A stretch of 36,973 nt of DNA from positions 1 through 36,973 of the forward strand of contig CADCJP010000003.1 of the NCBI GenBank assembly GCA_902801805.1, given 5' to 3'. The translations under genes and the position numbers were made by a program. The notes beneath the pieces are model-generated. The model did no database searches and had not been told where the DNA came from. It saw only the letters and a list, made by a program, of their open reading frames with translations. Shown here one piece after another: positions 1 through 36,973 of the stretch. The stretch comes from an uncultured Erysipelotrichaceae bacterium. Lineage in GTDB: Bacteria; Bacillota_I; Bacilli_A; RFN20; CAG-826. Every line of letters starts with the position of its first letter. The first letter of the stretch is position 1.

Positions 1-3000
1 TTACCTGTGGTAGTGAACTATGTAGTTTCTTTCAAGAACTATGATGGCACTTTGTTAAGTGAAACAGTGGTAAAAGAAGGGGAAACCGCTACTTATACTG
101 GTCCAACACCAACTAGAATGGAAACCGCTGAATGCACATATACTTTCAGTGGTTGGGATCAACCATTAGAAAATATTACAAGTGACTGTGTTCGCGTGGC
201 CCAATTTACCGAAACCTTAAAACCCGTTACTAATTATTACAAAGTAACATTCAAAAACTACAATGATACATTATTACAAGAAGTAACTGTCGAAGAAGGA
301 CATACTGCGGTTTATACAGGCCAAACACCAACTAAACCAAATACTCCAACTCATCAATATACATTCACTGGTTGGGACGCATCTTTAGAAAACATCACAA
401 GTGACTGTGTTCGTGTCGCCCAGTTTAGTGAAACTCAAACTAAATACACAGTCTCATTTAAGAACTATGATGGCACTTTGCTATATGAAACATATGTTGA
501 AGCGGGTAAAACTGCGACATATATGGGTCCAACTCCCACAAGAGAAGAAGACGCTGAACGCACATATTCTTTTAAAGGCTGGGATCATTCTTTAGAGAAT
601 ATCACTGAAGATTTAATCTGTGTTGCCCAATACAACGAAACCTTAAAACCAGTGACCATTTACTATAAAGTAACTTTTAAAAACTATGATGGCACAATAC
701 TTCAAGAAGTTAATGTTGAAGAAGGCAAGAACGCTACCTATACAGGCGCCACTCCAACAAGAACAAATACTCCCGAATTTACATATACATTTATTGGTTG
801 GGATGGTCCATTAGATAACATCACCGCAGACTGTGTTCGTATTGCCCAATACTCAACCACAAACGTTGAATACACTGTTAAGTTCTATAACTACGATAAT
901 CAATTACTTTACACAGACGTCGTTTATTATCAAGGAACCGCGACTTATTATGGAGAAACACCAACTAGAGAAGCTACTTCCGCCTACTATTACACATTTA
1001 AAGGCTGGGATAAAGAATTAACTAATGTCACTAAGTCTTTCTCCACCAAAGCTTTATATGATGCCCATGGTGTCAGTAAACAAATCACTTTAAAACCAAG
1101 TAACGGTCAACCCGATAGTGTCATGAATGTGACTTATGGTGAAGCCTATGATTTAGGTACACCAGTTAATACTGGTTTCACCTTCTTAGGATGGTTCTCA
1201 AACGAAACAACAGCGATACCAACTTCTGGTACTTGGGAATACACTGATGTCAGTGTTCTTACCGCTAAATGGGGCACAGGATACTATGAATTCGTGGAAA
1301 ACGAAGATGGTTATACCGTCTCTTTAACTGATGAAGGTAAAAATGTTAGTGAAATTGTTATACCTACTTCATTTAACGGTAAATCCGTCACTGCTTTAGG
1401 TGAAAATTTCTTAAGAAATAATACCAACATTGAAAAGATTACCATTCCTGCCACAATTAAAAAGATTCCTAACTATGCATTCTATAAATGCACAAAGTTA
1501 AGCGAAGTCGAATTAAACGAAGGCTTAGAAAGAATTGGTGCTTATGCTTTTGATAGTTGCAAATTAAAAGTATTAATCGTTCCTTCAACATGCACAGTCA
1601 TTGAAAATAGTGCCTTTGAATATAACAGTGAGTTATATCATGTTTATCTTCCAATTTCTGTTACAACGGTGGAGCAATATGCTTTTTATGCAATAAATGC
1701 TTCTGCTTGCATTTGTATAGAATACGATTATGTTCCAAGTTGGGGTAGCTATTGGCGCTCTGGCGCAACTGTCTACACAAATTGTACAAAACTAGTGGTA
1801 GGCGAAGACTATAACTATGTTATTAGAAACGTCAGTGGCAACGATAGCGTCATTATCTTAAGACTTAGCCAAGCTACAAGTCAGTTAGAAAGTTTCACTT
1901 TCCCAACCGCTGTTGAAGGTATTAATGATATCAGAGTGGGTTCAAACTTATTTAAGTCAAACGTTAATATCCGTAGTGTCGATCTAACTGGTGTTACTCG
2001 TATTGGTGAAAATGCTTTCCTTAGTTGCTCTAATTTAAGCAATATCACATTCTCTAACTCATTAACTATCATCGGCAGCTATGCTTTCCGCTATTGTACT
2101 TCTTTAACAAGATTAGAAATTCCTAGTAGTGTGACTGAAATACAAAGTTATGCTTTTGATGGTTGTTCCAACCTTACTTATATCTATTTACCAAGTAGTG
2201 TGACTACTATTGGTTCATACGCCTTTGATGATTGTAAAATATCTACTATTTACACAAATGCACATTCCTCTAGTAGTGGATGGTCTAGTAACTGGAAAGG
2301 TTCGCAACCAATTTATTATGATTTCGTTTCCTTAGACGCTACTGATGACTTCAAATATGTTGCTCAAACATATATGGGTGAACAATATGTCACAATTACT
2401 GGATTAACTGCTACTGGACTTAATAAGAAGAATCTTGTTATTCCAGATCAAATTGAAGGTATAAGTGATATCCGCTTAATTAAAAGTTTATTTAATGGTT
2501 TAAGTGAACTCGTTTCTATTGATTTAGGCGCAGGTGTGACAAAGATTCCAACAAGTTGCTTTGCAAATTGCTCTAAATTAGAAACAGTCGTGCTTCATAA
2601 TGGTGTGACTTCTATTGGACAAAGCGCATTCTTAGTATGCTCTAAATTAGCTTCTATTAATATGCCATCTACCTTAACCACAATTGGTAGACAAGCATTT
2701 GACTACTGTACCTCTTTAAGAGAAATCGTCATTCCTATTAGTGTGACTACAATTGAGGCTTATGCTTTTGATGAAATGGGTAAAATTGCCATTCTCATTG
2801 AGGCTAGTGTGGCTCAACCTAACTGGAAACAATATTGGTCAGGTAGTAGTTCCGCTAATAAACAGTTCATTTATGATTATGTTTCTTCTGGTGTAACTGG
2901 AGATTATAGATACGCTAAAACATCAAATGGTGTCACTGATTCCATCTACATTCTTGGTTTAGTGGAATCTTCCGTAAGTACTAATTTAGTCATCCCTAAT

Positions 3001-3297
3001 GAAATTGAAGGCATTACTAATATCAAGATCGCTAATTATGCTTTTGATGGCAATACCATTATTAAGACTGTTGATTTAGGTAACTCAGTCACTTATATCG
3101 GTTCATATGCCTTTAGAAATTGTTTTTCCTTAAGACAAGTTATTATTCCTCTTAACTGCACAGCGATTAAGGCCTACGCTTTCCAAGGTTGCAGTACAGA
3201 ATGTGTCCTTAACTGTGAAGCAAATGAAAAACCAGACGCTTGGGAAAATAACTGGAATATATCTAACTGCCAAGTCATTTGGGGCTATACCCGTTAA
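1..3297 (+). CDS. Large repeat surface protein, InlB-type plus BspA-type LRR repeats (5' end missing)
   Basis: The reading frame is open to the left edge of the window, so the N-terminus and any signal peptide are outside; the GTG at 7 is not the true start because it lies inside a repeat. About 1098 residues are visible. The first part holds five copies of a roughly 70-residue beta-rich repeat (conserved FKNYDGTLL, YTGPTPTR and FxGWD...NIT cores), then one more canonical InlB/Listeria-Bacteroides-type repeat (TGFTFLGW). From about residue 430 to the end it is BspA/TpLRR-like leucine-rich repeats (IGxYAFxxCxxL), organised in four super-blocks each closed by a W-rich segment. Such proteins are exported adhesins or matrix proteins. 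No LPXTG motif, C-terminal membrane segment or other anchor is visible; it ends on TAA followed by a terminator. Architecture is sure; ligand unknown. Confidence 0.9.
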   Translation, partial: LPVVVNYVVSFKNYDGTLLSETVVKEGETATYTGPTPTRMETAECTYTFSGWDQPLENITSDCVRVAQFTETLKPVTNYYKVTFKNYNDTLLQEVTVEEGHTAVYTGQTPTKPNTPTHQYTFTGWDASLENITSDCVRVAQFSETQTKYTVSFKNYDGTLLYETYVEAGKTATYMGPTPTREEDAERTYSFKGWDHSLENITEDLICVAQYNETLKPVTIYYKVTFKNYDGTILQEVNVEEGKNATYTGATPTRTNTPEFTYTFIGWDGPLDNITADCVRIAQYSTTNVEYTVKFYNYDNQLLYTDVVYYQGTATYYGETPTREATSAYYYTFKGWDKELTNVTKSFSTKALYDAHGVSKQITLKPSNGQPDSVMNVTYGEAYDLGTPVNTGFTFLGWFSNETTAIPTSGTWEYTDVSVLTAKWGTGYYEFVENEDGYTVSLTDEGKNVSEIVIPTSFNGKSVTALGENFLRNNTNIEKITIPATIKKIPNYAFYKCTKLSEVELNEGLERIGAYAFDSCKLKVLIVPSTCTVIENSAFEYNSELYHVYLPISVTTVEQYAFYAINASACICIEYDYVPSWGSYWRSGATVYTNCTKLVVGEDYNYVIRNVSGNDSVIILRLSQATSQLESFTFPTAVEGINDIRVGSNLFKSNVNIRSVDLTGVTRIGENAFLSCSNLSNITFSNSLTIIGSYAFRYCTSLTRLEIPSSVTEIQSYAFDGCSNLTYIYLPSSVTTIGSYAFDDCKISTIYTNAHSSSSGWSSNWKGSQPIYYDFVSLDATDDFKYVAQTYMGEQYVTITGLTATGLNKKNLVIPDQIEGISDIRLIKSLFNGLSELVSIDLGAGVTKIPTSCFANCSKLETVVLHNGVTSIGQSAFLVCSKLASINMPSTLTTIGRQAFDYCTSLREIVIPISVTTIEAYAFDEMGKIAILIEASVAQPNWKQYWSGSSSANKQFIYDYVSSGVTGDYRYAKTSNGVTDSIYILGLVESSVSTNLVIPNEIEGITNIKIANYAFDGNTIIKTVDLGNSVTYIGSYAFRNCFSLRQVIIPLNCTAIKAYAFQGCSTECVLNCEANEKPDAWENNWNISNCQVIWGYTR
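22..873 (+). repeat. Two tandem 426-bp units (duplicated pair of InlB-type repeats)
   Basis: Repeats 1 and 3 resemble each other, and repeats 2 and 4 resemble each other, more than neighbours do. Matching landmarks (AAGAACTATGATGGCAC at 34 and 460; GAAACCTTAAAACC at 211 and 637) are both exactly 426 bp apart. The unit of duplication was therefore a pair of domains, at about 22-447 and 448-873. A fifth, more diverged copy starts near 874. Confidence 0.85.
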
Positions 3298-3312
3298 TAA
3301 TGTTTTCTCAAC

Positions 3313-3339
3313 AAAAAAGGCCCATTAAGGGTCTTTTTT
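3313..3339 (+). terminator. Intrinsic terminator after the surface-protein gene
   Basis: An 11-bp stem (3313-3323 with 3329-3339, one G-T wobble, core GGCCC/GGGTC) with a 5-base loop ATTAA. The A/T ends of the stem supply the U-tract. It lies 16 bp after the stop codon. Confidence 0.85.
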
Positions 3340-3418
3340 AACACTATTAAAAAATCGTCTTTTTTAAAGTTGATTTAAAGTAGCGAGTTTTATATTATTA
3401 ATGGGCACGCTAAAGATT

Positions 3419-4114
3419 ATGAAAATTGTATTAATTAACGGTACTAACCACAAAGGTAGTACATATCACATCGCTAGACAACTAGCGGACAAACTTCAAG
3501 GTGAAACAACAGAATTCTTCTTACCAAGAGATTTTGATGAGTTTTGTTTAGGCTGCACAACTTGCTTTGTTAAAGGCGAAGAGTTTTGTCCACATCATTC
3601 TAAAATCGAAAAGATTACAAAAGCTTTATTAGAAGCTGACGTCATTATTCTTGATAGTCCAGTCTACGTTTATCACGCTAGTGGGGCAATGAAAGCCTTG
3701 TTAGACCATTATGGATACATGTGGATGGCACACCGTCCAGAAGAAGCAATGTTTAAAAAGCAAGGTGTCGTCATTTCTACCGCTGCAGGCGCGGGTACTA
3801 AGTCCACCATGAAGGACATGAAAGATAGCTTATTCTATTGGGGTGTCGCAAGAAACTATGAATTTGGTACACCAGTAGCCGCTACTTCTTGGGAACAAAT
3901 AAGTGAAAAGAAGCTAAAAAAGATTGATAAAGCAACCACGAGAATTGCTAAGAAAATAATTAGAAGAAACGGCAAAGCAAAACCAACTATCGGTGCCAAA
4001 CTATTCTTCTTCCTTATGCATTTGTTGCAAAAGAATGGTTGGAATCCAAAAGATAAAGAATATTGGAAAGAAAAGGGCTGGACTGAAAAGAAACGTCCTT
4101 GGAAGAATAAATAA
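3419..4114 (+). CDS. Flavodoxin-fold NADPH-dependent FMN reductase / iron-sulfur flavoprotein-like
   Basis: A flavodoxin-fold protein of about 231 residues. It opens with MKIVLINGTNHKGST, the phosphate-binding loop of the NADPH-dependent FMN reductase superfamily, and has a later SPVYVYHASGAMKALLDH segment typical of it. Cysteines 43, 46, 49 and 57 form Cx2Cx2Cx7C, the compact cluster motif of iron-sulfur flavoproteins (Isf), so a [4Fe-4S] cluster in addition to FMN is plausible. It probably moves electrons in anaerobic redox metabolism. The ATG at 3419 was chosen because family homology begins there; an in-frame ATG at 3401 would add six residues, and it sits so close to the likely -10 (TATATT, 3391) that it might be upstream of the transcript start. 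The lysine-rich C-terminus is poorly conserved. Confidence 0.8.
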   Translation: MKIVLINGTNHKGSTYHIARQLADKLQGETTEFFLPRDFDEFCLGCTTCFVKGEEFCPHHSKIEKITKALLEADVIILDSPVYVYHASGAMKALLDHYGYMWMAHRPEEAMFKKQGVVISTAAGAGTKSTMKDMKDSLFYWGVARNYEFGTPVAATSWEQISEKKLKKIDKATTRIAKKIIRRNGKAKPTIGAKLFFFLMHLLQKNGWNPKDKEYWKEKGWTEKKRPWKNK

Positions 4115-4143
4115 AAAGTTAAGTTATAATCAATAAAAACTGC

Positions 4144-4149
4144 TAGAAT
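4144..4149 (+). promoter_or_regulatory. -10 box six bases before the ATG at 4156 (leaderless)
   Basis: TAGAAT ends six bases before the ATG at 4156, which places the expected transcription start on or next to the A of the start codon. No Shine-Dalgarno sequence is present. The -35 is weak. Confidence 0.55.
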
Positions 4150-4155
4150 AGTTAT

Positions 4156-4785
4156 ATGAACACAACACTCCCAAAAAAACAGCAAGTTCAAATCGTTTTT
4201 ACCATCCTCAATAACATAGATCCTCTTAACTTCTATCATAGTGAAGATCAAGAAAGTGAATATTTAAGTGATGCTAAAGAAATCGTTAACGCTTTAGCGA
4301 AAAGAAGAACGACCTTTTTCTTTTGGATTAAGATTCGTGAGATTTTCTTAGACTCTTTTGAGATGAAAGTCAAAATCAGGACTTGTCGAAAAATCGCTAG
4401 AGAAATCAGCTTTGCATTCTCTAACCAAGAACTTGTGAAAGAAGTGAGAGAGATTCCTGCTTTAAAGAATATCGATGAAGATTTCACCCTTAAAGTGCAT
4501 AACGATTTAATCTTCCAATGGTCAGAATGTAACTATGTTAATATTAATGGCTACCGCTACACAGAATGCGAAGAACAAGACTTAGATGAACTAGGAGAGA
4601 TTTATACAAACCTTGTCAAAGATAATTCTGTAAATTATGTCTTATACAAAAAGAAACCTCTTTGGAACGAACTTAAATATGTCAAAGTGGTGAAGAAAGA
4701 TAAATGTCATCTCGAGGAATTTATAAAAGATAAAAGCGTTTCGATGATTGTCGATAACAAAGCATTACTTTATAAGGCAAACTAA
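4156..4785 (+). CDS. Hypothetical protein, 209 aa, soluble
   Basis: I do not recognise a family. The protein is charged, rich in lysine and glutamate, has no signal peptide, and has only one short aromatic stretch (RRTTFFFWIKIREIFL, near residue 50), which looks like a buried helix rather than a membrane span. It stands alone between a -10 box that directly abuts the ATG and a strong terminator shared with the convergent DUF349 gene, so it appears to be a monocistronic, leaderless gene. Codon use matches the neighbours. It is probably real because the frame is long, complete and flanked by expression signals. Confidence 0.6.
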   Translation: MNTTLPKKQQVQIVFTILNNIDPLNFYHSEDQESEYLSDAKEIVNALAKRRTTFFFWIKIREIFLDSFEMKVKIRTCRKIAREISFAFSNQELVKEVREIPALKNIDEDFTLKVHNDLIFQWSECNYVNINGYRYTECEEQDLDELGEIYTNLVKDNSVNYVLYKKKPLWNELKYVKVVKKDKCHLEEFIKDKSVSMIVDNKALLYKAN

Positions 4786-4812
4786 AAAAGAAGACCCTCT
4801 GGGTCCTCTTTT
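4786..4812. terminator. Bidirectional terminator between convergent genes
   Basis: Stem AAAAGA-A-GACCC with GGGTC-C-TCTTTT, one internal mismatch, loop TCT (4798-4800). A-rich left and T-rich right flanks allow use on both strands. It overlaps the stop codon of the minus-strand DUF349 gene. A near-copy of the hairpin lies at 18803. Confidence 0.8.
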
Positions 4813-5695
4813 AGTCTTTATAGAATTTCATTTCATCGAAGTACTTTTGAATAACTTCGTTGAATCTTTGCCATAAGTCGTCGTCTTTTTCTTTACCGGC
4901 GAAGCCAATGGTTTTGTATTCGTTTCTTAAGCCTTTAACTTGTTCAATCTCTTCATCAGTGAATTCAGAGTTAGCAAGTAAGATTCTGGCTTTCTTAATT
5001 AATTCTTCTTTTTTATTAGCTCTTTCTTCAAAGAGTTTGAGCATTTCGCCATGTCTTTCTTTCTTCTTTTCTTGGAATTCATCCATCACTTTAGCGAAGT
5101 CTTTCCATAAGAATTCATCGCCTTTACCAGAATAGCCAACATCCTTCCATTCTTTTCTTAAGGCATCCATTTGAGCGTTAGCTTCTCTAATGTTTTCCAC
5201 TTCGATAACCGCTTTAGCGCGTTCGATGATATCTTCTTTCTTGGCTCTTTTTTCAGCATTAGCCTTATCTAATTCTTCAAAGAAGGCTTTCTTCTTTGCG
5301 TAGAATTCATCTTTAACTTTTCTGAATTCATTCCAGAGTTCATCATCTTGTTCTTTAGAACCCGCTCTTCCGGCTTTTCTAAAGTCATCGTTTAATTTAT
5401 CTAATTCCTTATTAGCGGCGAGTATTTCTTTTTTATCTAAAAGTTTTCTCGCAGCCTCAATGATGTTTTTCTTTTCTTGATATGGAGAAGAGAGGAGTTT
5501 TGGTTCTTTCTTCGCTAATTCGTTGAATAAAGCGATAAACTTATCGGTTTCTTCTTGTTCCGCGAAGCTATCTTCATCTCTTCCTAAAAGATATTTATAT
5601 TCTCTTCTTAAAAGTTGTAAGTCATTAGCTCTATCATCTAAGTTCTCTTCTTCTAAGAGTTCTTTCACTAATGCAATTAATTCTTGTTTGTTCAT
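4811..5695 (-). CDS. DUF349 domain protein (three repeats)
   Basis: A 294-residue, highly charged helical protein with three copies of the DUF349 module, each ending in a Lx(R/E)(E/D)(W/Y/F)KxxGxxGKxxDxxLWxxF pattern (cores RKAGRAGSKEQDDELWNEF, KDVGYSGKGDEFLWKDF and KTIGFAGKEKDDDLWQRF). DUF349 proteins are cytoplasmic, and their molecular role is not settled. The start is fixed by GAGGAA (5704-5709 on this strand) nine bases before ATG. A probable -10 TACAAT lies at 5725-5730. It is transcribed separately from the upstream permease and stops inside the shared terminator. Confidence 0.85.
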   Translation of the reverse strand: MNKQELIALVKELLEEENLDDRANDLQLLRREYKYLLGRDEDSFAEQEETDKFIALFNELAKKEPKLLSSPYQEKKNIIEAARKLLDKKEILAANKELDKLNDDFRKAGRAGSKEQDDELWNEFRKVKDEFYAKKKAFFEELDKANAEKRAKKEDIIERAKAVIEVENIREANAQMDALRKEWKDVGYSGKGDEFLWKDFAKVMDEFQEKKKERHGEMLKLFEERANKKEELIKKARILLANSEFTDEEIEQVKGLRNEYKTIGFAGKEKDDDLWQRFNEVIQKYFDEMKFYKD

Positions 5696-5771
5696 GTTGT
5701 TATTTCCTCATTCAGTCAATAATTATTGTAAATGAGTAAACGCAAAAGCGTTACCTTTTATTTATAAAAAT

Positions 5772-6880
5772 TCATTCGTCCATTATTTGTTTTAAAGGAA
5801 TCTTCTTCATTAACCACCCATATATCAGCATAATTCCTTCATAAATCACAATAAATGCCCCTAAAGTGATGAAAAACATCACAAAGTCAAATTTATAGTC
5901 AGGAACATTCTCGATGTCTTTAAAAACGACACTGACCATGACTTTAAGAAGAACATATTGATAAATAGTGCCGATAACAAAGCCAATGTAGGCCGCAGGA
6001 CGATAACAATCTAGAACCGCTCTTTTGCAGTTAAAGCCGTCATAACCATAGACACGCATCATCGCGATATTCTTTTGATTAAAACGAATGACTGTGGAAG
6101 TAGCGATATATAAAGTGGTGAACGCTAAGACCACACCAATAATAAAGATCATTAAACCCATCATTACACTCGCTAATTCATCCATACTCGTGGACATTTG
6201 AATCATCGCTGAGAAACAAAATGATGATAGGGCAATAAGAAACACGAGTGTTTTACGGCTTCTTAAAACAGAACTACTCATCTCTTTTATGAAGTTAGAT
6301 TTATCTTTACCGTTAGTGGCCTTACCTTTACTTTTAGTAATACCCTTAATCAAATTAACTGTGGGTTGGTTAAGTTTCTTCACGCTATATAAAACTGCGA
6401 TTAAGCCAAAGACAACAGTGGGAGCTATCACTAAAATAGCGAACAATTCAAAATGCACACTAATATCAACATGAGGTATTAGATCAGTATCATTTTGCAA
6501 ATGGTAATACATTGGCATTAAGGCGAATGATAGTAGATAACCCGCTAAGCAACCAACAAAGATGCTTATTGCAAAGATCATAAAGCTTTTAGCGATTCTA
6601 AAATCTGAATAGCCAAGAGCTTTCAAGATACCAATTTGCTTAGAATGACTATCGATATAATGCTTGATATAGAAGAATAACATCACAAGTGATGTCAGAG
6701 ATAAACAGCCTCCAGAACAAGCGCAGCACACAATACCTGTATTAACATAGGACTTTCGACACCTTTAAGATCAATTAAGTAATTCATAAACATGTTGCAC
6801 ACAGTAATGGCGCAACACATCATGATGGATATGCCGAATAGTTTAAGACTATCTTTAAAACTGATGACCATAATTACCAT
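5772..6880 (-). pseudogene. FtsX-like ABC permease interrupted by a frameshift
   Basis: Two reading frames together make one permease. The first (6880 to 6695, 61 residues, starting [16 protein letters not shown]) ends at TGA. The second continues to 5772 with CSGGCLSLTSLVMLFFYIKHYIDSHSKQIGILKALGY, the FtsX hallmark after the first membrane helix, then about seven more membrane segments. The second frame is open only from 6764 downward, so a net -1 shift must lie between about 6698 and 6764. No slippery heptamer is evident, so this looks like a true mutation or a sequence error rather than recoding. Its ATPase partner directly upstream is intact and overlaps its start by seven bases. If the break is real the exporter is inactive, unless the 319-residue part is made independently from a GTG near 6731. 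Confidence 0.75.
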
Positions 6881-7566
6881 CCAATCTCATAAGCAGTCTT
6901 TTTGACCTTATTAGTAGTGGAATCAATAATCTTACCACTGTTCATTCTAATGATTCGATCCGCGGTCTCTGCGATATTCGCGTTATGGGTGACCATAATC
7001 ATGGTAAAGCCTTGTTCCTTTTGTAATTTAATGATGTAATCAAGCACTAAACGACCAGTCTTTTCATCTAAGGCACCAGTTGGTTCATCTAAGAATAAAA
7101 CTTTAGGTTTTTTCGATAACGCTCTAGCGATAGCGACACGTTGTTGTTCACCGCCGCTTAATTCACTAGGGAACTTCTTTCTTTTATCTTCTAAGCCAAC
7201 GGCTTCAATATAAGGAAGAATATCTTTATTGTTAGCTAAATCAGCACCCATTCTGACATTCTTTTCGACATTTAAATGTGGAAGTAAATAGTATTGTTGG
7301 AAGATAAAAGCAGTGTTTTCCTTACGGAACTTGGTTAGTTCTTTTTCTTTCATACTTTCTAAATGATAGTCATTATAAGAAACAGAACCTTCATCAATAC
7401 TTTCAAGTCCTGACATGACATTTAATAATGTGGATTTACCAGAACCAGAGGCCCCTAAAATAACAACGAATTCTCCGTTTTCAATTGTCAAAGAGACTTC
7501 GTCTAAAGCTTTAAAACGACTTTCGTTTTTACCATAATATTTGGTTAGTTTATCTATCTTAATCAT
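6874..7566 (-). CDS. ABC transporter ATP-binding protein, LolD/MacB type
   Basis: A complete 230-residue ATPase: Walker A GASGSGKS (38-45), Q-loop in [13 protein letters not shown], signature [17 protein letters not shown], Walker [13 protein letters not shown] and the switch histidine in MVTHN. The TGALD sequence after Walker B and the pairing with an FtsX permease place it in the LolD/MacB/FtsE subfamily, which uses ATP to drive lipoprotein or peptide export or resistance rather than import. It lies in an operon: the TetR gene ends 5 bp upstream and the permease starts within its last codons. Confidence 0.9.
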
Positions 7567-7570
7567 GATG

Positions 7571-8140
7571 TTATTTTCCTAACTTTTCTTTTAATAAGGA
7601 TTTAAATACTTCTGTGAGCATATTAGCGATTTCTTCCCCACTGAATTTGCACATTCCAGTCGCGCATAAGGTGGCAATACCATGTGAATAAATCCATAAG
7701 TGACGATATAAAGAAATAGCCTCTTCTTTATTAACGGGATAGTTATCAGTAATAGAATCAACTATCTCATCGTAGTTACTTTCAATTTCAGGAAGTATCT
7801 TATTAACCCCTAAATCTTCCTTTTGTTTATTCATAAATAATAATTGGAATAACTTAGGTTCTTTAACGGCGAACATAATATAGGCTTGACCAACACCCCT
7901 AAAGGCAATGGTTTCTTTTAGACCTTGTTGCACATATTCTGTATATATTTCACGCGCTTTAGTTTTAATACCTTCCATCACCTCATTCATGTTTTGAAAA
8001 GTGGTGAAGATTGGGCGAGACGAACTCTTTAATCGTTTTCCTATTTCTCTAGCGGTGACACTAGAAAGATCTTTTTCTCTTAATATTTCTAAACCCGCAT
8101 TAATGATTTCTTCTTTGGTAAACTTAGCTCTTGGAGGCAT
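7571..8140 (-). CDS. TetR/AcrR-family repressor of the downstream ABC exporter
   Basis: A 189-residue protein with an N-terminal TetR helix-turn-helix (KEEIINAGLEILREKDLSSVTAREIGKRL split over residues 9-37, then SSRPIFTTFQNMNEV) and a ligand-binding C-terminal domain of the TetR_C type. It is the first gene of the operon with the ATPase and permease, and the leader just upstream contains two palindromes suited to autorepression. The start is supported by AAGGAG six bases before ATG. The inducer is not predictable from sequence. Confidence 0.85.
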   Translation of the reverse strand: MPPRAKFTKEEIINAGLEILREKDLSSVTAREIGKRLKSSSRPIFTTFQNMNEVMEGIKTKAREIYTEYVQQGLKETIAFRGVGQAYIMFAVKEPKLFQLLFMNKQKEDLGVNKILPEIESNYDEIVDSITDNYPVNKEEAISLYRHLWIYSHGIATLCATGMCKFSGEEIANMLTEVFKSLLKEKLGK

Positions 8141-8154
8141 AATCTACTCCTTTC

Positions 8155-8213
8155 TAAAACACGTGTTTTATAACGTACGTTTTAGTTTAGAATTAAAAAA
8201 TAGATGGTGTCAA
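8155..8213 (-). promoter_or_regulatory. Promoter and palindromic operators of the TetR-ABC operon
   Basis: Reading on the minus strand: -35 TTGACA (8213-8208), 18-bp spacer, -10 TAAACT (8189-8184). Directly downstream are two perfect palindromes, AACGTACGTT (8172-8181) and the 16-bp TAAAACACGTGTTTTA (8155-8170). A GTTTTAG/CTAAAAC pair encloses both. The sites lie between the -10 and the ribosome-binding site, where bound TetR dimers would block transcription. Confidence 0.7.
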
Positions 8214-8330
8214 TAAATATTGCACAAAATAGTTTATTTTTCTAAAACATAAACAATGTGTGATTTGTGTACACACAGCTGCTAGTCTTTTTAATTGTGC
8301 GTCTTATAGTGGCTAAGTTAAACTGATGTA

Positions 8331-8368
8331 CGGTCATTGCTATTTTCAATAGTGATGGTCGTTTTTTT
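8331..8368 (+). terminator. Terminator hairpin inside the leader of the 8381 gene (possible attenuator)
   Basis: A 14-bp stem (8331-8344 with 8348-8361, several G-T wobbles), 3-base loop TTC, followed by seven T (8362-8368). The next gene starts only 12 bp later and its GGAG site (8369-8372) begins directly after the T run. There is no T run for the minus strand and no plus-strand gene upstream to terminate. It therefore looks like a leader terminator or the 3' end of a short RNA. An upstream palindrome TGTGTACACA lies at 8266-8275. Confidence 0.6.
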
Positions 8369-8380
8369 GGAGATTAAAAC

Positions 8381-9334
8381 ATGCTTAAATTTATCATCAA
8401 CGCACTCGCTAATTACGAGTTCACTTTCGACAAAAACAGCGCTTATGGTCATGTCGAAGGTTATGAGGTTAATCTTGTTAACGATTTATCAGTACAAGGT
8501 GTACCTGTCATTACTTTTTCCACATTTCTTTCACAAACAAAGAAAAATGAATTTGCAATCAAAATGAACGCAAAAAAGATTCCAATGGTCACTGTTGTGC
8601 CATTTGATTGTGGTGTCGCAGTAAGAGTTCAAGCTTGGGTGGCTAAACAATGGGAAAAGAAAATTCCAGAAGTCATTAAAGCGGTACTCGAAGTATTAGA
8701 GGAATTAGAAGCCCCTAAAAGTGATATTTGCCCACAATCAGGCGAAAAACTTGATGAGGTAGAATCAAAAACCGTTACTATTCCAAATACATTAATCAAA
8801 ATACGCTTAACTAATGCTGCTGTTGAAGCCCTCAATAGTTCAATTATTAAAAACAATGAAGACTTTAAAGCCGCACCAAACAATTATGCCAAAGGTTTCT
8901 TAGGCGTCTTAATCGGTGTTCTTGCCGGTGCTATCTTAACCGTCATCTTCTCTTTGGTCGGTTTTGTGACCATGATTGCTCCTGCAGTCGCCATCCTTCT
9001 TGGTACTTTCTTATACAAGAAATTTGGTGGTAAACCAAACGCTATGATGATTGTTATGACATTCGTGACTACAGTTGTGGTGATCACGGCGGTCTTATTC
9101 TTAATGTATGTCGTCACTGCTGGAATCGTCTGTGCAAATCCAGATGTCCAACACGCATTAGGCACACAATATAAAGGTATGGAAGCCTTTAATTACTGCA
9201 TGGAAAACTCTGATGAATTTAAGAGAGCATTCTTCTTAGATATTGTCTTAAATATCATCTTCATCCTTGTCGCGGAAGGCTTATCCGTTTATGGCTTAGT
9301 GAGACAAATCCGTCGTCCTAAAGCTATTGCTTAA
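8381..9334 (+). CDS. Hypothetical membrane protein, 317 aa, four membrane segments
   Basis: No family is recognised. The first ~165 residues form a soluble alpha/beta region, including CPQSGE at Cys117 and a short charged stretch. Membrane segments follow at about 169-190, 193-212, 222-247 and 288-308, and the tail is basic (RQIRRPK), suggesting a cytoplasmic C-terminus. The N-terminal half opens LKFIINALANYEFTFDKN with no signal peptide, so it is probably cytoplasmic. Start: GGAG eight bases before ATG. Expression may be attenuated by the terminator hairpin just upstream. A bidirectional terminator follows. Confidence 0.65.
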   Translation: MLKFIINALANYEFTFDKNSAYGHVEGYEVNLVNDLSVQGVPVITFSTFLSQTKKNEFAIKMNAKKIPMVTVVPFDCGVAVRVQAWVAKQWEKKIPEVIKAVLEVLEELEAPKSDICPQSGEKLDEVESKTVTIPNTLIKIRLTNAAVEALNSSIIKNNEDFKAAPNNYAKGFLGVLIGVLAGAILTVIFSLVGFVTMIAPAVAILLGTFLYKKFGGKPNAMMIVMTFVTTVVVITAVLFLMYVVTAGIVCANPDVQHALGTQYKGMEAFNYCMENSDEFKRAFFLDIVLNIIFILVAEGLSVYGLVRQIRRPKAIA

Positions 9335-9351
9335 TTAATTATAAAATAATT

Positions 9352-9381
9352 AAAACCCCAGGTTTCAACACTTGGGGTTTT
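9352..9381. terminator. Bidirectional terminator
   Basis: Stem AAAACCCCA (9352-9360) with TGGGGTTTT (9373-9381), loop of 12 bases, followed by further T. It serves the membrane-protein gene on plus and the convergent deiminase gene on minus. Confidence 0.8.
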
Positions 9382-11123
9382 TATTTAACTATGAAGTGGT
9401 GCGGGTCTAAGTTACCACATGATGGATCAACGTTGTGGTTATTCTTAGTGTCACTAGCTTCGATGTAGTATTTCACATCATCGCCTTTATGCAGACCTTC
9501 AAACACAAATGTGTAATTAGTGGTTTCTTTGTATTTGCCCATTGGGCTAGATAGATAACCGCTGTCATTCACCGAATAGTGGATAGTGACATCACTGATA
9601 TCTTCGTTAGCGTATGAAGTCACATTTGTTTTAATCACGTAGCGGTCTTTTAATTCGACTTCACCGTAATAGACTTCACGAGAATCAATGAAGACCATAT
9701 CTTGGTCTGGTACCTCATGTGTTCTACAGTGTAAGGCATCAGTATTTAAGAACTCACGTCCGTAGTAATCATTAGAGGAGAATCCTTCAATACCTTGAAT
9801 GTCATAACCTGGTAAAGCTTCTTGATAAACCTCAATCGCTTTTTGATTATATGTAGCGTTACTACCTAAAGGCATATAGACATGTCCATTAGCAATCAAT
9901 GAGTTAGTGTAAGGGGCAACAGTGCTGCCACCTGGTTCTTCAATACGATAGACGCGGTAGTTATAGCCATAAGCGCACCTAGTGTTCGCTAATTCTTCGG
10001 CTACTTGCTCATAGTATTGATAACGAGAATTACTCTTAGGTAATTTCGCAACGATTATTTTATCAGGTGCGACAATCTTACCCCAGCAGTCAATATGGGC
10101 AATGTAATCACCTTGTGGGTCAATCGTGATAACATAGTTATCCGTGCCTGTATATGTTTGCATCTGTTTTCTGACATTAGCCTCGTTATTACTATTTTCA
10201 GAGACCACTAAATCATCACTAAAAGCGGTGCCTCTTCCATCTTGCATTAGGTTACCACCAGTATGGGTAATTGGCATCTTAGAATAAGGGATATTGAAGT
10301 AATCCGCTAATTTAGAAGGAACAGCGTTTTGTTCATATCTTGGACGATTGTATGTAAAGTCGACAATAGACAATTGTTTTTCTTTGAAAACATAGAATGG
10401 AGAGAAGTCTCTCACCCAATAGCCATAGTCATCATCAATTGGCATATCTAGGAATGTGACGTTATCAACATCAACCCCAGCGTTAGATAAATCGCTTCTT
10501 GCTTGAGTGATACGTGATCTATTTCTGCTATCAGGATTGACTAATAATAAGACTTTATTATCTTTAGCGATAGCTTTATACGCCGTTAATGGCATGTTAT
10601 TTGGATAGCACATCTTGACCATTTCACATGGTTCAAATTCACCAGGCATTCTCAAAGAGAAATCCTTAATGACTTCATAGTCTTTTAATGGATCAACAGG
10701 TGGGATCTCACTTGATGAAGAAGAGCTAGAGGATGAACTACTTATTGATGAAGTAGTGCTGCTAGAAGTCGATGAACTGCTACTAGAAGAACTGCTTGAA
10801 GAGGACGAACTTGAAGACGAACTGCTAGTTGAAGATGAGCTACTAGATACGCTGCTCAAAGAACTAGAGCTACCCGAACTAATAGATGATTGACTACTCG
10901 AACTAGATGAAGAACTAACACTACTAGAAGTTGAACTTGTTGAGGATGTAGTGGAACTTTCTATCTTAGAAGTCGTGCTTTCACTAGCGCTACTTGTGTT
11001 TTCTTCCTTGCTTGAAGTGGTGCTCAAAGAACTAGAAGAAGTGTTTATTGCCCCAACATTACAAGAGGAGAGAATAAACCCAGTTAATACCGCTAATGCA
11101 CTTAAGATACGTCTCTTTTTCAT
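9381..11123 (-). CDS. Lipoprotein peptidylarginine deiminase, Porphyromonas PPAD-like
   Basis: A 580-residue exported enzyme. The signal peptide ends in a lipobox (L18-S-S-C21). A nearly pure serine/threonine linker runs from about 28 to 140. The catalytic domain follows, then a C-terminal Ig-like domain of about 100 residues, which is the layout of P. gingivalis PPAD. Predicted catalytic residues are Asp239 (WVRDF), His343 and Asp345 (HIDCW), Asn407 (YTNS) and Cys466 (ALHCRTHE). Their spacings (104, 64, 59) closely match PPAD Asp130/His236/Asn297/Cys351 (106, 61, 54). Arg260 and Arg262 (YNRPR) correspond to the PPAD arginines that bind a C-terminal arginine carboxylate. It should convert peptidyl arginine, mainly C-terminal, to citrulline plus ammonia outside the cell. 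Agmatine deiminase is the main alternative, but the export signal, Ig domain and ALHCRTHE motif argue against it. A -10 (TATAAT, 11138-11133) lies very near the ATG. Confidence 0.85.
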   Translation of the reverse strand: MKKRRILSALAVLTGFILSSCNVGAINTSSSSLSTTSSKEENTSSASESTTSKIESSTTSSTSSTSSSVSSSSSSSSQSSISSGSSSSLSSVSSSSSSTSSSSSSSSSSSSSSSSSSSTSSSTTSSISSSSSSSSSSSEIPPVDPLKDYEVIKDFSLRMPGEFEPCEMVKMCYPNNMPLTAYKAIAKDNKVLLLVNPDSRNRSRITQARSDLSNAGVDVDNVTFLDMPIDDDYGYWVRDFSPFYVFKEKQLSIVDFTYNRPRYEQNAVPSKLADYFNIPYSKMPITHTGGNLMQDGRGTAFSDDLVVSENSNNEANVRKQMQTYTGTDNYVITIDPQGDYIAHIDCWGKIVAPDKIIVAKLPKSNSRYQYYEQVAEELANTRCAYGYNYRVYRIEEPGGSTVAPYTNSLIANGHVYMPLGSNATYNQKAIEVYQEALPGYDIQGIEGFSSNDYYGREFLNTDALHCRTHEVPDQDMVFIDSREVYYGEVELKDRYVIKTNVTSYANEDISDVTIHYSVNDSGYLSSPMGKYKETTNYTFVFEGLHKGDDVKYYIEASDTKNNHNVDPSCGNLDPHHFIVK

Positions 11124-11237
11124 ATGTCACTAATTATAGAAGAATTTATCAATAAATAAATTAGCTATTAATAAAAAGTCATAAAACTCACCAATAAATG
11201 TTGATTTTTTCAAAGAAAAATGAATAATTTATTTGGT

Positions 11238-11723
11238 ATGGAAGATTATAAAAGAAAATATCAAACAACAATAGCCTCAGGAGTGGTTATATTAATTGCC
11301 TCACTCATTCTTTTTGGCGTTTCTATTTGGGGATTAGTCCGCACTCACACCACTAGTCCAGATGTCAGTCTTGCACCTTTTATCGCCATGATTGTCGTGG
11401 ATACGCTCATAGCTATACTTGGTATCCATTGTTTAAGAAGAGGACTTATCTACGCAAATGTCAAAAAGCATGGTTATCCAGCCACCTGCAAAGTAGTGGA
11501 TAAAGTATTTAACCATATTAGACGTGGTTATAGATGCCGTCTTATCGTTTTATATCAAGGCGAATCTGGTACAAAATACGAACTATCTTTACCGATGTTT
11601 TTAGAAGATGCTGACCGCGCTAAAGTTGGGGATAAAGTCAATTGCCTCATCTTAGGGGAAGAATGTTACGTCGATCCATTCAATATCGAAATTAGTAAAG
11701 TATTTGGTAACATTGACGAATAA
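11238..11723 (+). CDS. Small membrane protein with C-terminal beta domain
   Basis: About 161 residues. Two membrane segments (TIASGVVILIASLILFGVSI and a second around LAPFIAMIVVDTLIAIL) are followed by a soluble domain (KKHGYPATCKVV...GDKVNCLILGEECYVDP) resembling the small beta-barrel of DUF3592-type membrane proteins; this resemblance is tentative. The ATG at 11238 was preferred: TTGATT (11201) and AATAAT (11223-11228) place the transcript start within a few bases of it. The ATG at 11220 would lie upstream of that start and would add MNNLFG. No ribosome-binding site is visible. Confidence 0.6.
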   Translation: MEDYKRKYQTTIASGVVILIASLILFGVSIWGLVRTHTTSPDVSLAPFIAMIVVDTLIAILGIHCLRRGLIYANVKKHGYPATCKVVDKVFNHIRRGYRCRLIVLYQGESGTKYELSLPMFLEDADRAKVGDKVNCLILGEECYVDPFNIEISKVFGNIDE

Positions 11724-11788
11724 TTTTTTAATCCTTTATTAATAAAAGATGACTTTTAGTCAGTCGTGACACATAATTAATTGGGCGT

Positions 11789-12544
11789 ATGAAATCAATT
11801 AGTTATAAAAAGTTCTTTGTTTTCACTAGTACTGTTATTTGCTTAGTGATGCTTTTAGCGATAGTAATTACCGCTGTTTTTATTGAGACAATGAACGATT
11901 ATACAAAGTATCTTGGCACTTATTTTAACCAAGAAAGGGAAGAAGGTTTTGTTATCGCTCAACCTGTTGTCCTTAATCTTCCGATTGATGAGGGAAGAGA
12001 ATTTGCTTTTAATACCGCTTTAATTGTGATGCCAATTATTGGAACAATTTTAACTGTTCTAATTTGTGTTCTATATATGTACTGCCACTATAAGGAAACT
12101 AACCCTAAAGAAAGAGCGCGCATTACTCATCATTACATCAGTTTTATCAACGCTGGTATCGCCTTTATTTTGATGTCATTTTTAGAATATTCATTTGGTA
12201 AAAACGTTGCCTTTGCGGGCGATACTGCCACAGGCAGAGCCTTCAGTGGCCTAGTGAGATGTATCATCATGTTCTTTGGTATTCGTTTCATCTTTATGAT
12301 TACGCAAATCATCATTGAAAGACACACTATGAAGAAAAGAGAAATCGCAGTAAGAATTATCTACTGTGTGGCCTCTCTTACCGTCTTTATTTTCTATACC
12401 TTATTAGCAATCCAATATCAGCCTAAAACCGATACGACGTACACAACGGTTTTCGGCTTTATAGTTGTGCCAATATCAATTCTCATTTTCGAAGGTCTTT
12501 TGCTTTATTTTAAGATTATTGACCGCAAAGAAAACGAAGAATAA
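11789..12544 (+). CDS. Hypothetical polytopic membrane protein, 251 aa
   Basis: No family is recognised. There are about six membrane helices: near 9-32, 75-98, 117-135, 150-175, 187-207 and 217-241. An acidic extracytoplasmic loop lies after helix 1 (NQEREEGF) and the C-terminus is charged and acidic (IIDRKENEE). No signature, repeat or conserved acidic residue within the helices was found that points to transport. No good ribosome-binding site precedes the ATG; an AT-rich -10-like stretch (11772-11780) lies 8-11 bases before it. It may be co-regulated with the adjacent small membrane protein genes. Confidence 0.6.
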   Translation: MKSISYKKFFVFTSTVICLVMLLAIVITAVFIETMNDYTKYLGTYFNQEREEGFVIAQPVVLNLPIDEGREFAFNTALIVMPIIGTILTVLICVLYMYCHYKETNPKERARITHHYISFINAGIAFILMSFLEYSFGKNVAFAGDTATGRAFSGLVRCIIMFFGIRFIFMITQIIIERHTMKKREIAVRIIYCVASLTVFIFYTLLAIQYQPKTDTTYTTVFGFIVVPISILIFEGLLLYFKIIDRKENEE

Positions 12545-12565
12545 TTGTGCCAAAATATATTTATT

Positions 12566-12610
12566 CATCCCTAACGGATGCGCTATAATGGTAGTGACAT
12601 AAGGGGGAGC
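12566..12610 (+). promoter_or_regulatory. Promoter with spacer palindrome, and strong RBS for the 12616 gene
   Basis: -10 TATAAT at 12584-12589. The inverted repeat CATCC-CTAAC-GGATG (12566-12580) sits in the promoter spacer, where a repressor could bind. AAGGGGGAG (12602-12610) precedes the ATG with good spacing, so this gene uses a conventional leader, unlike several neighbours. Confidence 0.5.
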
Positions 12611-12615
12611 TCATA

Positions 12616-12840
12616 ATGGCTAAGAAAAACGGTGGAAAAGATTATTTTGGTTTTCCATGGATTGTTAGTGTCATTTTAGTGATTATACCAATTACTTCTT
12701 GGGTCTTTGGTTTCGTGACCAGATTCAAAGAAGGCCATTGGGTTTGTGCCTTAATCCGTTTGATCTTCGGTTGGAACATCATTTGGATTTTAGACATTAT
12801 CTTCATGATTTTGACACATCATATCTTCAAATTATTCTAG
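12616..12840 (+). CDS. Small two-helix membrane protein, 74 aa
   Basis: A 74-residue protein with two hydrophobic helices (IVSVILVIIPITSWVFGFVT and a second in ALIRLIFGWNIIWILDIIFMIL) separated by a short basic turn. It resembles the many small proteins of the Pmp3/YqaE size class, but the signature is not strict, so I assign no family. It has its own promoter, a strong Shine-Dalgarno and a strong terminator, so it is a genuine independent gene and probably well expressed. Confidence 0.65.
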   Translation: MAKKNGGKDYFGFPWIVSVILVIIPITSWVFGFVTRFKEGHWVCALIRLIFGWNIIWILDIIFMILTHHIFKLF

Positions 12841-12859
12841 TTCGTTAGAGTAATATTAG

Positions 12860-12884
12860 AGGCGGGTTAATAGCCCGCTTTTAA
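12860..12884 (+). terminator. Intrinsic terminator after the small membrane protein
   Basis: Stem GCGGG (12862-12866) with CCCGC (12874-12878), extended outward by weaker pairs, loop TTAATAG, followed by TTTT. Confidence 0.8.
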
Positions 12885-12905
12885 TATGCTTAAAAAGAGA
12901 ATTAA

Positions 12906-12934
12906 TTGAAAATTATTTATCTTTTTTCTATAAT
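12906..12934 (+). promoter_or_regulatory. Near-consensus promoter giving a leaderless thrE mRNA
   Basis: TTGAAA (12906-12911), exactly 17 bp, TATAAT (12929-12934), then six bases to the ATG at 12941. The expected +1 is the A of the start codon. Confidence 0.8.
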
Positions 12935-12940
12935 AACGCC

Positions 12941-14212
12941 ATGAAAAGAATTGATTACATTTTAGACTTTTGTAAGGAACTCGCCAAACAGATGATCGTC
13001 TGTGGGGCTAATATCGAAAGAGTGGATCTCTGCATCGAACACCTCTGTCACGCCTATGGTCTTCATGATGTGACATGCGCTAATTTGACCACCCGTATTT
13101 CTATCTCTGCGAAAGATGAAGATAAGAACTATGCCCATCGTCAAACCGATGTTCCTCCACAAGCTTTCAACTTAGAAAGACTAAAGAAACTCAATCATTT
13201 GTATTATCACGTTAAAGAAACAACTCCAGATGAGAAGACCTTATATGATTTACTCCACGCAGTTAAATCAAACGACTTCTCATGGTGGATTATGCTCGGT
13301 GGTTATCTCGTCGCTATGGCGGCATTAGCGAGAATCTTCTTAGCCGGTCCTGCGGAATTATTAATCACTGAATTAAATACCGTCATCTTATTCTTCTTAG
13401 GCAAATTAGCCACGAAGATTAGGCTTAATAAAATCGTCACAAACTTTGTTTGTATGCTTTTGTGTTCGATGATAGCCATCCTATTCTTCGCTCTAGGGTT
13501 TATCAATAATTTCTACATAGTTATCATTACCAATGCCTTCTTCTTGATACCAGGTATTCAAATGGTTAACTGCGCAAGAAACTTATTATGTGGCAACGAA
13601 ATGAATGGTGTTATCGACTTATTAAAAGTCTTATTAGAAGTCTGCACAATCGTTGCTGGTATGGCTGCTGCTTACGCTATGCTTGGTAAATTAGCAGGCG
13701 AACTCTTGATCCAAGACTTCATTAAAGCTTTAGGACAAAATAGCTTAGTCCGTTCCTTTGAATTAGTAGTGCTTTCATTCATTGCCTCTGCTGGCTTTGG
13801 TGTCGTCTTCAATATTCAATGGAAAGATTTAATCTACGCTGCTATCGGTGGCATGATTGTGAGAATCGTTTATATTTCCTTACAAGCCGCTTTACCAGAT
13901 TATCGTTTCGTCTTTACTATTGTCGCGGCCTTCTGTGCGGCTTTATATTCTGAAATCTTAGCGTTAGTGAAAAAGGAACCATCCGTCTTATATAGATATC
14001 CTTCAATCATTCCACTTATTCCTGGTGACTTATTCTTCTATGTTGCCGCTGGTATCATCTGGGGTAACACTAGCTTAATCGTAGATTATGGACCAGCATT
14101 AGGTCTTGTTCTCGTTGGTATTTCTTTAGGCTTCGTCTTATGTTCGACAATCGTCCACTATATTAGAAAATTTAAATTCTTAAGGAATGCCAATGATGAA
14201 GCCAAACAATAA
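12941..14212 (+). CDS. thrE: Threonine/serine exporter, ThrE family (fused YjjP-YjjB form)
   Basis: A 423-residue protein combining the ThrE N-terminal domain (DUF1212; starts YILDFCKELAKQMIVCGANIERVD with the conserved G-A-x-I-x-R-V) and, after five helices, the ThrE_2 C-terminal domain with the signature PSIIPLIPGDLFFY. The family exports L-threonine and L-serine across the cytoplasmic membrane using the proton motive force. About ten membrane helices are present after a cytoplasmic N-terminal region of ~115 residues. It is the first gene of a three-gene operon and is probably translated from a leaderless mRNA. The substrate is inferred from the family only. Confidence 0.88.
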   Translation: MKRIDYILDFCKELAKQMIVCGANIERVDLCIEHLCHAYGLHDVTCANLTTRISISAKDEDKNYAHRQTDVPPQAFNLERLKKLNHLYYHVKETTPDEKTLYDLLHAVKSNDFSWWIMLGGYLVAMAALARIFLAGPAELLITELNTVILFFLGKLATKIRLNKIVTNFVCMLLCSMIAILFFALGFINNFYIVIITNAFFLIPGIQMVNCARNLLCGNEMNGVIDLLKVLLEVCTIVAGMAAAYAMLGKLAGELLIQDFIKALGQNSLVRSFELVVLSFIASAGFGVVFNIQWKDLIYAAIGGMIVRIVYISLQAALPDYRFVFTIVAAFCAALYSEILALVKKEPSVLYRYPSIIPLIPGDLFFYVAAGIIWGNTSLIVDYGPALGLVLVGISLGFVLCSTIVHYIRKFKFLRNANDEAKQ

Positions 14213-15029
14213 ACTTATTCTCGCCGTTAACGGCACATTGATGCGCGGTTTAGAACTCGAAGATAACCTCAAAGCGGTCTCCGCAGTTTTTCTTAAAGAA
14301 AGTCAAACCGAAAAAGCTTATCGCTTATTTACTGTTGATGATAAATATCCAGCGATGGTGAAAGATGAAAAAGGCTCCGCGATTGATGTGGAACTTTATG
14401 AAATCAGCGAAGAAGGAATGAAAGAAGTCCTTTCTAAAGAACCAGAGGGTTTAACCATTAAAGAAATCACTTTAATTGATGGTAGTGTTGTTCAAGGTGT
14501 TGTGGGTTTACCTTTCATCATTGAAAATAGAAAAGAAATTACCAAATATGGTGGCTGGCGAAACTATCTCGCTAATAAGGAAAAAGATATGAAAAAGCTA
14601 TTCTTATATTACTCATATACCGGTAACGGTGATATCGTTGCTGAAGCTTTTAAGAAGAAAGGCTACGATATTAGAAAATTTGATACCGTTAAGAAACTTC
14701 CTAAATCGTTCTTTTGGGGCATGATGGTGGGAGGCTTTCAAGCAGCGATTAATAAAAAGGCTAAATTAAAGCCATTTGATCATGATATTTCTATGTACGA
14801 TGAAATAGTCATTGGTTCACCAATTTGGAACGGTAAGTTCTCTCCCGCTTTAAACGGCCTTTTAAAGGCGTTAACGCTTCCAACTAACAAAATATCGTTC
14901 GTCTTCTATTCAGGCTCTGGAGAGGGCAAAAAAGCCCTAAAGCGCCTTAATAAGCAATATCCAAACGCCTCATATGTCTTTTTAAAAGAACCAAAGAAGT
15001 ATCCGGAAGAATTAAAGAAACTCGATTAA
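14193..15029 (+). CDS. AllF-like (GGCT-fold) domain fused to flavodoxin
   Basis: Residues ~5-128 (KLILAVNGTLMRGLELEDNL through GGWRNYL) match the allophanate-hydrolase C-terminal / gamma-glutamylcyclotransferase-like fold, including the NGTLMRG loop and the GLPFIIEN segment. Residues from about 133 form a flavodoxin-like domain with the FMN phosphate loop YSYTGNGD and a W-containing FMN loop (SPIWNGKFSPALNGLL). Such a fusion is unusual; it may couple a small-molecule transferase/hydrolase-like fold to electron transfer, but no reaction can be named. The gene overlaps the end of thrE by 20 bp. AAGGA (14182-14186) favours the ATG at 14193 or 14196 over 14187. An internal in-frame ATG at 14589, preceded by AAGGA, could give flavodoxin alone. 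Confidence 0.75.
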   Translation: MMKPNNKLILAVNGTLMRGLELEDNLKAVSAVFLKESQTEKAYRLFTVDDKYPAMVKDEKGSAIDVELYEISEEGMKEVLSKEPEGLTIKEITLIDGSVVQGVVGLPFIIENRKEITKYGGWRNYLANKEKDMKKLFLYYSYTGNGDIVAEAFKKKGYDIRKFDTVKKLPKSFFWGMMVGGFQAAINKKAKLKPFDHDISMYDEIVIGSPIWNGKFSPALNGLLKALTLPTNKISFVFYSGSGEGKKALKRLNKQYPNASYVFLKEPKKYPEELKKLD

Positions 15030-15030
15030 T

Positions 15031-16170
15031 ATGAAAATTTGGGCCATTATCCGTAAAGCAATCTATTTAGCAATCATGGTGGGAATCTTGATTGCTTTAG
15101 CCTTGCTTAAAAAGAATGTTGATATCGCAGAAGGCATGACTAGAACTGCGATGAGGGGATATGGCAAAGCCGCGAGTGTGGCTTCTTCCTTTGTGCCTTT
15201 CTTATCCTTGACAGAAGTCGTGGTCTTAGGTATCGCCATTGCGTGCTTGGTTTTATTGATCTTAGCCATTATTGATTTATTTAAAATCCGTTTATTTAAA
15301 GCGGTGAATAAAATACTAGCGATTCCTTGCATCATTTTGACTATTGTTGCTTTATATAACTTCTCTTGTGAGGCAGCGTACAACCGTAAGGCTATGCCTT
15401 TACCATATTATGATAGTGAAGTCGCGAGAGATGATTTCTCTAAAATCTATAACTATTTCGCTGATGATTTAGATTACTGTGTAGATCAATTAGAATTTGA
15501 AGAAAACGGTGATGTCAAAGGTATGAAACTAGGTGACATCGTTAAAGACTTAAAAGAAGCTTATAAGATTATCGAAGGTAATAGTTACTTCCATAGTCAT
15601 TTTGGTGCGGTTAAACCAATGGCTTCTTCTTTTATCTACCGTGAACTTCAAATCACTGGTGTGACCTTCTCTCCATTTGCGGAGGCCAACATCAATACAA
15701 TGAACACTAATGTGAATATTCCTTTCACGACAGCGCATGAACTTGCGCACACCAAAGGTGTCATGAGAGAAGACGACGCTAATCAACTAGCCTTCTATGT
15801 TTGTGTTAATAGTGATAAACCATATCTTAGATATTCCGCTTACGTTTCATATTTCTATCAAATGAGAAGCATGTGTAGTCCTTCTTATTTAACTGAAGAA
15901 CAATTAAGCCATGTAAATCCAACTAGTGAACAATATCATCAATACGCTAAAACAGTGAACTACGTTAACGAGTTCTGGAAGAAACATGATCTATTAGGTA
16001 ACGTTGGTGAATGGTTTAATAACCTATACATTAAGTCCAGTGGTGTGAAAGAAGGAACGAGTTCTTACCATGGTGGAACTGATTATGAATTTGATCCTGC
16101 TACTAATAAGTTCTATCCATCAATGTATCAAAAACTCTTCATTGAAAAGTACTATCGATTAAATAGTTAA
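15031..16170 (+). CDS. DUF3810 membrane metalloprotease-like protein
   Basis: 379 residues, matching DUF3810: an N-terminal membrane helix, further helices around 60-85 and 95-115, then an extracytoplasmic domain carrying HELAH (His236, Glu237, His240), the HExxH zinc-protease signature, followed by REDDANQLAFYVC, which supplies acidic residues placed for a third ligand. The HExxH makes metal-dependent peptidase activity likely; its substrate is unknown. It starts one base after the flavodoxin-fusion stop, so it is translationally coupled in the thrE operon. No terminator was seen before the next gene. Confidence 0.8.
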   Translation: MKIWAIIRKAIYLAIMVGILIALALLKKNVDIAEGMTRTAMRGYGKAASVASSFVPFLSLTEVVVLGIAIACLVLLILAIIDLFKIRLFKAVNKILAIPCIILTIVALYNFSCEAAYNRKAMPLPYYDSEVARDDFSKIYNYFADDLDYCVDQLEFEENGDVKGMKLGDIVKDLKEAYKIIEGNSYFHSHFGAVKPMASSFIYRELQITGVTFSPFAEANINTMNTNVNIPFTTAHELAHTKGVMREDDANQLAFYVCVNSDKPYLRYSAYVSYFYQMRSMCSPSYLTEEQLSHVNPTSEQYHQYAKTVNYVNEFWKKHDLLGNVGEWFNNLYIKSSGVKEGTSSYHGGTDYEFDPATNKFYPSMYQKLFIEKYYRLNS

Positions 16171-16214
16171 TTATATTAAGTTGCATATCATTAGATAAAT
16201 AAATATTTTGTTTA

Positions 16215-16220
16215 TAAAAT
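16215..16220 (+). promoter_or_regulatory. -10 box six bases before the ATG at 16227 (leaderless)
   Basis: TAAAAT (16215-16220) ends six bases before the ATG. The -35 is weak (TTAGAT, 16191). There is no conventional ribosome-binding site; AAGG at 16221 lies too close to the ATG. Confidence 0.5.
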
Positions 16221-16226
16221 AAGGCT

Positions 16227-17084
16227 ATGAAAAAAGAACCAGTAATTATTAAAGGCGGAGACTATACAGGTGAAAGAGCGTTGTTCATGACCCATAACGC
16301 GGTCATTGAAGATGTCTTATTTCATGATGGAGAATCCCCATTAAAAGAAAGTAGTGACTTAGTAATTAATAACGCCACATTCCAATGGAAATATCCTTTA
16401 TGGTATGGAAGTAACATTGAAGTCAATAATTCCAAGATATTGGAAACCGCGAGAAGTGGTATTTGGTACACCACACATATGACCATGAATAACTGTGTTA
16501 TTGATGGCCCTAAATATTTTAGAAGAGCGGGTTTTATCACCCTTAATAACTGTGAGTTAAACCACGGAGAAGAAACATTCTGGGGCGCTCACGATGTGAA
16601 ACTTAATAACGTGACAGTCAAAGGCAACTATTTCTTAATGAATGTCACTAACGCTGAAATCGATAACATGAGAGTGGATGGTGACTATCTTTTAGATGGT
16701 GCGAAAAATGTCACTATTAAAAACTGTGTCCTAAATAGTAAAGATTCATTCTGGAATACCGAGAATGTCACTGTCATTAACTGTAAGATTGTTGGTGAAT
16801 ACCTCGCGTGGAATTCTAAAAACATTACCTTTATCGACTGTGAAATCTCATCCTTACAAGGCTTATGCTATATTCAAGGATTAAAGATGATTAACTGTAA
16901 GTTATTAGACACAAATCTTTGCTTTGAGTATTGTGAAGATATCGACGCTGATATCGTTGATGAAATTGATTCAGTCAAAAACCCAATCAGTGGTGTTATC
17001 AAGTGTCCAGGTGTCAAAGAGCTCATTATCGATCAAAACACTCGTGACCATAATAATGCCTTCAAATTAGAAATTAAGAAATAA
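16227..17084 (+). CDS. DUF3737 family beta-helix protein
   Basis: 285 residues matching DUF3737: the start IIKGGDYTGERALFMTHNAVIEDVLFHDGESPLKES is its hallmark (seen in separate stretches over residues 7-45). The rest consists of short repeats with N-N-C or N-C (INNATF, MNNCVI, LNNCEL, IKNCVL, VINCKI, FIDCEI) that build a right-handed beta-helix resembling pectin lyase or pentapeptide folds. No signal peptide is present, so it is cytoplasmic. Function is unknown. It is the first gene of an operon with an aminotransferase (1 bp gap) and a flavin reductase (1 bp gap). Confidence 0.85.
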   Translation: MKKEPVIIKGGDYTGERALFMTHNAVIEDVLFHDGESPLKESSDLVINNATFQWKYPLWYGSNIEVNNSKILETARSGIWYTTHMTMNNCVIDGPKYFRRAGFITLNNCELNHGEETFWGAHDVKLNNVTVKGNYFLMNVTNAEIDNMRVDGDYLLDGAKNVTIKNCVLNSKDSFWNTENVTVINCKIVGEYLAWNSKNITFIDCEISSLQGLCYIQGLKMINCKLLDTNLCFEYCEDIDADIVDEIDSVKNPISGVIKCPGVKELIIDQNTRDHNNAFKLEIKK

Positions 17085-17085
17085 T

Positions 17086-18231
17086 ATGAAATACGATTTT
17101 AATAAATTAAGTGAGAGAAGAAATACTTCCTCTATCAAATGGGACGTTAAAGAAAACGAACTACCAATGTGGGTCGCTGACATGGACTTTGTCCAAATGC
17201 CAGAGATTCAAGAAGCGGTGATTAACGCTGCTAAAGATGGTAGCTATGGTTATACTTATCCAACCGATGATTTCTTTAAAGCCTATCAATATTGGTGGAA
17301 GCTTCGTCACGATATCGACATTGACTATAAGAATATGGTCTTTGCTACCGGTGTCGTCTCCGCTTTAGATTCATTAGTGAGAACATTAACTAAAGAGAAT
17401 GAAAACGTCATGATTCTTTCTCCTGTTTATAATAACTTCTTTACCGTTGTTACAAGTAACAAGAGAAACCTAATCATCTCTGATTTAATTTATCAAAACG
17501 ATGATTTCTTTATCGACTATGAAGATGTCGAAGAGAAAGTCAAAAAGAATAACGTCAAACTATTCATCTTCTGTAATCCTCATAACCCAATCGGTAAGAT
17601 TTGGAAGAAAGAAGAAATTGAAAAGTTATACAACATCCTCAGTAAATACAATGTCCAAATGATTTCTGATGAAATTCAGTGCGACATCGTAGAACCAGGA
17701 TGTAAATATGTTTCCGCTTTAGCGGTTGGTCAAGACATCATCACTTGTATGGCACCAAGCAAGGTTTTTAACCTTGCGGGTTTACATTCCGCGGTGACAG
17801 TGGTTAATAATCCAACTTTAAAAGAAAAAGTGCAAAAAGCTTTCTATCACGATGATATTGGTGAGCCTAACTATTTCTGTATCCCAGCGACAATCGCTGC
17901 GTACACTAAAGGGGCGCAATATGTTGATGAGCTAAACGAATATCTCTATCAAAATAAGAAATATATCAAAGAGTTCTTAAAAGAAAACTTACCTAACGTT
18001 AAGCTTGTTTCTGGTCAAGCCACTTACTTATTATGGCTTGATATCTCTAAATACGGCATTCCTAGTGACGTCTTTGTTAAAGAGTTAAGAGAAGAAACAG
18101 GTTTATACATCAATGATGGCCTACATTATGGCCCTAATGGTGGTAACTTTATTAGAATCAATATTGCAACAAGCTTAAATAATGTTAAAGACGGAATGAA
18201 TCGTCTATCTAACTTTTTGAAAGGAAAATAA
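17086..18231 (+). CDS. MalY/PatB-type aminotransferase (cystathionine beta-lyase-like)
   Basis: A 381-residue PLP fold-type I enzyme of the MalY/PatB group. It opens with RRNTSSIKWDVKENELPMW and MWVADMDF, family hallmarks. The cofactor-binding tyrosine/asparagine motifs (FCNPHNPIGK) and SDEIQCDIV lead to the predicted Schiff-base lysine, Lys226, in APSKVFNLAGLHSA, and an arginine in FIRINIA binds the substrate carboxylate. The expected reaction is cleavage of cystathionine (or cysteine conjugates) to homocysteine/thiol, pyruvate and ammonia; aminotransferase activity is possible. It lies between DUF3737 and a flavin reductase with essentially no gaps. Confidence 0.88.
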   Translation: MKYDFNKLSERRNTSSIKWDVKENELPMWVADMDFVQMPEIQEAVINAAKDGSYGYTYPTDDFFKAYQYWWKLRHDIDIDYKNMVFATGVVSALDSLVRTLTKENENVMILSPVYNNFFTVVTSNKRNLIISDLIYQNDDFFIDYEDVEEKVKKNNVKLFIFCNPHNPIGKIWKKEEIEKLYNILSKYNVQMISDEIQCDIVEPGCKYVSALAVGQDIITCMAPSKVFNLAGLHSAVTVVNNPTLKEKVQKAFYHDDIGEPNYFCIPATIAAYTKGAQYVDELNEYLYQNKKYIKEFLKENLPNVKLVSGQATYLLWLDISKYGIPSDVFVKELREETGLYINDGLHYGPNGGNFIRINIATSLNNVKDGMNRLSNFLKGK

Positions 18232-18232
18232 T

Positions 18233-18796
18233 ATGCGTAAAGACTTTGGATCTCAAACATGGCTATGCCCAATGCCAGTCCTCATCATCGGTACATTCAA
18301 CGAAAACAACGAACCAGATGCGATGAACGCCGCCTGGGGTGGTACCTATGATGACAATCAAATCATCATTTGTTTATCATCACATCAAACTACAGACAAC
18401 ATTAGGAATAAGAAAGCCTTCACCGTGGCCTTTGCCACTAAAGAAACAGTGACCGCTAGTGACTATGTTGGTATCGTTTCTTTTAGAAAAGAGAAAGATA
18501 AGATTAAGAAAAGTGGTCTTAAATGTGAAAAGGCTCCACACGTTGATGCTCCTCTCTTCACCGATTACCCATTAACTCTTGAATGCGAATTAGTGGAAAT
18601 CATTAATGAAGGTGAAGGTGGTGGAAACGTCATCGCTAAAATCGTTAACGTGAGTGTGGATGAAAGCATTGTTGAAGACGGACACGTTAATCCAGACAAA
18701 GCCCACTTCTTAGTGTTCGACCCAATCAAAGCCGAATATAAAGAAATTGGTGAGACAGTCGCTAACGCCTTTAGAGAAGGCATGAAACTTAGATAA
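18233..18796 (+). CDS. Flavin reductase-like FMN-binding protein (flavoredoxin type)
   Basis: 187 residues of the flavin-reductase split-barrel family: P-MPVLIIGTFNENNEPDAMNAAWGG is the typical FMN-binding start (residues ~13-37), with TVAFATKETVTASDYVGIVS following. It binds FMN and is likely to transfer electrons in the cytoplasm. AAAGGA (18222-18227) precedes the ATG. It is last in the DUF3737-malY operon, and the convergent recN shares its terminator. Confidence 0.85.
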   Translation: MRKDFGSQTWLCPMPVLIIGTFNENNEPDAMNAAWGGTYDDNQIIICLSSHQTTDNIRNKKAFTVAFATKETVTASDYVGIVSFRKEKDKIKKSGLKCEKAPHVDAPLFTDYPLTLECELVEIINEGEGGGNVIAKIVNVSVDESIVEDGHVNPDKAHFLVFDPIKAEYKEIGETVANAFREGMKLR

Positions 18797-18802
18797 GAGA
18801 AA

Positions 18803-18824
18803 AGGACCCTATGGGTCCTATTTT
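18803..18824. terminator. Bidirectional terminator between convergent genes
   Basis: Perfect 7-bp stem AGGACCC (18803-18809) with GGGTCCT (18813-18819), loop TAT, followed by ATTTT; A-rich on the other side. It overlaps the recN stop and is close in sequence to the hairpin at 4786. Confidence 0.85.
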
Positions 18825-20494
18825 CTTTCCATTACCATTTCTTTAGCGTACTCTAATTGTTTATCGGTCACTTTACCAGAAGAGATAAGTGAGGCTACTT
18901 CGTAAATCTTTTCGTCTAAAGATAATTCTTTAATCGTGGTGTAGGTTCTATTGTTACTAACTTTCTTAGCAATTCTTATATGATGGTCGCTTAAACTCGC
19001 TACCTGTGGTAAGTGAGTAATGGTGATGACTTGATGAGAGAATGATAATTCTTTAATCTTTTTAGCCACTTTACTTGCGACATCCCCACTGATACCTGTA
19101 TCGATTTCATCAAAGATGATCGTGTTGATTCTTTGCGCTTTCACATAGAGAAGCTTAATCGCTAACATGATACGGCTAAGTTCACCACCAGAAACAACTT
19201 TCGCAAGTGGTTTTAAACCTTCACCAATATTTGTTTCGATGAAGAACTCAATTGTGTCGATACCGTTATCTGAGAAGATATTAATATCTAAGTCAGGATT
19301 CTTTTCTTTATTAATGACTGCGACTTTAAAACGGCACGCTAGGCCAAGTTCAGAAAGAGTCTTCTCTAAATCTTTAGTGATATTTAGACCAATGTCTTCT
19401 CTGACTTTATGTAAGTCCATCGCAGCAACGTATGTTTCTTCATAAATTTCAGATAGTTTATCCTTTTCTTCTTTTAGAAGAATGGAGTAGTCTTCTTTAT
19501 ATTTAAGCAATTCATTAAGTTCGTCTTGATACTTAATTAATTCATCAAAGTCTTTATTATATTTCTTCTTCAAATTATTAATTGCGTGTGAGCGTTCGAT
19601 AAGAGAATCAAGATGTTCAGGATCATAGTTAAGGTAACTTGCCTTCTTCTTAATCTCTTCAAACATATCTTCGAGTTCATAGTAGGCGTTATCTAAACGA
19701 GATAAGTATTCTTGATAATCGTTTTGATATTCCGCGAGCTTAGTGATGTTTTCTTTGATTTGATAGATGTTGCTTAAAGCTTCTCCATCCATTAATTCCT
19801 TAGATTCCATTAATAAGGAATAAATCTTGTCATAGTTTTCAAGCAAGGTGATTTCAGAAGCAATCTCTTCCTCTTCGCCTTCTTTTAGATTAAGAGCTTT
19901 AATTTCGTTATAGGCATACTCGTATGCTTCTTGGTTTTTATTAAACTCATCAATCCTTTTAACCAAACTATAGTACGTCTCACTTTGTTTTTTCAAAAGT
20001 GTATAACGTGTCAAATATTTTTCTAAGTATTGATTAACTAATCTAAAGTTAAAACCATCGACCATGGTTAGGTAATTTTCTGTATTAAATAACTTCACCA
20101 TGTCAAATTGTTGATGAATATCAGCGATAAGTGACATGACATTCTTTAAATCGTTTAATGTAACAGTGGTGTCGTTAATCTTAACAACGTTCTTATTCGC
20201 AGAGATGGTTCTTTTTATTTCGATGAGTCCATCTTTTTCTGGAATATTAGCTTTTTCTAAAGCCGCTTTAACTATCGGACTCTGATTATCAAAAACACCG
20301 AGGACGATGGCCTTTTCTTCCCCTTGTCTGATCATTTCAGAAGCCGCTCTTTCGCCTAATAAGAGTCCGATACAGTCAATGATTAAGCTCTTACCAGCAC
20401 CTGTTTCGCCTGTCAAAACAGTTAGCCCATCTTTAAAAGCAATCTCAATGTCTTCAATGATGGCAAAATTTTGCACTTTTAATTTTATTAACAT
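18818..20494 (-). CDS. recN: DNA repair protein RecN
   Basis: A 558-residue SMC-like ATPase. The N-terminus MLIKLKVQNFAIIEDIEI and Walker A GETGAGKS (29-36) are diagnostic. The middle ~170-350 is coiled coil. The C-terminal head carries the signature KVVSGGELSRIMLAIK, Walker B INTIIFDEIDTGISG and the D/H-loop VITITHLPQVAS. It acts in double-strand break repair, gathering ends for recombination. A -10 TAGAAT sits six bases before ATG on this strand, so the mRNA is probably leaderless. No LexA-like box was recognised. It stands alone, convergent with the flavin reductase. Confidence 0.95.
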   Translation of the reverse strand: MLIKLKVQNFAIIEDIEIAFKDGLTVLTGETGAGKSLIIDCIGLLLGERAASEMIRQGEEKAIVLGVFDNQSPIVKAALEKANIPEKDGLIEIKRTISANKNVVKINDTTVTLNDLKNVMSLIADIHQQFDMVKLFNTENYLTMVDGFNFRLVNQYLEKYLTRYTLLKKQSETYYSLVKRIDEFNKNQEAYEYAYNEIKALNLKEGEEEEIASEITLLENYDKIYSLLMESKELMDGEALSNIYQIKENITKLAEYQNDYQEYLSRLDNAYYELEDMFEEIKKKASYLNYDPEHLDSLIERSHAINNLKKKYNKDFDELIKYQDELNELLKYKEDYSILLKEEKDKLSEIYEETYVAAMDLHKVREDIGLNITKDLEKTLSELGLACRFKVAVINKEKNPDLDINIFSDNGIDTIEFFIETNIGEGLKPLAKVVSGGELSRIMLAIKLLYVKAQRINTIIFDEIDTGISGDVASKVAKKIKELSFSHQVITITHLPQVASLSDHHIRIAKKVSNNRTYTTIKELSLDEKIYEVASLISSGKVTDKQLEYAKEMVMERK

Positions 20495-20500
20495 GTCTAT

Positions 20501-20529
20501 ATTCTAACCAATTCTAAATATAAATGTCA
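20501..20529 (-). promoter_or_regulatory. recN promoter, leaderless
   Basis: On the minus strand TGACAT (20529-20524), 17 bp, TAGAAT (20506-20501), then six bases to the ATG at 20494. Confidence 0.6.
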
Positions 20530-20720
20530 CTAGTTATTAAATCAATACCATATCGGATATTTTTAAAAGCAAAAATAACCGACATGTCACCTAGTTTCGC
20601 AAAGATGTCTCGTAAGAAAATCATGTTACATTCGGGGGTCAACTGTAACAAAAGAGGTCAAAATAAGCGTTATGTGCATGATTTTTTAACTAATTTTCAA
20701 CTTTTTATATACTTTATCAC
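20530..20720. other. Non-coding stretch with inverted and direct repeats
   Basis: I see no convincing gene here. It holds the inverted repeat TGTTACA (20624-20630) / TGTAACA (20644-20650) around a G-rich loop, and a short direct repeat (ATGTCACTAG near 20524, ATGTCACCTAG near 20584). The half-sites resemble the TetR-type operator at 32325 but in the opposite arrangement. Confidence 0.4.
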
Positions 20721-20764
20721 TTGCAAACGCGCGAAATCGGAATTACATTAAAATAAATAAGGAG
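20721..20764 (+). promoter_or_regulatory. Promoter and RBS of the 20776 gene
   Basis: TTGCAA (20721-20726), 17 bp, TACATT (20744-20749); AAGGAG ends at 20764, 11 bases before ATG. This is a conventional leader. Confidence 0.6.
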
Positions 20765-20775
20765 ATATTCTATCC

Positions 20776-21951
<1,176 letters not shown>

Positions 21952-21970
21952 TTACTAAATAACTAAAACA

Positions 21971-21998
21971 AACCACTAGTTCCGGCTAGTGGTTTTTT
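21971..21998 (+). terminator. Intrinsic terminator (CCACTAG stem)
   Basis: Perfect 9-bp stem AACCACTAG (21971-21979) with CTAGTGGTT (21986-21994), loop TTCCGG, then T. The same stem core recurs at 22877. Confidence 0.9.
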
Positions 21999-22073
21999 CT
22001 TTATCTAATCACAATATTGTCATATTAGGACAAGCATAATTAGTTATGCGTATATCGATAAAAATGCTTACAA

Positions 22074-22101
22074 TATAATATGTTTTTACTTTTCCCGGAG
22101 G
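22074..22101 (+). promoter_or_regulatory. -10 box and RBS of the lipoprotein gene
   Basis: TATAAT (22074-22079) with no clear -35, then GGAGG (22097-22101) nine bases before the ATG at 22111. An earlier ATG at 22105 is immediately closed by TGA. Confidence 0.6.
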
Positions 22102-22110
22102 AATTATGAT

Positions 22111-22851
22111 ATGAAAAAGAAAAACCTTTTAGTCTCATGTGTAGCTTTAGGTCTTTTACTCGTCTCCTGCAATAAACCAGCAGAAAACACAAGTAAAGCT
22201 CAACCAAAGAGTGAACCATCGAGCGCTCAACCAACAAGTAGCAAGTCTTCAACACCATCCAGCAGCTCATCCAAAGCTCCAGCGGTTCCAACACCAGATG
22301 CTGCTCAAACTCCTGTTACCCAAGAAACCACACCAGCCGCTGATGGCAAAGGTGAAACAATTACTTGGAATGCTCAAGATGCCAACAAAGAATCTGAAGG
22401 CTTCAATGATTCTGGTAAATTCAGTAGCACCGGTTCCTATGCCAAATTCACATTCACCGCTACAAAGAAAATGAAAGCTAGATTATACGTTGAAATGCCA
22501 CCAAGAAATGACAACGTTTATGACAGAACCAAAGAAGGCGAAGGTGAAGAAAAAGGTCACCAATCCATTTGGTACAACTGGCACGATGGTGATGACTGGA
22601 AATATAATGTCGAAATCAACACAATCGCCATTGATCAAAATCAAATGGGCACATGGAAAGTTGGCGAACAAGACATCCCAATGAAAGAATTAGTCTACGC
22701 TGATTTCTTAGAACAAGGTGCTTCTACATTAGTTGCTCCATGGTTTGAATTCGATGTCTTAGAAGGCAAAAACACACTCAGAATTGAACGTAATCTCGGT
22801 TACTCCGTCAATATGGTGTCCTTCAAAGTCGTTGGCACATACGTTGCTTAA
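22111..22851 (+). CDS. Lipoprotein with Ser/Pro-rich linker and beta-sandwich domain
   Basis: 246 residues. The signal peptide ends in a lipobox (LLVSC, Cys21). A Ser/Pro/Thr/Ala linker (about 25-72) leads to a C-terminal domain of about 165 residues: ETITWNAQDANKE...SGSYAKFTFTATKKMKARLYVEMPPR...NTLRIERNLGYSVNMVSFKVVGTYVA. The pattern of an aromatic-rich beta-sandwich ending in a LRIER...NxxxFKV strand is like carbohydrate-binding CBM6/35-type modules; this is a fold guess, not a proven match. It would sit on the outer face of the membrane. It is a single gene flanked by two terminators with almost identical stems. Confidence 0.7.
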   Translation: MKKKNLLVSCVALGLLLVSCNKPAENTSKAQPKSEPSSAQPTSSKSSTPSSSSSKAPAVPTPDAAQTPVTQETTPAADGKGETITWNAQDANKESEGFNDSGKFSSTGSYAKFTFTATKKMKARLYVEMPPRNDNVYDRTKEGEGEEKGHQSIWYNWHDGDDWKYNVEINTIAIDQNQMGTWKVGEQDIPMKELVYADFLEQGASTLVAPWFEFDVLEGKNTLRIERNLGYSVNMVSFKVVGTYVA

Positions 22852-22870
22852 TTAAAACCATATAATTAAT

Positions 22871-22901
22871 AAAAAGACCACTAGTCCGCTAGTGGTTTTT
22901 T
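22871..22901 (+). terminator. Intrinsic terminator (CCACTAG stem)
   Basis: ACCACTAG (22877-22884) with CTAGTGGT (22889-22896), loop TCCG, A run before and T run after. Confidence 0.9.
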
Positions 22902-22922
22902 GTTGCCTACAAAGAAAGAAAA

Positions 22923-22940
22923 AAGACACGTATGTGTCTT
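22923..22940 (-). terminator. Terminator of the tRNA operon
   Basis: Perfect stem AAGACAC/GTGTCTT (22923-22929 with 22934-22940), 4-base loop, followed on the minus strand by a T-rich tract. It lies 12 bases after the CCA end of tRNA-Phe. Confidence 0.85.
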
Positions 22941-22951
22941 ATCCAATAAAA

Positions 22952-23027
22952 TGGTGGCTCAGGCCGGGAGCGCGCCGGCGACACTCAGATTTTCAGTCTG
23001 ATGCTCTACTAACTGAGCTACCGAGCC
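22952..23027 (-). tRNA. tRNA-Phe (GAA) with non-canonical T-loop
   Basis: 76 bases including an encoded CCA. Acceptor GGCTCGG/CTGAGCC, D-stem GCTC/GAGC, anticodon stem TCAGA/TCTGA with loop CTGAAAA (anticodon GAA, genome 22994-22992), variable loop GTGTC. The T-stem GCCGG/CCGGC is intact, but the T-loop reads CGCGCTC instead of TTCRANN: T54 to C, T55 to G, A58 to C. In the D-loop (AGTTAGTA) G18 is A while G19 remains, so the 18-55 pair is lost on both sides and 19-56 is kept. The adjacent tRNA-Asp is normal. It may be a working tRNA with an altered elbow, a degraded copy, or a local sequence error. Confidence 0.9.
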
Positions 23028-23045
23028 ATTTCTTTAAAAAAGCGC

Positions 23046-23121
23046 TGGCGGATCTGACGGGAATCGAACCCGCGGTCTTCTCCGTGACAGGGAGACATGT
23101 TAACCGCTACACCACAGATCC
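23046..23121 (-). tRNA. tRNA-Asp (GTC)
   Basis: 76 bases with encoded CCA. Acceptor GGATCTG/CAGATCC, discriminator G, anticodon loop CTGTCAC with GTC, canonical T-loop TTCGATT and GG at 18-19. It lies 18 bases upstream of tRNA-Phe in the same transcript. Confidence 0.95.
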
Positions 23122-23140
23122 GTTTGTAACGCGCTTTATT

Positions 23141-23169
23141 ATTATCATAGAAAATATTAATAATTGCAA
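23141..23169 (-). promoter_or_regulatory. Promoter of the tRNA-Asp/Phe operon
   Basis: Minus strand: TTGCAA (23169-23164), 17 bp, GATAAT (23146-23141), about 20 bases before the tRNA-Asp 5' end. Confidence 0.7.
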
Positions 23170-23192
23170 TAGGAAATTTTAATAAAATTAAA

Positions 23193-23218
23193 AAGCACAA
23201 AGTGTTGTCTCTGTGCTT
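23193..23218 (-). terminator. Terminator of the rubrerythrin gene
   Basis: AAGCACA (23193-23199) with TGTGCTT (23212-23218); both flanks are A/T-rich, with a T run on the minus strand. It lies 22 bp beyond the rubrerythrin stop. Confidence 0.75.
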
Positions 23219-23239
23219 CTTTTTAATTTTAATTAAAGA

Positions 23240-23779
23240 TTAATAATTTTCGACTCTGAGTTCGAAATATGATTGTGGGTGAGCGCAAGCAGGGCAAATC
23301 TTTGGTGCTTCTTTACCAATGTGAATATGACCACAGTTACGGCACTTCCAAACGACGACATCAGGAGCGATGAATACTTTATCCGCTTTGACCTTTTCTA
23401 AGAGCTTAAGGTATCTTTGTTCGTGTTCTGCTTCAATCTTAGCAACAAGAGCGAACTTAGCGGCGATTTCCATGAAGCCTTCTTCTTTAGCTTCTTCCGC
23501 CATCTTCTTATACATATCAGTCCATTCAAAGTTTTCGCCTTCAGCAGCGGCTTTTAAGTTTTCAACAGTTGTTGGGACTTGACCATTATGTAAATACTTG
23601 AACCACATCTTAGCGTGTTCTTTTTCATTTTCTGCTGTTTCTAAGAAAATCGCGGCGATTTGTTCATAGCCTTCTTTCTTAGCTTGGCTGGCAAAATATG
23701 TATATTTATTGCGGGCTTGAGATTCACCAGCAAAAGCCATCTCTAAATTCTTTTCGGTTTTACTTCCTTTTAATTCCAT
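23240..23779 (-). CDS. rbr: Rubrerythrin
   Basis: 179 residues. The N-terminal four-helix domain carries the diiron ligands in the pattern AFAGESQARNKY, ETAENEKEHAK and VAKIEAEHEQR; the C-terminal rubredoxin-like domain has two CxxC pairs (CRNCGH and CPACAH) for one iron. The enzyme reduces hydrogen peroxide in the cytoplasm of anaerobes. Start: AAGGAG nine bases before ATG. A promoter TTGATA-N17-TAAACT lies on this strand just upstream, its -35 overlapping the end of the preceding permease gene, so it can be transcribed independently. Confidence 0.95.
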   Translation of the reverse strand: MELKGSKTEKNLEMAFAGESQARNKYTYFASQAKKEGYEQIAAIFLETAENEKEHAKMWFKYLHNGQVPTTVENLKAAAEGENFEWTDMYKKMAEEAKEEGFMEIAAKFALVAKIEAEHEQRYLKLLEKVKADKVFIAPDVVVWKCRNCGHIHIGKEAPKICPACAHPQSYFELRVENY

Positions 23780-23827
23780 TGTGTATGTCTCCTTATAGAT
23801 TTAGTTTAGGTCAAATGCTATGTTTTA

Positions 23828-24607
23828 TCAATTGTTTTGCTTATTAATTGCTTGTTTGATAATTGTCTCTAATAAAGACAATAAAAGCATGAAGATAATA
23901 GCGAATAATGCATAGGCAAAAACGCCTGTTAAATTAGTTGGATCTTCTTGTTGGACGTAGTGGATAACACTACCCAAACCATTACGTGTATAACCCGTAA
24001 TGACTTCCGCCATAATTTCAATCTTAAAGGATAAAGAGAAACTAGAAACTATGCCGACAATAATATAGGAAATAGAGAGTGGTAGTTTTATAAATAAAAC
24101 TCTTTTGAAATATCTCGCTCCATCAACACGTGCGGCTTGGGCGATTTGAGGATCAACTTTTCTGATGCCACCTGCGACAGCTTCATAAAGAATTGGAAAG
24201 CAAATCACAATGACAACAAGAATAGGGGCGTCCTTAGGGGCTAAAAGCACGACGAATAAGAACACTAATGCCACTGTTGGAATACTTTTAATCACAGTCA
24301 TTAATGGTTTTAAAAACTCATAGAGAGGTTCGTGATTACCAGCGAAGATACCAATGACTAAAGCTAATAAGAATGAAATGGAAAATCCAATCAGCATTCT
24401 TAAGAATGTATAGCCTAAGCATTGATAGGAATAAGGCTCCGCTAAAAGAGTGCCAAACCTCGCAAAAGTATCGATTGGAGAAGGGAAGATTCCTCCATTA
24501 GTATCAAAGCACAATGAAAGAACAAACCATAAGGCAATAACAAAGATTATGCCTAAGGCAAAGAGAGTGAATTTATTAGAAATAAACTTCCTCATCAAGT
24601 CCCTCAA
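23828..24607 (-). CDS. ABC transporter permease, SsuC/TauC type
   Basis: 259 residues and about six membrane helices, with the permease EAA loop EAVAGGIRKVDPQIAQAARVDGA (residues ~145-167) that contacts the ATPase. The FPSPxxxxxRF motif near the N-terminus and the overall fit are typical of the nitrate/sulfonate/taurine family. It is the second gene of a two-gene operon and overlaps the binding-protein gene by 32 bp; the ATG at 24595 is an alternative start. No ATPase gene is adjacent: the next gene is rubrerythrin with its own promoter. The ATPase must be supplied from elsewhere. Confidence 0.85.
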   Translation of the reverse strand: MRDLMRKFISNKFTLFALGIIFVIALWFVLSLCFDTNGGIFPSPIDTFARFGTLLAEPYSYQCLGYTFLRMLIGFSISFLLALVIGIFAGNHEPLYEFLKPLMTVIKSIPTVALVFLFVVLLAPKDAPILVVIVICFPILYEAVAGGIRKVDPQIAQAARVDGARYFKRVLFIKLPLSISYIIVGIVSSFSLSFKIEIMAEVITGYTRNGLGSVIHYVQQEDPTNLTGVFAYALFAIIFMLLLSLLETIIKQAINKQNN

Positions 24608-25535
24608 TATTGAAGAGCTTTAAGAAGGTTTCGACTGCTTCTTTATTATTAATAGCGCGCGTAAAACCTAAGCCCATGCCATTGTTATTCTTAGTCACAG
24701 TTGTGGCCATTGCTGGAGCGATACCATAAACTGTTTGAGCGTCTTGAGCATCTTTTAAGGATTCTTCAATGACTTCTGGAGTCTTGATAGCGGCATCAAT
24801 GTCTGCTTTTAAAGAGTCTAAGAATGATGTAGCGACTTTTCTATCAACTGTCTTTTTAATAAAGACAGAAGCTTGGTAAATTGGTAGGCCGTTTGATTTA
24901 TTTGAATATTCGGTTTGCATATTAGCGTAGACAGCATAACCTTTATCAGCATTCTTGTTTAAAACTGTTGTTAAAACTGGTTGAGCTAATAAGACATAGT
25001 TAGGAACAATGTTGTTGCCTGTTTCAGCGTCAGCGAAGAAACCAGCGTTCACTGCAGCGGCAGCGTCACTGACGGCTGCGACATAATGGATGTTAGCGTC
25101 GTAATCATTACCATAAACATAATGGAAGATTTTATCTGGGACATTACCTTTTTGGAAAAGGAGAATTGTGTCATTAGCGTCTAATGTCTTATTGTCATCG
25201 TTGTTCATGCTAACGAGATAGAAATTACCGAATGTGATTGTCGCGGCAATTTGATATTCCGCATTCTTGTTTAAGATGGCTTGCATACCAGCGTTGGTTG
25301 GTAAGACCACAACATCCTTCTTACCGGTGACCATTTGAGGGATGATACCTTCAGCTGGGTTTGAGTTAGTTTCAAACTTCTCACTGTTAGCATACTTGTA
25401 GAACGCTAATGCTGGAGCGCCTGTTGGGGTGATGATACTTAAGGATGAACGATCAAACTCCCCTGAACCTTGACCGTTGTTATTGCATGCAGTGAGCACG
25501 AGGGCGACTGCGATAAGTGATATATATTTTTTCAT
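24576..25535 (-). CDS. ABC substrate-binding lipoprotein, NitT/TauT-like
   Basis: 319 residues: signal peptide and lipobox (LTAC, Cys17), then a type II periplasmic-binding-protein fold (SIITPTGAPALAFYKYA start; DVVVLPTNAGM loop). This family binds nitrate, sulfonates, pyrimidine or thiamine precursors; the ligand cannot be read from the sequence. Start: GGAGG nine bases before ATG. The promoter -10 TATAAT (25561-25556 on this strand) puts +1 near 25549, and the Crp-type operator is centred about 41.5 bp upstream, the classic class II activation position. Confidence 0.85.
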   Translation of the reverse strand: MKKYISLIAVALVLTACNNNGQGSGEFDRSSLSIITPTGAPALAFYKYANSEKFETNSNPAEGIIPQMVTGKKDVVVLPTNAGMQAILNKNAEYQIAATITFGNFYLVSMNNDDNKTLDANDTILLFQKGNVPDKIFHYVYGNDYDANIHYVAAVSDAAAAVNAGFFADAETGNNIVPNYVLLAQPVLTTVLNKNADKGYAVYANMQTEYSNKSNGLPIYQASVFIKKTVDRKVATSFLDSLKADIDAAIKTPEVIEESLKDAQDAQTVYGIAPAMATTVTKNNNGMGLGFTRAINNKEAVETFLKLFNIEGLDEEVYF

Positions 25536-25550
25536 TTTAGTTTTCCTCCG

Positions 25551-25578
25551 TTGTAATTATACAAGAAACATTTATAAT
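25551..25578 (+). promoter_or_regulatory. Promoter of the Crp/Fnr-family regulator
   Basis: TTGTAA (25551-25556), 16 bp, TATAAT (25573-25578); predicted +1 near 25585, inside the operator. The minus-strand -10 of the divergent transporter overlaps this promoter. Confidence 0.55.
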
Positions 25579-25582
25579 AAAA

Positions 25583-25598
25583 TGTGATTGAGGTCACA
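25583..25598. promoter_or_regulatory. Perfect Crp-type operator, TGTGA-N6-TCACA
   Basis: TGTGATTGAGGTCACA is a perfect two-fold Crp/Fnr-type site. It lies between the divergent regulator and transporter genes: at about -41.5 of the transporter promoter (activation geometry) and over the predicted +1 of the regulator (repression geometry). Confidence 0.8.
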
Positions 25599-25606
25599 CA
25601 AATATT

Positions 25607-26206
25607 ATGAAAATTCCACTTTTACAAGTATTAAGCAAAAAAGAACATAAGCTAGTCAATGGTTATCAAGTAACCAAAAACAGCGTTATTGCCCATGAAG
25701 GAGATAACTGTGAGAACATCGGTATCATCGTCTCTGGTAAAGTCGATATTGTTTCTTATGCCTTCAAAGGTAAAGAGATGTTACTTAACTCTTTAAAAGC
25801 GGGAGATATTTTTGGTTATAACTTAATCTTCTCAAGTGAACCTATCTATCGCGGTGATGTCATCGCTAAAGAAAAATGTGTGATTGCCTTTATCAATAAA
25901 GAGAACTTAATCTTCTTATTACAAAATAACCAAGACTTCTTAAAACTATATTTACAAGCACAATCTGACTTTGGTAAATCTCTCAATGCGAGAATCCAAC
26001 TTTTATCATTCACTAACGCTGAGGAAAGATTGTTCTATTTTGCGAGTAAAAACGATAACGTCATTATCTTTAAAAACGTCACCGCATTAGCTGCTCAAAT
26101 CGGCATTCAAAGAGAAACGTTATCTCGTCTTTTAACGAGTTTAGTAAAGCGCCATCTCATCAAAAAAGAGAAAGGCAAAATTACATTTTTAAAGAAAAGG
26201 CGCTAA
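25607..26206 (+). CDS. Crp/Fnr-family transcription regulator
   Basis: 199 residues: an N-terminal cyclic-nucleotide-binding-type beta-roll (IAHEGDNCENIGIIVSGKVDI ~29-49; GDIFGYN) and a C-terminal Crp helix-turn-helix (NVTALAAQIGIQRETLSRLLTSL). The recognition helix RETLSR keeps the Arg-Glu-x-x-x-Arg that E. coli Crp (R180/E181/R185) uses to read TGTGA, which fits the operator next door. The Arg-Ser of the cAMP phosphate-binding cassette is absent and there is no Fnr-type N-terminal cysteine cluster, so the signal is probably neither cAMP nor an Fnr-type iron-sulfur cluster. It converges with folD with a 1-bp gap. Confidence 0.88.
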   Translation: MKIPLLQVLSKKEHKLVNGYQVTKNSVIAHEGDNCENIGIIVSGKVDIVSYAFKGKEMLLNSLKAGDIFGYNLIFSSEPIYRGDVIAKEKCVIAFINKENLIFLLQNNQDFLKLYLQAQSDFGKSLNARIQLLSFTNAEERLFYFASKNDNVIIFKNVTALAAQIGIQRETLSRLLTSLVKRHLIKKEKGKITFLKKRR

Positions 26207-26207
26207 C

Positions 26208-27002
26208 CTACTTGTTAACGCCGTAAATCTCTAATAAGTTTTCGTAAAGTGCTAATCTTGTCGCTAGACCAACGCCACCAGGAACTGGGGTTTGAAGTCC
26301 AACTGGAAGATTAGGAATTGCGTCACCTTTTAGACCCTCTTCAGTTCTAGAAATGCCAACATCAACAATGACGGCATCTTTTTTATATGTGAAGCGATTG
26401 TCTAAGAAGCCAGCTTTACCAATCGCAACCACGATAACATCTGCGTGAGCGATGTAGAAAGCCATATCCTCAGGAGTGGTTTTGCTATGCAAAACGGTGA
26501 CGTTCATATTTTCTTTAAGCAAGAGTTTGGCCATTGGTTTACCGACGATATTACTACGTCCAATAACCACAGCGTTCTTACCTTGCATTTGAATCTTTTC
26601 GAAATGTAAGTAGTTAATAATACCTTTTGGGGTACATGGAATAAGTGATGATAATGGATGGAAACCATCAACGTCTTTTCTTGGATCAACCGCTAATTTA
26701 ATGGTTTCTTCATCGATACCTTTTGGTAAAGGCATTTGCACAATAAAGCCATCGTGAATGTCATCATTATTTAATGTATCGATAACCTTCAATAACTCTT
26801 CTTGCGTTGTTTCAAGTGGAAGCTTAATGAGGTCAGCTTTGATGCCTAATTCATCTGCGTCTTTGAGTTTGCCACGGACATAAGCATAGCTCGCTGCATC
26901 TTCGTTAACTTGCACGATAGCGATGCATGGTTTTCTATCTAATCCAGCAACTAAGTTTTTAATCTCTTCCTTACGAAGAGCAACGTATTCTTTAATGGTC
27001 AT
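26208..27002 (-). CDS. folD: Bifunctional methylene-THF dehydrogenase/cyclohydrolase FolD
   Basis: 264 residues, slightly short for the family (about 280). The catalytic YxxxK is in ASYAYVRGKLKDADELGI, the DGF-x-QxPLP motif is present as DGFIVQMPLP, and the NADP-binding site is GRSNIVGKPMAKLLL with PVPGGVGLATR near the end. It interconverts 5,10-methylene- and 10-formyl-tetrahydrofolate in the cytoplasm. It starts one base after the dCMP deaminase stop, so the two form an operon linking one-carbon units with dTMP precursor supply. Confidence 0.95.
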   Translation of the reverse strand: MTIKEYVALRKEEIKNLVAGLDRKPCIAIVQVNEDAASYAYVRGKLKDADELGIKADLIKLPLETTQEELLKVIDTLNNDDIHDGFIVQMPLPKGIDEETIKLAVDPRKDVDGFHPLSSLIPCTPKGIINYLHFEKIQMQGKNAVVIGRSNIVGKPMAKLLLKENMNVTVLHSKTTPEDMAFYIAHADVIVVAIGKAGFLDNRFTYKKDAVIVDVGISRTEEGLKGDAIPNLPVGLQTPVPGGVGLATRLALYENLLEIYGVNK

Positions 27003-27003
27003 A

Positions 27004-27480
27004 TTACTTTACCAATTCATTCAATTCTTTAGCGTTAAATTGTCTTAATTTAATGCCCGCTAATTCAAGCATCTTTTTGCTGGCTTGGACACCAATTGTG
27101 TCAGCGTATTTATTTTCTAAATAAATAATTTCCTTAATGCCTACTTGTACGCATGCTTTCGCGCACTCGTTGCATGGGAATAATGTGACGTATAAGCGGC
27201 AGCCCTTAAGCGCGCTTCCGTTACGCGTGTTTAAGATTGCGTTAAATTCTGCGTGACAAACATAAAGATATTTAGAATCTAAACCTTCACCTTTGTTCCA
27301 GGAAAGTTGTGTTTCATCAACACCTTTTGGCATGCCATTATAGCCAATAGAGACGACTTTATTATCATCGTCAACAATACATGCGCCTACCTTTGTATTG
27401 GGATCTTTGCTTCTTAAGGCGCTCAAAGAAGCGATACCCATAAAGTATTCGTCCCAAGAAATATTATCAAACTTTTCCAT
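27004..27480 (-). CDS. dCMP deaminase (ComEB-like)
   Basis: 158 residues of the cytidine/deoxycytidylate deaminase family: catalytic zinc ligands in CHAEFNAIL (His76, Glu78) and PCNECAKAC (Cys103, Cys106), and the N-terminal DPNTKVGACIV of dCMP deaminases. It makes dUMP from dCMP for thymidylate synthesis. The ATG at 27480 is preferred over the TTG at 27486: the -10 (TATAATAAT, 27495-27487) lies so close that the message is leaderless or nearly so. It is followed directly by folD and is divergent from nrdG, so dNTP genes face each other here. Confidence 0.9.
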   Translation of the reverse strand: MEKFDNISWDEYFMGIASLSALRSKDPNTKVGACIVDDDNKVVSIGYNGMPKGVDETQLSWNKGEGLDSKYLYVCHAEFNAILNTRNGSALKGCRLYVTLFPCNECAKACVQVGIKEIIYLENKYADTIGVQASKKMLELAGIKLRQFNAKELNELVK

Positions 27481-27507
27481 ATACAAATTATTATAATGAT
27501 ATTTGCT

Positions 27508-27536
27508 TTGAAAACAACTTAATATTACAATATTAA
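27508..27536 (+). promoter_or_regulatory. nrdG promoter, leaderless
   Basis: TTGAAA (27508-27513), 17 bp, TATTAA (27531-27536), then five bases to the ATG at 27542. Confidence 0.6.
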
Positions 27537-27541
27537 ATACG

Positions 27542-28234
27542 ATGGCAATTGTAGGAATTGATAAACTCTCCTTATTAGATTACGAAGACAAAGTTTCGGT
27601 CGTCTTATTCTCACAGGCGTGCAATATGCGCTGCCCATTTTGTCATAATGGAGATGCTGTCTTAGGCGCTTCTAAAGAAGACGAAATTGACTTCAATGAA
27701 ATACTTGAATTTTTAAAGACCAGAAAGGGTCTTATTGACGCGGTTGTTTTCAGCGGTGGAGAGCCGACAATGGAACAAGATTTGAAGGTTAAGATAAAAG
27801 CGGTGCGTGAACTTGGTTTTTTAATCAAGTTAGACACCAATGGTACTAACCCAGAAATCGTGGAAAATCTTCTTGATGAAGGGCTCGTCGATTACGTCGC
27901 GATGGATATCAAAAACTGTCCAAACTTATACGCTGAAACATGTGGCTTAAAGTTCATCAATGTTGAGAATATTAAAAAGAGCATTTCCATTATTATGAGT
28001 AAAGCTCCTGATTATGAATTTAGAACCACATTAGTTAAAGAGTTTCATGAAAGAATGGACTATGAAGCTTTCCTTAATTTGATTAAAGGTGCGAAGCGCT
28101 TATTCCTTCAAAAGTTTGTGGACCGCGAAGGCTGCATTAAAAAAGGCCTCCACGAAGTGAGTATCGAAGAGGCCAATAAGTTAAGAGATTATCTCATAAC
28201 CGGCATCAAAGAAGTTACTTTGCGCGGTTATTAA
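27542..28234 (+). CDS. nrdG: Anaerobic ribonucleotide reductase activating protein (radical SAM)
   Basis: 230 residues of the NrdG2 type of radical SAM activase: CNMRCPFCHN supplies the CxxxCxxC cluster ligands (Cys27, Cys31, Cys34), followed by VFSGGEPTME (the SAM-binding GGE motif) and VDYVAMDIKN. It cleaves SAM to generate the glycyl radical on NrdD; the target (Gly664) is in the gene 900 bp away on the other strand. It converges with the thioredoxin-reductase-like gene and overlaps it by 20 bp at the 3' ends. Confidence 0.9.
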   Translation: MAIVGIDKLSLLDYEDKVSVVLFSQACNMRCPFCHNGDAVLGASKEDEIDFNEILEFLKTRKGLIDAVVFSGGEPTMEQDLKVKIKAVRELGFLIKLDTNGTNPEIVENLLDEGLVDYVAMDIKNCPNLYAETCGLKFINVENIKKSISIIMSKAPDYEFRTTLVKEFHERMDYEAFLNLIKGAKRLFLQKFVDREGCIKKGLHEVSIEEANKLRDYLITGIKEVTLRGY

Positions 28235-29135
28235 GCATTAAATACTTATCGATAAAGACGCTAGCGATAGAGGCATCACCAATTGCGGAAGCCACTTGAC
28301 GGACGTCTTTTTTTCTTGTGTCGCCTACGGCGAATAAACCAGGAAGAGATGTTTCCATCTTTTCGTTAGTAATAATGAAGCCGTGATCATCAGTTTGCAC
28401 TAAGGATTTGAACAAATCGTTTTGTGGCACTTGACCAATAGCAACGAAGACGTTATTTGTTGGATATTCATGAATTGAGTGATCCATGGTGTTTTCAAAA
28501 CGGAGACCTGCTAATTCATTTTGTCCTAAATAAGCGACAAGATTCATGTTATGGGTGATATGGATGTTATCTTTTTGTCTTAAACGATCAATGAGAATTT
28601 GATCGGCAAAGAATCTATCAAAAAGAGTGAACATATAAACATTGGAACATGTTTGGGCAAGCATGAGAGCGTACTGTAAAGCTGTATTCGCATCACCGAT
28701 TAAATAGACATCTTTATCTTTATAGAATGCGCCATCACAGACTGCGCAGAAAGAGATACCTTTGCCAACGAATTCATCTTCGTTAGGAAGACCCATTTTA
28801 CGGTGCTTAACGCCATTAGCTAAGACAACAGCGTGTGCTTGATATGTATGGTAATTTGTGGTGACTTCAAAATCGTCATTAACTTTGAGAATTCTTTGGA
28901 CTTCTTCGAGTTCAAATTTAGCCCCTAAATCGAGGATTTGTTCGAAGAGATTACCAGCGAAATCTAAGCCAGAAATTTCCTTTGTGCCTGGAATATTTTC
29001 GACACGTGGAGAATTAGCGATTTGACCACCGAAGTTTTCTTTTTCTAAGATGAGGACTGAGCGACCGGCTCTGAGCAAGTTCAGAGCCACACTCATCCCT
29101 GCGGGACCACCGCCAACAATAATGACATCTACCAT
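28215..29135 (-). CDS. Thioredoxin-reductase-like flavoprotein with altered NADPH motif
   Basis: 306 residues of the low-molecular-weight thioredoxin reductase family: FAD motif VGGGPAGMSVA (N-terminus), redox-active CAVCD (Cys130, Cys133) and the C-terminal FAD motif LFAVGDTRKK. In the NAD(P) domain the usual GGGNTA is GDANTA (147-152) and HRRDGFR aligns with TLFDRFF (170-176), so all three arginines that bind the 2'-phosphate of NADPH are gone and the dinucleotide loop has lost a glycine. NADPH use is therefore unlikely; ferredoxin-dependent flavin thioredoxin reductases are known relatives with lost NADPH motifs, and NADH is another option. It starts one base after the nrdD stop and probably reduces the glutaredoxin domain of NrdD. 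Confidence 0.88.
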   Translation of the reverse strand: MVDVIIVGGGPAGMSVALNLLRAGRSVLILEKENFGGQIANSPRVENIPGTKEISGLDFAGNLFEQILDLGAKFELEEVQRILKVNDDFEVTTNYHTYQAHAVVLANGVKHRKMGLPNEDEFVGKGISFCAVCDGAFYKDKDVYLIGDANTALQYALMLAQTCSNVYMFTLFDRFFADQILIDRLRQKDNIHITHNMNLVAYLGQNELAGLRFENTMDHSIHEYPTNNVFVAIGQVPQNDLFKSLVQTDDHGFIITNEKMETSLPGLFAVGDTRKKDVRQVASAIGDASIASVFIDKYLMLNNRAK

Positions 29136-29136
29136 A

Positions 29137-31515
29137 TTAGTTTAAGCTTTCGATGTAACCTTTAATGTTGCTAGCGTTTTCAAAGACGTCGTTTGTGCCA
29201 TCGCCTTTTGGAACGATTAATGTTGGAGCTTTTCTAACACCAAATGCTTTGGTTTGATCAGCGTTTTCTTCAGCATCGACGACACTGTATTTGATACCAG
29301 CTTTGTCTAAGAGCATCTTAGCCATCTTGCAGTTTGGACATGTCTTTGTGGCGAATAATAAGATTTCGTTTGCGACAATCTTCTCTTCTTCATCACATTC
29401 ATCTTGGCTGCCTAAAACGTCAGTAATCTTGTGTGTGAGTTTAGATTTAGCAGGTTCATAGACTTTACGGTGTTGGAATTCCTCGGTCTTACCATCATTC
29501 CAGTTTTGAACTGGTCTATAGTAACCAGTAATACGGGAATAGACTTCAGTTCTCTTACCACATTTTGGACAGACATATTGTTCACCAGTGATATAACCGT
29601 GGTCTTTACATACAGAGTATGTAGGAGACATTGTGTAATATGGGATGTGGTAGTTTTCTGCGATCTTTCTCACCAGATTCATACAGGATTTCCAGCTTGG
29701 TAACTTTTGACCTAAGAAGCAGTGGAAGACTGTACCAGAGGTGTATAAAGTTTGTAAACCATCTTGGATATCAAGAGCTTTGTAGATATCTTCTGTATAA
29801 CCAACTGGTAAGTGAGAAGAGTTGGTGTAGTATGGTGTTCTACCATTTTCAGAAGCAGTAATGATATCTGGATATAAAGCTTTATCGTGTTTAGCTAAAC
29901 GATAAGCAGTGGATTCTGCTGGTGTGGCTTCTAAGTTATATAAGTCACCATATAATTCTTGATAATCAGATAATTTGTTTCTCATGTGATTGAGAACATC
30001 TTTGGTGAATTGGATAGCTTCTGGATTTGTTAAGTCTTTTCTTAACCAACGAGCGTTTAAGCAAGCTTCGTTCATACCGACTAAACCAATAGTGGAGAAG
30101 TGGTTATTGAAGTTACCTAAGTATCTCTTGGTGTATGGATATAAGCCAGCTTCCATTAATGTGGTAATGGTGTTACGTTTCACTTTAAGTGAACGGGCAC
30201 TGATATCCATGATGTGATCTAATCTTCTATAGAAGTCTTCAGCGTCTGTGGCTAAATAAGCAATTCTTGGCATGTTGATTGTAACAACGCCGATAGAACC
30301 TGTAGATTCACCAGAACCGAAGAAACCACCAGATTTCTTTCTTAATTCTCTTAAGTCAAGTCTTAAACGGCAGCACATACTTCTAACATCACTTGGTTCC
30401 ATATCGGAGTTGATGTAGTTGGAGAAGTATGGTGTACCATATTTCGCGGTCATTTCGAATAAGAGTTTATTGTTTTCTGTTTCTTCCCAGTCGAATGTAC
30501 GAGTAATGGAGTAAGTTGGGATTGGGTATTGGAAACCACGGCCATTCGCGTCACCTTCAATCATGATTTCGATAAAGGCTTTATTGACCATTGCCATTTC
30601 TTCAACACAGTCTTTGTACTTGAAGTCCATTTCTTTGCCACCCACTAAACAGTTGAGTTCGGCCATATCGTTTGGCACAACCCAGTCTAAGGTGATGTTG
30701 GTGAATGGAGCTTGTGTACCCCAACGTGATGGTGTGTTAACACCATAAATGAAGGATTGGATACATTGTTTAACTTCTTTATATGTTAAGTGATCGACTT
30801 TAACAAATGGTGCTAAGTATGTATCGAATGAGGAGAAGGCTTGAGCGCCTGCCCATTCGTTTTGCATAATGCCTAAGAAGTTAACCATTTGATTACAAAG
30901 AGTGCTTAAGTGGTTTGCTGGTGAGGAAGTAATTTTACCAGGAACACCGCCTAAACCTTCTTGAATTAATTGCTTTAATGACCAACCAGCACAGTAACCT
31001 GTGAGCATGGATAAGTCGTGGATGTGGATTTCAGCGTTTCTATGAGCGTTACCAATTTCGTCATCATAGACTTCACTTAACCAGTAATTAGCGGTAACAG
31101 CGCCGCTGTTAGACAAAATAAGACCACCAACGGAATATGTCACGGTACTATTTTCTTTAACGCGCCAGTCGTTAATTTTTAAATAGTTATCAACAACATT
31201 CTTATAGTTTAAGTTTGTTTCTTTAATATCACGTAAGTTTTGGTGTTGCTTACGATAAATAATATAGGAACGCGCGACATCGACATAACCAGCTTGGATT
31301 AAGACGATTTCAACGGAGTCTTGGACATCTTCAATACCGATGGTGTCATTGACGACTTTGCGATTAAAATCACTGGTTACTCTGAGAGCGAGCATTTCAA
31401 TGATGTCATGATTATAGAATTTGTGTTCCGCCATGAAAGCTTTTTCAATAGCGTTCTCAATTTTGGAAATATCGAATTCTTCAATATTGCCATCTCTTTT
31501 TTTAATTCTGAGCAT
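29137..31515 (-). CDS. nrdD: Anaerobic (class III) ribonucleotide reductase with fused glutaredoxin-like domain
   Basis: 792 residues. An N-terminal ATP-cone (LRIKKRDGNIEEFDISKIE onward, to ~95) precedes the NrdD barrel; ligands Cys636, His639, Cys649 and Cys652 form the zinc site, and Gly664 in SRITGYYRP is the predicted glycyl radical. After a linker, residues ~715-792 form a glutaredoxin/NrdH-like domain with redox-active TCPNC (Cys726, Cys729) and the cis-proline region KAPTLIVP. It reduces NTPs to dNTPs under anaerobic conditions. A fused redoxin plus an adjacent reductase suggests electrons come from a thiol system, as in the thioredoxin-using NrdD group, rather than formate. Start: AAGGAGAG nine bases before ATG. 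Confidence 0.95.
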   Translation of the reverse strand: MLRIKKRDGNIEEFDISKIENAIEKAFMAEHKFYNHDIIEMLALRVTSDFNRKVVNDTIGIEDVQDSVEIVLIQAGYVDVARSYIIYRKQHQNLRDIKETNLNYKNVVDNYLKINDWRVKENSTVTYSVGGLILSNSGAVTANYWLSEVYDDEIGNAHRNAEIHIHDLSMLTGYCAGWSLKQLIQEGLGGVPGKITSSPANHLSTLCNQMVNFLGIMQNEWAGAQAFSSFDTYLAPFVKVDHLTYKEVKQCIQSFIYGVNTPSRWGTQAPFTNITLDWVVPNDMAELNCLVGGKEMDFKYKDCVEEMAMVNKAFIEIMIEGDANGRGFQYPIPTYSITRTFDWEETENNKLLFEMTAKYGTPYFSNYINSDMEPSDVRSMCCRLRLDLRELRKKSGGFFGSGESTGSIGVVTINMPRIAYLATDAEDFYRRLDHIMDISARSLKVKRNTITTLMEAGLYPYTKRYLGNFNNHFSTIGLVGMNEACLNARWLRKDLTNPEAIQFTKDVLNHMRNKLSDYQELYGDLYNLEATPAESTAYRLAKHDKALYPDIITASENGRTPYYTNSSHLPVGYTEDIYKALDIQDGLQTLYTSGTVFHCFLGQKLPSWKSCMNLVRKIAENYHIPYYTMSPTYSVCKDHGYITGEQYVCPKCGKRTEVYSRITGYYRPVQNWNDGKTEEFQHRKVYEPAKSKLTHKITDVLGSQDECDEEEKIVANEILLFATKTCPNCKMAKMLLDKAGIKYSVVDAEENADQTKAFGVRKAPTLIVPKGDGTNDVFENASNIKGYIESLN

Positions 31516-31551
31516 AAAAATCTCTCCTTATTCTTCTTTTCGTATAGTTAA

Positions 31552-31615
31552 AAGCAGTTTCCCCAATTTCTGCTTGTAATTAGCTATCAGTTAGCGGTCT
31601 CCCGCTTTGTAGCAG
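31552..31615 (-). promoter_or_regulatory. Possible RNA switch in the nrdD leader
   Basis: In the leader RNA (minus strand), CTGCT (31615-31611) can pair with AGCAG (31574-31570) around a hairpin AGCGG-GAGA-CCGCT (31606-31593) with a tetraloop. The same AGCAG can instead pair with a second CTGCT (31557-31553) to make a 6-bp hairpin followed by TTTT. The two structures exclude each other, as in attenuators or riboswitches. No known riboswitch class was recognised. An AT-rich promoter-like stretch lies at 31621-31650. Confidence 0.4.
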
Positions 31616-31659
31616 GTGCATTAATATTAATAATATTGGAAGCGATTTAAAATGAAAAA

Positions 31660-31694
31660 AAACACAAATTTAGACACTGTCTAGTTTTATGTTT
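31660..31694 (-). terminator. Terminator of the 31738 TetR gene
   Basis: A 16-position hairpin arm (31660-31675 with 31679-31694, two mismatches), loop ACT, with a T run on the minus strand. It separates the TetR gene from the nrdD leader. Confidence 0.7.
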
Positions 31695-31737
31695 TTTTCT
31701 CTTTGAAAATGATTTGTATTGGTGTATGAAGGGCCGA

Positions 31738-32295
31738 TTATTTGTCCTTATGCATAGCATGTTCCACATTTAATGTTGAGAAGATGCTATAAGCCATTTT
31801 TGCCATCTCTTGTGGTGGAAGGTCCAAACCGAGTTCAAACCAGAGTAACAAGACGTTAGCGATACCACCCGCTAAAAAGGCAGCTACGATTCTATTATTG
31901 ATGATGTTGTTTTCTGTGGTTAATGACATGTGGCTTGCTAAATAAGCGCCATAGTCAGTGAACTTTTCGACAAGTAAGTTTTCTTTTCTTGCTCTTTTTA
32001 AGATTGTCACTTGTCGAGCATATTTCTTCATATAATTAAATACTTCTAATAAGAATGTATATATATCGTCGATGTGTTTTTCGTTGATGATCTGGAAGAA
32101 GTCTTCGAATCTTTCGTCACAGTAATTGATAAAGATATCTTCTTTATTATTAAAGTAACGGTAGAAAGACATTCTAGATACGCGAGCTTTAGAACAAATA
32201 TCGGTTACACTGATTGATTCATAATCGAATTTTGACATCAAGTAATATAAAGAAATCGTGATGTAATCTTTTGTGCTATGTTTGCGAGAAATCAT
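31738..32295 (-). CDS. TetR/AcrR-family regulator
   Basis: 185 residues with the TetR helix-turn-helix in the N-terminal 60 (SVTDICSKARVSRMSFYRYF) and a TetR_C-like helical domain after it. The start is ATG at 32295, because AAGGAGG (32310-32304) lies eight bases before it; the longer frame starting at 32337 would run through the operator. A perfect 22-bp palindromic operator (32325-32346) lies just upstream. It is divergent from two membrane-protein genes and a large ABC transporter, which it probably controls. Confidence 0.85.
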   Translation of the reverse strand: MISRKHSTKDYITISLYYLMSKFDYESISVTDICSKARVSRMSFYRYFNNKEDIFINYCDERFEDFFQIINEKHIDDIYTFLLEVFNYMKKYARQVTILKRARKENLLVEKFTDYGAYLASHMSLTTENNIINNRIVAAFLAGGIANVLLLWFELGLDLPPQEMAKMAYSIFSTLNVEHAMHKDK

Positions 32296-32324
32296 ATAAA
32301 TGACCTCCTTATATCCGTTGCAAG

Positions 32325-32346
32325 TGTAACATAACAAAATGTTACA
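32325..32346. promoter_or_regulatory. TetR-type operator, TGTAACAT-N6-ATGTTACA
   Basis: Perfect 8-bp inverted arms with a 6-bp spacer, 15 bp upstream of the TetR ribosome-binding site and in the divergent promoter region. Confidence 0.8.
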
Positions 32347-32399
32347 TACAAAATAAATTTCAAAAAAATGTTATATTTGGAATATTTTATGTAATAAAG

Positions 32400-32429
32400 T
32401 TGCAAAAATAATATAAAAAATAATACAAT
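32400..32429 (+). promoter_or_regulatory. Promoter of the 32437 membrane-protein/ABC cluster
   Basis: TTGCAA (32400-32405), 18 bp, TACAAT (32424-32429), then seven bases to ATG at 32437. Leaderless geometry. The nearest operator is about 54 bp upstream of the -35. Confidence 0.6.
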
Positions 32430-32436
32430 GATTTAT

Positions 32437-32901
32437 ATGGAAAAATGTGAGAGAAAAGTTAATTCATTTAGTGTGACCCGTTCAGTATATTTGATGGGTC
32501 TATTTGATTGGAAATTAATTCATGAAGAAAAGAAGGAAAATTCTCCTTCGATTTTGACATTCGAAAGAGATGAAAATACCCCATACTACAAAGAAATGGT
32601 GGAGATCGAAAAAGAGACTTCTCCACACTTACTACCTTTCTGGGTTTTAGTGATTCCTGTTTCCATCGCTTTTATCATTATGACCGTCTTTTTAATTCTT
32701 TTCCTCGCGGCTAAAGAAACATTTGATGCGAAGAAAAATATCTTCTTTTTCCTCATCCCATCAATGGTTTTGTTATTAACCGATACATTGCTCTTTTACT
32801 ATCGCAGTAGACAATTAATGAAATATCTTCAAAATGAAGATACAATAGTTAAAGAAGCCGAAGAAAAAATCAAACAATTGAAAGCTAAGTATGGAAAATA
32901 A
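32437..32901 (+). CDS. Small membrane protein, paralogue of the next gene
   Basis: About 154 residues: a cytoplasmic N-terminal part with FDWKLIHEEKKEN...LTFERDENTPYY, two membrane helices (VIPVSIAFIIMTVFLILFLA and FFLIPSMVLLLTDTLLFYY) and a charged helical tail. The next gene has the same layout and a matching FGWxLxEE...LTFERD block, so the two are tandem paralogues. The family is not recognised. The ATG at 32437 is preferred to 32428 because of the -10 position. It overlaps the next gene by 11 bp, so they are translated together. Position between TetR and an ABC exporter suggests an accessory role in it. Confidence 0.65.
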   Translation: MEKCERKVNSFSVTRSVYLMGLFDWKLIHEEKKENSPSILTFERDENTPYYKEMVEIEKETSPHLLPFWVLVIPVSIAFIIMTVFLILFLAAKETFDAKKNIFFFLIPSMVLLLTDTLLFYYRSRQLMKYLQNEDTIVKEAEEKIKQLKAKYGK

Positions 32902-33397
32902 ATATATTAAAGTCAAAGCCAAGAAAGCCGATGATACCATAGATTTCTATGCTTCTTTTGGTTGGGTTCTTTGTGAAGAAAAGGAAGAACTTCCACACGG
33001 CAAAGTTGGTTTAACTTTTGAAAGAGATAAAAAGAGACTTGATAGTTCGTATCACACGATTAAAAGAGGCGAAAGAATGTATCGAAAGATTTCCCGCCCA
33101 TACCCATTAGGCGCATTAATCGCTTTGGGTATTGGTTCAGTCTTTTTAGCCCTCTATTTTGTGCTTAGACAAGCGTTCGCATATTATATCGTTTTCTTAT
33201 TTGCGTCTTTAACCTTCTATGCTGTCGCTATTTATCTATTAATTATCTTCTTAGTCATCTTCATTGAACGTCGTAAATTACTTAATAAACTCGTCTATAA
33301 CGTCGGTTTACAAGCGGGAACTTTAAGAGAATACCCACTCCAAAACAACATTCTCGAAGAAGAGGATGATACTTGGGTTATTGCCGAAAATATCTAA
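32891..33397 (+). CDS. Small membrane protein, tandem paralogue
   Basis: 168 residues. The N-terminal block FYASFGWVLCEEKEE...GLTFERDKK mirrors the preceding gene. Two membrane helices follow (LGALIALGIGSVFLALYFVL and a second within AFAYYIVFLFASLTFYAVAIYLLIIFLVIF), with an acidic tail (EEEDDTWVIAENI). Unrecognised family. It is coupled to the preceding gene by an 11-bp overlap and followed 98 bp later by the large ABC transporter, which has its own promoter. Confidence 0.65.
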   Translation: MENKYIKVKAKKADDTIDFYASFGWVLCEEKEELPHGKVGLTFERDKKRLDSSYHTIKRGERMYRKISRPYPLGALIALGIGSVFLALYFVLRQAFAYYIVFLFASLTFYAVAIYLLIIFLVIFIERRKLLNKLVYNVGLQAGTLREYPLQNNILEEEDDTWVIAENI

Positions 33398-33428
33398 AAG
33401 TTGAGTATACGAATAAAAAGCAAAAAAT

Positions 33429-33473
33429 ATAAAGTGCAACTTTATTGACACGCACTTTATTTTTATATATCAT
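33429..33473 (+). promoter_or_regulatory. ABC-fusion promoter overlapped by an inverted repeat
   Basis: TTGACA (33445-33450), 17 bp, TATCAT (33468-33473). The perfect 9-bp arms ATAAAGTGC (33429-33437) and GCACTTTAT (33452-33460) enclose the -35. This could be a repressor operator or a terminator of the preceding gene (T run follows the right arm); both readings fit. Confidence 0.55.
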
Positions 33474-33495
33474 GCACTCATAAGGTAAAAAGACC

Positions 33496-36400
33496 ATGCT
33501 AAAATTAGTAAATATTAAAAAGAATTACATCATGAAAGATCAAGATCCAGTTAAGGCCCTACGCGGCGTAACTGTTTCATTCCGTCGTAACGAATTCGTG
33601 GCGATCTTAGGTCCTTCTGGATGTGGTAAAACAACACTCTTAAATATCATCGGTGGTTTAGACCGCTACAGTGATGGTGATCTCATCATTAAAGATAAAT
33701 CCACGAAGAACTACAATGACCGTGATTGGGATACATATCGCAACCATTCTATCGGCTTTGTTTTCCAAGCGTATAACTTAATCGGTCACCAAACCATTTC
33801 TAAAAACGTTGAACTCGCTTTAACAATCGCAGGCGTTAATAAAAAAGAGAGAAAAGAAAGAGCCTACCAAGCTTTAGCTAAAGTGGGCCTAAAAGGCATG
33901 GAAAAGAAAAGACCAAACCAACTCTCTGGTGGTCAAATGCAAAGAGTCGCGATTGCGCGTGCTTTAGTTAACAATCCTGAAATCTTATTAGCCGATGAAC
34001 CAACTGGTGCTTTAGATAGTGAAACAAGCGTCCAAATCATGGACCTTTTAAAAGAAGTCGCTAAAGACCGCTTGGTCGTGATGGTTACACATAACCCAGA
34101 TTTAGCGGAACGTTACGCAACTCGTATCGTCAATATGTTTGATGGTGTCATCACTGGTGACTCTAATCCATTTAATGGGGAAGATAAACCTTTGCAAAAG
34201 GCTTACCGCTGTCCTAAATGTGGTGAAATCGTTTATCAACAATTTACAAGATGCCCTAAGTGTGGGGTTTTAGCGAAATATCCAGATGATGAAGTTTCAT
34301 CAAAAGGCAAAAAGAAAAAGAGCTCAATGAGCTTCTTTACTGCGACCGCTTTATCTGTTGCTAACTTATTCTCTAAGAGCAAAAGAACAGTGCTAGTTGC
34401 TATTGCGGGTAGTATTGGTATCTTTGGTGTTTCCACTGTTTTAGCGGCATCCACAGGTGTCCGTCAATACATTGATAACATGCAAGACGATATGCTTTCT
34501 AGCTATCCATTACAAATCCAAGAAGAAACAGTGGACTATTCATCTTTGATGACTGGCTTATATTCTGATACCGATAGTAAAATCGCAGACTTTGACACAA
34601 CCACACGTGTTGGTCTTAACTCCATGATTGATTACTTAATGAATCGTTATAGCGATATCACCGCGGTTAAGACAAACACCATCAATGATGATTTAGTGCA
34701 GTTCGTGAGAGAAATCCCAAGCGAATATGTTTCCACAACATCATTTAGCTATGGTATTGACCCAACAAACAATATCTTCACTGAATGGAAGCCAAACTCC
34801 GTTGAAGATAAGATGCAAATCTCTTTAAACGGTTTAACTCAACGTTATATCGCTGAACTTAAGACTGTGGATGGCTTCTCTCAATACGCTAGTTATGTGG
34901 ATTTATTCACTGACTTTATGAAACTGCTTCCAGGTGATGAAGAATACATTCTTGATCAATATGACCTATTAGGTGATTCACATTTCCCAAAGAACGAAAA
35001 TGAAATCATGTTAGTAGTGGAAAACGATACCACATTAACTGACTTAGTGTTTGCTCAACTTGGTTACTATAAAGAAGAAGAGGTCATGAATATCGCTCAA
35101 AAAGCCATTCATAAATATGACCCTGAAAATACCATGACTGACGCTGAATTAGACGCTAAGTTCCCATATGCCACATCATTCAGCTTTGATGAACTTCTTG
35201 GTAAGAAGCTCAAATACTATCCTCACGATACAATTTATCACTATGATGATATCCCAGTTCGTGACTATAAAGACTATAACGTCGTCTTAAAGAGTGACGC
35301 TAATGATGAATTCTATTCATTCATGTATAGCGAAGGTAACTCTTCCTCATACTTAAACGCTGTTATTTATACAGGTACACATATCACAATTACTCCTTTC
35401 GCTAGTGAATCTGTTTATATGTTCAAGCTTAAGGATACTTTAGATATCATCAGTATCATTTCTGGTATGTCCTCAATAAGTGACTTCAACTGGAATGATA
35501 TGATGGCGGATCCTGCCACTGACCCAGACCCAACAACTGGTAATTTCATTTGCTTATCACAAGACCAATTAAGAAAGATGTTAACAGACCCAGCATCAGT
35601 TGATGCTTCTGAACTTTCTTTAGTCCGTATCACAAGTGATACAAATGCGACTATTAACTTAACTGCACCATATTCTGTGAGTAAAGAAGTTAAGAATCAA
35701 ACTGAAGCGGTTACTGGTTATCAATACTCTGCCAATGTGCAAGAAGAATGGGGCGAAGGTACAGAGATTACCATCGCTGGTATCTTAAGACCAAAAGAAG
35801 GTGTTTCATTTGGTTCCCTTTCTCGTGGTGTTTATTACACCAAAGAATTCCAAAATAAGTACATGAATGATGCTTATAATTCCAAGATTATTCGTGATGA
35901 AACTCGTGGCTTTGCGGCGCACATTCAAAATCCGGCAAAGCAAGGCTCCTTATTTAATGCCTATGTGACATTTAATTACACAAACTGGGCAGATCCAGAT
36001 CATCCAGTGTACGGCACATTTGGTTATGCTTCTAGCTTAAACGGTGACCTTAACTCATCATTCTCTTCATTATTAGGCAACATCACTGGCCGTGATTATT
36101 CTTCAGAAAATGCTGTGCATTTCCGTTCATTATCTGGTTTAAAAATCGCGGAGCATATTAATGAAGAAGCTGGAACAGTTTCTTATACGTATGAAAAACT
36201 TCCAGAAACAATGTCAATCTATCCAGTCGACTTTAAAACTAAAGATAAAGTGAATCAATATTTAGATGAATGGAACAAGAATGTTTCCATTACGATTTAT
36301 GATGGCACCGCACAAGAAAAGATTCTTAGACCAGCGGACCGTGATGAATTAACCTATACTGACACAATTTCATTAATCATTAACGTCATCGACACGATGA

Positions 36401-36777
36401 TTACAATTGTGACCACAGCCTTAGTAATTTTCACCTCACTTTCCTTAGTGGTTTCTTCCTTCATGATTGCCGTTATTACTTACATTTCCGTCATGGAAAG
36501 AGTCAAAGAAATTGGTGTTATCCGTCGCTTATTCATTGCCGAAAACCTCGTCACTGGTTTCTTCTCTGGTGTCATCGGATTAGCTATTACCGGTATTGCG
36601 TGTATTGTCATCAACGTAGTTGTAAGACCGTTTGGTGTTCCTGCTATTGCAGTCTTAAATCTTCCAATTATCGGTATCATGCTTGCCTTAAGCGTTGTCT
36701 TAAGCGTCCTCTCTGGTTTAATCCCATCCATGCACGCTTCTAGACAAGATCCAGTTATTGCTTTAAGGAGTGAATAA
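33496..36777 (+). CDS. ABC ATPase-FtsX permease fusion with internal zinc ribbon
   Basis: 1093 residues. Residues 1-225 are a MacB/LolD-type ATPase: Walker A GPSGCGKT (39-46), signature [15 protein letters not shown] (from 143), Walker [13 protein letters not shown]. Residues 239-256 form a zinc ribbon with two CPKCG pairs (Cys239, 242, 253, 256), a rare insertion. Then comes an FtsX/MacB permease: one membrane helix near 295-320, an extracytoplasmic domain of about 640 residues (to ~960), and three C-terminal helices ending [14 protein letters not shown]. Likely an exporter or mechanotransducing pump driven from the cytoplasm; cargo unknown. The stop overlaps the rimO start by one base. The neighbouring TetR and paired membrane proteins suggest an induced export system. 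Confidence 0.9.
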
Positions 36778-36973
36778 TGAAAAAAGTTGCTCTCATTTCT
36801 TTAGGTTGCGCGAAAAACCTTGTCGATAGCGAGAATATGCTCGGTCTTTTAATCAAGAACAATTATCAAATTGTTAACAACAAAGATGATGCGGATATTC
36901 TCATCATCAACACCTGTGGTTTTATTGAAACAAGAAAAAAAGAATCAATCGATACAATTCTCGATAACATTAA
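36777..36973 (+). CDS. rimO: Ribosomal protein S12 methylthiotransferase RimO (3' end missing)
   Basis: The window ends about 65 residues into this gene. The start [20 protein letters not shown] is the signature N-terminus of RimO, and [20 protein letters not shown] continues the UPF0004 domain that holds the auxiliary [4Fe-4S] cluster: Cys11 and Cys47 are visible, with the third ligand outside. RimO is a radical SAM enzyme that adds a methylthio group to a conserved aspartate of ribosomal protein S12. AAGGAG (36765-36770) lies six bases before the ATG, and the ATG overlaps the preceding TAA, so translation is coupled. Confidence 0.92.

Follow-up and report, generated by a model that had tools for sequence, protein, structure and literature searches.

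Class III ribonucleotide reductases (RNRs) are known to be reduced by formate, by thioredoxin and, in one methanogen, by an NrdH protein fed by ferredoxin. The class III RNR of Methanosarcina barkeri (NrdD3) reportedly works with NrdH as a protein of its own and with a ferredoxin disulfide reductase of the Fe-S kind. Entries 6gna–6gnd and 5n0j represent, as we take it, the FFTRs of Clostridium and Gloeobacter, respectively, and entry 5nii presumably represents DvTRi of Desulfovibrio vulgaris. For the FAD of the Gloeobacter FFTR, a potential of −448 mV is given in PMC12796991. In PMC5627308, DvTRi is described as an NAD(P)H-independent enzyme in which HRRD is lost and GGGxxAxE is degenerate. 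The finger loop of NrdD3 is given in PMC9669993 as QCCR/A, with neither Met nor Glu.

The stretch of DNA analyzed here (the window; 36,973 nt) corresponds to positions 1–36,973 of the forward strand of contig CADCJP010000003.1 (assembly GCA_902801805.1) from an uncultured Erysipelotrichaceae bacterium (GTDB lineage Bacteria; Bacillota_I; Bacilli_A; RFN20; CAG-826), which is probably anaerobic. It contains the nrdD gene for a class III RNR of 792 aa (29137–31515, minus strand; NF006126/PRK08270, 1122.3 bits, cut-off 548), followed on the same strand by a gene for a thioredoxin-reductase-like flavoprotein of 306 aa (28215–29135). A single base (29136) separates the nrdD stop codon from the ATG of the reductase gene. 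The gene of the radical-SAM activase of NrdD, nrdG2 (27542–28234, plus strand; TIGR02495, 198.7 bits, cut-off 131.15), is convergent to the reductase gene, and their ends overlap by 20 bp. The Rfam search of the window revealed two tRNAs and nothing else, and a promoter and terminator scan gave a signal no higher than in shuffled sequences.

The NrdD protein consists of an ATP-cone (aa 3–92), an NRDD domain (aa 121–686) and a C-terminal glutaredoxin (Grx) domain (PF00462, aa 718–768; 34.7 bits, cut-off 22.9). The Grx domain contains a KAPTL loop and a CPxC motif, namely CPNC with Cys726 and Cys729 (29329–29340, minus strand). Together with the NRDD domain and the ATP-cone, the finger-loop cysteine and the glycyl-radical motif assign the protein to class III. 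Gly664 in SRITGYYRP (29524–29526, minus strand) is the probable glycyl-radical site, judging by the family alignment. The finger loop reads M380-C-C-R383 (30367–30378, minus strand), and Glu529 in NLEATPAE (29929–29931, minus strand) is aligned to a Glu of the Thermotoga maritima enzyme. Glu529 is probably the proton-source Glu; this role, like the meaning of the finger-loop motif, is based on PMC9669993.

The reductase was characterized using its ORF, domain and profile searches, a fold model and an alignment with E. coli TrxB. PF07992 was detected in it with a score of 138.9 bits, the fold search assigned it the thioredoxin-reductase fold, and its identity to NADPH enzymes is about 35%. As in the NADPH-dependent thioredoxin reductases of TIGR01292, the FAD-binding site GGGPAG (aa 8–13; 29097–29114, minus strand) and the redox-active C130-A-V-C133 (28737–28748, minus strand) are present according to the homologue alignment, the latter also according to the TrxB alignment. 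The GGGxxA and HRRxxxR motifs of TIGR01292 are both absent, and the score of 299.7 bits lies under its curated cut-off of 343.45. Alignment with homologues and with E. coli TrxB showed GDANTA (aa 147–152; 28680–28697, minus strand) in place of GGGNTA and TLFDRFF (aa 170–176; 28608–28628, minus strand) in place of HRRDxFR. Thus, R177, R178 and R182 of TrxB (HRRDGFR) are replaced by L, F and F. The first-pass annotation had described a C-terminal redoxin domain on NrdD, a reductase gene 1 bp behind it with intact CAVCD but without the NADPH motifs and their three arginines, and a convergent nrdG, and it was correct in each of these respects. The name 'thioredoxin reductase (NADPH)', which one source gave to close homologues, is probably wrong here, and the loss of the NADPH signature makes another electron source, such as ferredoxin, probable.

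Apart from minor variations, 14 homologues at 65–98% identity and 54 further genomes retain the altered motifs, and a comparison of the window with L001, the genome locus closest to it, gave a dN of 0.144 against a dS of 1.60 (near saturation), so the change is more than chance. A survey of 117 genomes of one order, for which completeness is not stated, was carried out; most of the relatives are metagenome-assembled genomes. Motif reading covered the top 49 reductase matches and a single lower one (G048). This NrdD was found in 70 genomes, and in 46 of these the reductase stands directly behind it (the linked NrdD piece is partial in G121 and G095). HRR is kept in none of the 46 linked reductases: 43 carry GDxNxA/LFDxF (LFD type) and three carry GGGNSA/QNL (QNL type). 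Judging by these sequences, the motif loss is a trait of the clade and is not peculiar to the window gene. All 54 relatives found with the window-type motif stand behind NrdD-Grx. The annotation had stated that the coupling would be weakened if the pair were adjacent nowhere else; since dozens of genomes keep the two genes side by side, genomics supports the dedication of the reductase to NrdD-Grx.

The remaining 24 genomes with NrdD were scored as having no reductase in this position, but in at least four of them (G090, G092, G096 and G122) the NrdD is fragmented or situated at the end of a contig. One genome with a 72-residue reductase fragment behind NrdD (G032) was not counted as linked, nor, among the 80 first loci, was L018, which starts 77 bp from a contig end. 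The Grx domain was present in 19 of the 20 unlinked NrdDs fetched, so it can do without a reductase neighbour. The gaps from NrdD and from Grx to the reductase are equal in the locus table, which places both on one fused protein, and no NrdD-Grx-TrxR triple fusion was seen among the loci read. In Clostridia, the same slot behind NrdD is occupied by reductases of the HRR, QNL or LFD type, which indicates that the partner stayed while the donor site changed. Extibacter muris (L054) provides an example of the HRR type.

On a tree constructed without the motif columns, the reductases linked to NrdD share one branch with a small number of unlinked reductases, and the window type forms one sub-branch of it (L160, with HRSDKF, was grouped as HRR type in the trees and in the locus table). 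A second reductase was read in nine LFD-type genomes (those of G006, G007 and G012 are outside this reading): HRR was kept in three and lost in six, and hence its loss is not special to the NrdD-linked enzyme. The motif-less second copies (G004, G005 and G008–G011) form two tree sets outside the branch holding the NrdD-linked reductases. When L110 and L103 were compared with solved structures to check these copies for FFTR identity, the best matches were other thioredoxin reductases and not 6gna. The mirror-tree correlation between TrxR and Grx over 76 rows was weak, with r at 0.51 and a partial value of 0.20 once the NrdD core was taken into account.

On balance, we favour the assumption that the window reductase is a dedicated electron feeder of the adjacent class III RNR with a donor other than NADPH, most likely ferredoxin or flavodoxin. 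We infer the following steps. The carrier that reduces FAD would most likely be ferredoxin (or flavodoxin), itself reduced by pyruvate:ferredoxin oxidoreductase (PFOR), and the electrons would pass from FAD to Cys130-Cys133 of the reductase and then to Cys726-Cys729 of the fused Grx domain. The Grx domain would in turn reduce the active-site disulfide of NrdD (Cys175 and a finger-loop cysteine) after each turnover. The annotation had called this chain self-contained, which does not hold, as an outside donor is needed. PFOR matches were found in 44 of the 46 linked genomes; however, almost every genome of the order carries PFOR (112/117), and its presence therefore says little about the reductase. 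A scan for C..C..C...C in the window and 28 loci, namely 12 of LFD type (L001–L011 and L015) and L141–L156 (13 LFD, 3 QNL), revealed a small ferredoxin gene only at L011, where it shares the strand of nrdD and precedes it by about 330 bp; it was again the sole clear case among the 80 first loci. Net charge was also considered as a sign of ferredoxin docking and was found to be uninformative (means of −10.9, −10.4 and −15.8 for LFD, HRR and QNL, respectively).

It is unlikely, though conceivable, that the same chain runs on NADH, exchanged for NADPH when HRR was lost. NADH is available in fermenting anaerobes, the predicted model shows an intact Rossmann-like strand-helix-strand, the QNL-type relatives keep GGGxxA, and 11 of the 55 LFD-type proteins still fit GxGxxA as GDGN. 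The window protein, however, has G-D-A, and all 55 proteins of its type have Asp at the second position of the motif. AhpF of E. coli, an NADH enzyme, keeps GGG and has Glu at the end of the strand, where the window reductase has Thr170. The annotation had proposed a path from ferredoxin or NADH to FAD, Cys130/133, Cys726/729 and NrdD; the order fits the anatomy of the proteins, but with GGG gone and Thr in place of the acidic strand-end residue, NADH is less likely than was implied. In addition, DvTRi, in which HRR is also lost, takes neither NADH nor NADPH according to PMC5627308.

Direct reduction of NrdD by formate, as in the E. coli enzyme, with Grx and the reductase only rescuing oxidised NrdD or serving other proteins, appears rather improbable; formate has no place in the path proposed by the annotation, and what speaks for it is the MCCR finger loop retained in NrdD. 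In PMC9669993, Met in this loop is linked to formate use, and Met, Glu and a double Cys together fit either formate or redoxin as the reductant. On the other side, pyruvate-formate lyase (PFL), the sole formate source searched, had matches in three of the 46 linked genomes against six of the 24 unlinked ones, although this contrast is weak (p = 0.054). The placement of the reductase directly behind NrdD also speaks against formate, as does the Grx motif: CPNC is kept in 74 of the 76 NrdDs of the 'linked' set (CPKC in the other two), which comprises the window and any of L001–L080 and L141–L156 with an NrdD longer than 650 aa, not all directly adjacent. An ordinary housekeeping thioredoxin reductase, standing beside nrdD by chance and binding NADPH through other residues, is highly improbable: the fold and the identity to NADPH enzymes agree with it, but the window-type relatives all stand behind NrdD-Grx, the LFD-type genomes have other reductases, and the second reductases entered in the trees fall on a separate branch from the linked ones of the same genomes.

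Returning to the dedicated feeder with ferredoxin or flavodoxin as its donor, we tentatively propose a private flavoprotein of fermenting Bacilli and some Clostridia, derived from an NADPH thioredoxin reductase, that would take up low-potential electrons from this donor and pass them only to the NrdD-fused glutaredoxin; with the partner fixed, its donor site would have changed on two or more occasions (QNL and LFD). Such a system is apparently undescribed: no title or abstract beginning in the searches, which covered mainly open papers, dealt with a reductase that is linked to NrdD and lacks the NADPH motifs, or with an NrdD carrying a fused Grx. If true, this would be a further way to fuel anaerobic DNA-precursor synthesis. 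The gene pair allows a test, with two purified proteins, of what reduces class III RNR in the anaerobes without a PFL match (43 of the 46 linked genomes), and the HRR, QNL and LFD versions in one gene slot are a natural series for studying the switch of a flavoenzyme from one electron donor to another.

Like the window reductase, FFTR is a thioredoxin-reductase-like flavoprotein with CxxC and without NAD(P)H motifs, and it is found in anaerobic Firmicutes. However, the window reductase is nearer to the NADPH-type 7aaw (205 bits) than to 6gna (116 bits, with a matched part about 20 residues shorter), and 6gna was absent among the 50 matches listed for it against solved structures; in addition, it is tied to NrdD-Grx and its ferredoxin use is predicted only. 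In the M. barkeri system, as proposed for the window pair, a glutaredoxin-like protein reportedly feeds NrdD with electrons via a ferredoxin-linked reductase, but NrdH and the Fe-S reductase are separate there, whereas the window encodes a fused Grx and a flavoprotein. The window NrdD, with MCCR and Glu529, also differs from NrdD3 in its finger loop. The NrdDs of Neisseria bacilliformis and T. maritima share with it the double-cysteine finger loop, the Glu and, as predicted for the window protein, a redoxin as the reductant but have SCCR without Met; the Met of the window protein sets it apart from the redoxin-only NrdD2 (double Cys and Glu, no Met; PMC9669993). The T. maritima NrdD is without such a Grx domain, since its solved 651-aa chain matches the window NrdD only to residue 687. 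DvTRi shares the loss of HRRD and the degraded GGGxxAxE, but TRi carries TQ/NGK instead of HRRD and is described in PMC5627308 as an isolated reductase, while the window enzyme carries TLFD there and is tied to nrdD. Finally, in the Grx-NrdB of Facklamia ignava (PMC6187632), too, an RNR subunit carries its reductant as a fused glutaredoxin, with an N-terminal fusion to a class I radical subunit there and a C-terminal one to the class III NrdD here.

The thioredoxin-reductase homologue (28215-29135, minus strand) lies 1 bp behind the gene of the glutaredoxin (Grx)-fused NrdD (29137-31515, minus strand). All three arginines and two of the three glycines of its NADPH motifs are lost, with GDANTA replacing GGGNTA and TLFDRFF replacing HRRDxFR, and an aspartate is located in the pyrophosphate loop; NADPH is therefore, judging by these residues, an unlikely donor. 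The absence of the NADPH-selecting arginines, proposed in the first-pass annotation, was thus borne out, and the altered motifs (GD[AG]N[TS]A and TLF[DN]xFF[AG]D) were conserved across 14 homologues with 65-98% identity. Comparison with the nearest locus, L001, gave dN 0.144 and a dS of 1.60 that is close to saturation, which points to purifying selection on the reductase.

To describe its relatives, three types were distinguished: GDxNxA/LFD (the type of the window), GGGNSA/QNL and the NADPH-type GGGxxA/HRR. In 80 genome loci picked by similarity to the window, a reductase was found within 400 bp behind NrdD-Grx in 67 (44 QNL, 12 LFD and 11 HRR); the 13 unlinked loci comprised 9 QNL, 3 HRR and 1 other. 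The clostridial loci among L014-L080 contain a large group of NrdD-linked reductases that retain GGGNSA and have QNLxxxTGE at the HRR position. In a survey of 117 genomes of one order, selected independently of similarity, the NrdD of the window was matched in 70, of which 46 had a same-strand reductase match no more than 100 bp downstream (43 LFD, 3 QNL, 0 HRR). Linkage of the two genes thus recurred in both samples. Besides the window, all 54 LFD-motif proteins found are NrdD-linked (12 + 43, with one genome common to both samples). Among four unlinked reductase matches (the next three in rank plus one further down), GGG was present in every one, in one case as GGGNSS, and HRR in two. No reductase was counted directly behind NrdD in 24/70 genomes, at least 4 of these NrdDs being fragmented or located at the edge of a contig; the Grx domain was present in 19 of the 20 NrdDs fetched from this group. 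Such NrdDs of the same order (L161-L179) include some with CSNC, CQNC, CANC or CPKC.

Unrooted reductase trees of 112 and 53 rows were computed after deleting the motif columns. The NrdD-linked reductases share one branch (98 in the 112-row tree, 99/96 in the 53-row tree), which also holds a few unlinked QNL and HRR proteins, and the LFD type is a single branch inside it (93; 90/95; 88% of 200 bootstrap trees). Since HRR types occur both within this branch and among outside enzymes, HRR was most simply ancestral and then lost in place. The second reductases of the same genomes fall outside the branch; they retain HRR in G001-G003 and are other motif-less versions in G004, G005 and G008-G011. 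In the nearest relative of the window, NADPH thus probably still serves general thiol reduction, not the NrdD-linked enzyme, and other LFD genomes may have abandoned it for both. The motif-less second reductases (L104, L108, L090, L103, L110 and L093 for G004, G005, G008, G009, G010 and G011) occupy two separate tree positions, hence the donor change probably occurred more than once.

All 96 aligned NrdDs (the window and 95/105 locus proteins) have the betaA Cys, together with a Glu and the finger loop MCCR. According to PMC9669993, NrdDs of such make-up are equipped for formate or redoxin alike. A fused Grx motif was found in all 76 NrdDs labelled linked (CPNC in 74, CPKC in 2), which argues for redoxin as the putative reductant. 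Pyruvate-formate lyase was matched in 3/46 linked genomes, 6/24 with unlinked NrdD and 19/47 without a match to this NrdD (kinship ignored, p = 0.0003 for linked versus all others and p = 0.054 versus unlinked NrdD genomes). Pyruvate:ferredoxin oxidoreductase was matched in 112/117 genomes of the order, including 44/46 linked ones.

NADH as the donor to the window reductase is disfavoured: AhpF of E. coli, an NADH-using enzyme, keeps GGG and has Glu at the position of the window Thr170, although 11/55 LFD proteins carry GDGN, still compatible with GxGxxA. DvTRi, from which these motifs have likewise disappeared, accepts electrons from neither NADH nor NADPH (PMC5627308), FFTRs receive electrons from ferredoxin (PMC12796991) and clostridial FFTRs are described (PMC10880999). 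Assignment of the window reductase to TRi was rejected on sequence. The fused Grx, the rarity of pyruvate-formate lyase in linked genomes and the near-universal pyruvate:ferredoxin oxidoreductase suggest a chain from ferredoxin or flavodoxin to NrdD, in which electrons would pass to FAD of the reductase, then to its Cys130/133, to Cys726/729 of the fused Grx and to the NrdD disulfide.

Gene neighbourhood informs little on the donor: among 28 loci scanned, a ferredoxin gene was near nrdD in one only. This gene (L011, 1451-1651) has ~60 codons (CIGCGMCEGVCP) in an open frame of 67 aa and precedes nrdD-Grx by ~330 bp in the same orientation; the palindrome ccactatatattgtgt between the two genes resembles the NrdR box consensus. 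In L047 (Lachnospiraceae MAG), a 531-aa stop-to-stop open frame (2483-4075) with CxxCxxCxxxC, ~20 bp behind an NrdD-linked HRR-type reductase, might encode a partner oxidoreductase.

Near the nrd genes, the window also encodes a Crp/Fnr-type regulator (25607-26206, plus strand) that might exert oxygen or redox control. Elsewhere it contains genes for NADPH-dependent FMN reductase family and flavin-reductase-like proteins (3401-4114 and 18233-18796, both plus strand) and for a 580-aa Porphyromonas-type peptidyl-arginine deiminase family protein (9381-11123, minus strand; PF04371 at 158-472).

In the literature searched, with its partial coverage, no report was found of a Grx-fused NrdD that is served by a motif-less reductase of its own. 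Motif-less thioredoxin reductases are already known (FFTR, DvTRi and others), as are redoxin-fed NrdDs, and the NrdD of M. barkeri is reportedly fed by ferredoxin.
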